From contig NZ_AOJG01000017.1 of NCBI RefSeq assembly GCF_000337375.1, positions 1-64,000 of the forward strand: DNA of 64,000 nt. Reading direction: 5' to 3'. The DNA is from Halorubrum lipolyticum DSM 21995. GTDB taxonomy: Archaea > Halobacteriota > Halobacteria > Halobacteriales > Haloferacaceae. This document shows positions 1-64,000 of the stretch, in pieces (positions within the stretch are counted from its first letter, which is position 1; every line of letters starts with the position of its first letter). Made by a program: the position numbers and the translations under genes. The notes below the pieces were generated by a model that saw only the letters and a list, made by a program, of their open reading frames with translations, searched no databases and was not told the DNA's origin.

Positions 1-77
1 AGGTGATGCAGGAGACCGGCGGCAGCGCCGACCCCGGCGAGGTGAACGGGCTGCTCCGCGAGGAGCTGGACGGGTAA
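1..77 (+). CDS. gatB: Asp/Glu-tRNA amidotransferase subunit B, C-terminal end (partial)
   Basis: Only the last 24 codons lie in the window, read in frame 3 and ending in TAA. The tail contains a KxxGGxADPxxVNxLLxEEL-like pattern (here VMQETGGSADPGEVNGLLRE), typical of the C-terminal YqeY-like domain of GatB. This subunit converts mischarged Glu-tRNA(Gln) or Asp-tRNA(Asn) to the amidated form using ammonia from GatA. The GatE paralogue is a less likely alternative, because it shares this tail domain. Confidence 0.7.
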   Translation, partial: VMQETGGSADPGEVNGLLREELDG

Positions 78-111
78 CCGCCGTGAGCGCCCGCAGCGAG
101 GCTCCGGACCG

Positions 112-330
112 ATGAACGTCACCGTCGAGGTCGTCGGCGAGGGGACGGACGAGTACGACCTCCCCGACGACGCCACCTACGCCGACCTCATCCGCGAGGC
201 GGGCTACCACCCGCAGGAGGCGTCGGCGCTCGTCGACGGCTCGCCGGTCCCTGGTGACCGCGTCGTCGACGCCGGATCGGTGAAGCTGCTTCGGCTTATA
301 AAAGGCGGGTCGACGGACGACGGCGCGTGA
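112..330 (+). CDS. samp2: SAMP2-type ubiquitin-like small archaeal modifier protein
   Basis: A 72-residue beta-grasp protein whose start (MNVTVEVVGE) and end (VKLLRLIKGG) closely follow Haloferax SAMP2. Known SAMP2 proteins are activated by the E1-like UbaA at a C-terminal Gly-Gly. They are then attached to lysines or act as sulfur carrier for tRNA wobble-uridine thiolation. Here the Gly-Gly is at residues 65-66 and six residues (STDDGA) follow before the stop, so the predicted product is longer than the mature form. The next gene overlaps its stop (GTGA), suggesting translational coupling. Family assignment is confident; the effect of the tail is unknown. Confidence 0.9.
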   Translation: MNVTVEVVGEGTDEYDLPDDATYADLIREAGYHPQEASALVDGSPVPGDRVVDAGSVKLLRLIKGGSTDDGA

Positions 331-926
331 GCGGGGAGCGCGACGCCGGCGACTCGACCGAGCTCGACCGCGACCCGCCCGACGGAGTCGCGATCGAGCC
401 CGCGACGCCCGACGACCGGCTCGACGCGCTCCGCGTGCTCGACGCCGCGATGCTGGAGACGGACCCCGAAGTCGTCGACGCCGCGATCGACGCCGGCGAC
501 GCCCTCGTCGCCCGGTTTACACGGACGGGCGCGGTCGTCGGCGCGCTGGTCGCGACGCGGCCCGAGCCGGACCGACTCCACGTCGACGCCCTCGCCGTCC
601 GGCGGTCGCGTCGCGGTCGCGGGATCGGCTCCGCGCTCGTCGCCGCGGCGGTGCGACGCGCCGAGCGCGACGCCGAGTCCACGGCCGTCACCGCGGGGTT
701 CGACGCCGACCTGCGAGCCCTCTACGCGGGCCTCGGGTTCTCGGTCCGACCGGCCCGATACGAGGACGCTCTCGACCCCGGCGCCACCGACGCCGGCGCT
801 CCCGACCCCGGCGCCTCCGACTCCGGTGCCTCCGACTCCGGCGCTGACCGCGTCGCGGAGGGCGACGCAGACCGTCTGTGGGGGCGGAGAGCGGCGGACA
901 GAGCGACGGGAGGGGAGTCGCCGTGA
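327..926 (+). CDS. GNAT family N-acetyltransferase
   Basis: A 199-residue protein starting with GTG that overlaps the samp2 stop. Residues about 25-150 form a GNAT fold: a beta strand LHVDALAV followed by the acetyl-CoA pyrophosphate loop RRGRGIGSALV and the late motif LYAGLGFSV. The C-terminal 50 residues are a low-complexity tail with five near-repeats of the type (D/S)xGA, encoded by a degenerate 15-base repeat around 775-850. The substrate cannot be told; RimI-like protein N-terminal acetylation is one possibility. The overlap suggests co-transcription with samp2. Confidence 0.8.
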   Translation: MSGERDAGDSTELDRDPPDGVAIEPATPDDRLDALRVLDAAMLETDPEVVDAAIDAGDALVARFTRTGAVVGALVATRPEPDRLHVDALAVRRSRRGRGIGSALVAAAVRRAERDAESTAVTAGFDADLRALYAGLGFSVRPARYEDALDPGATDAGAPDPGASDSGASDSGADRVAEGDADRLWGRRAADRATGGESP

Positions 927-1005
927 CCCCGACGCAAGCGGCGCGTCCGACTCGCGGCTGACTGAGCTTTTTCCATGTGGTACGCGTACACATACTTCCC
1001 TGTCG

Positions 1006-1413
1006 ATGTCCTCTACAACCGGCTCTCACGACACTCTCGATGGTACCGACGGCGGGGCGGTAGACTCGGTCGACGGTCCCTGGCTTCGGTCGACCGCGTC
1101 CGCGGGCACCCGGCCGAAGAGCGAGCGCTATCCCGGCTGTCACCACCGCGTCCGCGTCGCCGCGCTCACGGCCGAGGTGGAAGCGCTCGAGGCGGAGGTC
1201 GAGGCGCTCGAACAGATCGTCGAGTCGAAGGAGCGACAGCGGCAGCAGCTGATCGACAACTACGAGACGATCGTCGCGGCCCGGTCTGAGGCCGACGACG
1301 CGGCCGACGCCGAGTCCGACGCGTCCGACGAGACCGAGAGGTGGCGACTGCGCGCCGCGGTCGCGTCGCGTCTCGAACGGGCGGCGGCGTGGGTGCGACG
1401 GTCGGACGAGTAG
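1006..1413 (+). CDS. Small coiled-coil protein, function unknown
   Basis: A 135-residue acidic protein. The ATG at 1006 was preferred over the upstream GTG (826), which overlaps the acetyltransferase gene, and an AT-richer tract lies about 25-40 bases before it. Residues ~45-85 form a heptad-rich helix (VAALTAEVEALEAEVEALEQ) typical of a short coiled coil, followed by an acidic linker and a basic amphipathic C-terminus. It resembles haloarchaeal DUF7310-type coiled-coil proteins often found beside rlmE. No enzymatic motif is visible; an oligomerisation or adaptor role would be a guess. Confidence 0.6.
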   Translation: MSSTTGSHDTLDGTDGGAVDSVDGPWLRSTASAGTRPKSERYPGCHHRVRVAALTAEVEALEAEVEALEQIVESKERQRQQLIDNYETIVAARSEADDAADAESDASDETERWRLRAAVASRLERAAAWVRRSDE

Positions 1414-1544
1414 CCGGAGCAGTCGTCCGTCGGCGGGCCGCTCACCGATGTCCATTTCCGGAGCGACCCCGTCAGTCCGGGTATGAACGCCGATTCGCTC
1501 GCGATTTCGACAGACATTCACCCCCGAGCCGCGGTGAGAGACAC

Positions 1545-2342
1545 ATGAGTGGAAAAGACGACTACTACAACCGGTCGAAACAGCAGGGGTACCGGAGCCG
1601 CGCCTCCTACAAGCTGAAACAGCTCGACGAGGAGGCGGACCTCTTCGAGCGCGGCGACACCGTCGTCGACCTCGGCGCCGCGCCCGGCGGCTGGCTGCAG
1701 GTCGCCGCCGAGGAGGTGGGCGAGTCGGGGACCGTCATCGGCGTCGACCTCCAGCGTATCGACGACCTCGAGGAGCACGACGTGCAGACGCTCCGCGGCG
1801 ACATGACCGAGGAGCGCACCCGCCACTACCTGCGCGAGGCGGTCGGCGAGCGCGGCGCGGACGTGGTTATCTCCGACATGGCGCCGAACATGACCGGCGA
1901 GTACGCGCTCGACCACGCCCGGTCGGTCCACCTCGCGCGGCAGGCGTTCGACGTGGCCGAGGAGCTGCTCGCGCCCGGCGGCGACTTCGTCGTGAAGGTG
2001 TTCCAGGGCGAGGACCTCGACGCCTTCCGCGAGGACGTTCGCGCGGAGTTCGAGTACCTCCGGACCGTCTCGCCGCCGGCCTCCCGCGACTCCTCCTCGG
2101 AGGTGTACCTCGTCGCCAAGGGACTGAACACCGCCCCCGTCGCGGCCGGTGACCGGATCGAGGTGACCGTCGAGGAGCGCGGCGACGAGGGCGACGGGAT
2201 CGCGTACGTCGAGGGGTACTCGATCTTCGTCTCCGACGCCGACGTGGGCGAGACGGTGACCGTCGAGGTCGACGACGCCAAGCCGCGGTTCGGGTTCGCG
2301 ACGCGCGTCGGCGGCGGCGAGAGCGACCGCGGCGACGAGTAG
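1545..2342 (+). CDS. rlmE: 23S rRNA (uridine-2'-O-)methyltransferase RlmE/FtsJ with TRAM domain
   Basis: A 265-residue SAM-dependent methyltransferase that 2'-O-methylates a uridine in the 23S rRNA A-loop. The SAM-binding motif [10 protein letters not shown] lies at residues ~39-48. The K-D-K-E catalytic tetrad can be traced as the lysine in YKLKQL, the aspartate in DMAPNMTG, the lysine in VVKVFQG and the glutamate in [18 protein letters not shown]-binding domain occupies residues ~200-258, as in other haloarchaeal RlmE proteins. The ATG at 1545 was chosen because [19 protein letters not shown] is the conserved FtsJ N-terminus; the longer reading overlaps the preceding gene. Confidence 0.93.
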
Positions 2343-2440
2343 ACAGCGGCGACGAGTAGACAGCGGCCGCGGCGACGAATTGACCGCGAGTGGAGGGCGA
2401 CTTCCGGAGCCGTTATTACACGAGATAATTCGCGTCGAGC

Positions 2441-2469
2441 GGTTATATACCCCCGCCCGAAACGGGCGG
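2441..2469 (+). promoter_or_regulatory. TATA box and perfect palindrome before the chemoreceptor gene
   Basis: GGTTATATAC at 2441-2450 sits 23-32 bases before the ATG at 2473, the spacing of a leaderless haloarchaeal transcript. Directly after it, CCGCCCG (2453-2459) and CGGGCGG (2463-2469) form a perfect inverted repeat with an AAA loop that covers the expected start site. It may be an operator or an RNA hairpin at the 5' end. Confidence 0.55.
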
Positions 2470-2472
2470 CAA

Positions 2473-4995
2473 ATGGATCGCAACGGCACGGGAGACCGAT
2501 CGGACGAAGCGGAGACGTACCGAGAGAACGGAGCGCGGTCGAACGGTCGCGGATCGGACGGTCACGGATCGAACGGCCGTGGATCGAACCCGGAGGCGGC
2601 GCGGGCCGCGAACGGGGAGGCGGCGCGGGCCGCGAACGGGCAATCGACGCGAACCCCGAGCGACGACGCGCCGATCGAGGCGTTCAGCGAGGTCGCGGCG
2701 CGCCTCGCCGACGGCGACCTCGGAGCGCGCTTCCCGGAGGCGGCGGCGAGCGGGGACGCCGCCGCGCTCGCGAGGGATCTCAACGCGTTCGTCGAGGGGG
2801 TCGCCGAGACGCTGTCCGCGACGGAGGGGTTCGGCGACGAGGTCGCGGGGGCCTCCGAGCACGTGCGGTCGAACGTGGCGCGAGCGAAGGCGCAGAGCGA
2901 CGACGTGTACGAGGCGGTCGACGGGATCGAGACGGCCGCGACCCGCCAGCGCGACGACATCGCGGAGGCGACCCGAGAGCTCCAGAGCGTCTCGGCCGCG
3001 ACGGAGGAGGTCGCGGCGTCGGCGGAGGAGGTGGCGACGACCGCCGGGAACGTCGCCGAGCGCGCCGACGAGGGGAACGACGCCGCCGCGTCGGCGATCG
3101 AGGAGCTCCAGGTGGTCGACGAGCGGACCGAGACGGCGCTCGACCGCGTCGAGGAGCTGGAGGCTGAGGTCGCGGCGATCGAGGACGTCACCGACCTCAT
3201 CCGCGACATCGCCGACGAGACGAACATCCTCGCGCTGAACGCCTCCATCGAGGCCGCGCGGGCGGGCGAGGCCGGCGCCGGGTTCGAGGTCGTCGCCGAG
3301 GAGGTCAAGAGCCTCGCCGAGGAGTCCCGCGACGCGACCGCCGAGATCGAGTCGTCGATCGGCTCGGTGCGCGACGAGACCGACGCGACCGTCGCGGAGA
3401 TTACGGACATGCGCGATCGGGTCGGCGAGGGGATAGACACCGCCGAGAACGCCCTCGAGGCGTTCACTGACCTGACCGACGACATCGAGGAGACCACGAG
3501 CGGCGTCGAAGAGATTAGCGACGCGACCGACGACCAGGCGGCCGCGATCGAGGAGGCGGTCGACATGGTCGAGTCGGTCGGGGGCCTCGCGGACGACACC
3601 GCCGAGGACGCGGCCGAGGTGACGACGATCGCCCACACGCAGAAGACGTCGCTGACGGAGGTGGCCGCCGGCGCGTCGACGCTGAACGACCGAACCGGGG
3701 CGCTCGACGACCGGCTCGACGCCTACGACCTCGCCGGGAGCGCCGCGGGCGGCGACGACACGGTCGTCGAGTTCTGGCACGCGCTCGGGGGGCGCAAGGC
3801 GCGGCTGCTCGACGAGTTCGTCGACGAGTTCGAGGCGGCGACCGAGGGCGTCTCGATTCGGCCCTCCTCGAAGGGGAGCTACCGGGGCGTGTTCGACGCC
3901 ACCCTCGCGGCGGCCGAGCGGGGCGAGCCCCCGGCGATCGCGCACCTCTACGAGATCGGCACCGAGCGCGCGCTCGACAGCGGGGCGTTCGCCCCGGTGG
4001 AGGACCTGCTCGCGGAGACGCAGCTCTCCCCCGACGACCTCCTCGACCCGGTCGCGAACTACTACCGGACCGACGGGCGGCTCCACTCGCTCCCCTTCAA
4101 CGCCTCGACGCCGGTGCTCTACTACGACCGGGCGGCCTTCGAGCGCGCCGGGCTGAACCCGGACGACCCGCCGGCGACGTTCGCCGAGGTGCGGCACTGC
4201 GCCGAGCGGCTGGTCGAGCGCGGCGGCGTCGAGACCGGGATCACGTTCGCGAACTACTCGTGGTTCGTCGAGCAGTGGTTCGCCGAGGCGGGCCAGCCGC
4301 TCGTCGACGCCGAGAACGGGCGGGCGGGAGCGCCGACCGAGGCGTACTTCGACGCCGAGGCCGGCGAGCGGGTGTACGAGTGGATCGCCGACATGGCGGC
4401 CGACGGCCTCTATCACGACCCCGGTATCGAGGCCCGCGGGCAGGCGCGGGAGGCGTTCCACGAGGGGCGCGCCGGAATGCTGATCGGGTCGACCTCGGCG
4501 ATGGTGGGCGTTCGCGAGGGCGCGTCGTTCCCGGTCGGAACGGGGTACTTCCCGGTGGCCGACGAGCGTCACGGGGTCGTCGTGGGGGGCGGCTCGCTGT
4601 GGGTCGCCGACCGGGCGTCGACCGCGCAGCAGCGGGCGGCCGCCGCGTTCCTCGGGTGGCTCGCCGCGCCGGAACAGCAGGCGCGGTGGCACCGGGAGAC
4701 GGGATACTTTCCGGTCCACGAGGGGGCCGTCGACCGACTGGCGCGAGACGGCTGGTTCGACGAGAACCCCGGCTACCGGACGGCGATGGACCAGCTGCTG
4801 GACGCCGAGGAGTCGCCGGCCACGACCGGTGCCCGGATCGGTCCGTTCGACACCGTCCGGACGCTGGTCGCCGAGGCCTCCGTCGAGGCGCGGGAGTACG
4901 GGGTCGCGGAGGCGCTCGACAGGCTGACGGAAAGCGCGGAGCTCCAGCTCCGGTCGTACGCCGAGGGGACGGAAGCGGGATCTGACGCCCGGTAG
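2473..4995 (+). CDS. Soluble methyl-accepting chemotaxis protein fused to a sugar-binding-protein (UgpB-like) domain
   Basis: An 840-residue protein with no signal peptide or membrane segment. Residues 1-65 are a disordered Gly/Asn/Ala linker with repeats; ~70-130 look HAMP-like; ~140-410 are a long helical MCP signalling domain. Its tip ([20 protein letters not shown], from about residue 248) is the CheA/CheW-binding hairpin. From ~429 to ~745 follows a type 1 extracellular-solute-binding-protein fold (start [19 protein letters not shown], later [17 protein letters not shown]), as in glycerol-3-phosphate or maltose binding proteins. The order is unusual because sensing domains normally precede the signalling hairpin. 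It probably senses a cytoplasmic sugar or phospho-ester and signals to CheA; no che genes lie nearby. The ATG at 2473 fits the TATA box. Confidence 0.85.
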
Positions 4996-5016
4996 ACGGG
5001 AGCGAACCGAACGCGT

Positions 5017-5532
5017 TCAGGCCGCGCTGCCCCGCCGGACCCACTCGCGGAGCGTGAACCGGTCGAACGCGGTCTCGGCGGCAACGGTCCACTCGTTCGT
5101 GTCCCACGCCGGGTAGAACGTGTCGCCGTCGTAGCTCCCCGCCACGTGACTGAGCACCATCCGATCGAGGTGCGGCTGGAACAGCTCGTAGATCGTTCCG
5201 CCGCCGAGGACGTAGACGAGGTCGCCGTCGCTGCCGGCGGTATTGCCTCCGCCGGCGATCTCCTCGGCGCGTGCGATCGCCGACTCGACGCCGTCGGCGA
5301 CGACCGCGGTCGGAACGTCGACCGAGTCGGCGCTCCGGCTCACCACGATCTGGCGGGAGCCGGGGAGGTCGTCGCGCATCGAGTCGAAAGTACGGCGGCC
5401 CAGGATGACGGGCGAGCCCGCGACGCGCTCCCGGTACTGTCGGACGTCGGCCTCGATATGGGGCCACGGCACCTCGCCGTCCCTGCCGATCGCTCGGTTC
5501 TCCGCGACCGCCGCGACGCTGACGAGTTGCAC
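5017..5532 (-). CDS. folA: Dihydrofolate reductase
   Basis: A 171-residue enzyme (GTG start) that reduces dihydrofolate to tetrahydrofolate with NADPH. Visible signatures are the N-terminal substrate loop ([17 protein letters not shown], with the Pro-Trp pair), the NADPH-binding GRRTFDSM and [11 protein letters not shown], and a C-terminal strand region ending FTLREWVRR. The length fits haloarchaeal DHFRs. The folCP fusion gene at 25360-27993 supplies other steps of the same pathway. The gene converges with the chemoreceptor gene and appears monocistronic. Confidence 0.95.
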
Positions 5533-5615
5533 GGGGATCGTACGAGCGCGGGCGACAAAAAGCGGTCGGGCGTGAGGCGGGGACGACGAGAGGCGGAGCG
5601 ACGAGAACAGCCGCG

Positions 5616-6674
5616 CTACTCCCCGAGCCCGAGGAGGTCGAACGGGTAGCCGTTGTCGTTGTCGTCGGCCTGCTCGTAGACGACGCGGGCGGTCGCCACG
5701 TCCTGGATCGCGAGGCCGGTGGAGTCGAAGACGGTGACGCCGTCGACGCCGGCGTCGTCGGCCCCTCCTGCACCGCTCCCGAATCCGGCACCGGTGCGTC
5801 CCGGGCGGTTACCGACGACGATCTCGCCGATCTCGCCGTAGATGTCCTCGTCGGTCAGCGTGCCCGCGGCGTAGGGGACGTTGATCTCGCCGGAGTGGGT
5901 GCACTGCTCGCGGTCGTCGATGACGATCGTCGCGTCCAAGAGGAGGTCGTCGGCGAGCTCGTGTTTCCCCTCGGCGTCCGCGCCCATCGCGTTGATGTGG
6001 GTGTGATCGCCCACGTCGTCGAGGCCGACGATCGGCTCCTCGACGGGGGTCACCGTCGAGAGCACGTCGCAGTGGCCGGCCTCCGATATCGAGCCCGCCC
6101 GCACGTCGAACCGGTCCTCGAACGCCGCGACGAAGTCGGCGACGCGCTCCTCGTCGAGGTCGCTGACCACGACCTCCTCGATATCGCGGACCTCAGCGAT
6201 CGCCTCGAGTTGGGTGTACGACTGGACGCCGGCACCGACGATCCCGAGCGAGGTCGCGTCCGGGACCGCCAGCTCGTCAGTGGCGACCGCGGCGGCCGCG
6301 CCGGTGCGTTTCATCGTGAGCGTCGTGCCGTCGAGGACCGCCAGCGGGAACGCCGTCTCGGGGTCGGAGTAGATCATCGTCCCCATCACGGTCGGGAGGT
6401 CGTGGTCGGCGGGGTTGTCGGTGTGGACGTTCACCCACTTGATCCCGGCGGCGTCCCACCCGGCGTCCTCGGCGGTGTCCTCCGTGCGCACGTCGAGGTA
6501 GGCGGGCATCGAGCGGAAGTCGCCGTTGTACTCCGGGAGGTCGATGTACGATTTCGCGGGCATCTTGGCGTTCCCGCGCTCGTAGGCGGTGAAGGCGCCC
6601 CGAACCGCGTCGATGACGCGGTCCATGCGGGCGTTCTCGTCGACGTCGTCGGCGTTCAAAAGCAGCGTCTGCAT
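5616..6674 (-). CDS. Ornithine cyclodeaminase / alanine dehydrogenase family protein
   Basis: A 352-residue NAD(P)-dependent enzyme of the mu-crystallin/OCD family. Conserved features are the N-terminal substrate part ([20 protein letters not shown], then [12 protein letters not shown]), the [19 protein letters not shown] region, and a Rossmann motif [17 protein letters not shown] for NAD(H). The internal ATG at 6674 was preferred to the longer reading because [11 protein letters not shown] is the family start. Archaeal members such as Archaeoglobus Ala interconvert alanine and pyruvate, while others form proline from ornithine; sequence alone does not decide. A Gly/Ala-rich insertion (about residues 285-305) is unusual. 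Confidence 0.85.
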
Positions 6675-6913
6675 GTCGCAAGCTTTGCCGGTGGGGTACT
6701 TCAAGCCTGTTGAATCGACGGCGGGCGTCGGGGAGACCGTGGAGTCGACTTCGGGTGCACGAGCGACGTGAGTTATCACGGTTCAAGGAGGACACCCGCG
6801 GTGTGGCCCGCGGGGCGGATCCGACGACGGAGAGACGCTCCGCGTTCACGCAGAGGATTCAACGACGCCACACCGTTCATCCGGGTCCCACACGCCGGCC
6901 CTCACGCTCGGAA

Positions 6914-7210
6914 TCAGTCCTCGGCCCAGTAGTACAACTCCTCGCGCGGCGCGTCGCAGTTCGGACAGTTCGCCGGGAGCTCTTTGCCGATCTCGCCCAT
7001 CTCGCCGCACTCCCAGCAACGCCACATCACGTAGGCGGTGCCGAACACGTCGCGGGCGTCCGTGAGCGTCAGCGGCTCCGTCCCAGACGGCGACGAGACG
7101 TAGAAGCCGTCGTCGTCGACCCCGCGGACCGTCCCGATCTGGTCACCGTCCTCGTCGTACACCGGTTGTCCGATGCTCACATCGGCGAATACGGGTTCTT
7201 CGGAGGCCAT
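6914..7210 (-). CDS. Rubredoxin-like zinc-ribbon protein with PRC-barrel-like N-terminus
   Basis: A 98-residue protein. Residues 1-55 resemble a small beta-barrel (VFADVSIGQPVYDEDGDQIG, then VRGVDDDGFYV). The C-terminal part holds two Cys pairs, CWECGEMG and CPNCDAPREEL, spaced as in rubredoxin-like knuckles that bind Fe or Zn. It resembles the haloarchaeal DUF7130 family. The ATG at 7210 fits the conserved start MASEEPVFADVSIG. The upstream 239 bases (6675-6913) lie beyond its 3' end and show no gene. The function, perhaps a redox or metal-binding role, is unknown. Confidence 0.75.
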   Translation of the reverse strand: MASEEPVFADVSIGQPVYDEDGDQIGTVRGVDDDGFYVSSPSGTEPLTLTDARDVFGTAYVMWRCWECGEMGEIGKELPANCPNCDAPREELYYWAED

Positions 7211-7355
7211 GCGCGATTGTACGACCCGATCCCTCATAAGTGTGGTAGGAGATAGCACGACGCGTCGTCGCGGACGTCGTGTCGGCGAGACACACCGGTA
7301 GCACCGATACTCGACGAAACTGGAAAACCCAATTTAAACGGGATGAAACGCGGAC

Positions 7356-8354
7356 TCAGGCCACCGGCGTGCGCTCGACGACCGTGCCGTTCACGGTCGG
7401 GTACTGCTCGACGATTTCGCCCTCCGCCAAATCGCCGTCCTCGACCATCTCCTCGAGGAGCCACCACGCGACCTCGACGTGGTCCGACTTGACGGTGTAG
7501 AACTCCTCGGGCACGCCGAGCGCCTCGAAGCGGTCGGCGTCGGCGAACGCCTTCCCGTAGACGAGCGTGCCGTCGTCGGTCACCTCGTCGAACTCGCGCC
7601 GGATGTTCCTCGCCATCCGCTTGAGGCGGTTCCGGTGTTGGGCGGCGTCCTTGAACACGGACGTACAGAAGTACACCTTCTCGTGGCTCGCCATCTCGGA
7701 GACGATCGCGTCGTCCTTCGACCCCTCGACGGCGGACATGTGGCCCTCCTGCAGCTCGAAGCCCTCCTCCTGCATCCGCCGGTAGTTGCCGTCGGACATC
7801 TCGAACTCGTTGATGTTACAGAACTCGGCGGCGCCCTCGTCCAAAAAGTCCAGGAACTCCGGCTCCGCGCGGATGCCGGGAATCTCGAAGGCGGGCGTGA
7901 GCCCCTCCTCGCGGGCGATGTGGAGGATCTCCTCCCACTCGGTGCCGTGCATGTCGCCCCACATCTCGAGCGGCGGGTGGAAGCGGATCTCGTCGAGGCC
8001 GGCCTCCGACAGGCGGCGCATGTTCTCGCGACCGCCCGTGATCCCGGTGTAGAGGTGCGTGTGGTGGTCCTCGCCGAACTCGTCTTTCAGCAGCTCGAGG
8101 TACCGGCACGTCTTCGCCATCGCCTCCTGCGGCTCGCCGCCGGTGATCGAGGTGCCGAGCGCGCTCATGCGCTTGGCCTCCGCGATCACGTCCTCGTCGG
8201 ACTCGACCTTCCGCTCGTTGGCGTACACGTCGGTGACGTTCTTCCGGTTCTCTCCGAGAGGGCAGTAGAAGCAGTCTCGCTGGTCGCAGTAGCCGTAGAC
8301 GAACAGCACCATCTTCCCGCCCTTGGCGCACTGTTCACAGCCCTTGGAGATCAT
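7356..8354 (-). CDS. Radical SAM protein (COG2108-like)
   Basis: A 332-residue protein. The cluster-binding motif near residue 23 is YGYCDQRDCFYCPL, which spaces the cysteines CX4CX2C rather than the usual CX3CX2C; this is a variant of the archaeal PFL-activase-related family. It is preceded by an extra N-terminal pair, GCEQCAKGGKMV. ITGGEPQEA matches the GGEP SAM-binding strand. Further cysteines follow (EFCNINEFEMS, KVYFCTSVF). The substrate is unknown. The ATG at 8354 starts MISKGCEQC, the conserved N-terminus; the longer reading runs through the opposite-strand lipoprotein gene and was rejected. Confidence 0.85.
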   Translation of the reverse strand: MISKGCEQCAKGGKMVLFVYGYCDQRDCFYCPLGENRKNVTDVYANERKVESDEDVIAEAKRMSALGTSITGGEPQEAMAKTCRYLELLKDEFGEDHHTHLYTGITGGRENMRRLSEAGLDEIRFHPPLEMWGDMHGTEWEEILHIAREEGLTPAFEIPGIRAEPEFLDFLDEGAAEFCNINEFEMSDGNYRRMQEEGFELQEGHMSAVEGSKDDAIVSEMASHEKVYFCTSVFKDAAQHRNRLKRMARNIRREFDEVTDDGTLVYGKAFADADRFEALGVPEEFYTVKSDHVEVAWWLLEEMVEDGDLAEGEIVEQYPTVNGTVVERTPVA

Positions 8355-8507
8355 CTGTCCCCCTCTACCGGCTGCGGCCTCAAAAAGCGTCCGAACCACG
8401 CGTTTCCGGGGGATTCGTTGACACGGCGGTGTTCCACGGAGTTCCATATCGTTTCTATTTCCCGAAATAAACACAAAGTATGTACCTCCGCCCGTGTGAC
8501 GACGGGT

Positions 8508-9215
8508 ATGACCAGAGAGCCGACTGTCGACGAGACGGCCGACACCGACGCGTTCACCCGCCGCCGCGCGCTCGCCGCCGGCGGCGGGGTCGCGCTCGCC
8601 GGGCTCGCCGGCTGTACCGCGCTCGACGTCGCTACGGGGGGCCCCGCGGAGTTCGCCGCCGGCACCGCGACGGTCGCGGACGCGGCGCTCGACGAAAGCG
8701 GGTACGAACTCAACGAGCTCACCGAGAACACGCAGACTCGCGAGTTCGACGTCGCCGGTTCGACCCGCGAAGTGCGGGTGACGAGCACGATCGCCGAGTA
8801 CGACAAGGCCGTCGAACTCTTCGGCGAGCGGTATCAGGCAGCGGTGTTCGCCGTGTTGACGACCCCGCGCGTCGAGGTGCTCGGGCAGGCGCTCAATCCC
8901 GTCGGGGAGCTCGACGACGAGGAACGCGCGCAGCTGATCGTGGACCGTTACGAGGGAGTCAGCGACCTCGAACGCAGCTCGGAGTACACGACCGATGTCC
9001 TCGGCACCGACGCATCGGTGACGGTGTATACGGCCGAAGGGGAGATCGGTGGCACCGGTGTGAGCGTCGCTCTCGAGTTCCACGTCTCCGAGGCGGTCGA
9101 GGCCGGCGACGACTACGTCATCCCGCTGGCCGCGTATCCGGAGGCGTTCGGGGACGGGGAGAACGTCCGCCGGATGTTGAACGGGATCGAACACGAACAG
9201 AACGACGAGGACTAA
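8508..9215 (+). CDS. Tat-exported lipoprotein, DUF6517-like
   Basis: A 235-residue secreted protein. The N-terminus carries a Tat motif (FTRRRALAAGGGVALAGLAG) that runs into a lipobox LAGC, so it should be exported folded and lipid-anchored. The mature part is acidic and contains VRVTSTIAEYDKAVEL and LTTPRVEVLGQALNP, typical of haloarchaeal DUF6517 proteins, whose role is unknown. It is divergent from the radical SAM gene, with 153 bases between the two starts. The ATG at 8508 was chosen because upstream codons would precede the Tat signal. Confidence 0.8.
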   Translation: MTREPTVDETADTDAFTRRRALAAGGGVALAGLAGCTALDVATGGPAEFAAGTATVADAALDESGYELNELTENTQTREFDVAGSTREVRVTSTIAEYDKAVELFGERYQAAVFAVLTTPRVEVLGQALNPVGELDDEERAQLIVDRYEGVSDLERSSEYTTDVLGTDASVTVYTAEGEIGGTGVSVALEFHVSEAVEAGDDYVIPLAAYPEAFGDGENVRRMLNGIEHEQNDED

Positions 9216-9300
9216 CGGACAACGACGCTGCGGTCCGCGAATTCGTGGCCCGCTGCACAGAGCCGAAAACATATGCCGGCCCCTCGCGTAGCCCCGCACG

Positions 9301-10410
9301 ATGCTGCTCGTCCTCTGCGTCGACCTCGACGACGACCTCGGCCGGAAGACGGGGATTCCCACGCCCGTCATCGGCGCCGACGAGGTCACCGAGGCCGCGG
9401 TCGCGCTCGCGACCGCCGACCCGGAGGACTCCGACGTGAACGTGCTCTTTCAGGGCGTCAACGTCTACGACGAACTGGCCGCCGGCGGCGAGTCGGTCGA
9501 GGTGGCGGCGGTCACCGGCGTCGACGGCTCCGACGTGCGGGCGAACCGCGCGGTGGGTCAAGAGGTCGACCGCGTGCTCGCCGAGCTGTCGACCGGCGAG
9601 GAGGTCTCGGCCGTCGTCATCACCGACGGCGCACAGGACGAGTCGGTCCTCCCGGTGATCCGCTCGCGGATGCCGATCGACGGGATGCGCCGCGTCGTCG
9701 TCCGACAGGCGCAGGACCTCGAATCGCTCTACTACACGATCAAGCAGGTGCTCGCGGACCCCGAGACCCGCGGCACGATCCTGGTGCCGCTCGGCGTGCT
9801 CCTCCTGATCTACCCGCTCGTCGTCGTCGCCAACCTGTTCAATATCGCCGGCGCGGCCGTCCTCGGGATCCTCTCCGGGATCCTCGGGCTCTACTCGCTG
9901 TTCCGCGGGCTCGGCCTCGAAGACACGGTCGACGGCGCGGCCGCGTCGGTTCGCAACGTGCTCTACACCGGGCGGGTGACGCTCGTCACCTACGTCGTCG
10001 CGCTCGCGCTGATCGTCGTGGGCGGGGTCCAGGGGATGGAAACCGTCGAGGTCGTCCGCGGCGTCCGCGGGGCGGGCATCACCGCCGGCGTCGCGCTCGC
10101 GGCGTTCGTCCACGGGTTCGTCCAGTGGCTCGCGGTCGCCGGGGTCACCTCCAGCCTCGGCCAGATCACCGACGAGTACCTCGCGGGTCGGTTCCGATGG
10201 CGGTACCTCAACGCGCCGTTTTACGTGCTCTCGATCGCCGTCGTGTTGTACGCGGTCTCCGGGTTCTTCCTCCCGGCCGCGCCGGGTGTGACCTCCCTCG
10301 AGCTCTCCGACCTCGCGATGGCGCTCGCGGCCGGGACGCTCACGGCGGTGTTGAGCACGCTCGCGTTCGCGGTCGCGGAGTCGCAGCTCCCGTCTGCGGA
10401 TCCGACGTGA
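9301..10410 (+). CDS. DUF373 family membrane protein
   Basis: A 369-residue archaeal protein. Residues 1-140 form a cytoplasmic alpha/beta domain that begins MLLVLCVDLDDDLGRKTG, with an acidic DLDDD motif and later VVITDGAQDESVLP. About six hydrophobic helices follow from residue ~160 to 360 (for example ILVPLGVLLLIYPLVVVANL). This matches DUF373, conserved across Euryarchaeota and of unknown function. An AT-rich AAAACATATG at 9267-9276 could be the promoter of a leaderless transcript. Confidence 0.85.
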   Translation: MLLVLCVDLDDDLGRKTGIPTPVIGADEVTEAAVALATADPEDSDVNVLFQGVNVYDELAAGGESVEVAAVTGVDGSDVRANRAVGQEVDRVLAELSTGEEVSAVVITDGAQDESVLPVIRSRMPIDGMRRVVVRQAQDLESLYYTIKQVLADPETRGTILVPLGVLLLIYPLVVVANLFNIAGAAVLGILSGILGLYSLFRGLGLEDTVDGAAASVRNVLYTGRVTLVTYVVALALIVVGGVQGMETVEVVRGVRGAGITAGVALAAFVHGFVQWLAVAGVTSSLGQITDEYLAGRFRWRYLNAPFYVLSIAVVLYAVSGFFLPAAPGVTSLELSDLAMALAAGTLTAVLSTLAFAVAESQLPSADPT

Positions 10411-10456
10411 AAAGACGACAACGACGCTCGTCCCCCGTCGATCGCCTCCCGACCCG

Positions 10457-11434
10457 CTACCGCGGCGTCCACTCCTCGCAGGCGTCCATGTCGTCCATCA
10501 GCTCGTCGTGATGGGCGCAGTACGGCTCCATCCCCTGCTCAGTCCGGACGTAATCGAACTGCGCGCAGTTCCCGCAGTAGGTGTCCCCCGGGCCGTCGCG
10601 CGCGGCGGGCGAGACGCCGGGAGTGACCGGGCCGCCCGGTCCGGCCGGGGCGTCGGAGCCGTCCCCGTCGCCCGTCCCGTCGAGCGGGGACCGGATGTCG
10701 GTCGCGGTCGCCCCGCCGTCGCTCACGCCCGTGGCGCCCGTGGTGCCCGTTCGGGGGGCCTCCATGCCGCCGCCGGAGCCCGTCGCGTTCGACGATCCGG
10801 TCGACTGCGACCCGGAGCCGCTCCCCCGCTGTCTGTTCGTCTGCGTCTCGACCTCGCCGTCGGGGGTGCCTCCGAGGAGCCCGACGCCGCCGCCCCGGTT
10901 GAGCTCGGCGCGGTCGACCTCGATCACCTTCGTCTCCCCCTTGTGAGTCACCTCCATCGTGACGGTGCCGCCGGGGTCGTTCCGGGTCTTGAAGTTGGCG
11001 ACCGCAACGAACACGCTCCACAGCGTCGTCGCCGCGCCGACGAAGTACAGCCCCGCGGTCGGCAGCGTGAGGTCAGTGAGCTCCGGGCGCGGGCCGCCGA
11101 CCCAGTGGTACGGGTAGGCGTACGCGAACAGCGCGACGCCGAGACACATCACGGCGGCCCCGACGATCGCGGCGACGCGGGTGTTGCGGTCCGCCGGGAG
11201 CACGGTCATCACGCCGAGAAACACCAGGGGGACGCCCACGCCGCCGAGCACGCCGCCGAGCCGCCGCGCCTCGGCGGAGCTGTAGCCGCTCGGGAGGACG
11301 ACCTCCGCGGCGACGAAGAGCCCGGCGACGAGCAGCAGCGTTCCGGCGACGAACGAGCCCACGCCGAGGTACAGCCGACGCGGGTCGACCTCGGAGCGTC
11401 CCCGCCCGCCGTACGCCTCCGAGAGACTGGTCAT
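10457..11434 (-). CDS. Four-helix membrane protein with C-terminal zinc-binding tail (DUF7139-like)
   Basis: A 325-residue protein. Residues ~20-140 hold four transmembrane helices (first LYLGVGSFVAGTLLLVAGLF). A short cytoplasmic domain follows (VTMEVTHKGETKVIEVDRAE), then a Gly/Ser/Thr-rich linker of about 90 residues and a compact C-terminal Cys/His cluster (DTYCGNCAQFDYVRTEQG, then YCAHHDELMDDMDACEEW) that probably binds one zinc. The architecture matches a haloarchaeal family of unknown function. The longer reading enters the neighbouring P-loop gene in a different frame and was rejected. Confidence 0.75.
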   Translation of the reverse strand: MTSLSEAYGGRGRSEVDPRRLYLGVGSFVAGTLLLVAGLFVAAEVVLPSGYSSAEARRLGGVLGGVGVPLVFLGVMTVLPADRNTRVAAIVGAAVMCLGVALFAYAYPYHWVGGPRPELTDLTLPTAGLYFVGAATTLWSVFVAVANFKTRNDPGGTVTMEVTHKGETKVIEVDRAELNRGGGVGLLGGTPDGEVETQTNRQRGSGSGSQSTGSSNATGSGGGMEAPRTGTTGATGVSDGGATATDIRSPLDGTGDGDGSDAPAGPGGPVTPGVSPAARDGPGDTYCGNCAQFDYVRTEQGMEPYCAHHDELMDDMDACEEWTPR

Positions 11435-11535
11435 ACGCGCCCTACGTCGTCCTCCCTGAAAACAGTATGTCAGACGTTCGCCCGCGGTGGGGGAGGGGAC
11501 GAAGACGGGCCCGACCGGTCGCCCGGCTTCCCCTC

Positions 11536-12597
11536 TCAGATCAGCGCGTCGACATCGACGTGGGCGCCGAGCAGCTCCGCCATCCGCTCGACGGTGCGCG
11601 CGTCGCGGGTGCGCCCCCCGCGGACGACGCCCTCGGCCCGGTCGATCGTGGTGACTGTGTCGGTGTTCACCGCGAGGACGGGCTTGCCGGCGTCGGCCGC
11701 CTTGCCGAGCACGGCGCCGGAGGGGCGGTGGCCGCCGGTGAGGACGAGGCAGGCGACGCCGGAGGCCTCGAGCGCCGCGGTCTGGACGTCGGCGCGGTCG
11801 CCGCCGGTGATGACGGCGGCGTCGCGGGCCCGCCGGAAGTAGCGGAGCGCCTCGTCGCCCCCCATCGCGCCGACGAGGAAGCGCTCGACGAAGCCGTCGG
11901 TCGGGGCGTCGGTGAGCAGCTCCGCGCCGATCTCGTCGGCGAGCTCGCCGACGGTGACGCCGGCCAGCTCCTTCTCGGTGGGGATGGCGCCGAACACCGT
12001 GATCCCCTTCGACTCGAGGAACGGGATCCCGTCCTGGTCGAGCGACTCGAACGCGTCGTCGGAGACCTTGTTGAACACGACCCCAGCGAGCCGGTCGCCG
12101 AACGCGTCGGCGGCCGCGAGCACGTCGTCGAGGTCGTTCGGCGACTCGTACCCCGCGACGAGCACCACCCGCGCGCCGAGCAACTCGGCCACGTCCACGT
12201 CGGTCAGGTCGACGACGCCGCCCGTCGTCCAGCTGCCGCCGCCCTCGATGAACATCTGGTCGCGGTCGGCCGCGAGCTCCTCGTACTCCTCGCGGATCCG
12301 ATCGCTCAGCGCGCCGGCGTCCTCGGTGCCGCGGATCGCGCCCTCGACGAACGTCGGCGAGTAGACGACGGGCTCCATCTGGTGCATCTCCGCGTCGAGA
12401 CCGAGTACCTCGCGGGCGAGCATGGGGTCCTGATCGAGCGTCTTGCCGACGTTCGACTGGAGCCGCGTCCCCTTCGGCTTCATGTAGCCGACGCTGCGGT
12501 CGCGGTCGGCGGCGAGTCGCGCGAGCGCGACGGTGATCGCTGTCTTTCCGGCGCCTTCTCCGGTCGCGGTGACGAGTGTCGTGGGTGTGTCTGTCAT
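11536..12597 (-). CDS. BioD-like P-loop / DRTGG-domain protein (phosphotransacetylase N-terminal family)
   Basis: A 353-residue protein homologous to the N-terminal regulatory part of long bacterial phosphotransacetylases. The P-loop GEGAGKTAITVAL is at residues ~13-25, and EGGGSWTTGGVVDL follows in the BioD-like domain. The DRTGG domain spans about 215-320 (VITGGDRADVQTAAL, then LTGGHRPSG). There is no catalytic Pta domain. Its start codon overlaps the stop of the acetate-CoA ligase gene (ATGA), so both are surely co-transcribed. A role in sensing nucleotides to tune acetyl-CoA/acetate conversion is plausible but inferred. Confidence 0.85.
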   Translation of the reverse strand: MTDTPTTLVTATGEGAGKTAITVALARLAADRDRSVGYMKPKGTRLQSNVGKTLDQDPMLAREVLGLDAEMHQMEPVVYSPTFVEGAIRGTEDAGALSDRIREEYEELAADRDQMFIEGGGSWTTGGVVDLTDVDVAELLGARVVLVAGYESPNDLDDVLAAADAFGDRLAGVVFNKVSDDAFESLDQDGIPFLESKGITVFGAIPTEKELAGVTVGELADEIGAELLTDAPTDGFVERFLVGAMGGDEALRYFRRARDAAVITGGDRADVQTAALEASGVACLVLTGGHRPSGAVLGKAADAGKPVLAVNTDTVTTIDRAEGVVRGGRTRDARTVERMAELLGAHVDVDALI

Positions 12598-14708
12598 GAG
12601 TCGAGTTTCTCCGGGTCAACCGTAAGTCTCACGTCGACGGCGGCGGCGTTCGTGCCGCCGTCGGCGTCGGGCAGTGCGACGAGCGGGTTGATGTCGAGCT
12701 CGAGGATGGCCGGGAAGTCGGTGACCAGCTGCGAGAGTCGGCCGATCGTCTCGATCACGGCGTCGACGTCGACCGGGTCGCGGCCGCGGGCGCCGCGCAG
12801 CAGCGGCGCCGACTGGATCTCCTCGGTCATCTCGCGGGCCTCCGGCTCGGAGACGGGCGCGACGCGGAAGGTGGTGTCCTCCATCACCTCCACGAAGATC
12901 CCGCCGAGCCCGAACATCAGGAGCGGGCCGAACTGCGGGTCGCGGTTCATGCCGACGATCGTCTCGACGCCGTCGTCCAGATCGACCATCTCCTGCACCT
13001 GCACGCCGAGCACGGTCGCGTCCGGCTGGTAGTTGCGCGCGCGGGTGATGAGGTCCTCGTAGGTGTCGACCACGTCCGCGTCCGAGACGCCGACGGCGAC
13101 GCCGCCGATGTCGGACTTGTGGAGGATGTCCGGCGAGACGATCTTCATGACCACGTCGCCGTCGATCCCGGCGGCCACCTCGCTCGCGTCTCCGGGGCTG
13201 TCGACGATCTCGCCGGCGGGCGTGGGAATGCCGTACGCCTCGAGCAGCTCCATCGCCTCGACGCCGAGGCGGTTGTCGTCGCGGTCGCGCACCGTGCCGA
13301 GTATCTCGGCGGCGCGCTCGCGGTCGACGTCGAACGACATCGGGTCGGCGTACTCGCGAGCCTTGATGTCGCGGTACCGCGCGAGCGTCGCGAGGCTGTC
13401 GATCCCGCGGGCGGGGTCGAAGTAGCAGGGGATCCCCTTCGCCTGCAGCTGCTGTTTCGGCTCGCGGGTCCGGTCGCCGCCCATCAGGCAGGCGGCGACG
13501 GGCGCGTCCATCTCCTCGCTGACCGCCTCGATGGCGTCCGCGAGGTCCGCGAAGTCGATCGTCGCCGTCGGCGCGGCCAGCACGAGGGCGGCCCCGACGT
13601 TGTCGTCGGCGACGGTGATCTCCAGCGCCTCGCGGAACCGCTCCACGTCGGCGTCGCCGATCACGTCGACCGGGTTGTGGATGTTCGCCTCGTCGGGCAT
13701 CGACTCGCGGAGCGCGTCGCTCGTCTCCGCGGTGAACGACGCCATGTCGAGGTCGGCGTCGCCGACCGCGTCGGTCGCCATCACGCCGGGGCCGCCGGCG
13801 TTGGTGACGATCGCGACGCTATCCGTGTCGGGGAGCGGCTGGCTGCCGAGGATGCCCGCCGAGTCGAACAGTTCGTCGACCGACTCAGCGCGGATGACGC
13901 CCGCCTGATCGAGGCCGGCCTCGTACGCCTTGTCGGAGCCGGCGAGGGTGCCGGTATGCGAGGAGGCGGCCTGCGCGCCGGCGCTGGTTCGCCCCGACTT
14001 CACGGCGACGATCGGGGTGTCCTGCGTCGTCTCGCGGGCGGCCTCGATGAACTCGCGGCCGTCCTCGATCCCCTCGAGGTAGCCGATGATCACGTCGGTC
14101 TCCTCGTCTGCGCCCCAGTGGTCGACGAAGTCGGTCTCGTCGAGGACGGCCTTGTTCCCCAGCGAGACCACGTCCTTGAAGCCGATCCCGTTGTCGTTGG
14201 CCCAGTCGAGGACCGCGGTGACGAACGCGCCGGACTGGCTCATGAAGGAGAGCCCGCCCGGGAGCGCGTTCTCCGGACCGAACGTCGCGTTCATGCCCGA
14301 GGGCGTCGACATGATCCCCAGGCTGTTGGGGCCGACGAGGTTGAGGTCGTACTCGTCGGCTATCTCCGCGAGGCGCCGCTCCCTCGCAGCCCCGTCCTCT
14401 CCCGTCTCGCCGAACCCGGCGGTGATCACGACGACGTTCCGGACGCCGGCCTCGCCGCACGCCTCGATCGCGTCCAGCACGATCGACGGCGGCACGACGA
14501 CCACGGCGACGTCGGCGTCCGCGTCGGACACCTCGTCGACGCAGGGCGTCCCGAGCACCTCGTCGTAGTTCGGGTTGACGGGAACGGTGTCGCCGTCGAA
14601 GTCGTCGAGCAGATTCGACGTGACGGCGCGACCGACAGCTCCCTCTCGGGAGGTCGCGCCGACGACGGCGACCCGGTCCGGGTCGAACATCTCGTTGAGC
14701 GTACCCAT
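12594..14708 (-). CDS. acd: ADP-forming acetate-CoA ligase (fused alpha-beta)
   Basis: A 704-residue enzyme that converts acetyl-CoA + ADP + Pi to acetate + CoA + ATP, the archaeal substrate-level phosphorylation step. Residues 1-460 are the alpha part: a CoA-binding fold (VAVVGATSREGAVGRAV), the succinyl-CoA-synthetase-like segment LGIMSTPSGMNATFGP, and SSHTGTLAGSD, holding the phosphorylated histidine. Residues ~475-704 are the beta part with an ATP-grasp domain (VVMKIVSPDILHKSDIGGV, then LELDINPLVALP). Fusion of the two halves is normal in haloarchaea. It is the first gene of a two-gene operon with the P-loop/DRTGG protein. Confidence 0.95.
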   Translation of the reverse strand: MGTLNEMFDPDRVAVVGATSREGAVGRAVTSNLLDDFDGDTVPVNPNYDEVLGTPCVDEVSDADADVAVVVVPPSIVLDAIEACGEAGVRNVVVITAGFGETGEDGAARERRLAEIADEYDLNLVGPNSLGIMSTPSGMNATFGPENALPGGLSFMSQSGAFVTAVLDWANDNGIGFKDVVSLGNKAVLDETDFVDHWGADEETDVIIGYLEGIEDGREFIEAARETTQDTPIVAVKSGRTSAGAQAASSHTGTLAGSDKAYEAGLDQAGVIRAESVDELFDSAGILGSQPLPDTDSVAIVTNAGGPGVMATDAVGDADLDMASFTAETSDALRESMPDEANIHNPVDVIGDADVERFREALEITVADDNVGAALVLAAPTATIDFADLADAIEAVSEEMDAPVAACLMGGDRTREPKQQLQAKGIPCYFDPARGIDSLATLARYRDIKAREYADPMSFDVDRERAAEILGTVRDRDDNRLGVEAMELLEAYGIPTPAGEIVDSPGDASEVAAGIDGDVVMKIVSPDILHKSDIGGVAVGVSDADVVDTYEDLITRARNYQPDATVLGVQVQEMVDLDDGVETIVGMNRDPQFGPLLMFGLGGIFVEVMEDTTFRVAPVSEPEAREMTEEIQSAPLLRGARGRDPVDVDAVIETIGRLSQLVTDFPAILELDINPLVALPDADGGTNAAAVDVRLTVDPEKLDS

Positions 14709-14946
14709 CGGTACGTAACTATACGCACCGACGGTTTAAGATCGACGGGAGCGTTCTCATACCCTGAATATTAATGAACAACCGATCGGATCGACACCCC
14801 ACTCGCTCGAGGACCGGCAGGGCGATCCCCCGATCGGTCCCGAATTCCGCCGCTTCGGCCGATCGCCCGATCGTCGCTCGGTCGCTCCCTCGTCTTTCCC
14901 CTCGCGCGCTTCGTCTTTGGTCGACTCGCCCTCGCGCGCCTCGTCG

Positions 14947-16701
14947 CTAATCCGTTCCCTCCGTCTCGTCTCCGTCCTCGCGCCGCTCCGGTTCCGCGGG
15001 AGCGGCGCCGTCCGTTCGCATCCGCGCGTCGGCTCCCCCGACTCCGCCCGTCTTCGGCCGGTTCGAGAGACTCGCCTCCCGGGAGCCGTCATCGCTCGGG
15101 TCGGTCTTCGCGTTCGGGACCGTGAGCGTCACGACGTTCCCGTCGGCGTGGGTGTCGAAGGTGAGGTCGCCGCCCGACCGGTTCGCGACCCAGTAGACGA
15201 GCCACAGGCCCATCCCCCCGGTGTGGCGGAGGTCGTCCATCTCCCACCGGTCGGTGATGACGTACCGCTCCTCGACCGGGATCGGCGGGCAGTTGTCGCG
15301 GATCGACACCTCGATCGCCTCGTCTGTCGCGCGCACGTCGATCCGAACTCGCGGCGTCGATTCCGCGTGTTCGAGGGCGTTCTCGACCAGCTCGGCGATC
15401 GCGTAGTCGAGCTCCGGATGCGTGAACGCCCTCGCGTTCGGCGGGTACGCGACCGACACCCGCGGGGGCGGCGATCCGCCGCCGTTCGCATTCTCGTCGG
15501 TCGTCTCTCCGCCCGCCGCCCACTCCGCGCTCTCCGTCTCGCCCGCCGGTTCGGCTGTCTTCGTACTCCGGTCGTCGACCGGCTCGCGGTAGCTGACGTC
15601 GAGCGGCTCGTCGCAGTCGTCGACGACCATCCCGAGCGCCTCTTCGACCACCGGCGCGACCTCGACCGCTCGGGGCGACCCGCGCTGTCGCAGCAGGTCG
15701 ATCACGCCGCGCTGCTTCTCCGCTGTCGTCAGCAGGTCGGAGGCGATCCGGCGGATCGTCTCCGCGTGCTCCCGTACGTCCGCGCCGAGTTCGGCGAGCG
15801 CGAGGGGGTCGATCTGATCGCCTCCGGGAGCCGCGTCATCCCCCCGCGCTTCCGGATCGAACGCGTCCGCCGCGTCGACGGCGTCGGCGATACGCTCCGC
15901 GGTCCCGTCGACGATATTCATGTCGTTGCGGATCGTGTGTCGCAGGAGGTTGTCCATCACGGCGAGCTGCCGCTCGCGGCGGTACTCCTCGGTGACATCG
16001 CGAGCGAACCCGGCGACCGCGACGACCTCGCCGTTCTCTATCACGGGCTCACCGGGCACGCGGACCCACTTCGTGACGCCGTCGGCGGACCCCAGCCGGT
16101 AGTCGATCAGCGTCGACTCGCCGTTCGAGAGCCGGTTCATCGCCCGCTCGACGTACGAGCGGTCGTCGGGGTGGATCGCGTCGAGAAAGACCTCGGGTCG
16201 CCGTTCGAGCGCGTCAGCCGACACGCCGAAGACCGCTTCGACGGCGTCGTTGACGAACAGCAGCTCGTCCCACTCGGAAGAGAACATCCAGAACACGTCG
16301 GCGGACACCGACGCGATCGTCTCCAGTCGGCGCCGGGACTCGACCTCGGCCGTGATGTCCCGCGAAGTCAACACGTATCCGTCGATCCCCGTCTTCGCGG
16401 GCGGGTGCAGCGTCGTTCGGAGCCACACCCAGCCGCCGTCTGCCGTGCGGTACCGATACTCGAGCGATTCGTCGGGCACCGGCTCGCCGGAGGCGATCCG
16501 CGCGAAGGTCTCTCGGAGCCGCGCCTCGTCCTCGGGGTGAAGGAGCGCGAAGGCGTCCGTCCCGACGAGCTCGTCCGATCGAAACCCGAGCAGGTCGGTG
16601 ACGGCCGCGTTGAGGTGCCGGAAGATCCCGTCGTCGTCGAGGACCGCGATCTTGTCTCCCGCGAGATCCAGAAGGACTTCGGGATCCGGCGACTCGGCCA
16701 T
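14947..16701 (-). CDS. PAS-domain sensor histidine kinase (soluble)
   Basis: A 584-residue protein without membrane helices. PAS domain 1 is at ~10-120 (ending YVLTSRDITAEVESRRRLE) and PAS domain 2 at ~125-240 (VFGVSADALERRPEVFL, ending GFARDVTEEYRRERQL). The phospho-acceptor motif LLRHTIRNDMNIVDG is at ~250, the N-box ELVENALEHAEST at ~450, and a G-box region with GGMGLWLVYWV follows. This is the haloarchaeal PAS-HATPase layout. The C-terminal 50 residues are low-complexity acidic. No response regulator gene is adjacent, so its partner is unknown. The 238-base stretch upstream (14709-14946 on the other side) holds no gene. Confidence 0.88.
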   Translation of the reverse strand: MAESPDPEVLLDLAGDKIAVLDDDGIFRHLNAAVTDLLGFRSDELVGTDAFALLHPEDEARLRETFARIASGEPVPDESLEYRYRTADGGWVWLRTTLHPPAKTGIDGYVLTSRDITAEVESRRRLETIASVSADVFWMFSSEWDELLFVNDAVEAVFGVSADALERRPEVFLDAIHPDDRSYVERAMNRLSNGESTLIDYRLGSADGVTKWVRVPGEPVIENGEVVAVAGFARDVTEEYRRERQLAVMDNLLRHTIRNDMNIVDGTAERIADAVDAADAFDPEARGDDAAPGGDQIDPLALAELGADVREHAETIRRIASDLLTTAEKQRGVIDLLRQRGSPRAVEVAPVVEEALGMVVDDCDEPLDVSYREPVDDRSTKTAEPAGETESAEWAAGGETTDENANGGGSPPPRVSVAYPPNARAFTHPELDYAIAELVENALEHAESTPRVRIDVRATDEAIEVSIRDNCPPIPVEERYVITDRWEMDDLRHTGGMGLWLVYWVANRSGGDLTFDTHADGNVVTLTVPNAKTDPSDDGSREASLSNRPKTGGVGGADARMRTDGAAPAEPERREDGDETEGTD

Positions 16702-16847
16702 ACGGAACCGCTTCGCGAGCCGATTGATAAGACTGACCGCCCGATTATCACGCGAGAAATCTCTCGGAGTCGCGATCGGGCGGTCGCCGCAGTCAGGTGG
16801 TTATCGCAATTAGGCGGTCACCGCGGTCAGTCGACCGAGACGCGCGC

Positions 16848-17237
16848 TCAGTCGGCCGAGACGCTGGTGGTGTCGAACGCGGCGCTCACCGGGTCGCTCG
16901 CCGAGTCGTCGACGGTCAGCGTGACGCCGTCGTCGCCGAGCTCGATGGCGGCGTCGGTCGCGCCACGCGTGTACTCCGCCGCGTGGTCGCCGTCGGGGTC
17001 GAAGCGGACTCCCTCGACCAGCAAGGGAGTCTCGCTGAGCCGTTCGACCTTTCGGTAGGCGGTCGAGAGCGCGATGTCGCACGCGTCGGCCAGCTCGCTC
17101 GTCGTCATCGCCGTGTCGGCCGCCCCGAGGATCGCGCGGCAGTCGGGGTCCGCGAGTGCGTCGAACGTGTCGTCGAGCGTCTCGTCGCCTTCCGTCACGG
17201 TCGTCGGTCCGGTCGCCTGCAGCGCGTTTCGCTTCAT
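16848..17237 (-). CDS. Winged-helix (ArsR-like) transcriptional regulator
   Basis: A 129-residue protein. Residues ~20-85 form a winged helix: TFDALADPDCRAILGAADTA, then the recognition region MTTSELADACDIALSTAYRK and VERLSETPLLVEG. The C-terminal 50 residues are beta-rich (GVTLTVDDSASDPVSAAF). It belongs to the broad haloarchaeal HTH group often called ArsR-like. The start at 17237 gives the usual N-terminus, and the long upstream extension covers the opposite regulator gene and was rejected. It is divergent from the gene at 17532, with which it shares an AT-rich promoter spot. Confidence 0.8.
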   Translation of the reverse strand: MKRNALQATGPTTVTEGDETLDDTFDALADPDCRAILGAADTAMTTSELADACDIALSTAYRKVERLSETPLLVEGVRFDPDGDHAAEYTRGATDAAIELGDDGVTLTVDDSASDPVSAAFDTTSVSAD

Positions 17238-17290
17238 GGATGTAGGTACCGCCTCCGCCCTCCCCAACACCGTCCCTGCATATGCGGGGT

Positions 17291-17300
17291 GTTTTATAAG
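17291..17300. promoter_or_regulatory. Bidirectional TATA-like element between two divergent regulators
   Basis: GTTTTATAAG reads as CTTATAAAAC on the other strand, so it can serve as a TATA box in either direction. It lies 54 bases before the minus-strand regulator start and about 230 bases before the plus-strand regulator start. No other AT-rich box is evident in 17238-17531, so one or both divergent genes probably use it. Confidence 0.45.
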
Positions 17301-17308
17301 CGCGAGCG

Positions 17309-17408
17309 GATCGGCGGGGGACGGCGGGGGACGGCAGGGGACGACGGGGGCGGCGGGGGACGGCGGGGGACGGCGGGAGGCGGCGGGAGGCGGCGGGGGC
17401 GGCGGGTG
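17309..17408. repeat. G-rich tandem repeat (consensus GGCGGGGGAC)
   Basis: About ten imperfect copies of a 9-10 base G-rich unit run between the divergent regulators, all G on the plus strand. Runs of three to five Gs recur every ten bases, which is the pattern of a G-quadruplex-forming tract. The tract would lie in a long 5' leader of the downstream regulator if transcription starts at the TATA-like box at 17291. The remaining bases to 17531 contain shorter GTGCGAGGG repeats and no gene. Confidence 0.8.
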
Positions 17409-17531
17409 ATTGACGTGCGAGGGCGAGGGCCGGCGTGCGAGGGAGGGCCGACGTGCGAGATTGACGAGCGACGACGCCGGCGAGCGGACGGCGTCAACGT
17501 TTTGCCCGGCGGCGGACACGAACGGACGCAG

Positions 17532-18167
17532 ATGGGATCCGGAATCAGAGCGGAGGTCTCGCTCCCGACGGCGGCGCCCTCCCCGTTCGACGGCGTGGTC
17601 GACGGGTCGACGCCGATCTACAGCGTCGCGCGCAGCGCGTCGAACGACGACCCGGAGACGGTCGTCCTCGAGTTCATCGCCGACGCGGACCTCCCGGTCC
17701 CGAAGGGAGTCGAGGTCGTGTTCGACTACGGCGCCAAGGCCGCCTACCGGTTCGAGGCGCCCTGCGTCGAGGCGTCGCCGTTCTCGGTGCTCGACCGCCA
17801 CGGCGTCCCCATCTCGGAGACCACGATCCGCGACGGGCGGCTGGTCGTCACCTTCCACGCGACCGACCTGCCGACGCTCCGTTCCGTGCTCGACGAGTTC
17901 CGGGAGTCCTGTCCCGACATGCAGGTGCTGCGACTGCTCCAGTCGTCGTCGACGCCCGAGGAGTCGGACCTGGTCACCGTCGACCGGAGCGAGCTGACGG
18001 AGCGCCAGCGCGAGGTGCTCACCGCCGCCTACGACGCCGGGTACTTCGACCACCCGAAGGGGGCAAACGCCGGCGAGGTCGCCGAGTCGCTCGGCATCGA
18101 CCGGTCGACGTTCTCGGAGCACATGGCGGCCGCACAGCGGAAGCTGCTCTCGACGCTGCTCGACTGA
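17532..18167 (+). CDS. Bat-type HTH transcriptional regulator (HTH-10 domain)
   Basis: A 211-residue regulator. The C-terminal ~55 residues carry the bacterio-opsin-activator HTH: LTERQREVLTAAYDAGYFDH, then ANAGEVAESLGIDRSTFSEH and the final helix. The N-terminal 150 residues resemble the short sensor half of small Bat-like proteins (ETVVLEFIADADLPVPKGVE, later LRSVLDEFRESCPDMQVLRL) without a PAS or GAF domain. Such proteins regulate diverse haloarchaeal genes; the target is unknown. The ATG at 17532 is preferred over GTG codons within the repeat tract. Confidence 0.85.
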   Translation: MGSGIRAEVSLPTAAPSPFDGVVDGSTPIYSVARSASNDDPETVVLEFIADADLPVPKGVEVVFDYGAKAAYRFEAPCVEASPFSVLDRHGVPISETTIRDGRLVVTFHATDLPTLRSVLDEFRESCPDMQVLRLLQSSSTPEESDLVTVDRSELTERQREVLTAAYDAGYFDHPKGANAGEVAESLGIDRSTFSEHMAAAQRKLLSTLLD

Positions 18168-18280
18168 TCGGACGGGCCTCGTCGCTCGTCCCGTCGGAGC
18201 TCGGACTCCCGACCTGTCGGATTCCTGTCGATCAGGAATCCGATCCATTCTTCATGTGGGTTGGTGTCGTACTCGGAGCC

Positions 18281-18436
18281 ATGACGAGTTCACAGACGCA
18301 CACCTTCGTCTGTCAGGAGTGTCGCCGGTCGATCGAGGTGGACGGCGCGATGCGGGCGACGCTGCTCGAGACGGGCTGTGTCGTCTGCGGCGCGCCCGTC
18401 ACCGAGAGCGATATCGCGGACCTGCAGACCGCGTAG
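18281..18436 (+). CDS. Small zinc-ribbon protein (paralogue of the gene at 30126)
   Basis: A 51-residue protein with two Cys pairs, FVCQECRRSIEVDG and TGCVVCGAPVTESD, that form a compact zinc ribbon. It resembles the haloarchaeal DUF7560 zinc-ribbon family. A second copy of the same layout lies at 30126-30263. Its job is unknown; such mini-proteins may bind nucleic acid or partner proteins. Confidence 0.75.
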   Translation: MTSSQTHTFVCQECRRSIEVDGAMRATLLETGCVVCGAPVTESDIADLQTA

Positions 18437-18586
18437 CGGTCGGCGTCTCGTTCGCCCTTTCGCGCTCACGCGTCCAGTCCTCGGCGGCGTCCCCCGATAC
18501 TGACGGCGCCCCTCGGTACCGACGGCGTCGCCGCCCCCTCACCCGGTCTCGTGTCCTTTATCCCCTCGTACGCAGAGAGGGATCGT

Positions 18587-19054
18587 ATGGCGACGAGAAG
18601 CGAGGTCGAGATGTCCGACGCGGAGGTCGACGCGCTCCTGTCTCGACACGAGACCGGCGTGTTGTCCCTCGCGCGAGACGAGACCCCGTACGCGATTCCG
18701 ATCTCGTACGGGTTCGACGAGGAGTCGCGGAACGCCTTCCTCCGGCTCGTGTCGACGCCCGACAGCGAGAAGCGGGAGTTCCTCGCGTCCGACCCGCAGG
18801 CCCGGATCGTGGTGTACGAGGAGGGCGGCGAGGGGGACCGCGAGGAGTACGCGAGCGTCGTCGGCGTCGGCACCCTCTACCGGGTCGACCTCGACGAGCT
18901 CACGCCCGAGACGATCGCGCAGTACGGCGAGACCCAACGGCCCCTGTTCGAGATCTGGGCCGACGGGAAAGCGGAGCTCGACATCGAGCTGTACCGGTTC
19001 GAGCCCGAGCGACTCACCGGCCGGACGGTCGTCGTCGACCGCGACGAGGAGTAG
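18587..19054 (+). CDS. Pyridoxamine 5'-phosphate oxidase family flavin-binding protein
   Basis: A 155-residue split-barrel protein. The N-terminus VDALLSRHETGVLSLARDET and PYAIPISYGFDEES match the FMN-binding half of PPOX-like proteins. A pattern ASVVGVGTLYRVD follows in the second half. These proteins usually act as flavin reductases or bind F420 or haem; the true substrate is not evident. The internal ATG at 18587 gives the family N-terminus. Confidence 0.8.
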   Translation: MATRSEVEMSDAEVDALLSRHETGVLSLARDETPYAIPISYGFDEESRNAFLRLVSTPDSEKREFLASDPQARIVVYEEGGEGDREEYASVVGVGTLYRVDLDELTPETIAQYGETQRPLFEIWADGKAELDIELYRFEPERLTGRTVVVDRDEE

Positions 19055-19057
19055 GGG

Positions 19058-19438
19058 TCACCGCTCTCTCGACCCGTCTTCCAGCTTCTCACGTCGGGTT
19101 TCGAACTCTTCGTCAGTGAGATCGCCGCGGGCGTACGCCAGCCGGAGCTCCTCCATCGCGGGATTGTGAGGCGTCTGCGTCTCGCTCGCGCGCCGGACGA
19201 GCAGATAGCCACCGCCGATGAGCACGAGGAGGGAGACGAGCGGAACGAGCATCCCGACGAGCGGCCACCACCCACCCGTAGTGCCGTACTGACCCATCAT
19301 CCCTCCGTATCCCGTCGCTCCCCCGTATCCCATCATCCCGCCGAATCCCATACCCATCGTGAGCAAGGGGAGGAGGATGACCGCCCCGAGGATCAGGAGC
19401 AGTACCGTCGTCGTGTCTAGTCGATCCGACGAAGACAT
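19058..19438 (-). CDS. SHOCT-domain membrane protein
   Basis: A 126-residue protein with two membrane helices (TTTVLLLILGAVILLPLLTM and WWPLVGMLVPLVSLLVLIGG) separated by a Gly/Met-rich loop (GMGFGGMMGYGGATGYGGMM). The C-terminus is a SHOCT motif (MEELRLAYARGDLTDEEFET). The Met-rich loop would suit copper binding. A second SHOCT protein lies two genes on (19954), and the set leads to a multicopper oxidase. Function is unproven. Confidence 0.8.
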   Translation of the reverse strand: MSSSDRLDTTTVLLLILGAVILLPLLTMGMGFGGMMGYGGATGYGGMMGQYGTTGGWWPLVGMLVPLVSLLVLIGGGYLLVRRASETQTPHNPAMEELRLAYARGDLTDEEFETRREKLEDGSRER

Positions 19439-19444
19439 CGTAGA

Positions 19445-19861
19445 TCAGGCCTCCGACGCGGGATCGAACTCGTCCGTAACGGCCGCCAACACCCGATCGA
19501 ACCGCTCGGAGACCTCGGTCGCGATGGGGTCCAGCGCGTCGTTGTCGGCGATGCCAAGCAACTGATCCGGGTCGACCGCACTCACCACGATATCGCCGTC
19601 ATCACTCTCGTAAACGATGACGTTGCACGGTAAGAGCGCGCCCAGTTCGATCTCCTCGGTCAACCCGTCGAACGCCAGCGGCGGGTTACACGCACCGAGG
19701 ATCCGGTACTGACGGAACTCCTCGCCGAGTTTCTCTCTGAGCGTCGCCCGGATATCGATGTCGCTGAGGACACCGAACCCCTCGTCTTTGAGTGCGGCGG
19801 TCGTCGCGTCGACGACGTCGTCGAATCCACCGGTTACGGCAGTCTGTCTTGTATACTCCAT
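19445..19861 (-). CDS. DUF302 domain protein
   Basis: A 138-residue protein matching DUF302: the N-terminal GGFDDVVDATTAALKDEGFG, the central strand FRQYRILGACNPPLAFDGL, and LGALLPCNVIVYESDDGDIV with a conserved cysteine. In bacteria and archaea this domain sits beside copper- or sulfur-related genes, but its activity is unknown. It is separated by 6 bases from the downstream SHOCT gene, so the two are probably co-transcribed. An AT-rich TATAC lies just upstream of its start. Confidence 0.85.
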   Translation of the reverse strand: MEYTRQTAVTGGFDDVVDATTAALKDEGFGVLSDIDIRATLREKLGEEFRQYRILGACNPPLAFDGLTEEIELGALLPCNVIVYESDDGDIVVSAVDPDQLLGIADNDALDPIATEVSERFDRVLAAVTDEFDPASEA

Positions 19862-19953
19862 GAACTACTATACCCCATCAACGGGGTTAACGGTTGGGTG
19901 CCTCACCGCCGGGCGTCGGGGGTGCGCATCGGCTGGAACCGCGACTGATCCGA

Positions 19954-20304
19954 TCATTCGGACCGTTCGAACCGCTTTCGCCGCCGATCGAATTCGTCGT
20001 CCGAGAGCTCGCCGCGGGCATAGCGCTCGCGGAGAACCGACAGGGGCTGTTCATCGCTCCTGGCGGACCCGCGGTTGAGGAGCGCATCGAGGAGGTAGAT
20101 CGGAACCGCGATGAGGAGCCCCATCCAGAGGAGTCCCCAGAGGCCCATCGCCCCACCGAAGAGTCCCCAGCCATCCATCATGCCGCCACCGTAGCTCCCG
20201 CCACCGTGGGCGGCGGCCGTTCCGGTCGTCGCGACCAGCAGCGGAACTGCGAATGCGGCGAGTCGACGGGCAGTGCGTCCGGCGTGTGCGGTGAGTCGTG
20301 TCAT
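19954..20304 (-). CDS. Second SHOCT-domain membrane protein with signal sequence
   Basis: A 116-residue protein. The N-terminus (RTARRLAAFAVPLLVATTGT, then AAAHGGGSYGGGMMDG) looks like a cleavable signal or first helix followed by a Gly/Met/His-rich loop. A second helix (LWGLLWMGLLIAVPIYLLDA) precedes the SHOCT motif LRERYARGELSDDEFDRRRK. It is a paralogue of the gene at 19058. The Met/His-rich extracytoplasmic loop again hints at metal binding. The longer upstream reading runs antisense through the repeat of the next gene and is not real. Confidence 0.8.
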   Translation of the reverse strand: MTRLTAHAGRTARRLAAFAVPLLVATTGTAAAHGGGSYGGGMMDGWGLFGGAMGLWGLLWMGLLIAVPIYLLDALLNRGSARSDEQPLSVLRERYARGELSDDEFDRRRKRFERSE

Positions 20305-20362
20305 TGTCTCGCGTTGGGAAGTCGTGGTGTTCGTTCGGAACGATTCGACTCGGTCAGCGCGG

Positions 20363-20821
20363 TCAGCAGTGGCCTTGCCCGTACCCCCCGCCGTGTCCGT
20401 ACGTACCACTCTGTCCGTACCCCCCGCCGTGTCCGTACGTACCACTCTGTCCGTACCCCCCGCCGTGTCCGTACGTACCACTCTGTCCGTACCCCTCGCC
20501 GTGTCCGTACGTACTACTCTGCCCACGCGTCCCGCTGCGGTCGTCGTCGTCAGCCATGTTGCGGGCCATCTCGTCGACGGTCACGCCCGCGTTCGACTCC
20601 ATCCACTCGACGCCGTCGGGACCCATGTGCTCGGTCATCTGCGCTTCCATCCAGACCGCCCAGTCGTCGGCGGTCGCGTCAGACGGCGGGACGCCGTCAG
20701 CGGCCGAGACGCTGTCGCCGCTCGTCACATTACCGTGTGCGCTGACCGCGGGGGCGGCGAACGCGAGTCCGGCGAGCGCGAGCGCCACGAGCAGCCAGCC
20801 GCCGAGTTTGAAGTTTGTCAT
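20363..20821 (-). CDS. Secreted protein with C-terminal Gly/His/Tyr/Gln tandem repeats
   Basis: A 152-residue protein with a Sec-type signal peptide (LLVALALAGLAFAAPAVSAH). The middle has the helix DDWAVWMEAQMTEHMGPDGV and WMESNAGVTVDEM, followed by four copies of a 12-residue repeat (consensus GYGQSGTYGHGG) and a final GHC. One His and two Tyr per repeat plus Met and the end Cys suggest a metal-binding (Cu or Ni) or adhesive secreted protein. It lies just upstream of the SHOCT genes and downstream of the oxidase gene. An SD-like GAGGAGAAA is 5-6 bases before the ATG. Confidence 0.7.
   Translation of the reverse strand: MTNFKLGGWLLVALALAGLAFAAPAVSAHGNVTSGDSVSAADGVPPSDATADDWAVWMEAQMTEHMGPDGVEWMESNAGVTVDEMARNMADDDDRSGTRGQSSTYGHGEGYGQSGTYGHGGGYGQSGTYGHGGGYGQSGTYGHGGGYGQGHC
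20381..20524. repeat. 36-base tandem repeat, four copies, coding
   Basis: Four head-to-tail copies of a 36-base unit (20381-20416, 20417-20452, 20453-20488, 20489-20524). The first three are identical and the fourth differs at a few bases. The unit is a multiple of three and encodes the 12-residue Gly/His/Tyr repeat on the minus strand, so copy number can change without breaking the frame. Confidence 0.93.
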
Positions 20822-21050
20822 CGTGTTTCTCCTCGGTTGCTCGTACGACCCTCCCGGGGTTATCTTGATGGGTGTGAATCCAAACAGGAGAGCGTCCGAG
20901 ACCGTTTATAGATTGATTTAAGCGTTTCTCAGGACGAAGATCGTTCATCCGGCCCGAATTCGCCGGATTCGGATGCGATGGGTCTCCCGAGAGGTAGCCG
21001 ATACCGCGCGAACGACGGTGTGAACCGTCCGAAACGCTCGAACGCCCGTT

Positions 21051-22502
21051 TCACTCGACGTATCTCACGACGCGAGCCATCCCCGCGTCGAGATGGTACA
21101 GGTTGTGACAGTGGAACAACCACCGACCGGGGTTGTCGGCGTGGAAGTCGATCGTCACCTGCCCCCGGTGTCCGGGGACGAGAACCGTGTCCTTGATCGC
21201 GTCGCCGACTCGGAAGAAGTGGCCGTGAAGGTGCATCGGGTGAACGACCGGGCTCTGGTTGGTCATCCGGATCCGGACGTGTTCCCCGGATCGAATCTGG
21301 AGCGGGTCCGCGTTCGGGTAGGCCTGCCCGTCGATCGTCCACGTGTAGGACTGGCCTCTCCCGGGGGAGAGCGTCAGATCGAACGTTCGATCCGGATCGC
21401 CACTCGTCCCGTCGAGCGAGGAGACCGATCGCAACTCCCCGTACTGCAGTCGGGTACCGGCCGCCGCCGGGCGCTGCGGGGCTCCCCCGCCCGCTGCCTC
21501 GTACTCGATGACGGCCCTGGCCGGTGGTTCGTTCCCGTCGAGCGCGTCGGCCTGCACGGCCCACGTGCCCGGGTTCGTCGCCTCGACCACGACGTCGTAG
21601 CGCTCGCCGGCACCGAAGACGAAGGATTCCACGTCGACGGGGTCGACGGGGCGCCCGTCGGCGTGGGTCACCGTCATCTCGTGGCCGGCGATCCGGACAC
21701 CGAAAAGCGTCGCGCTGGCGGCGTTCACGAACCGGAAGCGAATCCGCTCGCCCTCCGTTACGTCGAACCGCCGGGGGCTCTCAGGGAGTCGGCCGTTGAT
21801 TAGGAGCCCCGCGTACGGCGGCCGAACGTCACTCATCATCCCGCCTCGTCCGCCCATGCCGCCACCGCCCCTCATTCCGCCACCGCCGACAACCCCCCCG
21901 TCCGAAGGGAGACTCGGATCCCCGGGGAGGTAATCGTCGACGACGACGACGTACTCGCGGTCGTACTCGACGTGCGGGTCACGCTCTTCGACGATCAGCG
22001 GTCCGAGCAACCCGCGGTCGAGCTGGAGGCCGGCGTGACTGTGATAAAAGTACGTTCCGGCGGGTTCGGCACGGAACTTGTACGTGAACGTCTCGCCGGG
22101 AGCGATCGGCTCTTGCGTTACGTTCGGCACTCCGTCGACCGGATTCGCGACCGGAACGCCGTGCCAGTGAACCGTCGTCTCCGCTTGCAGGTCGTTCGTC
22201 AGTTCGACGCTGAGCACGTCGCCCTCCCGAACGCGTAGCTCCGGACCCGGGAACTGTCCCTCGTACAGCCAGTTGGTCGCCGACGTCTCGGGGGCCGGTC
22301 GAACGGTCCCGGACGCCGCGGTGAGGCTGACGGTCGTATCCGGATCGGCCGTCACCGTCGGACGGGGGGCCACTTCACGACCCCCGCCAGCGCCGGTGCC
22401 CGGTAGCCGGCCGGCGCAGCCCGCGAGCGCGCCGAGGCCGGTCGCCCCCGTCAGCTGCAGGAGTCTGCGACGGGAGACCGGGCGCTGTGACCTAGGCGAC
22501 AT
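21051..22502 (-). CDS. Multicopper oxidase, Tat-exported lipoprotein
   Basis: A 483-residue oxidase. The N-terminus has a Tat motif and lipobox (SRRRLLQLTGATGLGALAGC). All four copper motifs are present: TTVHWHGVPVAN, TYFYHSHAGLQLDRG, HPMHLHGHFFRVGD and WLFHCHNLYHLDAGM, with the type 1 Cys-His-Met set in the last. A Gly/Met-rich segment (GGVVGGGGMRGGGGMGGRGG) is inserted after domain 1, like Met-rich segments in CueO/CopA. It probably oxidises Cu(I), Fe(II) or Mn(II), or phenolics, outside the cell. With the His/Gly-repeat, SHOCT and DUF302 genes downstream it suggests a copper-handling cluster. Confidence 0.93.
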   Translation of the reverse strand: MSPRSQRPVSRRRLLQLTGATGLGALAGCAGRLPGTGAGGGREVAPRPTVTADPDTTVSLTAASGTVRPAPETSATNWLYEGQFPGPELRVREGDVLSVELTNDLQAETTVHWHGVPVANPVDGVPNVTQEPIAPGETFTYKFRAEPAGTYFYHSHAGLQLDRGLLGPLIVEERDPHVEYDREYVVVVDDYLPGDPSLPSDGGVVGGGGMRGGGGMGGRGGMMSDVRPPYAGLLINGRLPESPRRFDVTEGERIRFRFVNAASATLFGVRIAGHEMTVTHADGRPVDPVDVESFVFGAGERYDVVVEATNPGTWAVQADALDGNEPPARAVIEYEAAGGGAPQRPAAAGTRLQYGELRSVSSLDGTSGDPDRTFDLTLSPGRGQSYTWTIDGQAYPNADPLQIRSGEHVRIRMTNQSPVVHPMHLHGHFFRVGDAIKDTVLVPGHRGQVTIDFHADNPGRWLFHCHNLYHLDAGMARVVRYVE

Positions 22503-22666
22503 CGTCAGTCACCTCCAGTCCGCCGTCGAAGTCGCCTCGGTGCCGGCGGCGGTGTCGCAGCGCGGACGTACTCCCGTTTCCGACGGTCGGCTCGCTCTGC
22601 GGGTAGCGCTCGGCGGCTTCGCCTCCGGTCGGTTGTATAAACATGTGCCCGTCGTTCAGCCGCCGT

Positions 22667-23737
22667 TCAGTCGTCCGCGGCCGCGGCGTCGACCTCGCCT
22701 TCGTACAGCTCGCCGGCGCGCTCGCGCTCGGTGAGGTACTCGTCGACGTCGAGCGCGGCCTTCACGCCCATCCCGCCGGCGGTGGCCGCCTGTTGGTAGT
22801 GGAAGTCGACCACGTCGCCGGCGCCGAACAGCCCCTCGACGCCGGTCGCGGTCTGGTTCCCGCCGCGGCCGCCCTCGGTGATCAGGTAGCCGTCGTCGTC
22901 GAATTCGACGCCGGTCCCCTCCAGGAAGTCCGTGTTCGGCGTGTGGCCGATCGCGAAGAAGACCGCGCCCACGTCGAAGTCGTACTCCCTCACCTCGTCC
23001 GCGGTGGCGGGGTCGTCGAACTTCTCCTTCGGGTGGCCGTCCGGGTGCTCGACGAGCGTCACGTGGTCGACGCCGTCCTCGGGCGTGCCGTGGATCTCGG
23101 TGAGCTCGGTGTTGAGGAGGAGCTCGATCTCGCCGTCCTCGACCTTCTCCATCGTGCGGTCGATCCACACGTCCTCGGCGCGGAACTCCTCGCGGCGGTG
23201 CGCGATGTAGACGGTGTCCGCGAACTTCGTCAGGAAGTTCGCCTCCTCCATGGCCGCGTCGCCGCCGCCGACGACGAGCATGTCCTCGTCGCGGAAGAAC
23301 GCGCCGTCGCAGGTCGCGCACGTCGAGAGCCCGTACCCCATCAGCTCGTCCTCGCCGGGGACGCCGAGGGTGCGGGCGCTGGCGCCCGAGGCGGCGATGA
23401 AGCCGTCGGCGGTGTAGACGTCGCCGTCGGAGAGCTCGACGCGGAAGTGGCCCGCGGGCTCTTTGGTGACGTCCACGATGACCCCGTTGCGGGTCTCGGC
23501 GCCGAACTTCGTCGCCTGCTCTTTCATGTTGTTGATCAGCTCCGGCCCGGAGATCCCCTCGGGGAAGCCGGGGTAGTTCTCCACGTCGGTGGTGAGCGTG
23601 AGCTGGCCGCCCGGCTCGTCGCCCTCGATGAGCAGGGGGTCGTTGTTCGACCGCGCGGCGTAGATGGCCGCGGAGAGTCCGGCGATTCCGGTGCCGGCGA
23701 TGATCAGTCGACGGTGTTCGACGGTGTTGTCGGTCAT
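22667..23737 (-). CDS. trxB: Thioredoxin-disulfide reductase
   Basis: A 356-residue flavoprotein. The FAD-binding motif IIAGTGIAGLSAAIYAAR is at the N-terminus, the redox-active CATCDGAFF is near residue 140, the NAD(P)H-binding VVGGGDAAMEEANF follows, and GLFGAGDVVDFHYQQAATAG closes the FAD site. It transfers electrons to thioredoxin. The C-terminal 25 residues are an acidic extension. The ATG at 23737 gives the typical start MTDNTVEHRRLIIAG. Two 25-base direct repeats lie 63-112 bases before it and could be regulator sites. Confidence 0.93.
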   Translation of the reverse strand: MTDNTVEHRRLIIAGTGIAGLSAAIYAARSNNDPLLIEGDEPGGQLTLTTDVENYPGFPEGISGPELINNMKEQATKFGAETRNGVIVDVTKEPAGHFRVELSDGDVYTADGFIAASGASARTLGVPGEDELMGYGLSTCATCDGAFFRDEDMLVVGGGDAAMEEANFLTKFADTVYIAHRREEFRAEDVWIDRTMEKVEDGEIELLLNTELTEIHGTPEDGVDHVTLVEHPDGHPKEKFDDPATADEVREYDFDVGAVFFAIGHTPNTDFLEGTGVEFDDDGYLITEGGRGGNQTATGVEGLFGAGDVVDFHYQQAATAGGMGVKAALDVDEYLTERERAGELYEGEVDAAAADD

Positions 23738-23799
23738 ACGTGCCAGTTCGCCGTCGCGAAGTATGTAGGTTGCGACCGTTGCGTCTCCGCTGCACGACC

Positions 23800-23849
23800 G
23801 GCGGACGGTCACTTATCACACGAGAGCGGACGGTCACTCATCACACGGG
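23800..23849. repeat. Two 25-base direct repeats upstream of trxB
   Basis: GCGGACGGTCACTTATCACA at 23800 recurs at 23825 with one change in that stretch; the full units (23800-23824 and 23825-23849) differ at two positions. They lie in the gap between trxB and the DHH gene, upstream of the expected trxB promoter, a usual place for activator sites in archaea. Confidence 0.75.
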
Positions 23850-23886
23850 AGCGGACGCGATCTCCCGTCTCCCGTCGCCGCCGTCC

Positions 23887-25323
23887 TCAGTCTGTCGGGA
23901 ACTCCGGCAGCCCCCCCGTCGGCTGCGAGGGGGCGTCGTCGAGCGCCTCGAAGAAGCGCCCGGCGACGAACGCCCCGACGACGTCCTCGAGCGACTCCGA
24001 CTCCGACACCTCCTGGAGGATGCCGAGCGGGACCTGCGCGCCGGCCATGGTCGCGTGGCCGCCGGCGGAGCCGACCGGGTCGAGCGCGTCGCGGAGCAGC
24101 TCGCCCACGTCGAGGTCGGCGCCGCGGGAGCGCGCCGATCCGTAGATCACGCCGTCCGTGTAGCCGAACACGAACGTCACCGTGATCCCGTCCAGATCGA
24201 GGAGCCGCTCGGCCGCCTGCGCGAGGGCGTCGCGGTCCCCGATCTCGCCGACGCAGGAGGCGACGGTCGAACCGCGCACGTCCCGTCCCTCGATGGCGCG
24301 CGCGAGCACGCGGAGCGTCTCCGGGCTCACGCTCGGGCTCTCGACCCGTTCGAGCGTCGACTCGTCGGCGAACGCCGACAGCGACGCGGCCGCCTCGAAG
24401 TCCGGGATCGACGTCGATCGCGTGAAGTCCTTCGTGTCGATCCGGATCCCGTACAGGAGGGCGGTCGCGAGGTCCCGGTCGGGCTCGATCCCGAGCCGCG
24501 AGAGGTACTCCTCGATCAGCGTGCTCGTCGCGCCTGCGTCCGGCCGGATGTCGACGAACGCGCCGTCGACGGGCCCCCGCGGCGGGTGGTGGTCGACGAC
24601 GATGTCGACCGGGTGGCCCTCGGGGAGGCTGTCGTTGATCCCGGCTCTCGAGTGGTCGACGAGCGCGACGCCGCCGTAGTCGTCGAGGTCGGTCTCGTCG
24701 AAGGTCCGCAGCGAGAGGTCGAGCAGGTTCACCATCGCGCGGTTCTCCTGGTGAGCGATCTCGCCGCCGTAACAGGCGTCCGCGGGGACCCCGATCGACT
24801 CGGCGACGCGGACCAGTCCGAGCGCGCTCGCGATGGCGTCGGGGTCGGGGTTGTCGTGCGCGACGACCAGCAGCGGGCCGGAGAGGTTCCGGAGCGTTTT
24901 CAACAGTCGGACCGGCTCCTCGTCGGCGTCGACGCCGGTCGCCTCGCGGACGCGCGAGACGACCGCCTCGACCGGGTCGACGACGCGGTCGGCGACCGCT
25001 TCCAGCGCCTCCTGCTGTGCCGCGGTCGGGTTCGTGCCGACGTGCGCGACGATCATCGCGTCCGGGTAGCGGCGCCGCGCGGCCTCCGCGGCGGCGACGT
25101 TCCGCTCCGGGTCGTCGCTCGCGACGAGCACGACCGCGGCGCTGTCGGGGTACGTCGCGGGGTCGGTCGGATCGGCCTCCACGGTGGCGACGTTGCGGTC
25201 GCGCAGGGTCGAGGCCCACCCGGTGTCGTCGGTGATCGCGACGAGCTCGCCGCGCGACTCGCGGGTGCGTTCGACGAGCGTGTTCCCGACCGCGCTACAG
25301 CCGAGCAGCAGACGCCGGGCCAT
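23887..25323 (-). CDS. DHH family phosphoesterase with N-terminal TrkA-N domain
   Basis: A 478-residue protein. Residues 1-120 are a Rossmann-type TrkA-N domain (LLLGCSAVGNTLVERTRES). Then follow a DHH domain (LLVVAHDNPDPDAIASALGL, GVALVDHSRAG, VDIVVDHHPPRG) and a C-terminal DHHA1 domain with GGHATMAGAQVPLG. The DHH part binds Mn and hydrolyses phosphodiesters of oligonucleotides or cyclic dinucleotides, as in NrnA/GdpP. The fusion to a nucleotide-sensing domain is a known archaeal arrangement. It may degrade a cyclic dinucleotide or nano-RNA, with TrkA-N as ligand sensor; this is inference. Confidence 0.88.
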   Translation of the reverse strand: MARRLLLGCSAVGNTLVERTRESRGELVAITDDTGWASTLRDRNVATVEADPTDPATYPDSAAVVLVASDDPERNVAAAEAARRRYPDAMIVAHVGTNPTAAQQEALEAVADRVVDPVEAVVSRVREATGVDADEEPVRLLKTLRNLSGPLLVVAHDNPDPDAIASALGLVRVAESIGVPADACYGGEIAHQENRAMVNLLDLSLRTFDETDLDDYGGVALVDHSRAGINDSLPEGHPVDIVVDHHPPRGPVDGAFVDIRPDAGATSTLIEEYLSRLGIEPDRDLATALLYGIRIDTKDFTRSTSIPDFEAAASLSAFADESTLERVESPSVSPETLRVLARAIEGRDVRGSTVASCVGEIGDRDALAQAAERLLDLDGITVTFVFGYTDGVIYGSARSRGADLDVGELLRDALDPVGSAGGHATMAGAQVPLGILQEVSESESLEDVVGAFVAGRFFEALDDAPSQPTGGLPEFPTD

Positions 25324-25359
25324 ACCGGCGCGACGGGGTCGCGACGCAAAACGCTGCCG

Positions 25360-27993
25360 TCATTCGTCGGGCCCGCCGGCCGCGTCCTCGCTGGCGCCTG
25401 TTCCCCCGCGCAGAGAGCCGTTCACCGCGGCGGCGACGTCGACGGCGGCGCGGTTCTCGGCGGCGTCGTGGACCCGAACGATGTCGGCGCCGCGATCGGC
25501 GGCCAGCGCGGTCGCGGCGACGGTGGCGTGCTCGCGGTCCTCCGGCCCTCGGTCGACCGCCCCGAACATCGACTTGTGCGAGTGGCCGATCAGCACCGGG
25601 CAGTCGAGCGCGTCGAACTCCCCGACGCGGTCGATCAGCTCGAACGCCTCGGCGGCCGACTTGCCGAAGCCGAGCCCCGGGTCGACGATCACCTTCTCGC
25701 GGTCGATCCCGGCGGTCTCGGCCAGCGCGAGCCGCTCGCGGAGCGCCGCGATCACGTCGTCGACGGCGTCGTCGTACTCGGGGTCGTTGGTCGGGTCGAC
25801 GGGCGCCTCCAGGCTGTGCATCACCACGACCGGGCAGTCCGCGTCGGCGACGACCTCGCGCATCTCCGGGTCCGCCAGCCCGGTCACGTCGTTGATGACG
25901 TCCGCGCCGGCGTCGAGCGCGGCCGCCGCGACGGCCGGCTTTCGCGTGTCGACCGAAACCAGCACGTCGCCGTCGGCGACCGCCGGGACCGACCGGATCG
26001 CTTCCAGCGTCGGGACCACCCGGTCGATCTCCTCGTCGGCCGGCACGGGCTCGGCGCCCGGCCGCGTCGACTCGCCGCCCACGTCGACGATGTCGATCCC
26101 TGCCTCGACCATCCGTTCGACGCCCGCGACCGCGTCGTCGAGGCCCGCGTGTCGCCCGCCGTCGTGGAAGGAGTCCGGCGTGACGTTAAGGACGCCCATG
26201 ACCGCGGTGCCGTCGGTCCAGGGGTAGCCGTCGGGAGCGGAGTCGTCGCCGCCGAGATCGTCGCCGTCGGGGCCGTCGCCGTCGGAATCGTCGAGCCCGA
26301 TCCGATCGGCGATGTCGGCCGCGATCCCCGCGAATCCCTCGCCCTCGCGCTCGCGGAGCCGGGCGAGCAGCTCGCGGTACTCAGCCACCGTCCCCGCGAG
26401 CGTGACGGGCACGCGCTCGCCGCCCGGGACGCGACCCACGCCGGCGCCGAGGCCGCCGATCGCGGCATCGCCGCCGACTTCGCGGAGGGCGGCCGCGAGG
26501 CGCTCCGCGCGGTCGCCGCGGAGCCGGAGGGAGAGGACGCGGTGGTCGATCCCGTCGGCGCGGGTCGCGGCCGCGTCGGGAGGGACCCCGCCCGTGTCGA
26601 GCGCGCGGACCGCGTTCGCGGCCGGGTCGTTCCCGCCACCGGCCGACCGCGGCGTCACGGTCCGCAGACGCGCCGCGCGCGCCTCCGCGACCGCGAACAG
26701 GGAGCCGACGAGCAGCACGCAGTCGTCGGGGGCGGCGCGCTCGACCGCGGTCTCGAGGGCGGCGGCCACGTCCTCGCCGGCGGTCACGTCGTCGACGCCC
26801 GCGGCCCGGAGCGCGGCGGCCAACACTTCAGGGTCCTCCGCGCGATCGAGGTCCGGGCGGCAGGTGACCGCGGAGGCGGCGTCGGGGAGCGCGCTCGCGG
26901 CGCTCGCGTGGTCCTTGTCGTGCATCGCGCCGTACACGAGGTGGAGGTCGTCGTAGTCGTACTCGGCGAGGGTCCCCGCGAGGGTCCGGCAGGCCGCCGG
27001 GTTGTGCGCGCCGTCGAGCACCGTCAGCGGGGCCGTGTCGACCACCTCGAACCGGCCGGGCCACGTCGCCCGCGCGAGGCCGTCGCGGACCGCGGCGTCG
27101 GGAAGGGGATCGGCGCCAACCGCACCCGCGGTGCGCCGGGCGAGCGCGACCGCGATCCCCGCGTTCGTCGCTTGGTGATCGCCGACGAGGGGGATCCGGT
27201 ACGTCGCGTCGACCTCGCCGGTCAGCGTCACCTCGGCGTCGGTGGGGCTCACGCGGCCCTCGTACGCGACGGAGAGGGTCGGGTCCGTCTCGCCGTCGGC
27301 GTTCTCCTCCGTGTCGACGCCCTCACCCGCGCCCGCGACCGTCGCGACCGGGGCGCCGGCGTCGCCGGCGACCTCCCGGACGACCGACAGGGCCTCGCCC
27401 TCGCAGGCGGTGACGAGGGGGGCGCCGGCGCTCGCGATCCGGGCCTTGGTGCGGGCGATCTCCGCGATCGTGTCGCCGAGGACCGCGGTGTGTTCGAGGG
27501 AGACGTTGGTGACCGCGGTCGCGACGGGGTCGACCGCGCTGGTGGCGTCGTACTCGCCGCCGAGCCCGACCTCCAGAACGGCCACGTCGACCTCGCGGCG
27601 CGCGAAGTCGCGGATCGCCATCGCCGTCACGACCTCGAAGAAGGTGAGGGGCTCGCCGGTCGCGGCGCGTTCGACGAGCCACGGCTTCACCTCCGCGACG
27701 AAGTCGGCGATCGCCGCTTCGGTCATCGCGAGCCCGTCTACCCGGATCCGCTCGGCGAGCGCGGAGAGGTGCGGGGAGGTGTAGAGGCCGACGGAGAGCC
27801 CGGCCTCGCGCAGGACCGACTCGGTCATGCGCGCGGTGCTGCCCTTCCCGTTCGAGCCGGCGACCTGCACGAACGACACGTCCTCCTCGGGGTTGCCGAG
27901 CCGGTCGAGCAGGGCCGCCACGCGCTCGGTCCCCGGCTTCACCGAGAAACGGCGGAGGTCGAAGAGGAACGCCGCCGCCTCGTGGTAGTGCAT
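25360..27993 (-). CDS. folCP: Dihydrofolate synthase / folylpolyglutamate synthase - dihydropteroate synthase fusion
   Basis: An 877-residue bifunctional folate enzyme. Residues 1-440 are FolC: the P-loop GSNGKGSTARMTESVL, EVGLGGEYDATSAV and the ligase core VLDGAHNPAACRTLAG. A linker domain of ~150 residues follows. Residues ~610-877 are dihydropteroate synthase (FolP): VMGVLNVTPDSFHDGGRHAG, VDVGGESTRPGAEPVP, VDPGLGFGKSAAEAFEL and LIGHSHKSMFG. Such fusions are known in haloarchaea. The ATG at 27993 (MHYHEAAAFLFDLRRF) is the conserved FolC start. With DHFR at 5017 this window covers several late steps of folate synthesis. Confidence 0.95.
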   Translation of the reverse strand: MHYHEAAAFLFDLRRFSVKPGTERVAALLDRLGNPEEDVSFVQVAGSNGKGSTARMTESVLREAGLSVGLYTSPHLSALAERIRVDGLAMTEAAIADFVAEVKPWLVERAATGEPLTFFEVVTAMAIRDFARREVDVAVLEVGLGGEYDATSAVDPVATAVTNVSLEHTAVLGDTIAEIARTKARIASAGAPLVTACEGEALSVVREVAGDAGAPVATVAGAGEGVDTEENADGETDPTLSVAYEGRVSPTDAEVTLTGEVDATYRIPLVGDHQATNAGIAVALARRTAGAVGADPLPDAAVRDGLARATWPGRFEVVDTAPLTVLDGAHNPAACRTLAGTLAEYDYDDLHLVYGAMHDKDHASAASALPDAASAVTCRPDLDRAEDPEVLAAALRAAGVDDVTAGEDVAAALETAVERAAPDDCVLLVGSLFAVAEARAARLRTVTPRSAGGGNDPAANAVRALDTGGVPPDAAATRADGIDHRVLSLRLRGDRAERLAAALREVGGDAAIGGLGAGVGRVPGGERVPVTLAGTVAEYRELLARLREREGEGFAGIAADIADRIGLDDSDGDGPDGDDLGGDDSAPDGYPWTDGTAVMGVLNVTPDSFHDGGRHAGLDDAVAGVERMVEAGIDIVDVGGESTRPGAEPVPADEEIDRVVPTLEAIRSVPAVADGDVLVSVDTRKPAVAAAALDAGADVINDVTGLADPEMREVVADADCPVVVMHSLEAPVDPTNDPEYDDAVDDVIAALRERLALAETAGIDREKVIVDPGLGFGKSAAEAFELIDRVGEFDALDCPVLIGHSHKSMFGAVDRGPEDREHATVAATALAADRGADIVRVHDAAENRAAVDVAAAVNGSLRGGTGASEDAAGGPDE

Positions 27994-28127
27994 ACGCCGT
28001 GGGTCGGCTCGCCGTCGCTTAGGCGTAACGGAGGAACGGCGTCTCGGCGGTTCGACCGTCGCCCCCGACGGTCCCGTCACCGCCCGGAAGAGCAACCCTT
28101 ACGCGCGCGGCACCCCGAGCCATTCGC

Positions 28128-29219
28128 ATGAACGAGACTGCGGCCGCGTCGGCGTCCGCGGCCGAAGACGGAGAGCCCGACCGCGGCGCCGCCGACTCGG
28201 CCGGTCCCGCGGACGCGACCGATCCCGACCCGGTCGTCGTCGGCGAGGGCGTCCGCAAGTCGTACGGCGAGGTCGTCGCGCTCGACGGCGTCGAGATCCG
28301 GGTCGAGCCCGGCGAGGTGTTCGGGCTGATCGGCCCCAACGGCGCGGGGAAGACGACGCTCGTCCGCGCGCTGACGGGGACGACCGAGGCCGAGGGCGAC
28401 CTGCGGGTGTTCGGCGTCCCGCCGCGCGAGGTGGACCCGCAGCGGATCGGGCTGCTCCCGCAGTCGTTCGACCCGCCGGAGCGGCTCACGGCGGTCGAGC
28501 TGGTCGACTACTACGGCGGGCTGTACGACGCGGCCCGCGACACCGATCCCGTCCTGCGGGACGTGGGGATGGCCGACGACGCCGACGCGTGGTACGAGAC
28601 GCTCTCGGGCGGGCAACAGCGCCGGACCTGCGTCGCGACCGCCATCGTCAACGACCCCGACCTCCTCTTCCTCGACGAGCCGACCACGGGGATCGACCCG
28701 GCCGGCCGGCGGTCGATCCACCGGCTGATCGAGCGGCTCGCGGGCGACGGCACGACTGTCTTCCTCACGAGCCACGCGATGGATGAAGTGGAACGGCTCG
28801 CCGACCGCGTCGCGCTCCTCCGGGACGGCGCGGTCGTCGCCGTCGGCGCTCCCGACGAGCTGATCGCCGAACACGGGGGCGAGCCGAGCCTGGCTGTCGC
28901 GCTCGACGGTCCCGCCGACGAGGCGGCTGTCGAGGCGGTCCAGGAGGCGCTCTCAGACGGAGCGGCGGAAGAAGACGCGCCCGGGGTCGAGTCCACCCCC
29001 GAGGGCCTCCGGATCGGGGGCGTCCGACCCGAGGAGATCGGCGACGCCGTCGACGCGCTCGACGCGGCCGGGGTCGCCTTCGAGTCGCTCGCGTGGTCCG
29101 AGCCCTCGCTGGAGGACGTGTACCTCCGGCTCACGGGCGAGGAGTACTCGCCGCGGTCGGAGGCGGGGTCGGGGTCGGGGACGTTCGATGAGACCGCACC
29201 GGACGGAGGCGACCGATGA
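28128..29219 (+). CDS. ABC transporter ATP-binding protein (drug/multidrug type)
   Basis: A 363-residue ATPase with all motifs: Walker A GPNGAGKTTL, Q-loop LLPQSF, signature LSGGQQRR, Walker B LLFLDEPTTGID and H-loop LTSHAMDEVERLADRV. The N-terminal 40 residues are an acidic low-complexity extension. The C-terminal ~110 residues form the extra domain seen in DrrA/ABC-2 type ATPases (GVAFESLAWSEPSLEDVYLR). Its stop overlaps the permease start by four bases (ATGA), so the two form one operon. The substrate is unknown. Confidence 0.93.
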   Translation: MNETAAASASAAEDGEPDRGAADSAGPADATDPDPVVVGEGVRKSYGEVVALDGVEIRVEPGEVFGLIGPNGAGKTTLVRALTGTTEAEGDLRVFGVPPREVDPQRIGLLPQSFDPPERLTAVELVDYYGGLYDAARDTDPVLRDVGMADDADAWYETLSGGQQRRTCVATAIVNDPDLLFLDEPTTGIDPAGRRSIHRLIERLAGDGTTVFLTSHAMDEVERLADRVALLRDGAVVAVGAPDELIAEHGGEPSLAVALDGPADEAAVEAVQEALSDGAAEEDAPGVESTPEGLRIGGVRPEEIGDAVDALDAAGVAFESLAWSEPSLEDVYLRLTGEEYSPRSEAGSGSGTFDETAPDGGDR

Positions 29220-29971
29220 GCCGCTTCGGCCGGATCGCGACCGAGGCGAGCGCGGCGTCGAGATCGTTCCTCCGGCGGCGGACGGCGGTGTTCTTCACCT
29301 TCTTTTTCCCCGTCATCCTCGTGCTGATCTTCGGCGCGCTGGTCCAGACGCAGCCGACCGGGGGCGGGCTGTTCGCGGAGCCCGCCGGCTACTACATCCC
29401 CGGCTACCTCGCCGTCGTCGTCCTCTTCACGCCGCTGTCGCGGGTCGGCTCCGAGATCGCTCGCCACCGCGACGGCGGGCGGTTCGAGAAGCTGGCGACG
29501 ACGCCGCTCTCCCGCGGCGAGTGGCTGCTCGCGCACACCTTAGTCAACGTCGCGATCATCGGCGCGGCGAGCCTGCTCATCCTCGGCCTCGTCCTGGTCG
29601 TGACCGACGCGGAACCGGTGGTCTCGCCCGCGCTCGCGGCGCTGCCGGTCTTCGTCGCCGTCGCCGTCGCGCTCTTCTGCGGGCTCGGGGCACTGCTCGG
29701 CGCGCTCGCGGACTCGCAGGACGGCGTGATCGCCGCGAGCAACACGGTCGCGCTCCCCCTGCTGTTCCTCTCCGAGACGTTCGTCTCGCCCTCGCTGCTG
29801 CCGGAGTGGTTCCTCCCGGCTGTCGCGGCCTCGCCGCTGACGTACTTCGCGCGCGGGACGCGGTCGATCGTCTACGAGCCGGGGCCGTGGGTCGGCGATC
29901 TGGCGGTGCTCTCGGTCCTCGCCGTCGCGTTCCTCGCGCTGGGGGCGTACGCGGTCCCGCGGACGGATTGA
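29216..29971 (+). CDS. ABC-2 type transporter permease
   Basis: A 251-residue membrane protein with six helices, for example TAVFFTFFFPVILVLIFGAL and NVAIIGAASLLILGLVLVVT. It has the ABC-2 hallmark region IARHRDGGRFEKLATTPLSRG between helices two and three. Its start overlaps the ATPase gene, so they form an exporter pair. A 24-base tandem repeat starts at its stop codon and fills the space up to the next promoter. Confidence 0.9.
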   Translation: MSRFGRIATEASAASRSFLRRRTAVFFTFFFPVILVLIFGALVQTQPTGGGLFAEPAGYYIPGYLAVVVLFTPLSRVGSEIARHRDGGRFEKLATTPLSRGEWLLAHTLVNVAIIGAASLLILGLVLVVTDAEPVVSPALAALPVFVAVAVALFCGLGALLGALADSQDGVIAASNTVALPLLFLSETFVSPSLLPEWFLPAVAASPLTYFARGTRSIVYEPGPWVGDLAVLSVLAVAFLALGAYAVPRTD

Positions 29972-30062
29972 GGGGCGAGACGGCGGGAGGATCGAGGGGC
30001 GAGACGGCGGGAGGATCGAGGGGCGAGACGGCGGGAGGATCGAGGGGCGAGACGGCGGGAGA
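29970..30062. repeat. 24-base tandem repeat (about 3.9 copies)
   Basis: GAGGGGCGAGACGGCGGGAG plus GATC repeats at 29970, 29994, 30018 and 30042, the last copy incomplete. It starts on the last two bases of the permease stop codon and ends before the next promoter. The copies are identical, which implies recent expansion. It is not in a translated frame. Confidence 0.93.
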
Positions 30063-30078
30063 AACGACCCGGAAGCCG

Positions 30079-30090
30079 GTCATTTATATC
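30079..30090 (+). promoter_or_regulatory. TATA box for the small zinc-ribbon gene
   Basis: TCATTTATATCG at 30079-30090 resembles a haloarchaeal TATA box and would place the transcript start near 30110-30115, a few bases before the proposed TTG start codon at 30126. It separates the 24-base repeat from the mini-gene. Confidence 0.5.
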
Positions 30091-30125
30091 GCCAGACGCC
30101 GTTCCCGACAACGAGGGGGAAAGCG

Positions 30126-30263
30126 TTGCTCACCGTTCAATTCACCTGCTCCGACTGCATGCAGACCATCGAGGTCAACGACGAGATGCGGGAGACGATC
30201 CTCGACACCGGCTGCCCGGTCTGTACGACCGCGGCCAGCGAGGACGACTTCGACGCCGAGTAG
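30126..30263 (+). CDS. Small zinc-ribbon protein with probable TTG start
   Basis: A 45-residue reading frame with two Cys pairs (FTCSDCMQTIEVNDEM and TGCPVCTTAASEDD) that aligns along its length with the 51-residue protein at 18281. No ATG or GTG exists upstream in frame; TTG at 30126 is the best start and fits the TATA box. It is too short for standard calls. The clear match to a paralogue and the acidic end (DDFDAE) support it as real. Function is unknown. Confidence 0.65.
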   Translation: MLTVQFTCSDCMQTIEVNDEMRETILDTGCPVCTTAASEDDFDAE

Positions 30264-30336
30264 CGACTGTACTGTCGATATGCGGGTGAGTTTGTACTCG
30301 ATCGTTTATATGTGATCGACAGCTCTGCGGTGACCA

Positions 30337-30654
30337 CCTCCAAAGCCCCAGCCGCTTTCTTATAAATCGCTGACATCGGGGCGACGACGAAAACCTCCAA
30401 AGCCCCAGCCGCGAGGCGGGCGCACGCTCGCTGCGCGCTTCAGTCGCTCGCGCTGCTCGCTCCTTCTAGTGCTTACGTCGCCTGCGCCCGCCTCGCGGCT
30501 GCCCCTTTGAGTCCCACCCGACCGCAACCGCACACCGCCTCACACCTCCCCAGCCTCGTCAGTCGCCCTCCGCGTTGCTCCGGGCGACTGACTTCCCTCG
30601 TGCGGGCTGCTCGCGCCCTGATGGGCGCTCGCAGGCGCACGCCACCGCACCGCA
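30337..30654 (+). repeat. Dispersed structured intergenic repeat, copy A
   Basis: The 417-base gap 30264-30680 has no gene and is mostly this element. It begins with CCTCCAAAGCCCCAGCCG (30337-30354), then CTTTCTTATAAAT, then the same 18-mer again at 30394-30411. An 18-base perfect inverted repeat follows (arms 30407-30424 and 30483-30500), then CCCCTTTGAGTCCCACCC, CCTCACACCTCCCCAGCCTC, a second hairpin (arms 30558-30568 and 30582-30592), and the end CGCCACCGCAC. Copy B at 54481-54808, in reverse orientation, has the same blocks in the same order with different loop sequences. It may be a non-autonomous mobile element or a structured RNA. Confidence 0.85.
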
Positions 30655-30680
30655 AGTCGTTTATAACTATTCGTCTGCGT

Positions 30681-31892
30681 TCATGACAGAATCTCGACCT
30701 CGTACCCGTCGGCTTCGAGGGCGTCGACGATGTCGGCGGCGTGTTCGGCGTCGTCGGTCTCTAATTCGAGTTCCAGTTCGGCGGCGTTGACGGCCACGTC
30801 CCGCGACGTGCGGTCGTGGTGGACCGCGTACACGTTCGCGCCGGTGCGGGCGACGATGCTGGAGACGCGCTCTAGCTCTCCGGGACGGTCCTTCAGGTCG
30901 ATCGTGATCTTGAGGTATCGACCCATCTGGACCAGTCCGCGCCGGATCACGGTCCCGAGCCGGTTGAGGTCGATGTTGCCGCCGCAGAGCGCGGCGACGA
31001 TCGTCTCGTCGTCGTCGTATTTAAACGCGTCCGAGAGGACGGCCGCGAGCGCGACCGCGCCGGCGCCCTCGACGAGCGTCTTCGAGCGCTCCAAGAGGAG
31101 GGTGAGCGCGAGGGCGATCTCGCGGTCGTCGACCGTGACGACCTCGTCGACGTACGCCGACATCACCTCGAGGGTCTGCTCGCCGACCGACCGAGTGGCG
31201 ATCCCGTCGGCGATCGTGTCGACGCTGTCGATCTCGTGGACCTCACCTTTTTTTAGCGACTCGCCCGCGGAGGCCGCGCCCTCGGCCTGCACGCCGACGA
31301 CCCGCACGTCCGGGAGCTGTTCTTTGATCGCGACCGCGACGCCCGAGATGAGCCCGCCGCCGCCGATCGGGACGACGACCGTGTCGAGGTCGGGGCAGTC
31401 GTCGACGATCTCGAGGCCGAGCGTCCCCTGCCCGGCCATCACCACGGGATCGTCGAACGCGTGGACGTAGGTCCGGCCCTCCTCGCGCTCGAGCCGGTGC
31501 GCGTACGCCTGCGCCTCGTCGTAGTCGACGCCCTCCAGCCGGACGCTGGCGCCGTATCCTCGGGTGGCCTTCACCTTCGAGACGGGCGCGAACTTCGGCA
31601 TCACGACGGTGGCGTCGACGCCCGCGCGGTCGGCCGCGAGCGCGACGCCCTGCGCGTGGTTGCCCGCGCTCGCGGTGACCACGCCGGCCTCGCGCTCGGC
31701 GTCCGAGAGCGTGGCGATCCGGTTCATCGCCCCGCGGATCTTGAACGCCCCGGTGCGCTGGAAGTTCTCCAGCTTGAGGTGCACGTCCGCACCGCTCATC
31801 TCGGAGAAGGTCCGCGACCGCTCCAAGGGCGTGTGCCGGGCGGCGTCGCCGACGCGCTCGCGCGCCTCGCGAACGTCGGAGAGGGTGATCAT
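30681..31892 (-). CDS. ilvA: Threonine ammonia-lyase (threonine dehydratase)
   Basis: A 403-residue PLP enzyme that makes 2-oxobutanoate for isoleucine synthesis. The PLP lysine lies in KLENFQRTGAFKIRGAMNRI; VTASAGNHAQGVALAA binds substrate, and the glycine loop VVPIGGGGLISGVAVAI binds the PLP phosphate. Residues ~325-403 form an ACT domain (YLKITIDLKDRPGELERVSS), suggesting allosteric control as in short catabolic or biosynthetic forms. Downstream it borders repeat copy A; upstream lies an 11-base tandem repeat. Confidence 0.93.
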   Translation of the reverse strand: MITLSDVREARERVGDAARHTPLERSRTFSEMSGADVHLKLENFQRTGAFKIRGAMNRIATLSDAEREAGVVTASAGNHAQGVALAADRAGVDATVVMPKFAPVSKVKATRGYGASVRLEGVDYDEAQAYAHRLEREEGRTYVHAFDDPVVMAGQGTLGLEIVDDCPDLDTVVVPIGGGGLISGVAVAIKEQLPDVRVVGVQAEGAASAGESLKKGEVHEIDSVDTIADGIATRSVGEQTLEVMSAYVDEVVTVDDREIALALTLLLERSKTLVEGAGAVALAAVLSDAFKYDDDETIVAALCGGNIDLNRLGTVIRRGLVQMGRYLKITIDLKDRPGELERVSSIVARTGANVYAVHHDRTSRDVAVNAAELELELETDDAEHAADIVDALEADGYEVEILS

Positions 31893-31970
31893 ACCCGGAA
31901 ATCGCCGCGCCGGCCGCTAATCGGTTCCGGTCCGTGTCGCCGTCGGACGAGCCGATGCTCGACGGAAAGC

Positions 31971-32074
31971 GGGTCGGAGCCAGATTGGAACCGAATCGGA
32001 GCCGGATCGGAACCGGATCGGAACCAGATCGGAGCCGAATTGGAACCGGGTCGAGACCAAGTCGAGACCGAGCC
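31971..32074. repeat. 11-base tandem repeat upstream of ilvA
   Basis: The 327-base gap 31893-32219 holds no convincing gene. It contains about nine copies of an 11-base unit (consensus GGATCGGAACC, with A/G changes) from 31971 to about 32074. Eleven bases is close to one DNA turn, so the copies face the same side of the helix. The array lies about 80-180 bases upstream of the ilvA start. Confidence 0.85.
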
Positions 32075-32219
32075 GCGGGCTCGTCGTCTGTGAAAGGGGG
32101 GAATGCACGCGTGTGACGTGCAAGTGAAGCGAGACGGGCCGAATACAAAAAGGTGGGGCTAGCGGAGCGAAAGTGAAACCGCCAGACTGCACCGCCGTCA
32201 TCCCTCCGTCAGACGGGTC

Positions 32220-32663
32220 TCAGGGGGTGAGCCGCACCCGAACGTCCGCCCGTTCGAGATACCGGTCGACCCGCGCTGCGAATCCGCGATCGTCGTCGCC
32301 CTCGTCGCCCACGTCGCCGGTGCCGCCCTCGTCGCCCTCGCCCGGCCACGCCGCGTCCGCGTCGAGCCGGTCGGGGTCGCCGACGTACACCGCCGCCTCG
32401 TCGGGGTGGCCGTCGGGCGCGTCGAGCGGAACCGCCACCCGCCGGTACAACCCCGTCTCGACGCCCTCGTACTCGTCGAGGGCGTCCGACTCCTCGGTCC
32501 GGAGGAGCCGACCGGCCGTCTCACCGCCCGGCGCGAGCGTCGGGTAGCGCCCCTCGACGAGGTGGAGTCCGAACAGCGTCGCCGGTCCGACGTACACGTA
32601 CGAGTCGAGCACCTCGGCGACCCGGTCGGGTTCGGTGAGCGTTCCGTACACGAAGACGTCCAT
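32220..32663 (-). CDS. Gamma-glutamylcyclotransferase-like (AIG2/GGCT) protein
   Basis: A 147-residue protein of the BtrG/GGCT fold. The N-terminal nucleotide-like loop VFVYGTLTEPDRVAEVL matches the YGTL signature, and DALDEYEGVETGLYRRV carries the catalytic Glu (DEYEG). Members cyclise gamma-glutamyl compounds to 5-oxoproline. A negatively charged insertion (GEGDEGGTGDVGDEGDDD) sits before the C-terminus. Hydantoinase/oxoprolinase genes at 59491-63389 are a possible, unproven functional link. The ATG at 32663 is the family start. Confidence 0.87.
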   Translation of the reverse strand: MDVFVYGTLTEPDRVAEVLDSYVYVGPATLFGLHLVEGRYPTLAPGGETAGRLLRTEESDALDEYEGVETGLYRRVAVPLDAPDGHPDEAAVYVGDPDRLDADAAWPGEGDEGGTGDVGDEGDDDRGFAARVDRYLERADVRVRLTP

Positions 32664-32795
32664 ACTGCGTGTGCGTCGTTCGCACGCTTCAACGTTCGGG
32701 CGGCGGATTCGCGCCCGAGGCGTGAGCGGACTGCAGCCGGAGGGGGCCGCCGGCTCCGATACGGTGAAAGCCCGCCCGTTCCTCCCGGGTGATAC

Positions 32796-34223
32796 ATGGA
32801 GCTCTCGCGGCTGCGGCGCGTCTGGACGCGGGTGTTCTCGCTCGCGTGGCCGGTCATGGCCGAGCAGACGTTCCGCACCGCGATGCGGACGACCGACATC
32901 CTCGTCACCGCGCTGTTCTCGCCGGCGGCCGTGGTCGCGATCGGGCTCGCGGACCTCTACGCCCGATTCCCCCTCCGGTTCGGGCTCGGGCTCGGGGGCG
33001 GCGCGATCGCGCTCTCCTCGCAGGACACCGGTGCGGGCGCGACCGACACGCGCGACGAGGCGGTGACGCAGGCGATCCTCTTCGGCGCGGTCGCGGGGAT
33101 CCCCTTCGTGTTCGTCGGCCTCTTCTTCGGCGAGTACGCGATCGGCGTGTTCGGACGGCTCGTCGGCGAGCGGACCTCCCCGGAGGTCGTCGCCCTCGGG
33201 TCGACGTACCTCGCGATCGTCTTCGCGACGGCCCCCGCTCGCCACGTCGCCCTGGTCGCCGCTCGCGCGCTACAGGGAACCGGCGACGCCCGCACCCCGA
33301 TGTACGTCAACGTCGCCGCCAACTCCGTCAACATCGCGGGCTCGATCGCCCTCGGGCTCGGCCTGTTCGGCCTCCCGCGGCTGGAGGTCGTCGGCGTCGG
33401 CCTCGCGACCGCCGGCGCCAACGTGCTCACGGCCGGGCTCCTCTGTCTCGCCATCTGGGGCCAGTGGACCGAGGCGTCGTTCGCGCGCCCCCGCGACCTC
33501 ACGATCGCGAGCCAGCTCCTCCGGGTGAGCGCCCCGCGCGTGCTCGAAGGGTTCGGCTCGGAGTTCGCCGAGTTCCCGTTCAACGCGCTACTCCTCGGCT
33601 TCGGCGAGCCGGTCAACGCGGGGTTCCAGATCGGGCGGCGGGTGTACCAGCAGGTGACGGGTCCGCTCTCCCGCGGGTACAACGTCGCCGCCTCGGTGCT
33701 GGTCGGCCAGTCGCTCGGCGCCGGCGACCCGGGCGAGGCCCGGTTCCACGGGTGGGCCGTCGCCGGGCTCGGCGTGCTCACGGTCGGCTCGATCGGCCTC
33801 GCCCTCGTCGCGCTCGCGCCCCGGCTGGTACCGGTCTTCACCGACGACGGGCCCACGATCGCGTACGCCGTCGACTTCGCTCGGGTCTACGGCCTCGCCG
33901 GCGCGGGGCTGGTGTGCTTCTCCGCGCTCTCCGGCGCGCTGCAGGGGGCCAGCGAGACACGAGTCCCGCTCGTCGCCCGCGTCTCCGGGATGTTCGTCCT
34001 CTTCCTCGGAGCCTCGTGGGTGCTCGGGCGGACAGCCGGGTTCGGTCCGCAGGGGGCCTACGTCGGCGTGTTCCTCGCGTACATGTGGATGGCGCTCGTC
34101 GTCGCCGCCGGCTTCCGCCACTCGGGGTGGGCCGACCGCGCCGCCGGGATGATGGCCGAGCGAGGAAGCGGCGGCCCCGTCACCGGCTCGACGCCGGACG
34201 AGCCACCGGACCGCGTCTCGTAG
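32796..34223 (+). CDS. MATE family efflux transporter
   Basis: A 475-residue protein with twelve predicted helices in two similar halves. Typical MATE segments are FSLAWPVMAEQTFRTAMRTT in the first helix and RRVYQQVTGPLSRGYNVAAS with VLVGQSLGAGDPGEARFHGW in the second half. It exports cationic drugs or metabolites using Na+ or H+. The gene stands alone with divergent GGCT-like and convergent-free neighbours. The ATG at 32796 gives a normal start. Confidence 0.9.
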   Translation: MELSRLRRVWTRVFSLAWPVMAEQTFRTAMRTTDILVTALFSPAAVVAIGLADLYARFPLRFGLGLGGGAIALSSQDTGAGATDTRDEAVTQAILFGAVAGIPFVFVGLFFGEYAIGVFGRLVGERTSPEVVALGSTYLAIVFATAPARHVALVAARALQGTGDARTPMYVNVAANSVNIAGSIALGLGLFGLPRLEVVGVGLATAGANVLTAGLLCLAIWGQWTEASFARPRDLTIASQLLRVSAPRVLEGFGSEFAEFPFNALLLGFGEPVNAGFQIGRRVYQQVTGPLSRGYNVAASVLVGQSLGAGDPGEARFHGWAVAGLGVLTVGSIGLALVALAPRLVPVFTDDGPTIAYAVDFARVYGLAGAGLVCFSALSGALQGASETRVPLVARVSGMFVLFLGASWVLGRTAGFGPQGAYVGVFLAYMWMALVVAAGFRHSGWADRAAGMMAERGSGGPVTGSTPDEPPDRVS

Positions 34224-34243
34224 CGAACGCCGGAGCCACTCGG

Positions 34244-34252
34244 CTTTTAAGT
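34244..34252 (+). promoter_or_regulatory. TATA box of the SpoIIM-like gene
   Basis: TTTTAAGTA lies 24-32 bases before the ATG at 34276, the spacing of a leaderless transcript. Confidence 0.55.
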
Positions 34253-34275
34253 ATCAGACCGCCGAAACGGTCGGC

Positions 34276-35784
34276 ATGGACCTGTCATCCGCCCTCTCCG
34301 CCACCGCGTCGACCCTCCGGCGGCGCCCCGCCGACCTGCTCCCGTTTTACCTCCTCGGCACGGCCGTCCCCGTCATCGCCCGGATGGGCCTCTTCGTCGC
34401 GCTCGCCGGGACGTACCTCCACTACGAGCTGACCGGGCAGCTCGACGCCGCGCGCCGAGCGCTCGCCGAACTCGACCTGACGCCGCCCGACACGCAAAAC
34501 CCCGAGGCGCTTGAGGCGTGGGCCGAGAGCGTGGTTCCCGCGCTCGAACCCCTCGCGTCGCCGACCGCGCTTCTCCTCCTGACCGCCGGGACGGCCGTGT
34601 CGGTTCTCTTGGCGGTCCTGACGTACGCCGCGGTCTCCGCCGGACAGATGTCGGCGGTCGCCGGTCGGGTTCGCGGCGGCCGCGGGCTCACCGCCGGAAT
34701 CGCCGGCGTTCGGGGTCGCTGGCTCACGTTCCTCGGGCTCTACGTCGCCGAGTTGCTGCTGTGGATCGGGGTGTCGCTGCTCGCCAGTCTCGCGATCGGC
34801 GGCGCGTTCTTGGTCAACCCCTTCTTCGGAGCCGCGGCCGCGCTCCTCTCGCTGCTCGTCGGACTGGTCGTCCTGCTCCTCGTCCGCGCGGTGTTCGCGT
34901 TCGCGCCGGCCGCGGTCGTCGTCGACGAGACGGGCGTGGTCGGCGCCGTCGAGGGGGCGGGCGGGTTCATCCGGTCGAACCCCGTCGACGCCCTCGCGTA
35001 CCTCGTCGTCGCCGTCGGCGTGCTCGTGGCCATCTCCTCGGCCGCGTCGGCGCTCGCGTTCCTCGGCGGCGGGGCCGCCGTCGCGCTCGCCAGCGCGGTC
35101 GTCGCCGCTCCGGCGCTCGACCTGCTCAAGACCGTCCTGTACGGCGACCACCGCGGCGCGGTCGCTCCCGTCGATCCGGTCGACGCTCGGCTCCGCGACC
35201 AGTTCGTCGGGGGCGTCCGCCGCGGCTGGCGTGAGATGACCGCATTCGTCCGGCGAACGCCCGGACTGCACGCGATCGCGATCCTCGTCGGCGTCGGGTT
35301 CGGCGCGGTCGGCTGGCTCGCCGTCGACCCCTTCGTTGGTACGATCACCACGTCGATCGAGTCGCGGCTGGTCGGCCACCTCCCGCCGGCGGCCGCGCTC
35401 AACTTCTTCGGCAACAACTGGTCGGTCGCGATCGCGACCTCGTTCGGCGGCGTCGCGCTCGTGCTCCCCGCGCTCTCGTCGATCGCGTTCAACGGGGTCG
35501 CGCTCGGCGCTACCGCCGCGTTAGAGCAGAACCTCGCCGCGCTGCTCGCGTTCGTCGCCCCGCACGGGATCCTCGAGATCCCCGCGCTGTTCGTCTCCGG
35601 CGCGCTCGGAATCCACCTGGGGGCCGTCTCGTGGCGGGCGTTCCGCGGCCGCCTGTCCCGCGAGGCGTTCGCGGACGCGCTCGAAGACGCGTTCTGGGTG
35701 CTGATGGGCGTCGGGGTGCTGATCGCGGTCGCCGCGGTCATCGAGGGGTTCGTGAGCCCGTACTACTGGCGGCCGTTCCTCTAG
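34276..35784 (+). CDS. Stage II sporulation protein M-like (SpoIIM/DUF95) membrane protein
   Basis: A 502-residue polytopic protein with about ten helices. Residues 1-320 form a DUF7847-like membrane region with an N-terminal SATASTLRRRPADLLPFYLL motif. The C-terminal ~170 residues match the SpoIIM/DUF95 fold, with FFGNNWSVAIATSFGGVALV, then HGILEIPALFVSGALGIHLG as the family signature. In archaea this domain is of unknown function; in Bacillus SpoIIM helps engulfment by peptidoglycan hydrolysis, which cannot apply here. Confidence 0.85.
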   Translation: MDLSSALSATASTLRRRPADLLPFYLLGTAVPVIARMGLFVALAGTYLHYELTGQLDAARRALAELDLTPPDTQNPEALEAWAESVVPALEPLASPTALLLLTAGTAVSVLLAVLTYAAVSAGQMSAVAGRVRGGRGLTAGIAGVRGRWLTFLGLYVAELLLWIGVSLLASLAIGGAFLVNPFFGAAAALLSLLVGLVVLLLVRAVFAFAPAAVVVDETGVVGAVEGAGGFIRSNPVDALAYLVVAVGVLVAISSAASALAFLGGGAAVALASAVVAAPALDLLKTVLYGDHRGAVAPVDPVDARLRDQFVGGVRRGWREMTAFVRRTPGLHAIAILVGVGFGAVGWLAVDPFVGTITTSIESRLVGHLPPAAALNFFGNNWSVAIATSFGGVALVLPALSSIAFNGVALGATAALEQNLAALLAFVAPHGILEIPALFVSGALGIHLGAVSWRAFRGRLSREAFADALEDAFWVLMGVGVLIAVAAVIEGFVSPYYWRPFL

Positions 35785-35878
35785 ACCTCGACTCCTCGGG
35801 GTCGTCACCGTCGTTTCGCTCCTCCTCACCGACTCCCGCCCGTACGTTCAAGTCGCTCCGTCTCGAATCCTGACCTGT

Positions 35879-36430
35879 ATGACGCGACGCGATCCCTTCA
35901 CCGAGATAGAGGACCTGCTCGAACGGATGGGACGGGAGTTCGAGGAGCTCGGCGGCACGCTCGACACGCCGGGGTCCGGCGCCCCGACCCTTCCGGGCGC
36001 CCGCGACGTCGACGTCGACGTCATCGAGGACGACGAGACGATCACGGTGCTCGCGGACCTCCCCGGCTTCGACGCCGACGAGATCGAGGTCGAGCTCCGC
36101 GACGAGACCCTCTCGATCGCGGCCACCCGCGAGGAGACCCGGGACGCCGAGACGACCGTCGACGGGGACGAAGGTCCCACGAACGCCGTCGCCGACGCCG
36201 ACGGCGACGACGCGGACGACACGGGCGACGACTCCGAGGCCGGAGACGACGCGGGCGTTCGCTACCACCGCCACGAGCGCCGTCGCCGCGCGGTGTCTCG
36301 GCGGGTTCCGATCCCCGAGCCCGTCGAACGCGACGGCGCGACCGCCTCGTACGACGACGGCGTCCTCACCGTCACCCTTCCCAAGCGGTCGTCGTCGGAC
36401 GGCGCCGGCCACAGCATCGACGTGTCGTGA
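35879..36430 (+). CDS. Hsp20/alpha-crystallin small heat shock protein (with acidic insert)
   Basis: A 183-residue chaperone. The alpha-crystallin domain begins DVDVIEDDETITVLADLPGF and ends YDDGVLTVTLPKR (the A-x-x-x-x-G-V-L/I motif). Between its strands a 40-residue acidic insert (residues ~92-125, GDDADDTGDDSEAGDD) interrupts the loop. A second Hsp20 gene follows at 36556 on the same strand, a tandem duplication. It would hold unfolded proteins under heat or salt stress. Confidence 0.9.
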   Translation: MTRRDPFTEIEDLLERMGREFEELGGTLDTPGSGAPTLPGARDVDVDVIEDDETITVLADLPGFDADEIEVELRDETLSIAATREETRDAETTVDGDEGPTNAVADADGDDADDTGDDSEAGDDAGVRYHRHERRRRAVSRRVPIPEPVERDGATASYDDGVLTVTLPKRSSSDGAGHSIDVS

Positions 36431-36555
36431 CGCGACCGGCCGAGAACGGACCTCGGCGCCGCCGCCGGCGTGAGACCCCTCGGAGCCCCTGACGCGAGCT
36501 AGCAGCTATCCTGTCGTCTTTAATACCACAGAAGACGTCTGTAAGGGTGAGTATC

Positions 36556-36984
36556 ATGAACCGAACCAACCCCTTCGACGAAATCGAGCAGTTCTTCGGC
36601 CGCACCCCCTTCGGCGGCGACCGCGCGTGGGGGCGAGACCTCCGGACCACCGACATCGACGTGGCCGAGTACGACGACGAGTTCGTCGTCATGGCCGACC
36701 TCCCGGGATACGACCGCGAGGACATCGATGTGCGGGCGGCGGAGGGTCGGCTCACGATCACCGCCGAGCGCGACGCGGAGCGCGAGGACGGTGAGCACGA
36801 CGACGCGGACCGACGGTACCTCCGACGCGAGCGCCGCCACGAGTCGATCACCCGGTCCGTCGACCTCCCGGGACCCGTCGCCGACGAGGACGCGAGCGCG
36901 ACGTACCGCCACGGCGTGCTCACGGTCACGCTTCCGAAGGTCGCCGACGATGCGGACGACGACCACCGGATCGACGTGGCCTAG
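36556..36984 (+). CDS. Hsp20/alpha-crystallin small heat shock protein
   Basis: A 142-residue chaperone. NPFDEIEQFFGRTPFGGD at the N-terminus and the domain with VMADLPGYDREDIDVRA, then ATYRHGVLTVTLPKV, match archaeal Hsp20. A GTG three codons earlier (36547) is possible, but the AT-rich CTTTAATACC at about 36518 fits a start at ATG 36556. It differs from its upstream neighbour by lacking the acidic insert. Confidence 0.92.
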   Translation: MNRTNPFDEIEQFFGRTPFGGDRAWGRDLRTTDIDVAEYDDEFVVMADLPGYDREDIDVRAAEGRLTITAERDAEREDGEHDDADRRYLRRERRHESITRSVDLPGPVADEDASATYRHGVLTVTLPKVADDADDDHRIDVA

Positions 36985-37061
36985 GACCGACTCCGGTTTT
37001 CTCCCCGCCGTTTTTGACTCTCGCCGACAGCTTCTCCACGCGTCGCGTGGTACGCGAACGC

Positions 37062-37712
37062 ATGGACGACGCCGATCGCGACGCGACCCCCAGCGACGAC
37101 GCGGCCCGCCGCGAGCTCGTCGACGGGCTCCGCCGCCGGCTCGACGTCGACGAGCGGACGCTCGCGGCGATCGAGGCGGTCCCGCGGCACCTGTTCGTCC
37201 CGGAGCGTCACCGGTCGCGCGCCTACGCGGACCGGCCGCTCCCGATCGGCCACGATCAGACGATCAGCGCGCCGCACATGGTCGCGCTCATGACTGACCT
37301 GCTCGATGTCGAACCGGGAGACAGGGTCTTCGAGGTCGGTACGGGCTGTGGCTACCACGCCGCGGTCGTCGCCGAAATCGTCGGCGCGCGGAACGTCTAC
37401 AGCGTCGAGTACGTCCCGGATCTGGCCGAGGCGGCCCGCGATCGGCTCCACCGGCTCGGGTACGACGTGACCGTCCGCGCCGGCGACGGACGGACGGCGT
37501 TCCCCGACGAGCCCCCCTTCGACGCCGCCTACCTGACCTGCGCGCCGACGGGTGGCACCCCGGACTCGATCGTCGACCGCGTGCGGACGGGCGGTCGCGT
37601 CGTCGCGCCGGTCGGCCGCGCCGGCGGACAGCGGCTCGTCCGCCTGACGGTGACGGAGGGAGCGGTCGACCGCGAAGACCACGGCGGCGTCCGGTTCGTT
37701 CCGATGCAGTGA
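37062..37712 (+). CDS. pcm: Protein-L-isoaspartate O-methyltransferase
   Basis: A 216-residue repair enzyme that methylates isoaspartyl residues in aged proteins with SAM. The family signatures are present: FVPERHRSRAYADRPLPIGH, then the substrate motif DQTISAPHMVA, and SAM motif VFEVGTGCGYHAAVVAEIVG. The ATG at 37062 was chosen over 37014 because the latter lies in an unsupported extension. It follows the Hsp20 pair and precedes a divergent paralogue, making a protein-quality-control neighbourhood. Confidence 0.93.
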   Translation: MDDADRDATPSDDAARRELVDGLRRRLDVDERTLAAIEAVPRHLFVPERHRSRAYADRPLPIGHDQTISAPHMVALMTDLLDVEPGDRVFEVGTGCGYHAAVVAEIVGARNVYSVEYVPDLAEAARDRLHRLGYDVTVRAGDGRTAFPDEPPFDAAYLTCAPTGGTPDSIVDRVRTGGRVVAPVGRAGGQRLVRLTVTEGAVDREDHGGVRFVPMQ

Positions 37713-37782
37713 CGGGCGGTACGGCACGGAGCGACGCGATCGCGAACGAGCGCTTTTAGAGGACCGAGCACCGAGTTCGACC

Positions 37783-38583
37783 ATGGACGAGGCGTCGATT
37801 CGGGCCGACATGATCGAGGGGCTCGAACACCAGATCGGCGAGACGCTGGACGCGCCCGTGCTGGCTGCGCTCCAGCGCGTCTCACGGGACCCGTTCGTCG
37901 ACGACGCCTCGACGACCGGGGCCGGGACCGGTCAGGGAGCCGGGGGCGGCGGGAACGGGGACCGGTCGCTCGCGCCTGCGACGGTCGTGCGGTTGATCTC
38001 CGCGCTCGACGCCGACGAGGGCGACGAGGTGCTCGTCGTGGGGGCAGGCGTCGGCTACTCGGTCGCGCTGCTCGCCGAGATCGTCGGTGCGAGACACGTC
38101 CACGCGGTCGACATCGACCGCGAGGCGGTCGCGCTCGCCCGCTCGAACCTCTCGACGGCCGGCTACGACGCCGTCCTCGTCGACCGGCGCGACGGTGCGA
38201 ACGGGTTGCCCGAGTACGCACCGTACGACCGGATACTCCTCGAGGCAGGGGTCGTCGAGCCGCCGCGCGCGCTCCGCGAGCAGTTGGCCGAGAGCGGCCG
38301 GATCGTCTACCCCCGTGGGACCGCGGTCCAGACGATCGCCGCGATCGAACCCGATCCCGAGGGGGCAACGTCCGACGACGCAGCGGACGACGACGCGCCG
38401 ACCGGCTTCCGAACGGTCGAAACGGTCGGTCCGGCGCGGCTCCAGCCGATGCTCGTCGACGGCGAGCAACGCGGCGTCGAGCGGAACCGAACGCGCCGCG
38501 AGGACGCCGAACGCGCCGAGCAAGGGCACTTCGCGCGGCACGGCTGGGAACAGGACTGGATCGACTGGGACGACCGTCTCTAA
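37783..38583 (+). CDS. Protein-L-isoaspartate methyltransferase-like protein (divergent paralogue)
   Basis: A 266-residue protein with the same fold as its neighbour: VLVVGAGVGYSVALLAEIVG is the SAM loop and HAVDIDREAVALARSNLSTA the next motif. The active-site loop, DQTISAPHM in the neighbour, reads GDRSLAPATVV here, so the Thr-Ile-Ser set is not kept. A Gly-rich insert (residues ~45-58) precedes it, and the C-terminus (HGWEQDWIDWDDRL) is rich in Trp. It may bind SAM but have another target. CTTTTAGA at 37754 is a likely TATA box. Confidence 0.8.
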   Translation: MDEASIRADMIEGLEHQIGETLDAPVLAALQRVSRDPFVDDASTTGAGTGQGAGGGGNGDRSLAPATVVRLISALDADEGDEVLVVGAGVGYSVALLAEIVGARHVHAVDIDREAVALARSNLSTAGYDAVLVDRRDGANGLPEYAPYDRILLEAGVVEPPRALREQLAESGRIVYPRGTAVQTIAAIEPDPEGATSDDAADDDAPTGFRTVETVGPARLQPMLVDGEQRGVERNRTRREDAERAEQGHFARHGWEQDWIDWDDRL

Positions 38584-39060
38584 CTACTCCGCGACCACCA
38601 GCACCTCCGTGTTCCCGCGCTCGTCGACGTAGTCGCCCTCCGCCGGCGGTTTCACCTCGACGGTGAGGGTCCCGTCCGGCTGGTTCGGACCGAGCTCCGG
38701 GTCGACGTCGACGGTCGCAGTTCCGTCCGAGCCTGTCGTCGCAGTGGCGACGCCGTCGATCTGTGCCGACCCGCTGCGAACGATCACCGTCGCGTCCGAG
38801 ACGCGGGAGCCGTCCGGATCGAGGACGGCGATGTCGATCGACTGCTCGCCCGGCGTCGTCACCTCCGGCTCCGGCTGCGCGTCGAGCTCCGTCGCGGCCA
38901 GCCCGTCGATGTCACCGATCATCCCCATCATCACGCTGAGGCTCGCGACGCCGACGACGAGGGCGATGACCAGCCTGACCGGCAGGCCCTCGATGGCCCG
39001 ACGGTCCGAGCGAAAGGATCGGTCGTTCGCGGTGCGTCCGTCCCGTTTCGAGTGGGGCAT
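38584..39060 (-). CDS. Membrane-anchored protein with Ig-like domain (DUF7382-like)
   Basis: A 158-residue protein. A single N-terminal membrane helix (LPVRLVIALVVGVASLSVMM) follows a basic stretch, then a ~100-residue beta-sandwich (QSIDIAVLDPDGSRVSDATV, later TVDVDPELGPNQPDGTLTVE) resembling a carboxypeptidase-regulatory or Ig-like fold. The stop abuts the methyltransferase-like gene (convergent). A pilin-like nature is possible, as the hydrophobic stretch follows charged residues, but no clear prepilin peptidase site is seen. The ATG at 39060 is used. Confidence 0.7.
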   Translation of the reverse strand: MPHSKRDGRTANDRSFRSDRRAIEGLPVRLVIALVVGVASLSVMMGMIGDIDGLAATELDAQPEPEVTTPGEQSIDIAVLDPDGSRVSDATVIVRSGSAQIDGVATATTGSDGTATVDVDPELGPNQPDGTLTVEVKPPAEGDYVDERGNTEVLVVAE

Positions 39061-39231
39061 ACCGTCGGTGCCCGCGGTATCACTGATAAAGGGTCGGACG
39101 CACCGCTCGGGAGAGGGGCCGACTCGTCGGTCGATCGGAGGCCGTCGCCCGATCGGAGGCCGTCGCCCGAGCGGAATCTCGCGTCCGCGTTCGTCCCGGC
39201 CTTTTTGTACGATACCGGGGACACCGCGGCT

Positions 39232-40455
39232 ATGTACGTGCTCGGACGCGATTCCGATTCGGACGACGGAAGCGGTTCGGACGACGGAAGCGGTTCGGAC
39301 GGCGGAGGCGGTTCGGACGACGGAGGCGGCCAACCCGGATCGAACGGTGACGGCGACGGCGTGCGACCCCCCACCGTCCGGCTCGGGTCGTTCCTCGCGC
39401 GCGACGGCGGCAGCGCTGGGGCCGAGGTCGGCCTCGACGCCGACGGCCCGCACGCCGGCGTCGTCTTCGGCAAGCGGGGAACCGGGAAGTCGTACACGCT
39501 CGGCGTTCTCGCGGAGGGACTCGCGGCGGCCCGCGGCGTCGCGCCGGTCGTCGTCGACCCGATGGGCGTCTTCGACGGGCTCCGGGCCGCCGGCGGACGG
39601 GTCGTCGAACCGCGAGTCCGTCCGGCGGCGATACCCCCCGAGGCGTGGCCGGACCTGCTCGGCCTCGATCCGGCGAGCGGACCCGGGAGTCTGGTGTGGC
39701 GCGCCGTCGCCGACGCCCTCGACGCCTCCGACACTGCCGCGGCCCGGGAGGACTCGGAGAGGTCGGGCGATTCGCCCTCCATCGCGGCGCTCCGCGAGCG
39801 CGTCACCGACGCGGACGCGCCCGCCGCCGACCGCCGCGCGGCGGCGAACCACCTGCGGCTCGCGGCGTCGTGGGACGTGTTCGACGCGGACGCGTCGCCG
39901 GTCGCCCGACTCGCCGGCGACGGGGCGCCGACCGTGCTCGATCTCGCCGGAACTCCGGAAGCGGCCGCAGCGGCAGTCGTGAGGGCCGTCGGTCGCGGCC
40001 TCTACGACGCCCGGATCGACGGCGACCTCGGTCGACTCCCGTGGCTGCTCGTCGACGAGGCTCACACCTTTTTCGGCGGCGTCGCCGACCCCGCGCTCCG
40101 GACGCTGCTGACTCGCGGCCGCGCGCCCGGCGTCTCGCTCGTCTGCGCGACGCAGCGTCCCGGCGCGCTGCCGAGCGTCGCCGTCTCGCAGTCGGACCTA
40201 CTTGTGGCCCACCGGCTCACCGCCGAGCGCGACCTCGATCGCCTCGCCGAGGCGGAGGCGACCTACCTCTCCGGCGACCTCGCGTCGCGGCTCCCGACCG
40301 AGACCGGCGAGGCGATGGTCGTCGACGACGCGACGGAGACGGCGCACACCGTTCGGGTTCGGGAGCGACGGACTCCGCACGGCGGCGGGAGTCCGCGAGC
40401 GAGCGGGACGGCGGCAGCCACGGACGGCGGCGCGAAGTCCGAAGACCCAAGATAG
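39232..40455 (+). CDS. HerA-like ATPase (DUF87/FtsK superfamily)
   Basis: A 407-residue protein. After a Gly/Ser/Asp-rich N-terminal linker made of four 18-base repeats, a P-loop GKRGTGKSYTLGVLAEG, a Walker B LPWLLVDEAHTFFGG and an arginine-containing region (LTRGRAPGVSLVCATQRPGA) mark a HerA-type ATPase. HerA works with NurA in DNA end resection, but no NurA gene is adjacent; many haloarchaeal HerA-like proteins have other or unknown roles. The ATG at 39232 is placed about 25 bases after an AT-rich CTTTTTGTAC. Confidence 0.82.
   Translation: MYVLGRDSDSDDGSGSDDGSGSDGGGGSDDGGGQPGSNGDGDGVRPPTVRLGSFLARDGGSAGAEVGLDADGPHAGVVFGKRGTGKSYTLGVLAEGLAAARGVAPVVVDPMGVFDGLRAAGGRVVEPRVRPAAIPPEAWPDLLGLDPASGPGSLVWRAVADALDASDTAAAREDSERSGDSPSIAALRERVTDADAPAADRRAAANHLRLAASWDVFDADASPVARLAGDGAPTVLDLAGTPEAAAAAVVRAVGRGLYDARIDGDLGRLPWLLVDEAHTFFGGVADPALRTLLTRGRAPGVSLVCATQRPGALPSVAVSQSDLLVAHRLTAERDLDRLAEAEATYLSGDLASRLPTETGEAMVVDDATETAHTVRVRERRTPHGGGSPRASGTAAATDGGAKSEDPR
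39258..39329. repeat. 18-base tandem repeat in the HerA-like gene (four copies)
   Basis: TTCGGACGACGGAAGCGG recurs at 39258, 39276, 39294 and 39312 with G/A changes. It encodes a Ser-Asp-(Asp/Gly)-Gly-(Ser/Gly)-Gly linker at the protein N-terminus. A different 18-base pair (GATCGGAGGCCGTCGCCC) lies just upstream at about 39135-39170. Confidence 0.9.
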
Positions 40456-40474
40456 CCGCCCTCGACGGCCCGGT

Positions 40475-40822
40475 ATGGAACGGACGCCGCTCGGGTTCCT
40501 CCTCGTCGCGCTCGGCGGGTTCGTCGGCGCCGTCACCAGATACGGGATCGACGTCGCCGTCGGCGACGTGACCGGAGCCGGAACGCTCCTCGCGAACGTC
40601 CTCGGCTCCTTCACGCTCGGGCTGCTGCTCACGCGCACCGCGCGCCACCGGACGCGGCTGTTCGTCGGCACCGGCGCGCTCTCCTCGTTCACCACCTACA
40701 GCACCTTCGTCGGCGACGCCGTGACGCTCGGAACGACGGTCGGCGCCGCGTACGTCGCGGCGAGCTACGCCGCCGGCTTCGCGGCCGCCGCGGCCGGGCT
40801 GTTCGTCGGGGGACGACTGTGA
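40475..40822 (+). CDS. crcB: Fluoride ion channel CrcB/Fluc, subunit 1
   Basis: A 115-residue channel with four helices. GFVGAVTRYGIDVAVGDV, the pore asparagine region LLANVLGSFTLGLLLT and FVGTGALSSFTTYSTFVGDA (the phenylalanine box) are conserved. It exports fluoride. The second crcB gene overlaps its stop by four bases (GTGA), so the pair probably forms a heterodimeric channel. No fluoride riboswitch was recognised upstream. Confidence 0.93.
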   Translation: MERTPLGFLLVALGGFVGAVTRYGIDVAVGDVTGAGTLLANVLGSFTLGLLLTRTARHRTRLFVGTGALSSFTTYSTFVGDAVTLGTTVGAAYVAASYAAGFAAAAAGLFVGGRL

Positions 40823-41175
40823 CCGACCCCCTGCTCGCGGCCGCTCTCGTCGGTCTCGGCGGCTCGGTCGGTGCCGTGGGGCGGCACGCGGTCGGCCTCC
40901 GCATCGAGGGGCGACGCTCCGTCCTGACCGTCAACGCGCTCGGGAGCCTCGCGCTCGGCGCCCTCCTCGCCGCACCGATCGGCTCGGAAGCGACGCTCCT
41001 CGCCGCCGTCGGGTTCTGCGGCGCCTTCACGACGTTCTCCTCGTTCGCCGTCGAGACGGTTTCGACCGCGGCCGACGGAGAGGGCCGAATCGCGGCCGGA
41101 TTCGCGGCCGCGAACCTGGCCGCCGCGCTGCTCGCGTTCCTCGGCGGCGCGGCGGTCGTCGGCGCGCTCGCCTGA
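40819..41175 (+). CDS. crcB: Fluoride ion channel CrcB/Fluc, subunit 2
   Basis: A 118-residue channel (GTG start, overlapping subunit 1). Conserved parts are LGGSVGAVGRHAVGLRIEG, the pore-region asparagine in LTVNALGSLALGALL and VGFCGAFTTFSSFAVETV. It differs enough from subunit 1 to be a partner rather than a recent copy. Confidence 0.92.
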   Translation: MTDPLLAAALVGLGGSVGAVGRHAVGLRIEGRRSVLTVNALGSLALGALLAAPIGSEATLLAAVGFCGAFTTFSSFAVETVSTAADGEGRIAAGFAAANLAAALLAFLGGAAVVGALA

Positions 41176-41228
41176 TCGCGGCTCGAGGGAACGACAGGTA
41201 CAGGCGGGTCCGGACCGTAGCCTCTCGC

Positions 41229-41555
41229 GTGACCGACGACGCCGAAGATCGGGCCGACGCCGACGGGTCCGCAGTCGACCCCGCGTCTCCCAACGTTCCG
41301 CCCAACGACCGCGACGGCCCCGACGCGCCGGTCGATTTCGGCGACCTCACGCTCCCGCAACGCGCGTTCGTCGCGGCCGTCCAGAACCCGACCCGAGGGG
41401 TCGTGATCGCCGGCCTGCTCGCGTTCGCGTTCTCGTTTTACGTCGCCTTCTGGCTGGTCTTCCCGCGGGTCGCGGCCTTCATGTCGGCTATCGGCGCCGT
41501 CCTGATCGGACTCGTCGCGCTCGTGTACCTCGTCTCGGGGCGGCTGTCCCGGTAG
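41229..41555 (+). CDS. Small haloarchaeal membrane protein (DUF7536-like)
   Basis: A 108-residue protein with a GTG start. The N-terminal half is acidic and disordered; LPQRAFVAAVQNPTRG follows, then two helices (VVIAGLLAFAFSFYVAFWLV and SAIGAVLIGLVALVYLVS). Similar proteins occur in many haloarchaea. Function is unknown. Confidence 0.65.
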   Translation: MTDDAEDRADADGSAVDPASPNVPPNDRDGPDAPVDFGDLTLPQRAFVAAVQNPTRGVVIAGLLAFAFSFYVAFWLVFPRVAAFMSAIGAVLIGLVALVYLVSGRLSR

Positions 41556-41595
41556 GTCTCCACCAAGTCCCGTTCCTCGCGTCCCGCTACGCGAC

Positions 41596-42984
41596 TCACG
41601 GATGCGGCTCGTAGAACTCTCTGAGCGGCACCCCGAACGCGGGCGCGAGCGTCGCCACCGCGTCGCCGATCAATACGTCGCGTTCGGCGAACTCCCGCTC
41701 CACCTGCGCGCCGAGCGCGACGTCGCCGGCCGCGCCGCTCTCGAGGTACTCGCGGACCGTCGTGAACTCCCGCTCACGCTCGACGACGTACCGGTCGCCG
41801 TCGATGAACGGGCCGTACGTCTCCGGGTCGACGTCGTCGGCGTACGACTCGTAGAAGCTCGCCGCGTGTTTCCGCACCGCGACCGGCGGCCCCTCGTGGC
41901 GCGTGACGGCCGGCCGCTCCGCGACCTCCAACTCGGCGTACAGCGCCGCGCGTCCGGAGTCGCCCCCGTCGCTTTCCGGACCCTCCCCGTCGGTCATCGC
42001 CCGGGCGCGCAGCACGTCGAAGCCCCGGTCGTTCAGCCCTCGCACGATCCCGTCGAGCGAGCGCCGGAGCTGCGGCCACAGCTGGTCGTCGACCAGGTCG
42101 GGCGCGTCGAACACGACCGCCACCGGGGTCGTTTCCCGTCGGTCGAGGTGGTCGCGAACGTCGGCGGAGTCGAGCGGGGTCGGCTCAGTCGGTTCGAACA
42201 GCCCCTCGCTCGGCGCCGCGAGCAGTTCGCGGGCGTAGTGCTGGAACCGGGCGAGGTTCGCGGCCGAGAGGACGGCCGCGACGTTCCGCGTCGAGTCGGT
42301 CGGGTCGACCACGACGAGCGGGTCGTCGAAGGTCCGCTCGGCGTGCCCCTCGGGATCGAACTCCATCGGGGGGTGCCAGCTCCGCGCTGACTCCACGAGC
42401 GGGACGAACCCGCCGAGTTCCAAGACGAGCAGCTCGGTCAGGTACCCCGAGAACCCCTCGGTGCGGAGGTCGCTCCCGTACGCGCCGATCCCCTTCAGAA
42501 ACGCCTTCGCGAGCACCACGTCGTCGGCGAGGCCCTCGTCCAGCCGCGCGGAGAGGTACGCGTCGTGGAACGGGGTCCGGTCGACGGCGGAGACGAGGTC
42601 GCCGGCGGTCGCCACGTCGTGACAGGGGACCAGGTCCACGTCGAACCCCTCGAAAGAGCCTTTCACGTAGGGGTGTTCCGCGTACTCCTCGTGGCCGTCC
42701 GGGAGGACGGCGTGCCCGACGGCGAGCCCGTACTCCTCCAGTTGTTCGCGGTCGAGGTCGGCGTCGAACCGCACGAACAGATCGATGTCGCGGTCGCCGG
42801 AGACCCACGTGCCGCGGGCGGTCGACCCCACCTGCACCACGTCGGCGTCGACCGGGAGGTCGGCGATCGCCTCGCGCGTCCGGTCGGCCAGCTCGGCGGC
42901 GACCGTTCGCAGGCGGTCGCGCTCCGCGGGCTCGGGCACGACCCGGTCGCGAACGCGCGACAGCACCGCCTCGAGATCGTCCAT
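41596..42984 (-). CDS. cca: CCA-adding tRNA nucleotidyltransferase, archaeal class I
   Basis: A 462-residue enzyme that builds the CCA end of tRNAs. The catalytic nucleotidyltransferase motif GSTARGTWVSGDRDIDLFVR is at residues ~50-70, with a third acidic residue in GFDVDLVPCHDV. The tRNA-binding part contains FLKGIGAYGSDLRTEGFSGY and later VDPTDSTRNVAAVLSAANLA. The internal ATG at 42984 (MDDLEAVLSRVRDRV) is the typical start. Two tRNA genes follow upstream within 900 bases, a natural neighbourhood. Confidence 0.95.
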   Translation of the reverse strand: MDDLEAVLSRVRDRVVPEPAERDRLRTVAAELADRTREAIADLPVDADVVQVGSTARGTWVSGDRDIDLFVRFDADLDREQLEEYGLAVGHAVLPDGHEEYAEHPYVKGSFEGFDVDLVPCHDVATAGDLVSAVDRTPFHDAYLSARLDEGLADDVVLAKAFLKGIGAYGSDLRTEGFSGYLTELLVLELGGFVPLVESARSWHPPMEFDPEGHAERTFDDPLVVVDPTDSTRNVAAVLSAANLARFQHYARELLAAPSEGLFEPTEPTPLDSADVRDHLDRRETTPVAVVFDAPDLVDDQLWPQLRRSLDGIVRGLNDRGFDVLRARAMTDGEGPESDGGDSGRAALYAELEVAERPAVTRHEGPPVAVRKHAASFYESYADDVDPETYGPFIDGDRYVVEREREFTTVREYLESGAAGDVALGAQVEREFAERDVLIGDAVATLAPAFGVPLREFYEPHP

Positions 42985-43157
42985 GGGAGCGGCTTCTCGC
43001 GGTCCGGCCGAAAACGTGTCGGTCACGGGGCGAGCGGCACGCTCCGGGAGTCGATCGGGCGACGGCGGGCCGGCAGAATCGGGGTGCGGTAACCGATCGC
43101 ACTCGAGTCGGGCGGAAACGAAAGCCCTATCAAAACGAGTCGAGTATCTGGAGTTGA

Positions 43158-43266
43158 GCCGAAGTAGCTCAGTTGGTAGAGCGCCTCGCTGTTACGACGA
43201 TCGGCGGATTTCCCCCCGAACGTCACAGTCACGAGGCGGTCCCAGGTTCGAGTCCTGGCTTCGGCG
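43158..43266 (+). tRNA. tRNA-Asn (GUU), intron-containing
   Basis: Acceptor GCCGAAG pairs with CTTCGGC, and the D arm, T arm (CCAGG/CCTGG) and discriminator G fit a 73-nt mature tRNA. The anticodon GTT is at 43191-43193. The anticodon stem CCTCG/CGAGG is interrupted by a 36-base intron at 43195-43230, directly after position 37. Removal leaves the loop CTGTTAA. Confidence 0.95.
43195..43230 (+). other. tRNA intron with perfect bulge-helix-bulge splice motif
   Basis: The 36-base intron starts after A37 and ends before position 38. The splice sites form a full BHB motif: outer helix CCTCG/CGAGG, central helix CTGT/ACAG, bulges TAC and TCA cut after their second base, and inner helix GACG/CGTC. 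The archaeal tRNA splicing endonuclease should process it. Confidence 0.9.
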
Positions 43267-43328
43267 CTTCCTTCGCGCGACGCTAATCGCGACCATGCCT
43301 TTTGTACGATATCGACGTAGAAGTTCGT

Positions 43329-43793
43329 ATGTCGCGCTCCGAACAGTACGACCGACTCGATGAGCCACAGAAACGTGGTCAGGCAACCGAAGCGATCGTC
43401 ACGGGCGAACTGATCGCTCGTGATGTCTCCGTGCTCAGACCGGCATACGATAACGAGCCATATGACCTCGTAGCTGAGGTGGACGGAGGCTTCTACCGAC
43501 TTCAGGTCAAAACTGCGTACGATGGCAAACGCGATGGCGCCGTGGTATTCCGGACCCGAAGCGTCCGGACAAAAAGTGAGGGGTACGAGCGGGAAGGATA
43601 CGATGGCAAGATCGATTACTTCGCAGTGTACAACGTCGGAGAAGAGGAAATATATCTCGTCCCGATCGAGGACACCGGAGCGACAACGACTTCTATCCGA
43701 TACGAACCCGCCGCAAACAATAACCGGGAGAATGTGAACTGGCACACGGAGTATCGGCTCGACACTGTCCTCTCTCATCTCCGATCGGGGTAA
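43329..43793 (+). CDS. PD-(D/E)XK nuclease-like protein of the I-Ssp6803I (group I intron endonuclease) type
   Basis: A 154-residue protein between two tRNA genes. Key residues form a PD-(D/E)XK site: E21 in GQATEAIVTGELIARD, D46 in EPYDLVAEVDGG, and Q59-V-K61 in FYRLQVKTAYDGK. Replacement of the acidic residue by Gln (QxK) is a mark of the I-Ssp6803I family, which includes homing enzymes encoded in tRNA introns. Its GC content (counted by hand at about 56%) is far below the flanks, and its codons use more A/T, so it was probably acquired. There is no sign of a group I intron around it. A TATA-like CTTTTGTACGAT at about 43299 precedes the ATG. Cleavage activity and target are unproven. Confidence 0.75.
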   Translation: MSRSEQYDRLDEPQKRGQATEAIVTGELIARDVSVLRPAYDNEPYDLVAEVDGGFYRLQVKTAYDGKRDGAVVFRTRSVRTKSEGYEREGYDGKIDYFAVYNVGEEEIYLVPIEDTGATTTSIRYEPAANNNRENVNWHTEYRLDTVLSHLRSG

Positions 43794-43837
43794 TGCGGTA
43801 ATCTAAAGAGTACCCCTCGTATAACACAGACCGACGC

Positions 43838-43913
43838 GGGCCTTTAGCTTAGTCTGGCTCAAAGCCCTCCGCTCATAACGGAGTGATCGCCGGTTCAAAT
43901 CCGGCAAGGCCCA
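43838..43913 (+). tRNA. tRNA with CAU anticodon (Ile2 or Met), no intron
   Basis: Acceptor GGGCCTT pairs with AAGGCCC, the anticodon arm CTCCG-CTCATAA-CGGAG has CAT, and the T arm is GCCGG-TTCAAAT-CCGGC with discriminator A. The GGG acceptor start and the AAA/TTA loop resemble tRNA-Ile2 (where C34 is modified to agmatidine) more than elongator tRNA-Met, but this cannot be settled by eye. Confidence 0.92.
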
Positions 43914-43916
43914 TCT

Positions 43917-44780
43917 CTACTTCAACAGCCCGACCAGTCCGTTCACGTCCTCGACGACCGCGTCCGCTCCGTGTTCGGCGAACTTCCGTCGCCCTTCCTC
44001 GCCGGTCAGGCCGCCGGTGAGGACGCCGATGCCGTAGTAGACGCGGCTCGCGTCCTCGTCGTCGGCGTTGCGCGCGGTCCGCACGTCGTCGAGGGTGTCG
44101 CCGGCGAAGGCGACGCGCTCGGCGTCGAACCGCTCCGCGAGTTCGACGAGCGCTCGCGGGTGTGGCTTCCCCTCCTCCCAGTCGTCCATCGTGAACCGTC
44201 GGTCCTCGGGCACGTCGAGGCCGACGCGCTCCAAGGCGATCTCCGCCTCGGCGGCGGGCCGCCCCGTCAGCACGCCCACGTCGAACCGGTCGGTGAGGTC
44301 GGCGATCGTCGCCGGCTCGACGAGGGTCGGCTCGTCGTGGATGTATCCCGGCGCCGACAGCGGGGGCTCGCCGCCCTCCAGCTCGCGGTACAGCTCCTCG
44401 CCGAGGTACAGCGCCTGAAACGTCTCGCGGAGCCGCTCGGTGTCCCACTGGTCTCGCACCCGCGCCTGCGCGACGCGGGGGAGGTCGCCGACGACCTCCT
44501 TCGCGGCGTCGAGCCCGCCGCCGCCCTCCGCGACTCGGTCGGTGAACGTCTCCACGTCCATTCCGAGCCCCTCGCGGCGGGCCAGCACGTAGAGGGCGGC
44601 CGCGTCCGTCAGCTCCCAGTCGTTGTTGAATCCGCCGGCGTCCTTGAACGACTGGACGGCGTCGCGATCGATCGTCTTGTCACACACCCGTTCGACCGAC
44701 TCGATGATCGCCCGCCGGTAGGAGTCCGCCACGTCGACCAACACCCCGTCGATATCGAGGACCACTGCGTCGACCTGCAT
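43917..44780 (-). CDS. HAD superfamily hydrolase (TIGR01548-like)
   Basis: A 287-residue hydrolase of the haloacid dehalogenase fold. Motif I is [20 protein letters not shown], motif [16 protein letters not shown], the motif III lysine is in [20 protein letters not shown], and motif IV is [16 protein letters not shown]. It matches the TIGR01548 group, found in haloarchaea and cyanobacteria, with unknown substrate. Its stop is only three bases from the CAU tRNA end (convergent). The ATG at 44780 is used. Confidence 0.85.
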
Positions 44781-44853
44781 ACCCGTACGCCGGCAGGAGC
44801 GGGAAAGAACGTTCGGGTTCTCGCCGAACTGGCCGCCTCTGGGTCCCGTCGCC

Positions 44854-45354
44854 TCACTCGGGGCCGGACGACCGCCCTCCACGCCCGTCGTCCCGAGCGA
44901 CGTATAGCGAACTCCCTCCGACGGAGCGGCGCCGGACCGGGACGACCGGCTCCTCGAACCCGAGGGTTGTGAACGCGCAGGCGGCGTCGAGGCGGTCTGC
45001 GAGCACGACGGTCGGTCGCTGGAGTTCGGCCGGGAGGTTACACGCGTACACTGCGTCGACCGCGCCCCCTCCGTCGGCGTCGACGAGCGGGGCGATCTCG
45101 CCCTCGCCCGCCCCTTTCGCGAGCGCGAGCACGTCTCCCCGTCGGACGCGGAGCGAGCCCTCGACTCCCTCGTCTGCGGTCTCGCGCGCGGCCGCCAGCG
45201 CTCGCTCTCCGGGATCGATGTCGACGGCGACGACGCGGCGTCCCCGCTCGGCCAGCGCCCGTGCGACCGCCGGACGGTCGCCGACGCCGACTTCCACGAG
45301 GTGGCCGTACTCCGCGAGTTCGTCGACCAGCGCGCGACGCGAGGGTGAGACCAC
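44854..45354 (-). CDS. UPF0146 family methyltransferase-like protein
   Basis: A 166-residue protein. A SAM-like glycine loop [20 protein letters not shown] is followed by [15 protein letters not shown] and [18 protein letters not shown], typical of UPF0146. The GTG at 45354 is the likely start because the AT-rich CATAAAG just upstream suits a promoter; the longer reading crosses the divergent amzA gene. Function unknown. Confidence 0.75.
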
Positions 45355-45393
45355 GGCGCGGGCTTTATGATTGCGGCGGTCATAAGCCGTTCC

Positions 45394-45915
45394 ATGCTCG
45401 TGGATATCGTCCCAGTCGGGGAGGTCACCCCCCGCGTGAAACGCGAGGCCTCCGCCGCGCTCCGTTCGGTATACGACTGCGACGTGACCGTCCACGACGA
45501 TCAGCCGATCCCCGAGACGGCGTACGACGAGGGCCGCGAACAGTACCGCGCCGAGGACCTCATCGAGACCGTCGGCCGCGTCGGCGGCGGCGAGAAGAAC
45601 ATCGGGATCACCCCGCGCGACCTCTACTACCGCCGCCGGAACTACGTCTTCGGGCTCGCGTACCTCAACGGCAACGGCTCCGTGATCTCGACGCACCGAC
45701 TCCGAACCTCCTCCGACGGAGGGGTCTCCACCAAGCCCGCGGTCGACGTGTTCGCCGACCGCGTCCGGAAGGAGGTCGTCCACGAGATCGGCCACACGCT
45801 CGGCTTGGAGCACTGCGACAACAGCAAGTGCGTCATGTCCTTCTCGCCGACCGTCCGGGAGGTCGACGTGAAAGAGGAGAACCTCTGTGGCTCCTGTTCG
45901 CGGCTCATTCGGTAG
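45394..45915 (+). CDS. amzA: Archaemetzincin zinc protease
   Basis: A 173-residue metalloprotease. The catalytic motif [20 protein letters not shown] (HExxHxxGxxH) binds zinc, followed by Cys residues (LEHC, KCVM and LCGSC) that probably bind a second zinc. This is the archaemetzincin hallmark. The ATG at 45394 gives the normal start [11 protein letters not shown]. It is divergent from the UPF0146 gene over a 39-base gap containing TATA-like sequences for both. Confidence 0.95.
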
Positions 45916-46001
45916 GGATCCCGTCAGCCGTGGCGTCCCGCCGACCGGGACGACTCGTTTCCGCCGGTAGACGTAAACCGTATCCTGTCCAAGGACGACG
46001 C

Positions 46002-46301
46002 ATGGCCGCAAAGCCGGAGTACCGCGACCGCCCGGACGTCGAGGTCGCGCTGCTGGACGCGCTGGTCGACCGCGGCGACGAGGGGATGACGGTGCTGGAG
46101 CTTCGCGCGGCCGTCGACGCCGACATCGACGCCGTCGAGGAGGCGCTGTCGGCGCTGAAGGCGGACTCGCTCATCACCGTCGAGAGCGAGGAACGGGTGC
46201 GCGTGTACCCGCACGACCGCGTCGTCCCCGACCCCGACGAGGGGATCGACGACGGCCCGGGGACCCTCGTCGACGCCGTCCGCGACCGACTCGGACTGTA
46301 G
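46002..46301 (+). CDS. Winged-helix-like haloarchaeal protein (DUF6432-like)
   Basis: A 99-residue protein. RDRPDVEVALLDALVDRGDE, then MTVLELRAAVDADIDAVEEA and LSALKADSLITVESEERV, form a compact helix-turn-helix with a wing. It is a likely DNA-binding protein of a haloarchaeal family. The C-terminus is acidic. It lies upstream of the YgfZ-like gene on the same strand, 89 bases apart. Confidence 0.7.
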   Translation: MAAKPEYRDRPDVEVALLDALVDRGDEGMTVLELRAAVDADIDAVEEALSALKADSLITVESEERVRVYPHDRVVPDPDEGIDDGPGTLVDAVRDRLGL

Positions 46302-46390
46302 CGACACCGCGCGTTCGAGAGGCCCGCGCGGGAGCGACCGCCCGCACCGAAGCCAGCGACCTTTTGCCGCTCCCCCGACTTCTTACCGGT

Positions 46391-47551
46391 ATGACTCTCG
46401 TCTCCGACACTCACGGCGCCCACGGCGCGGCGTACCGCGACCGCGGCGGCCGCCGGGTGGTCGACCACTACGGGAAGCCCGAGCGCGTCGGCAAGGCGGT
46501 CCGGAACGTCGTCGGCGCGATCGAGATGGGGTACGGCGTGCTCGCCGTCACGGGCGACGACCGCGTCGAGTTCGTCGATAACGCCGTCTCGAACCGGATC
46601 CCGGACGAGGACGGACAGGGCGTGTACGCGCTCCTGCTCGATCCGCAGGGCGGCATCGAGACGGACATGTACGTGTACAACGCGAACGAGCGCCTCCTCG
46701 TCTTCCTCCCGCCTGAGCGCGCCGAGGCGGTCGCCGAGGACTGGACCGGCAAGGTGTTCATCCAGGACGTGGCGATCGACGACATCTCCGACGAGCTCGC
46801 CGTCTTCGGCGTCCACGGCCCCAAGTCGACCGAGAAGATCGCCTCGGTGCTCGGCGGGCCGGGCGCGCCCGAGAAGCCGCTCTCCTTCGTCCGCGGGTCG
46901 ATGGTCGACGCCGGCGTCACGGTGATCGCGAGCGACGCGCCCCTCGGCGAGGAGGGGTACGAGGTCGTCTGCGCCGCCGCGGACGCCGAGGAGGTGCTCG
47001 ACACCCTGCTCAACCGGGGGCTCAACGCGGCCCCGTTCGGCTACCGGACGTGGGACGCGCTCTCCGCCGAGGCCGGCACGCCCCTCTTCGAGTACGAGCT
47101 CGAGGGGACGGTCCCGAACGTCCTTGGGCTCCGCAACGCCCTCGACTTCGAGAAGGGGTGTTACGTCGGACAGGAGGTCGTCTCCCGGGTCGAGAACCAG
47201 GGGCAGCCGAGCCGACGGCTCGTCGGGCTCGATCTCGACGGCCTCGCCGACGCGACCGCCGAGATCGACGGCGACGCCGACCCGGAGGGGTACGACGAGG
47301 TCCTTCCCGCTCCCGGCGCGGCCGTCTTCGACGGCGACGAGGCGGTCGGCGAGGTGACCCGCGCGGCGGTCGGTCCCGCCGCCGGCGACCCGATCGCGCT
47401 GGCGTTCGTCCGGTTCGACGCCGATCTCGCCGACCCCACCGTGCGCGTCGACGGCGAGGAGGTCGCGGCGACACGCGCCGACCTCCCGTTCCCCTCCGTC
47501 GAGGGGAGCGCTCGGTCTGCCCGGCTGCCGACGTACCCGAGCGACGAGTAA
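46391..47551 (+). CDS. GcvT-like / YgfZ-type folate-binding protein
   Basis: A 386-residue protein. The N-terminus resembles the aminomethyltransferase fold (GKPERVGKAVRNVVGAIEMG, later DRVEFVDNAVSNRIPDEDGQ). The motif EKGCYVGQEVVSRVENQGQP is the YgfZ/IBA57 signature with its Cys, so a role in Fe-S cluster assembly or repair with tetrahydrofolate is likelier than glycine cleavage. No gcv genes are near. The ATG at 46391 is used. Confidence 0.85.
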   Translation: MTLVSDTHGAHGAAYRDRGGRRVVDHYGKPERVGKAVRNVVGAIEMGYGVLAVTGDDRVEFVDNAVSNRIPDEDGQGVYALLLDPQGGIETDMYVYNANERLLVFLPPERAEAVAEDWTGKVFIQDVAIDDISDELAVFGVHGPKSTEKIASVLGGPGAPEKPLSFVRGSMVDAGVTVIASDAPLGEEGYEVVCAAADAEEVLDTLLNRGLNAAPFGYRTWDALSAEAGTPLFEYELEGTVPNVLGLRNALDFEKGCYVGQEVVSRVENQGQPSRRLVGLDLDGLADATAEIDGDADPEGYDEVLPAPGAAVFDGDEAVGEVTRAAVGPAAGDPIALAFVRFDADLADPTVRVDGEEVAATRADLPFPSVEGSARSARLPTYPSDE

Positions 47552-47645
47552 TCGTCGCTGTCGCGGTCGCTGTTGCGGTCGGCGGCGCAGCGCGGGTAAC
47601 TGGGACTTCGGCGGCGTTCGGCGTCGAATCGGCATCGACGATGTA

Positions 47646-48878
47646 TCAGCTATCGGTCCCGCCTCCGTCCGCGTCTCGGTCCAGCCACGAGGTCGCGAGC
47701 GACTCGAACGGCCCGGAGTACTGCATCAGCGTCGTCCCGAGGATCGCCATCACGAGCACGTAGCCGACCGCGAACGCGTTGATCGTCTGCGCGACCGCCG
47801 GATCGAACGCGCCGGCCTCGCCCGCGGTCACCGCGACCGTCGCGATGATCAGCGAGAACTCCCCGCGGGTGGTCATCCCGAGCGCGACGCGGGTCGACCG
47901 GCGGGTGTCCAGGTCGAACGCGCGCCCGGCGAGGAAGCCGGTGACGAGCTTCGTCGGCGTCGTCACGACCACCGCGAGCGCGATCAGCCCCGCCACCCCG
48001 CCGAACAGTAGCGGGTCGGTGACGAGCCCGATCCAGAAGAAGAACACCGCCGCGAACGTGTCGCGGACCGGTTCGAGCAGCGTCTCGATCTCGTGGGTGT
48101 GCTCCGTCGAGGCGAACGCCATCCCGACGAAGAAGGCCGCGACCGCCTCGCTGACGCCGAGCGCGAGCGCGCCGCCCGCGACCAACACCACGGCCGCGAT
48201 CGATCGGAGCGCGACGAACTCCCGGTTGGTCGTCTCGACGAGCCGGGAGAACGCGGGCGTGCCGAACCACACGAGAGCCAAGAGGGCGAGGATGAACGCG
48301 ATCGCGATCCCGACGTCGACGGCGGCCGCGCTCACGTCGCCGCCGCCGAGCGCGATCGCGGACGCGACCGCGAGGTACACCGCGATGAACAGGTCCTCGT
48401 AGACGAGGGTGCCGAGCAGCGGCTCTGCCTCGTCGTTGGCGATCCAGCCGAGGTCGATGAGTGACTTCGTGATCACCGCCGACGAGGAGATGTACACGAT
48501 GCCGGCGATCAAAAACGCCGGGAGGAACGCGCCGAAGACGAGCCACCCGAGGACGAGCCCGACCCCGAAGTTCGCGAGGTCGATCGTCCCGGCGGTGCCG
48601 ATCTGCGTCCGTCGGGCGAGCAGCCGGTCGAGGTTGAACTCCAGCCCGAGGAAAAACAGGAGGAAGACGATCCCGAGCTCCGCACCGAGCGCGATGAACT
48701 CCGTCTCGGGGACGTAGGCGGTTCCGAAGACCGGCAGCGTGACCCGACCGAGCACGAACTCACCGAGGACCATCCCCGCGACGATATAAAAGGGGATCAC
48801 GGACTGGCCGAGGCGGTCCGCGAGCGCGCCGGCGACCGCGACCGCGGCGAACATGACGCCGACGTCGAGCAGCGCCAC
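47646..48878 (-). CDS. Cation:proton antiporter (CPA2, KhtU-like)
   Basis: A 410-residue membrane protein with about twelve helices and a GTG start. LGIVFLLFFLGLEFNLDRLL and SSSAVITKSLIDLGWIANDE, with later ALGMTTRGEFSLIIATVAV, are typical of CPA2 antiporters (K+ or Na+ for H+). The regulatory TrkA-C protein gene lies directly upstream on the same strand, giving a KhtTU-like pair that would export potassium when activated. Confidence 0.92.
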   Translation of the reverse strand: MALLDVGVMFAAVAVAGALADRLGQSVIPFYIVAGMVLGEFVLGRVTLPVFGTAYVPETEFIALGAELGIVFLLFFLGLEFNLDRLLARRTQIGTAGTIDLANFGVGLVLGWLVFGAFLPAFLIAGIVYISSSAVITKSLIDLGWIANDEAEPLLGTLVYEDLFIAVYLAVASAIALGGGDVSAAAVDVGIAIAFILALLALVWFGTPAFSRLVETTNREFVALRSIAAVVLVAGGALALGVSEAVAAFFVGMAFASTEHTHEIETLLEPVRDTFAAVFFFWIGLVTDPLLFGGVAGLIALAVVVTTPTKLVTGFLAGRAFDLDTRRSTRVALGMTTRGEFSLIIATVAVTAGEAGAFDPAVAQTINAFAVGYVLVMAILGTTLMQYSGPFESLATSWLDRDADGGGTDS

Positions 48879-48948
48879 TACCGGTCACCTCCGAGACGAC
48901 CGGCCGACGCGGTCGAGTCGGTCGAGTCGGTGGCGTCTGACCGGCCGC

Positions 48949-49428
48949 TCATCCGGTGAGGATCTCCTCGAACGCCTCGCAGTCCTCCGGCGTCCCGACC
49001 CCGATCAGCGTGTCGCCCTCGCGCAGCGTTGTCTCGGCGCCGGGGCTGTCGATCACCTCGTCGTCGCGCTGGATCGCGACGACGGCGAGCCCCGTTCGAT
49101 TCCCGATGTCGGCGCTCTCCAGCGTCTCGCCGACGAGCGGGGAGCCCGGGGGGAGCTCGTACCACTCGAGGAGGATGCCGCCCGGCAGCGTCGTTTCCTG
49201 GGTGTCCGGCTCGACCGGCTGGAAGTACGCCCCCTCGACGATCGATCCGATCGTCCGGGCGAGGTCGTCGCCGAACTCGAACACCTTCTCGGAGTCGGCG
49301 CTCGGGTCGGGGCGGCGGAACACCTCGCGTTTCCCGGTGTTGTGGATGACGACCACCATCTCGCCGTCGTCGAGTTCGATCTCGAACTTCTTCCCGACGC
49401 CCGGGAGGTCGGACTCCTTGATCGGCAT
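48949..49428 (-). CDS. TrkA-C (RCK_C) domain regulatory subunit, KhtT-like
   Basis: A 159-residue protein. The N-terminal half (MPIKESDLPGVGKKFEIELD, GEMVVVIHNTGKREVFRRP) and the RCK_C domain (SADIGNRTGLAVVAIQRDDE, TTLREGDTLIGVGTPEDCEA) match KhtT-type antiporter regulators that sense nucleotides or pH. It ends 70 bases before the antiporter gene and is probably co-transcribed with it. Confidence 0.92.
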   Translation of the reverse strand: MPIKESDLPGVGKKFEIELDDGEMVVVIHNTGKREVFRRPDPSADSEKVFEFGDDLARTIGSIVEGAYFQPVEPDTQETTLPGGILLEWYELPPGSPLVGETLESADIGNRTGLAVVAIQRDDEVIDSPGAETTLREGDTLIGVGTPEDCEAFEEILTG

Positions 49429-49557
49429 ACCGGAGGTAAACGGGGCCACGATATTAGTACTGTAGCTCGGCGGAGCGCCCTCGGTTCGAAGCGCTACCGT
49501 CCGACGGGCGTCTGCCGCGCACCAAACGCTAAGTACGCCGGGTCCGAGGGGACGGAC

Positions 49558-49866
49558 ATGTGGCGCTCCCGGAAGAGCCGGGACCGGCGGACGGTGATCT
49601 GCATCGCGTGCGGCGACTCCGTGCTGCGGGAGGACGCGCGCGAGTACGACAAGGAGGGTGACCGCTGGAACCGGCGCGACAAGGAGTTCGAGTACCTCTG
49701 TACCGACTGCGACGACGAGATCTGTCACCGGCCCCGCGACGGGCTCGAGTCGCTGATCACCTCCATCGAGTCGGACGGGCTCTCCCGCGAGGAGTTCCTC
49801 GGCCGCTACGCCGACGCCGTCGCCGACGCCGGCGAGTCGGCCGAGCGCTCCGAACGCGATCGGTAA
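49558..49866 (+). CDS. Small zinc-finger-like protein (DUF7562-like)
   Basis: A 102-residue protein. ICIACGDSVLREDAREYD and YLCTDCDDEICHRPRDGL give two Cys pairs plus a further Cys/His that suit zinc binding. The C-terminal half is a helical acidic tail (LSREEFLGRYADAVADAGES). It matches a haloarchaeal family of unknown role. It is divergent from the antiporter regulator gene. Confidence 0.72.
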   Translation: MWRSRKSRDRRTVICIACGDSVLREDAREYDKEGDRWNRRDKEFEYLCTDCDDEICHRPRDGLESLITSIESDGLSREEFLGRYADAVADAGESAERSERDR

Positions 49867-49912
49867 CCCGACCGACACGCCTTCCTGCTCCCGTTCGAAA
49901 CCGGATCGACGC

Positions 49913-50788
49913 ATGCCCCTCCGCTCGACGCCTCCCGCCTCCCCCGCCCCGCTCCAGACCGCGATCGATCCCCTCCCGACCCTGATCGGCGTCGCCGCGC
50001 TGCTCGTCGGCCTCGCGTTCCTCGCCCACGGCGGCCGGGGCTCGCTCGACGCGCTCCGCGTCGCCCGCGCGACCGCGACCGACCCCCGGTCGCTGCAGGC
50101 CGGCGACCGGCGGGTGCGGATAACCGGGGTCGCAGACACCGCGACGGCCGCTCACGGCGGATCCGCCGGTGACGAAGATCGGACCGAGACGCTCCCCGCT
50201 CCGTTCACCGACGAGCCGTGCCTCTGTTGTACCTACGACGTGTCGGAATACCGCAGCCAGGGGAAGGGCCGGTCGTGGGTGTCGATCGACTCCGGCGAGG
50301 CGGGGGTCCCGTTCCGCGTCGTCGTCGACGGCGTCGGGGTCCGCGTCGATCCCGCGGTCGCCGACTTCGCGTTCGGCGTCGACGAGGACATCGAGGTCGC
50401 GGCCGACGAGACGCCGCCCGAGCGCGTCCGCCGGTTCACGGACGCGGTGGCGGCGGTCGACAAGTCGGAGACGGGGTGGAAGCTCGGCCCGCTCACCGTC
50501 GGAAACGACCCCGAGCGCCGGTACCGCCAGCGCGTCCTCCGCCCCGGCGACGACGTGACGGTCGTCGGCGACGCGACCGCCTTCCCCGACGCCCCGGTCG
50601 GCGAGGTGAAAGCGCGGATCGCCGGCGGATCCCCGTTCGTCGTCGGCGACGCGAGCGCGCGGCGGACCGCGCTCCGGCTGGTCGGTCGATCGGCGGTCCC
50701 GGTCGTTCTCGGGCTCGTCTCGTTGACGGTCGCGGCGGTCGCGCTCTCGCCGGTCCTCGGTGTCATCACAGGCGCGGTCGCCGGGTGA
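49913..50788 (+). CDS. Membrane protein with GIDE-like domain
   Basis: A 291-residue protein with a helix at each end (PTLIGVAALLVGLAFLAHGG and VVLGLVSLTVAAVALSPVLG). The soluble middle has DEPCLCCTYDVSEYRSQGKG followed by GEAGVPFRVVVDGVGVRVDP and the later repeat-like RRYRQRVLRPGDDVTVVGDA. This layout resembles the GIDE domain found between the helices of MUL1-like ubiquitin ligases, but there is no RING finger. The start at 49913 is the first in-frame ATG after the preceding stop. Function unknown. Confidence 0.65.
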   Translation: MPLRSTPPASPAPLQTAIDPLPTLIGVAALLVGLAFLAHGGRGSLDALRVARATATDPRSLQAGDRRVRITGVADTATAAHGGSAGDEDRTETLPAPFTDEPCLCCTYDVSEYRSQGKGRSWVSIDSGEAGVPFRVVVDGVGVRVDPAVADFAFGVDEDIEVAADETPPERVRRFTDAVAAVDKSETGWKLGPLTVGNDPERRYRQRVLRPGDDVTVVGDATAFPDAPVGEVKARIAGGSPFVVGDASARRTALRLVGRSAVPVVLGLVSLTVAAVALSPVLGVITGAVAG

Positions 50789-50881
50789 TCCGGCGGACGC
50801 CGGCGACGGCCCGCTTCCGGCCGGACGTCGCTCCCTCTCCGCCCCGACAGGCCTTTCTAACGGACCCGCGTTAGTCTCCGT

Positions 50882-52183
50882 ATGTCAGACGACGAGCCGA
50901 AACCGGGGTCAGCGGAGGACCAGGGTCCCGTGACGATCACGCCGGAACTGGCCGACCGCCTCGACGAGAAGCGGACGGAGCTGTTCGAGGAGTTCGAGAT
51001 CCGCGACGAGTTCCCGAGCGAGGTCCTCCGCGAGGCCGAGGCCCGGACCGAGGACGTGTACGAGGAGATCGAGGCCGAGATCGACGAGCGGGAGGACCTC
51101 CGCGAGCTGACAACGTGGACCACCGACCCGATCGACGCGCAGGACTTCGACGACGCCATCTCGATCGAGCGGGAGGAGGGCGCCTACCGGCTGTGGGTCC
51201 ACATCGCCGACGTGACCCACTACGTCACCCCCGACACCGCGATGTGGGAGGAGGCGGTCCAGCGGGCCAACACCGTCTACCTGCCCGACTACACGATCCA
51301 CATGCTCCCGCCGGTGCTCGCGGAGACCGTCTGCTCGCTCGTCCCGAACGAGGACCGGCTCGCGCACACCGTCGAGATGGAGATCGACGACGAGACGCTC
51401 TCGTTTGAGGATATCGAGATTTATAAATCCGTCATCAACTCCGACGAGCGGCTCACCTACAAGGAATGCGAAAACCGGCTTGAGGACCCGTCGCTCCCGC
51501 TCGGCGAGGAGAACGAGCTGGCCTTCGAGCTCGCCGACCGGATGCACGAGCAGCGTAAGGAGGACGGCTCGCTCGTGTTGAACCCCCGCCGCGACCGCGC
51601 GCACACCATCATCGAGGAGTCGATGCTGAAGGCGAACAAGGCGGTGACGCACACGCTGATGTGGGACCGCGGCGTCGAGGCGATGTACCGCGTCCACCCG
51701 CAGCCGACCCCCGACCAGTGGAACCAAGCTTTAAAAGAGATCCAGGAGCTCGACTCCGTCTCCATCCCCGGCGACGCGTGGGGCGACGACCCCCGCAAGG
51801 CGGTCAACGCCGCCCTCGAGGAGTCGCCCGGCCGACAGCTCAACAAGATCCAGCGGGCCGTGCTGAAGGTGATGCCGCGCGCGAAGTACATGAACGACCC
51901 GTTCGGCGGTCACCACGCGCTCAACTTCGACATCTACGGCCACTTCACCTCGCCCATCCGTCGGCTCTCGGACACGATCAACCACTGGATCGTCCACGAG
52001 AACGACGTGCCGGAGAACCTCATCGAACTCTGCGACCACGCCAGCGATAAGCAGAAAGACGGCGAGACCGCCGAGCGGCTTTATAAACAGTTCCTCCAGG
52101 AGGTCGGACTCGATCCCCACGCCGTCAACAACCGCGGCGTCGAGATCGTCGAGGACCCCGACGAAGCGAAGCACTCGGTGTAA
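50882..52183 (+). CDS. rnr: RNase R / RNase II family exoribonuclease
   Basis: A 433-residue RNB-domain protein. The catalytic signature TTDPIDAQDFDDAISIEREE carries the metal-binding Asp cluster, and HFTSPIRRLSDTINHWIVHE is the second conserved block. It lacks the N-terminal cold-shock domains and C-terminal S1 domain of bacterial RNase R, as is normal in haloarchaea. It degrades RNA 3' to 5' and processes rRNA. The gene is monocistronic. Confidence 0.93.
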   Translation: MSDDEPKPGSAEDQGPVTITPELADRLDEKRTELFEEFEIRDEFPSEVLREAEARTEDVYEEIEAEIDEREDLRELTTWTTDPIDAQDFDDAISIEREEGAYRLWVHIADVTHYVTPDTAMWEEAVQRANTVYLPDYTIHMLPPVLAETVCSLVPNEDRLAHTVEMEIDDETLSFEDIEIYKSVINSDERLTYKECENRLEDPSLPLGEENELAFELADRMHEQRKEDGSLVLNPRRDRAHTIIEESMLKANKAVTHTLMWDRGVEAMYRVHPQPTPDQWNQALKEIQELDSVSIPGDAWGDDPRKAVNAALEESPGRQLNKIQRAVLKVMPRAKYMNDPFGGHHALNFDIYGHFTSPIRRLSDTINHWIVHENDVPENLIELCDHASDKQKDGETAERLYKQFLQEVGLDPHAVNNRGVEIVEDPDEAKHSV

Positions 52184-52269
52184 ATCGGCGACGTTCGTCG
52201 CTTTTGCCCCCTCTCAGGACCGCACCTCGCCGACTTCGGAGACGGTCGCGGCCCCGCACGCCGGACTGG

Positions 52270-52398
52270 CTATATCCCCGCCGTGTACAGCAGCAGCACG
52301 ACGGCGACGAGCGAGACGAGCAGGATCCACCCGACCATGATAATCCCCATCTGACGGTGCGTGAGGTTCTGGCCCTCAAGAATTTCGGAGATGCCCAT
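52270..52398 (-). CDS. 42-residue single-helix membrane protein
   Basis: A mini-protein: a polar N-terminus (MGISEILEGQNLTHRQ) and one membrane helix (MGIIMVGWILLVSLVAVVLL). A TATA box lies 23-30 bases before the ATG at 52398, supporting expression as a leaderless transcript. The longer reading begins upstream of this box and was rejected. Function unknown. Confidence 0.65.
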   Translation of the reverse strand: MGISEILEGQNLTHRQMGIIMVGWILLVSLVAVVLLLYTAGI

Positions 52399-52420
52399 AC
52401 GACGCCAAACTGACTCGGAG

Positions 52421-52428
52421 TATAAAAG
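52421..52428 (-). promoter_or_regulatory. TATA box of the 42-residue membrane protein gene
   Basis: TATAAAAG on the plus strand (CTTTTATA on the minus strand) lies 23-30 bases before the minus-strand start. The 227-base gap between this gene and tRNA-Ala holds nothing else recognisable, but it is visibly less GC-rich than its surroundings. Confidence 0.55.
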
Positions 52429-52625
52429 CGGTCTGGGTCGCGGGACGGCGTGTCCCCTCACTCGACCACACCCGTGTTTCCGTCGCCAGACGGCGAAGTG
52501 ATGACGCGACCGCCGCTTTCACTCGGATCGCGGATCTTCTTCGTTTCGCTTTTGTTGGTTTGAAACGACACAGACAGCTCTCCTTCTCGCCGCCTGGGTT
52601 CCTTCGGAGAAACGAATAAAATGAA

Positions 52626-52697
52626 TGGACTCGCGGGGATTTGAACCCCGGGCCTCTTCCTTGCGAAGGAAGCGATCTGCCGCTGATCTACGAGCCC
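52626..52697 (-). tRNA. tRNA-Ala (CGC)
   Basis: On the minus strand, acceptor GGGCTCG pairs with CGAGTCC (one G-U), the anticodon arm CTTCC-TTCGCAA-GGAAG has anticodon CGC, and the T arm is CGGGG-TTCAAAT-CCCCG with discriminator A. There is no intron and CCA is not encoded. Confidence 0.95.
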
Positions 52698-52992
52698 GCA
52701 CCCGAAACCAATCGCCGTTCGTATTTGTACCTTACCTTTCGGCGAGCCGCACGCGGGTGGTTCCCACTCCGTGCTGCGTTCGCACCCGCCCCTCACTCGT
52801 TCCGCCCGCTCAACGGCGTCACAGCTCGCGACGACGACCGCCGATACCGACGGGGTTAGGTATCGCGACGCACGAGGATCACTTGACTGCGAGGGAATCC
52901 GATCGACGGAGTCCACTGCAAACCCAATTAACGTTTCTGGAATGCATCTCACTTCCGTTACTCTTTTGCGTGCGGACGGCCCAGATCGGAGT

Positions 52993-53745
52993 ATGGCAGA
53001 AGCGACGTCGACGGCGGACCCCGACCCGGCCGCGATTGCGGCCCTGAAACACGTCGGGCTCGTCGGCGGCCTGACCGAGACGAAGGTGTCGTGTGCGGCG
53101 CTCGGCGACCGGCTCGACGCCTCGACGCAGACCGCCTCTCGGCGGCTCCAGACGCTCGAATCGGCGGGGTACATCGAGCGCGACGTGGTCGGCGACGGCC
53201 AGTGGGTGCGCGTCACCGACGCGGGCGAGGCGGCCCTCCGCGCCGAGTACGCCGACTACCGCCGCCTGTTCGAGACCGACGTGGAGCTCGTGCTCCGCGG
53301 CGCGGTCACCGGCGGAATGGGCGAGGGGCGCCACTACATCACCCTGCCCGGCTACGCCGACCAGTTCCGGTCGCGACTGGGCTACGAGCCGTTCCCGGGC
53401 ACGCTCAACGTCGACCTGAGCGAGGAGAGCGTCCGCCGGCGCGGCGAGATGGCCGGCATCGACGCGGTTCCGATCGACGCGTGGGAGGGAGAGGACCGCA
53501 CCTACGGCGCGGCCTCGTGTTACGGCGTCACGCTCGTCGCGGGCGACGAGCGCTACGAGGAGGTCCACGCGATCGTCCCGGACCGCACCCACCACGACGA
53601 CGACCAGCTCGAGCTGATCGCCCCCGAGCGGCTCCGCGACGCGCTCAACCTCGACGACGGCGACGGAATCGAGGTCCGCGTGGCCGCCACGAGCCGGGCG
53701 GACGCGCCCGAGGGCGAGGCGGAGACGGAGACGGAGGTCGCCTGA
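52993..53745 (+). CDS. ribK: CTP-dependent riboflavin kinase with N-terminal HTH
   Basis: A 250-residue protein. Residues ~15-85 form a winged helix ([20 protein letters not shown], then [20 protein letters not shown]); residues ~95-235 are the archaeal kinase domain ([18 protein letters not shown], then GTLNVDLSE, and [20 protein letters not shown]) that makes FMN using CTP. The HTH may let it repress its own operon. The ribB start overlaps its stop (TGATG). The 295-base gap upstream of it contains no riboswitch I recognise; a weak TTAACG-type box lies near 52930. Confidence 0.95.
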
Positions 53746-54470
53746 TGCGCGCCGACGCCGACGCCGAGGGTGACGCCGACGCCGCCGGGTCCGCGCCGGA
53801 CGCGGCGGTCGACCCGGTCGAGCGCGCCCTCGACGCGTTCCGCGCGGGCGACCCGGTCTGCGTCCACGACTTCGCGGACCGCGAGGGCGAGACGGACATC
53901 GTCTACCCGGCCGGCGCCGTCGACGAGGCCGCCGTCGCCCACATGCGCAACGACGCGGGCGGGCTGATCTGCGTCGCGGTCGCGGACCACGTCGCCGACG
54001 CGTTCGGGCTCCCGTTCCTCGCGGACGCGCTCGACCACCCCGCGGTCGACGACGACCCCGAGTACGACGACCGCTCCTCGTTCTCGCTGCCCGTGAACCA
54101 CCGCGAGACGTTCACCGGGATCACCGACGAGGACCGCGCGCTGACGATCGTTGAACTCGCGAGCGCGGCCGCCGCCGTCGACGCCGATCCGGGAGAGTAC
54201 GGCCCCGAGGACTTCGCCGCGGAGTTCCGCGCCCCCGGCCACGTCCACGTGCTGCGCGGCGCTCGCGACGGTCTACGCGGCCGGACCGGGCACACGGAGC
54301 TCGGGCTCGCGATGGCCGAGGCGGTCGGCGCCGCGCCCGCCGCCGTGGTCTGCGAGATGCTCGACGACGAGACGGGCGCCGCGCTGACGCCCGCGGACGC
54401 CGAGGCGTACGCTCGCCGCCGCGGGATTCCCTACGTCGAGGGGGCCGCGCTCGTCGAGGCGCTCGAGTAA
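53745..54470 (+). CDS. ribB: 3,4-dihydroxy-2-butanone-4-phosphate synthase
   Basis: A 241-residue enzyme that converts ribulose 5-phosphate to the four-carbon precursor of riboflavin. The metal/substrate motif DFADREGETDIVYPAGAV, then MRNDAGGLICVAVADHVADA and GRTGHTELGLAMAEAVGAAP, match RibB. The N-terminal 25 residues are an acidic linker. It overlaps ribK by one base, so the two genes of flavin synthesis form an operon. Confidence 0.95.
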   Translation: MRADADAEGDADAAGSAPDAAVDPVERALDAFRAGDPVCVHDFADREGETDIVYPAGAVDEAAVAHMRNDAGGLICVAVADHVADAFGLPFLADALDHPAVDDDPEYDDRSSFSLPVNHRETFTGITDEDRALTIVELASAAAAVDADPGEYGPEDFAAEFRAPGHVHVLRGARDGLRGRTGHTELGLAMAEAVGAAPAAVVCEMLDDETGAALTPADAEAYARRRGIPYVEGAALVEALE

Positions 54471-54480
54471 GCGACGTCCG

Positions 54481-54808
54481 TGCCGTGCGGTGGCGCGCCC
54501 CGGTGCGAGGGAGTCGCGAGCAGAGAGGGACCTCCAGTCCCTCATGCAGCCGGCGCGCAGCGCCGGCGACGAAGCGAGCGACGAGGCTGGGGAGGCGTGA
54601 GGTGCGGTTGCAGTGCGGATGGGTGGGACTCAAAGGGGCAGTCGCCGGCGGCTGCGCCGCCGGCTTCCAGAGGCGCGAAGCGTCTCGCTGCCGCGAGGAC
54701 GAAGCACGGCGCAGCAAGCCGCGCGAGTCGTCGACGGCTGGGGCTTTGGAGGAATTCGTCGTCGGTACGCTATCAACTATTTATAAGTAAGCGGCTGGGG
54801 CGTTGGAG
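54481..54808 (-). repeat. Dispersed structured intergenic repeat, copy B (inverted relative to copy A)
   Basis: The 516-base gap 54471-54986 holds no gene. Read on the minus strand, this element shows the same ordered blocks as copy A: CTCCAACGCCCCAGCCG (54792-54808), TTACTTATAAATA, CCTCCAAAGCCCCAGCCG, a hairpin region (palindrome GCCGGCGGCTGCGCCGCCGG), CCCCTTTGAGTCCCACCC, CCTCACGCCTCCCCAGCCTC, a second GC-rich hairpin and the end CGCCACCGCAC. A third, decayed copy of the first unit lies further upstream at 54834-54871. Confidence 0.85.
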
Positions 54809-54956
54809 CTCTCACCATTGATCCGCCAGTTACGATTTATAAGCAAACGGCTGAAAACTCGGAGACATCCCGCGGGACCAGCACCGAGGTGGAAACCCAA
54901 CCCCGAACATCGATCCGACACCGACCGTTCCGGAAGCCCCCGTCCGGTTGTTACAG

Positions 54957-54965
54957 TTTTAAGCC
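54957..54965 (+). promoter_or_regulatory. TATA box of ilvE
   Basis: TTTTAAGCC lies 22-30 bases before the ATG at 54987, the spacing of a leaderless transcript. Confidence 0.5.
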
Positions 54966-54986
54966 CGCCGACCGCAACCTCCGGGT

Positions 54987-55916
54987 ATGGGATTCGACGA
55001 GATGGACGTCGACACGATCTGGAAGAACGGTGAGTTCCTCGACTGGGAGGACGCGACGACTCACGTTCTGACGCACGCGCTCCACTACGGGAGCGGCGTG
55101 TTCGAGGGTGTCCGCTGTTACGACACCGAGCAGGGACCGGCGATCTTCCGGTGGGACGAGCACCTCGACCGGCTGTTCGACTCCGCGAAGATGTACGACC
55201 TCGACATCGAGCACTCCCGCGAGGAGATCACCGAGGCGACGCTCGAACTGCTCGACCGGCAGGATCTTGAGTCGTGTTACATCCGGCCGATCGCCTACTA
55301 CGGCTACGACTCGCTCGGCGTCTCGCCGAAGGAGTGCCCGACCGATCTGGTCGTCGCCGCGTGGCCGTGGGGCGCGTACCTCGGCGAGGAGGCGTTAACG
55401 GACGGCGTCGACGTGATGGTCTCCTCGTGGCGGAAACACGCCTCCTCGCAGGTGCCGACGAACGTCAAGACCACCGGGCTGTACGTCAACTCCATGCTGG
55501 CGGGCGAGGAGGCCCGCCGCAACGGCTACGTCGAGGCCATCGTCCTCAACAAGGAGGGCAACGTCGCCGAGGGGCCGGGCGAGAACATCTTCATGGTCAA
55601 CGACGGCGAGATCTACACCACCGGCCTCGCGCAGTCGATCCTCCAAGGGATCACCCGCGACACCGTCATCGAACTGGCGGAGGAGCACGGCTACACCGTC
55701 CACGACGAGGCCGTCATCTCTCGGGGCCAGCTGTACACCGCCGACGAGCTGTTCTTCACCGGCTCCGCGGCCGAAGTGACCCCGATCCGCTCGGTCGACG
55801 ACACGGAGATCGGCGCGGGCACCCGCGGCCCGGTCACCGAGGAGCTCCAGAGCGCCTTCTTCGATCTGGTGGAACGCCGGACCGACGACCACGACGACTG
55901 GTTCAAATACGTCTAG
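54987..55916 (+). CDS. ilvE: Branched-chain amino acid aminotransferase
   Basis: A 309-residue PLP enzyme (fold type IV) that makes leucine, isoleucine and valine. The N-terminus LTHALHYGSGVFEGVRCYDT and YIRPIAYYGYDSLGVSPKEC are typical. The PLP lysine lies in SSQVPTNVKTTGLYVNSMLA, and NVAEGPGENIFMVNDGEIYT with ILQGITRDTVIELAEEHGYT closes the active site. ilvA at 30681 belongs to the same pathway but is not linked. The ATG at 54987 fits the TATA box. Confidence 0.95.
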   Translation: MGFDEMDVDTIWKNGEFLDWEDATTHVLTHALHYGSGVFEGVRCYDTEQGPAIFRWDEHLDRLFDSAKMYDLDIEHSREEITEATLELLDRQDLESCYIRPIAYYGYDSLGVSPKECPTDLVVAAWPWGAYLGEEALTDGVDVMVSSWRKHASSQVPTNVKTTGLYVNSMLAGEEARRNGYVEAIVLNKEGNVAEGPGENIFMVNDGEIYTTGLAQSILQGITRDTVIELAEEHGYTVHDEAVISRGQLYTADELFFTGSAAEVTPIRSVDDTEIGAGTRGPVTEELQSAFFDLVERRTDDHDDWFKYV

Positions 55917-56012
55917 ACGGGTTCTTTCCGCCGTTTTGAACGATTTTTCTCCGATATGTTGGGTCGCTTCCCCCGCGGGTCTCCCTTTTTCCCGCCGCGA
56001 TTTCCGCCCCGA

Positions 56013-56723
56013 TCAGTCGCCGTCGCTGCTCCCGTCGGTCGACGGGCGCTCGGACTCGCCCGGGGTCCCGTCGGTGCGGACGCCGCCGACGCCGCCGGGC
56101 TTGCCGGTGGTCCCCTCGGGCGGGCGCTCCTCCTCGACCGGGACCTGATGCGCGGACTCGGCGAAGCCGGCCGAGAGGACGCGCGTCATCCCCTCTTCGA
56201 CGGTCTCCCCGGTTTCCTCGATTCGCTCCGGCTCGACCTCGATGACGAAGCCGGTGGTGATGTTCGGCGCGGTCGGCATGAACAGGACGATCTTCCCGTC
56301 GCGGGTCTTCTTCCCGGTCCGGAACGCGGTCATGCGGATCCCCGGCCACGTCTCGATGTACACCGGGCTCTGGAGCTCGTCGGTCCCGGAGACGGCCGTC
56401 TCGATCGCGAGCTTCGAGGCGTTGTACACCACGCGCAGCGCCGGAATCCGGTTTATCGCGCCGTCGACGGCCGACTCCGCCAGCCGGCCGAGCGTCGTCC
56501 GCATGAAGTAGCCGACCGCGAGGACGACCGTCGCGAACACCGCCAACGCGATGATCACCCTGGACACCGGCTCGAGGGGCGCGGGAATGATCGCCGGCTG
56601 GAGCCCCTCGATAAGCGGGATCGACGCGATGTACCGGTAGATCCACTGGAGGACTAAGAGCAGCACCAACAGGGGGGCCAGCACGATGAGACCGCTGGCG
56701 AAGTCGCGTTTCCACGTGGACAT
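56013..56723 (-). CDS. DUF502 family membrane protein
   Basis: A 236-residue protein. Two helices (GLIVLAPLLVLLLVLQWIYR and VIIALAVFATVVLAVGYFMR) are followed by the conserved IPALRVVYNASKLAIETAVS and QSPVYIETWPGIRMTAFRTG blocks of DUF502. The C-terminus is a disordered Gly/Pro/Glu tail. The family is widespread; its function is unknown. The gene points toward ilvE (convergent). Confidence 0.88.
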   Translation of the reverse strand: MSTWKRDFASGLIVLAPLLVLLLVLQWIYRYIASIPLIEGLQPAIIPAPLEPVSRVIIALAVFATVVLAVGYFMRTTLGRLAESAVDGAINRIPALRVVYNASKLAIETAVSGTDELQSPVYIETWPGIRMTAFRTGKKTRDGKIVLFMPTAPNITTGFVIEVEPERIEETGETVEEGMTRVLSAGFAESAHQVPVEEERPPEGTTGKPGGVGGVRTDGTPGESERPSTDGSSDGD

Positions 56724-56851
56724 CTATCGAGTCGATATGTGACGGCGACCCTTAAGAGGGCTTCTACGGGACCGCACGGACGCGGTCCCTCGGCTCGCGG
56801 GCGGGCGCCCGCGACGGTCGCTCACCGCCCGACCGCTCACGATCCGATCGC

Positions 56852-57691
56852 TCACTGCCCGACCACCGCCCGCAGCGCGAACGTCAGGTTCTGTCTGCGC
56901 TCGCGAACCCGCCGGTAGAAGTACGAGAGCCACTTGGTCCCGTAGGGGGCGTACTGGGCCACGTCGACGCCCTGCGCGGCGAGGTCGCGCTGGGCGTCGT
57001 CGCGGACGCCCATCAGCAGCTGGACCTCGTAGCCGGTCCCGTGCTCCCGCGCGAGCCGGTCCGCCAGCGAGATCATCTCGGGGTCGTGGCTGCCGACGGC
57101 GACGCCCCGGTCCCGGCCCTCGAACAGGAGGCGGAGGTCCTCGCGGTACGCCTCGTCGACCCGCGACTTCTCTTTGTAAGCGATCGACGCCGGCTCGTCG
57201 TACGCCCCCTTCACGAGCCGGAGCTTGCCCGGCACGTCGAGGAGCCGGTCGAGGTCCTCGCGGGTGCGCTTGAGGTTCGACTGGACGCACTGGCCGACGC
57301 TCCACGGGTACTCCGCGGCGATCGACTCGAAGGCGTCGAGCGTGGCGTCGGTGGTGTCGGCGTCCTCCATGTCGCACCAGACGAACGCGTCGAGCTCGTG
57401 GGCGCGGGCGACGATCTCGCGGTAGTGCTCCTCGAAGAGGGCGTCGGACACGTCGAGTCCGATCTGAGAGGGTTTCACCGAGACGCAGGCGTCGAGCCCG
57501 CTGTCGGCGATGTCCGCCAAGAGCGCGAGGTACGCGTCGGTGTCCGCGCGCGCGTCGGCGGGGTCGTCGTAGTGCTCGCCGAGCAGGTTCAGGATGACGG
57601 CGACGCCGTCCTCGTTGCGCGCTCGGGCGTGTTCCAACGCTTCCGGGACGCTCTCGCCGGCGACGAACCGCCGCGCGATCGGAGGGATCAT
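56852..57691 (-). CDS. putA: Proline dehydrogenase
   Basis: A 279-residue FAD enzyme that oxidises proline to pyrroline-5-carboxylate; the length fits archaeal monofunctional forms. Visible blocks are [54 protein letters not shown] (with substrate-binding Lys/Glu), and the C-terminal [19 protein letters not shown] with the family's YxxR region. The start at 57691 (MIPPIARRF) is conserved. Confidence 0.93.
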
Positions 57692-57784
57692 ACCTCCCAC
57701 TCGCGGCGGTAGCGACTTCACTGTTGCCGACGCGGCGGGCTTCTGGATCGGCGGTCGACCCCCGGACGTCGCCGCGATCCGGGA

Positions 57785-57792
57785 TTTATATA
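57785..57792 (+). promoter_or_regulatory. TATA box of carS
   Basis: TTTATATA lies 24-31 bases before the carS ATG at 57816, the spacing of a leaderless transcript. Confidence 0.65.
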
Positions 57793-57815
57793 GCCCAGAC
57801 GGGCGAGAGTCTGGT

Positions 57816-58358
57816 ATGATCGGTTCGCTCGTCGCGACCGCGTTCTGGGCGATGTTGCCCGCCTACGTACCGAACAACGCCGCGGTGCTGGCCGGCGGCG
57901 GCCGCCCCATCGACGGCGGCCGCGAGTGGCGCGGCGCCCGCCTGCTCGGCGACGGGAAGACGTGGCGCGGGACCGCTGTCGGCACCCTGACCGGGGTCGT
58001 CCTCGCGCTCGCGCTCAACCGTCTCGCCGAGCCCGCGAGCGCCGCGCTCGGCGTCGACCTCCCGACGTTCGCGCTCCCGGCCGCGGTCGCGCTCGCGTTC
58101 GGCGCGATGTGCGGCGACATCGGCGCCTCCTTCCTCAAGCGACGGTCTGGCCGGGAGCGCGGAGCGGCGTTTCCGGGGCTCGACCAGCTCGACTTCGTCG
58201 TCGTCGCGCTCGCGGCCGTCTTCGTCGTCGACACCGACTGGGCGCTCGCGGTGTTCACCCCGTCCGTCCTCGCGGTCGTCCTCGTGATGACGCCGATCCT
58301 CCACGTCGTCACGAACGTCGGCGCCTACGCGCTCGGGCTGAAGAACGAGCCGTGGTGA
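57816..58358 (+). CDS. carS: CDP-archaeol synthase
   Basis: A 180-residue membrane enzyme that links CTP to archaetidic acid to make CDP-archaeol in archaeal lipid synthesis. Five helices, the N-terminal motif [20 protein letters not shown], then [18 protein letters not shown], and [20 protein letters not shown] followed by [11 protein letters not shown] match CarS. It is divergent from the proline dehydrogenase gene with 124 bases between starts. Confidence 0.95.
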
Positions 58359-58467
58359 GCGCGCCGGGGCACGCGTCGCGGTGACCGCTTCGCTTCCTCG
58401 CCCCTCGTTCACACGGCACATCCGCTTGCTGTAGGTTTTTGCGCCGACGGGCACAACCGATCGATCG

Positions 58468-59481
58468 ATGACTCCAGAACTCGACGAGATCGACCTCGAC
58501 ACCGTTCAGCTCGGCCGAACCGGCCTCCGGACGAGCGAGTTCCAGCTCGGCACGTGGCGGTTCGGCCGCGTGACCGAGGCGGGCAACGTGGAGATCGACG
58601 AGGCCCGCGCCCACGAGCTGCTCGACGGGTACGAGGCCGCCGGCGGCCGGTACGTCGACACCGCCGACGTGTACGGCGGCGGCGACTGCGAGCGCTGGAT
58701 CGGCGACTGGCTCGCCGAGCGCGACCGCGAGCGCTACACGATCGCGTCGAAGGTGTACTGGCAGATCCGCGACGGCGACCCGAACAGCCGCGGCACGAAC
58801 CGCAAGAACGTCCGCCACCGCGTGGACGCCCTCCTCGACCGGCTCGGCACCGACTACCTCGACGTGCTCTACATCCACCGGTGGGACGACGAGACGCCCG
58901 CCCGCGAGCTGATGAAGACGCTCAACGGGCTCGTGGAGTCCGGCAAGGTCCACTACCTCGGCGCCTCCACGCTCCGCCCGAACGCGTGGAAGGTCGCCCG
59001 CGCCAACGAGATCGCCCGCAACGAGGGCTGGGAGCCGTTCACGGTGCTCCAGCCGCGCTACAACCTCGTCGACCGCGAGGTCGAGGGCGACTACCTCGAG
59101 TTCGCGCGCCAACGGGACCTGGCCGTCTCCCCGTGGAGCCCGCTCGGGCAGGGGTTCCTGACCGGGAAGTACGACCGCGACGAGGACCTCCCCGAGGAGT
59201 CGAAGGCCGCCGAGTCGAGCCGCTTCCAGGAGGCGTACCTCACCGAGGCGAACTTCGACCTCCACGACGAGCTCGACGCCGTGGCCGACGAGGTCGACGC
59301 GACGCCCGCGCAGACCGCGCTCGCGTGGCTCGCCCACCGCGACGGCGTCACCGCGCCCATCGTCGGCGCGCGCACGACCGACCAGCTCGCGGAGAACCTC
59401 GCGGCCGCCGCGATCGATCTGTCCGACGAGCAGGCCGACCGGCTCACCGCCGCGAAGCCCGGCCCGTACGACGGGCTATAG
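58468..59481 (+). CDS. Aldo/keto reductase
   Basis: A 337-residue NADPH-dependent oxidoreductase with a TIM barrel. VDTADVYGGGDCERWIGDWL holds the Asp/Tyr pair of the catalytic tetrad, IASKVYWQIRD the Lys, and LDVLYIHRWDDETPARELMK the His. The closest look is to potassium-channel beta-subunit-like AKRs. It is followed convergently by the hydantoinase genes. Substrate unknown. Confidence 0.9.
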   Translation: MTPELDEIDLDTVQLGRTGLRTSEFQLGTWRFGRVTEAGNVEIDEARAHELLDGYEAAGGRYVDTADVYGGGDCERWIGDWLAERDRERYTIASKVYWQIRDGDPNSRGTNRKNVRHRVDALLDRLGTDYLDVLYIHRWDDETPARELMKTLNGLVESGKVHYLGASTLRPNAWKVARANEIARNEGWEPFTVLQPRYNLVDREVEGDYLEFARQRDLAVSPWSPLGQGFLTGKYDRDEDLPEESKAAESSRFQEAYLTEANFDLHDELDAVADEVDATPAQTALAWLAHRDGVTAPIVGARTTDQLAENLAAAAIDLSDEQADRLTAAKPGPYDGL

Positions 59482-59490
59482 GGCGCGCCG

Positions 59491-61242
59491 TCAGTCCCCG
59501 TTCTCCGACCGCTCCGCTTCGTCCGACCGCTCCGCTTCGTCCGACCGCTCTCCATCCTCCCCCGTCGCTTTCCCGTCCCTCCGGTCGCGCTCTCTCGCCG
59601 CCGGATCGCGCTCCGCGGGGTCGCCGTACCCGCCGCCGCCAGGCGTCCGGACCGTCACCGTCGTCCCCGGCTCCACGTCGACGGTCGCCTTCGCGGAGAC
59701 GGGCTCGCCGTCGATCAGGTTCTCGCCGAGCGCGCCCGGCTCGCCGCCCTCGCGACCCGCGGGCGCGCGTCGGCGCCGCTCGGTCAACAGCGAGACCGTC
59801 GCCGCGGTCTCGACGCGGACGCTCCGTTCCAGTCCGAGCCCGCCACGATGACGCCCGTCGCCGCCGCTGTCGGGGCGGAGCGCGTATCGCTCCACCCGGA
59901 GCGGGTAGGCCGCCTCCAGCGCCTCGACTGGCGTGTTGAGCGTGTTCGTCATCCCGACCTGCACGCCGTCCATCCCGTCGATGTCGGGACGCGCGCCGAA
60001 CCCGCCGCCGATCGTCTCGTAGTAGGTGAACGACTCTCCGGCGTCGGCGTCGCGGTCGCCGACGCGCTCGCCGTCTCCACTACCCTTGCCGCCCCCACCG
60101 CGGTTCCCGATCGTGAGGTTGTTCATCGTCCCCTGCCCCCCGGCGGTCACCCGGTCGGGAGCCGCCTCGCCGAGCGCCGCGAGCACCACGTCGACCGCGC
60201 GCTGGCTCGTCTCGACGTTCCCGCCGACGACCGCCGCCGGCGGCTCGGGGTTCAGGATCGATCCCTCGGGCGCCGACACCGACACCGGCTCGTAACAGCC
60301 GTGATTCGGCGGAATCGACGGGTCGGTCACGCAGCGCACGGCGAAGTAGACCGCGCTCTTCGCCACCGCGAGGGGAGCGTTGCAGTTCCCCGCGACCTGG
60401 TCGGCGCTGCCCGCGAAGTCGACCGCGAGCGACCCCCCGTCGATCGTCACCGCCGCGCGGATCGGGATGTCGGCGTCGGTGACGCCGTCGCCCTCCAGGG
60501 CGTCTTCGGCCTCGTAGGTCCCGTCCGGAAGGTCCCGGAGCGCGGCGGCCGTCCGCTCCCGCGAGTAGTCGATCACGGCGTCGAAGGCCGCTTCGAGCCG
60601 ATCGCGACCGTGTTCGGCCGCGAGGTCGCGAAGCCGCTCTCCCGCTCGCTCGTTGGCGGCGAGTTGCGCCTCGAAGTCGGCGCGGCGCTCCGCCGGGTTC
60701 CGCACGTTCGCGAAGATCAGGTCGAAGGTGTCCTCGACCCGCTCTCCCCCGTCGACGAGTCGGATCGGCGGGACCCGGAGGCCCTCCTGGTAGATCTCGC
60801 GGGCGCCGGCCGGCATGCTTCCCGGGGTCATCCCGCCCACGTCGGCGTGGTGGGCGCGGGAGACGGCGAAGCCGACCGCGTCGCCGCCGAGCGCCAGCGG
60901 CGAGACGAGCGTCACGTCCGGGAGGTGCGTCCCGCCCGTGAACGGGTCGTTGAGGACGAACACGTCGCCGGGCGCGGGCTCCCGCTCGCGGACCGCCGCG
61001 ACCGCCTCCGGCATCGCGCCGAGGTGGACCGGGATGTGCTCCGCCTGCGCGACCATCCGCCCGTCGGCGTCGAAGAGGGCGGTCGAGCAGTCGCGCCGCT
61101 CCGTGATGTTCGGGGAGTACGCCCCGCGGGTCAGCACCGTCCCCATCTCCTCGGCGACGCCCTCGAGCTGGTTCCGGAGGACTTCGAGCGTCACCGGGTC
61201 GATAGCGCGGTTCGAGCCGTCCGCCCCGCCGCCGCCGGTCAC
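59491..61242 (-). CDS. hyuB: Hydantoinase B / oxoprolinase family protein
   Basis: A 583-residue protein (GTG start). It begins with DPVTLEVLRNQLEGVAEEMG and contains DVFVLNDPFTGGTHLPDVTL and SRAHHADVGGMTPGSMPAGA, typical of the HyuB half of ATP-dependent hydantoinases and 5-oxoprolinases. The C-terminal part (VTVRTPGGGGYGDPAERDP) ends in a charged tail with SDEAER repeats. It overlaps hyuA by four bases (GTGA) and needs it as partner. Confidence 0.93.
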   Translation of the reverse strand: MTGGGGADGSNRAIDPVTLEVLRNQLEGVAEEMGTVLTRGAYSPNITERRDCSTALFDADGRMVAQAEHIPVHLGAMPEAVAAVREREPAPGDVFVLNDPFTGGTHLPDVTLVSPLALGGDAVGFAVSRAHHADVGGMTPGSMPAGAREIYQEGLRVPPIRLVDGGERVEDTFDLIFANVRNPAERRADFEAQLAANERAGERLRDLAAEHGRDRLEAAFDAVIDYSRERTAAALRDLPDGTYEAEDALEGDGVTDADIPIRAAVTIDGGSLAVDFAGSADQVAGNCNAPLAVAKSAVYFAVRCVTDPSIPPNHGCYEPVSVSAPEGSILNPEPPAAVVGGNVETSQRAVDVVLAALGEAAPDRVTAGGQGTMNNLTIGNRGGGGKGSGDGERVGDRDADAGESFTYYETIGGGFGARPDIDGMDGVQVGMTNTLNTPVEALEAAYPLRVERYALRPDSGGDGRHRGGLGLERSVRVETAATVSLLTERRRRAPAGREGGEPGALGENLIDGEPVSAKATVDVEPGTTVTVRTPGGGGYGDPAERDPAARERDRRDGKATGEDGERSDEAERSDEAERSENGD

Positions 61243-63389
61243 CGCTCGTCACCCCCGGCCGCTCCCTCGGACCCCCCGGTGCGCTCCAGCGCCACCGTCC
61301 CGTCCCGCCGGACGCGACCGCCCCACCCGGGCGGGACGACGGTCGTGCTCTCGGTGCCCGCGAGCACCGCGGGACCGCCGAGAGCCGCTTCGGGCCCGAG
61401 CGCGTCGCGGTCGTAGACGGTCGCCTCGACCGCGCCGGCGTCGGAGAAGACGACCTCGCGAGCCCCCCGCTTCGCGTCGGGCGCGCCGGTCCGCGAGACG
61501 ACCGGGGGATCGACCTCGACCGTCGCCGCGACTCGGAGCGTGACCGCCTCCACCGCGGCGTCGAGCCGGTAGCCGTAGGCCCGCTCGTGGGCCGCCGCGA
61601 AGCGCTCGGCGAGCGCGGCGGGGGCGGGCGGCGCTCCGGGGTCGGCCGCCCCGTCGCTCCCGCCGCCACCCGCGTCGACGGTCAGCTCGAAGCTCTGGCC
61701 GGCGTATCGGCAGTCGGCCGCCAGCTCGACCCGCGCCGCCTCGGGTTCGGAGGCGTCGGCGAGGACGCGGTCGGTCAGCTCCGCGAAGGCGTCACCGAGG
61801 TCGCCGGCGGTCGCCGCTCCCTCGCCGGTCGACTCGGCGAGGGTGAGCCGGACGGTCCGGGCCGCGTCGTGGGTCTCGTCGGCCGCGAGCAGCCCGTACG
61901 CCGACAGCACGCCGGCCGGCCCCGGGACGAGCACGCGCTCCATCCCGAGCCGGTCGGCGAGCGCGGCGGCGTGCATCGGCCCCGCGCCGCCGAAGGCGAC
62001 GAGGTCGAACGCGCGGGGGTCGCGGCCGCGCTCGACGGTCACCGACCGGATCGCCCGCGCCATCGTCGCGTTGGCGACGCGGTAGACGCCGCGGGCGGCG
62101 GCGGCGGGAGCACCGAGACCGTCGTCGCCCTCGATCCCGGCCGCGTCGGCCAGCCGTTCGAGCGCCTCGCGGGCGGCGTCGACGTCGAGCGCGAGGTCGC
62201 CGCCGAGCGCCGCGTCCGGACCGATGTAGCCGAGGAGTACGTCGGCGTCGGTGACCGTCGGGTCGGTCCCGCCCGTCCCGTAGCAGGCCGGCCCCGGCTC
62301 CGCCCCGGCGGACTCCGGGCCGACGCGGAGCGCGCCGCCGGCGTCGGTCCACGCGATCGACCCGCCGCCCGCGCCGACCGTCTCCACGTCGACCGTCGGG
62401 GTGCGGAGGGGGACGCCGGCGATCGTCGTCTCCGCGGCCCGCTCGGCGCGCCCGTCGCGCACGAGGCTCACGTCGCTCGACGTTCCCCCCATGTCGAAGG
62501 TGACGGCGGCTGCGGAGGAGGTAGAGGAGGCGCCGTCCGGCTCCTCCCCGCCGAGCGTCGCGCCGCCCGCGACCGCGGCCGCGCCGACGACGCCGGCGGC
62601 GGGTCCCGAGAGCACCGTAGTCACGGCGCTCTCACGGACCGTCTCCGCGTCGGCGACGCCCCCGTTCGAGCGCATCACCCGCGGCTCGGGGAGCCCGAGG
62701 TCCTCGGCGCCGGAGACGATCCGCCCGAGGTAGTCGTCCAGCTCCGGGGTCAGGTAGGCGTCCGCGGCGGTCGTCGCCGTGCGCTCGAACTCGCGGAACT
62801 CCGCGAGCACGTCGTGAGACGCGGAGACGGGGACCTCCAGCTCCTCGCGCAGGAGTTCGGTCACGACGGCCTCGTTCTCCGGGTGGGCGTACGCGTGCAG
62901 CAGCGAGACCGCGACGCTCTCGGCGTCGCTCTCGGCGATCTCGTCGGCCAGACCGCGGACCGACTCGGGGTCGACCGGTCGCTCGATCCCCTCGGTCGTC
63001 GCGCGCTCGTCGACCTCGAACCGACGCCGCCGAGGGACGAGTGGGACCGGCTTCTCCGCGTCGAGATCGTAGAGGGCGGGGCGGGTCTGCCGGCCGATCT
63101 CGAGCACGTCGCGGAAGCCGGCGGTGGTCACGAGCGCGGTCCGGGCGCCGTCGCGTTCGAGGAGGGCGTTGACCGAGACCGTGGTCGCGTGCGCGAAGGC
63201 GCCCACGTCGGCGGGATCGATCCCGGCCGCGTCGCAGGCCTCGCGGACGCCGTCGAGGACGCCAGCGTGTTGGGGGGTCGTCGTCGGCACCTTCGCGGTC
63301 GTGAGGTCGCCGTCGACGACCAGCGCCACGTCGGTGAACGTGCCGCCCACGTCGACGCCGAGCCTGACGGGGTGGCTGTCGTCGCCCAT
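61239..63389 (-). CDS. hyuA: Hydantoinase A / oxoprolinase family protein
   Basis: A 716-residue ATP-binding protein. The N-terminal actin-like motif RLGVDVGGTFTDVALVVDGD, then FAHATTVSVNALLERDG, VTFDMGGTSSDVSLVRDG and VETVGAGGGSIAWTDAGGAL match HyuA. Together HyuA and HyuB open hydantoins or 5-oxoproline with ATP. The GGCT-like gene at 32220, which makes 5-oxoproline, would offer a substrate; this link is inferred. Confidence 0.93.
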   Translation of the reverse strand: MGDDSHPVRLGVDVGGTFTDVALVVDGDLTTAKVPTTTPQHAGVLDGVREACDAAGIDPADVGAFAHATTVSVNALLERDGARTALVTTAGFRDVLEIGRQTRPALYDLDAEKPVPLVPRRRRFEVDERATTEGIERPVDPESVRGLADEIAESDAESVAVSLLHAYAHPENEAVVTELLREELEVPVSASHDVLAEFREFERTATTAADAYLTPELDDYLGRIVSGAEDLGLPEPRVMRSNGGVADAETVRESAVTTVLSGPAAGVVGAAAVAGGATLGGEEPDGASSTSSAAAVTFDMGGTSSDVSLVRDGRAERAAETTIAGVPLRTPTVDVETVGAGGGSIAWTDAGGALRVGPESAGAEPGPACYGTGGTDPTVTDADVLLGYIGPDAALGGDLALDVDAAREALERLADAAGIEGDDGLGAPAAAARGVYRVANATMARAIRSVTVERGRDPRAFDLVAFGGAGPMHAAALADRLGMERVLVPGPAGVLSAYGLLAADETHDAARTVRLTLAESTGEGAATAGDLGDAFAELTDRVLADASEPEAARVELAADCRYAGQSFELTVDAGGGGSDGAADPGAPPAPAALAERFAAAHERAYGYRLDAAVEAVTLRVAATVEVDPPVVSRTGAPDAKRGAREVVFSDAGAVEATVYDRDALGPEAALGGPAVLAGTESTTVVPPGWGGRVRRDGTVALERTGGSEGAAGGDER

Positions 63390-63398
63390 CCTCGGACG

Positions 63399-64000
63399 CT
63401 ACCGCTCCGCGCAGAACTCGACGAAGTTCCGCAGAATTCTCAGCCCCGTCTCACCGCTCTTCTCCGGGTGGAACTGCGTGCCGAACACGTTGCCCGCCTC
63501 GTTGGCGACGACCGCGGGGAAGTCGACCCCGTAGTCCGCGGTGGCGACGACGGCGTCCGGGTCGTCGGGCTCGGCGTAGTAGGAGTGGACGAAGTAGGCG
63601 TACTCTCCTTCCACGCCGTCGACGAGGGGGTGGTCGCGCTCGACTTCGAGCTCGTTCCAGCCCATGTGCGGGACCTTCCGGTCCACCTCGAACCGGACGT
63701 TGGTGCCGGGGACGAGACCGAGGCCGGTCACCTCGCCTTCGCCCTCGTGGTCGGCCTCCTCGCTGGAGGTGAGGAGCATCTGCATCCCGAGGCAGATCCC
63801 GAAGAGCGGGCGGCCGGCGTCGGCGTGGTCGACCAGCGCCTCGCGGAGGGGGCCGGCGTTCTCCATCCCCTCGCGGAACGCGCCGACGCCCGGGAGGACG
63901 ACGCCGTCGGCGGCCGCGAACGCCTCCGGGTCGTCGGTGATCTCGACCGACGCGCCCGCGCGCTCTAACCCGCGGGTCGCGGACCGGAGGTTCCCGAGGC
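63399..64000 (-). CDS. hisH: Imidazole glycerol phosphate synthase glutaminase subunit (5' end beyond window)
   Basis: The reading frame continues past the window edge; about 200 codons are visible. The catalytic triad is present: the nucleophile Cys in LFGICLGMQMLL, and His/Glu in FGTQFHPEKSGETGLRILRN. Upstream in the same frame VVLPGVGAFREGMENAG is the family oxyanion region. HisH releases ammonia from glutamine for HisF in histidine synthesis. Its stop is close to hyuA, on the same strand. Confidence 0.95.
   Translation of the reverse strand, partial: LGNLRSATRGLERAGASVEITDDPEAFAAADGVVLPGVGAFREGMENAGPLREALVDHADAGRPLFGICLGMQMLLTSSEEADHEGEGEVTGLGLVPGTNVRFEVDRKVPHMGWNELEVERDHPLVDGVEGEYAYFVHSYYAEPDDPDAVVATADYGVDFPAVVANEAGNVFGTQFHPEKSGETGLRILRNFVEFCAER

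Follow-up and report, generated by a model that had tools for sequence, protein, structure and literature searches.

Bacterial REP/BIME and ERIC repeats are dispersed, intergenic and palindromic, and are present in many copies per genome. In the haloarchaea, the palindrome-associated transposable elements (PATEs) of Haloquadratum lack terminal inverted repeats and target duplications and reach some 180-190 copies per genome (PMC3119063), and the Halorubrum virus HF2 carries intergenic repeats of ~58 bp with the AT-rich promoter motifs TCTTTAAGTC and CGTCTNNTAGAG (PMC8707807). Here we describe a dispersed element of Halorubrum, flagged in a 64,000-nt stretch of DNA (the window), which has the ends of a mini-transposon and a folded core whose first hairpin recurs across the class.

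The element and its copies in Halorubrum

The flagged 318 bp (30337-30654, copy A) lie between two convergent genes, one of them ilvA and the other a small predicted gene whose end is at 30264, and correspond to the core only, the complete element being longer on both sides. The blocks named in the original prediction, a doubled 18-mer around a TATA-like core followed by hairpins and further conserved motifs, are all present (30337-30354, 30394-30411, 30502-30519, 30538-30557 and 30640-30650). The features of the two copies are listed below, assigned from the sequence unless another basis is given.

30273..30294 (+): possible decayed 5' inner terminal repeat, tentative (consensus TGATCGATAGCGGGAGTAGGTAT)
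30305..30310 (+): TATA-like hexamer of the first promoter-like unit, 32 nt 5' of the first 18-mer
30337..30354 (+): first 18-mer block, CCTCCAAAGCCCCAGCCG
30360..30367 (+): second promoter-like unit, with TTATAAAT core (57-bp tandem unit)
30394..30411 (+): second 18-mer block, opening hairpin 1
30398..30509 (+): hairpin 1, the class-wide module, with arms 30398-30427 and 30480-30509 (covariation and distribution)
30502..30519 (+): conserved block CCCCTTTGAGTCCCACCC
30538..30557 (+): conserved block CCTCACACCTCCCCAGCCTC, a Halorubrum-type extension found at 2 of the 35 non-Halorubrum loci
30558..30592 (+): hairpin 2, GTCAGTCGCC (30558-30567) with GGCGACTGAC (30583-30592), arms perfectly complementary
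30600..30640 (+): hairpin 3, GTGCG (30600-30604) with CGCAC (30636-30640), inner GCGCCC/GGGCGC
30640..30650 (+): 3' block CGCCACCGCAC
30660..30666 (+): second TATA-like site, directly past the 3' block
30681..31892 (-): ilvA (threonine dehydratase), convergent with copy A and the anchor for orthologous copies
54479..54809, approximate (-): copy B of the same element (block matches)

Hairpin 1 of copy A is built from a CAAAG/CTTTG basal helix, a CCCC internal loop and a long covarying stem. The 18-bp inverted repeat reported for it (30407-30424 with 30483-30500) is perfect, and sits within a pair of 30-nt arms that are 87% complementary. The second copy predicted in the window was confirmed on the minus strand, with 18-mers at 54792-54809 (2 mismatches) and 54735-54752, and blocks at 54621-54638 and 54583-54602. 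Comparison with dinucleotide shuffles of the window gave 4 observed versus 0.05 expected occurrences for the 18-mer, 3 versus 0.00 for CCTCACNCCTCCCCAGCCTC and 2 versus 0.05 for CCCCTTTGAGTCCCACCC. Elsewhere in the window, at 29959-30054, a 24-bp repeat, GCGGGAGGATCGAGGGGCGAGACG, occurs four times head to tail at the stop of an ABC-transporter permease gene.

Across this genome, the 18-mer was matched at 172 places with up to 3 mismatches (31 for the reversed-pattern control), and GCTGCCCCTTTGAGTCCC at 85 places with up to 1 mismatch (0 for the reversed control). The locus is not merely an old duplication, the reading reserved for two copies without covariation, as about 85 copies exist and their arms covary. 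Among 46 sampled Halorubrum genomes, 43 hold 2 to 171 copies of the GCTGCCCCTTTGAGTCCC block, and named matches to the block with its CCCACCC tail came exclusively from Halorubrum. A few Halorubrum genomes are down at 0 to 7 copies, indicating that the element is dispensable there.

The anatomy of the element was analysed in 1.2 Mb of the genome, consisting of the window and pieces picked for containing copies, in which 86 copies retain at least two blocks. The blocks follow a fixed order (18-mer, CCCCTTTGAGTCCC, CCTCAC-CCTCCCCAGCCTC, CGCCACCGCAC), from which a few copies with extra partial matches deviate. A TATA-like hexamer is located 28-46 nt 5' of 81 of the 105 18-mers, mostly at 31-35 nt, against an intergenic background of 3.4%, and in 42 of 55 copies a further TATA-like site is found no more than 20 nt from the 3' block. 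The hairpin arms of five copies enclose short, perfectly palindromic sequences, among them GCCGGCGGCTTCGCCGCCGGC and GAGGGACCTTCGGTCCCTC, in varying combinations that resemble small mobile palindromic units. Eight contigs of this assembly end within ~250 bp of a copy, and two copies contain a stretch duplicated around an N; the element thus probably breaks short-read assembly. A possible strand polarity of the copies along the chromosome was dropped, the complete list for one genome being mixed.

Transposon ends, age and core retention

The complete element is ~590 bp long. Its termini are inverted repeats of 16 bp, GGCTCTGTTGAAATCC, and the target is duplicated over 8 bp. Some copies also have an inverted repeat farther in, TGATCGATAGCGGGAGTAGGTAT, on either side, with GGCTCTGTTGAAATCC outside it. 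Three core-bearing complete copies were found in three species: L225 (588 bp), whose terminal repeats are both perfect (16/16), L203 (590 bp) and L228 (657 bp), each with a target duplication of 7/8. Two further core-bearing copies have duplications of 6/8, and five other candidate copies show 0-5 mismatches in the terminal inverted repeats. The listing of open reading frames revealed no transposase gene and no conserved reading frame in the complete element, which is too short for a transposase. Comparison of 25 sites with a 5-copy relative, G013, revealed empty or remnant sites with homology continuing past the reported ends, and the same presence/absence pattern at orthologous sites was observed in G248 and others. 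The paired ends and target duplications of the complete copies identify the element as a mini-transposon, and together with the empty sites they demonstrate that it has moved; that it is a transposon-derived repeat is very likely. In G013, degraded core remnants were detected at several orthologous positions, including sites matching three of the mapped copies, indicating that its low copy number reflects loss at those sites and not primary absence.

The 16-bp terminal inverted repeats are missing from both copy A and copy B. In copy A the remaining 3' transposon end is absent beyond the second TATA-like site, TGTCGATATGCGGGTGAGTTTG (30273..30294) fits the intact-copy consensus only with a gap, and the copy falls outside the set with a recognisable inner repeat. 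Copy A is most likely an old, end-trimmed copy of a non-autonomous, MITE-like DNA transposon that multiplied in Halorubrum. One reading offered originally, a family of folded mobile elements, is borne out by compensatory arm changes and empty sites as well as by the inverted repeats at the termini and the 8-bp duplications of the target; neither the ends of the transposon nor the hairpin module shared across the class had been noticed.

An autonomous version with the core inside was looked for and not found. The identical 16-bp left end precedes genes for 276-aa IS5-family transposases (DDE_Tnp_1; NCBIfam IS5_2) in nearly all loci examined; these genes begin 43 bp inside the left end, and one coincides with the annotated ISHla2 in a plasmid record of Hrr. 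lacusprofundi. The identity was established for the left end of the autonomous element, and we therefore infer the mobiliser: an ISHla2-type IS5-family transposase likely acts on the mini-transposon in trans. IS6 and IS1595 transposases were rejected as mobilisers, as no paired 16-bp ends were found around these genes at the loci examined.

Ends of the GGCTCTGTTGAAATCC type with mostly perfect 8-bp duplications also bound other transposase-less haloarchaeal units. Eight such units with 8-bp duplications carry host-type passenger genes, encoding an Mrr-type restriction endonuclease, a TrmB-type regulator, a lipoprotein and small membrane proteins. The left-end sequence occurs in 79 plasmid records and the right-end sequence in 41, by name nearly all haloarchaeal. 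The 16-bp ends mark a wider set of transposase-less units with host-type genes in many haloarchaea.

The pairwise identity of the copies in this genome has a median of 75.5% and a maximum of 94.8% (alignments >200 bp), and by this measure most copies are old. No recognisable inner repeat was detected on either side of 48 of 67 copies. In 98% of these end-less copies, the first three core blocks are each matched with no more than 2 mismatches, a conservation that is inflated by the collection of copies through block similarity, yet the mismatches cluster at 0-1 where 3-4 were permitted. At the ilvA site, the element occupies one conserved place in the same orientation in 23 of 30 species, with usually 105-135 nt between the block and the ilvA stop, and the blocks remain intact at sites where the identity of ilvA drops to 89% and the neighbour on the far side is not the same.

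Covariation and the class-wide hairpin module

The hairpin arms were originally described as variable yet paired, and analysis of hairpin 1 revealed the compensatory changes that this entails. In 62 copies, hairpin 1 is ~90% paired, compared with ~53% when arms were shuffled between copies, and its first seven stem pairs are 81-94% paired, compared with ~51-70%. The 62 copies contain 58 distinct arms, with G-C, C-G and A-T pairs all common, and the stems of the ilvA-site orthologs show the same covarying tendency. A class-wide alignment of 27 distinct rows was assembled from the basal helix, a twelve-pair stem and the 3' block, with loops swapped for a fixed linker. In this alignment 95.9% of cells pair, a count favoured by the choice of hairpin partner partly by pairing; both partners have changed in 12 of 12 stem pairs, and covariation scores 0.655, versus 0.131 when shuffled and <0.1 when slid. 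Since the arms change together, the fold appears to matter, and this covariation, along with block retention, establishes structural constraint on the core.

The module has the consensus (G/C)AAAG-CCCC-stem-GCCCC-TTT(C/G)-AGTCCC(A/G)CCC. A search that allowed both spellings detected its block in 204 of the 292 haloarchaeal genomes, representing 55 of 77 genera, and gave 0 control matches; genomes of the phylum outside the class gave two single matches only. Outside Halorubrum, TTTCAG stands for TTTGAG and GAAAG for CAAAG, corresponding to a compensatory swap of the outermost pair. The apparent restriction of the module to Halorubrum arose from matching the TTTGAG spelling and gave way to a class-wide distribution once TTTCAG was admitted.

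At 35 loci outside Halorubrum, transposon ends and TATA-like units were each detected in 0 of 35 and a CCTCCCCAGCC-type block in 2 of 35. The module is multi-copy there, and its occurrence without ends or TATA-like units indicates that it is older and more widespread than the mini-transposon. At these loci it lies mostly in tandem or divergent gaps, whereas the Halorubrum copies favour convergent gaps, a difference in context that fits no single cis role. A predicted start codon is often 75-115 nt off on the GAAAG side, with the G-rich strand as sense, a lead provided by a simple gene caller. In seven non-Halorubrum loci, two modules are arranged head to head, ~20-25 nt apart, several of these pairs lying between divergent genes.

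Searches with Rfam 15 covariance models at gathering score gave no match for the window element or for the module at 18 loci in several genera. No description of the module was found in the literature searched, where most subscription-journal papers were missing, and it seems to be undescribed so far. A fold present in most genera, often in tens of copies, and with nearly complete compensatory change in its stem would rank among the class's most abundant conserved structured elements. A literature match on CTTTCAGTCCC was to an unrelated CRISPR repeat.

RNA under selection tolerates G-U pairs. Isolated mismatches in the predicted stems, read on the C-rich strand, comprise 65 A.C and 31 G.T. 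The commonest basal stem types are AGCCG/CGGCT (122 copies), AGTCG/CGACT (57) and the intermediate AGCCG/CGACT (38), which is a G-U pair only on the G-rich strand; the C-rich-strand T.G form is not among them. These counts, which are explained in part by base composition and include 38 intermediate copies that are not independent, argue against the C-rich strand, on which the original prediction was read, as a selected RNA, and fit either the G-rich strand or DNA.

Explanations and comparison with known systems

The best explanation overall, and in our judgement a probable one, is that an IS5-type mini-transposon captured a class-wide structured module in Halorubrum, and that the module has been kept because of its fold. 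The mini-transposon would have multiplied the module in Halorubrum, after which the transposon ends wore away and the folded core stayed. The end-less copies would have been retained because the folded module serves the cell, either as an RNA, with the G-rich strand the likelier one, or as a DNA site that folds at the borders of genes. Taken by itself, retention of the core for its fold is somewhat favoured, and RNA, the other reading offered originally, may be the selected molecule, a point on which we have some doubt. The element would thus provide a test case for a transposon that spreads a structured element outlasting the decay of the transposon ends.

A more specific reading, on which we are more doubtful, is that hairpin 1 represents a class-wide structured-element family of the Halobacteria acting through the G-rich strand, GGGYGGGACTSAAAGGGG-hairpin-GGGG, as an RNA or as a quadruplex-hairpin junction, and multiplied in a Halorubrum mini-transposon with promoter-like units. 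In the quadruplex variant, the structure may consist of four near-invariant G-tracts plus the hairpin, favoured by molar intracellular potassium.

A purely selfish mini-transposon, whose blocks and fold serve nothing but its own movement and whose conservation stems from gene conversion or successive rounds of amplification among the copies, would likewise have terminal repeats and target duplications, and a copy number both high and variable; the nearest ortholog at the ilvA site (80.7%) is no closer than the best own-genome paralog (83%). This reading is unlikely, since the copies are old and diverse yet retain the core blocks after losing their ends, gene conversion should homogenise the hairpin arms too, nearly all of which differ, and the module is multi-copy outside Halorubrum without these ends.

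The module could instead act in cis at gene borders, as a bidirectional terminator, insulator or mRNA-end structure, and outside Halorubrum possibly as an upstream regulatory site. Convergent gaps hold 45 of the 86 copies in the 1.2 Mb, where convergent pairs account for 215 of 1097 gene pairs (20%) according to a simple home-made gene caller, and both the fixed position 3' of ilvA and the many modules upstream of predicted starts in other genera are consistent with such a role. However, insertions are least harmful in convergent gaps anyway, copy orientation in tandem gaps is nearly balanced (18 same and 12 opposite to the neighbours), and contexts vary among genera whose genes were called by the same home-made caller, making a cis role rather unlikely.

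A trans-acting small-RNA family, with transcription on the C-rich strand running from the TATA-like units across all three hairpins, would account for the fixed 31-35 nt spacing of the TATA-like hexamers from the 18-mer, the stable predicted fold and the covariation, but is improbable given the lack of TATA-like units at all 35 loci outside Halorubrum, the lack of G-U enrichment on the C-rich strand and the 38 basal intermediates that read C.A on it. Unselected pairing, maintained by template switching from arm to arm at replication (palindrome correction), is compatible with the long, nearly perfect stems and with mismatches that lack a strong strand bias given base composition, but leaves the near-invariant single-stranded blocks and the class-wide persistence unexplained, and is the least probable of these readings.

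Compared with known systems, the element is close in the size of its 57-bp TATA unit to the HF2 repeats, but the motifs TCTTTAAGTC and CGTCTNNTAGAG do not match it. A viral origin was rejected on this difference, no exact match being found in viral contigs and no significant match in a phage collection. Like PATEs, the element is short, hairpin-rich, devoid of transposase and dispersed in haloarchaea, but its terminal inverted repeats and target duplication exclude a PATE or IS200-IS605 derivative. It is dispersed, intergenic, palindromic and present in many copies per genome like REP/BIME and ERIC repeats, but differs from them in that its stem sequence is hypervariable, with only the pairing and the flanking blocks kept. 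With MITEs and non-autonomous derivatives of IS5-family (ISHla2-type) elements it shares terminal inverted repeats identical over 16 bp to the left end of the IS5-family elements, 8-bp target duplications, the absence of a transposase and a multi-copy state. Unlike these, the element described here combines tandem TATA-like units with a core of three hairpins that persists after its ends are lost, and passenger genes are found in related units that have its ends.
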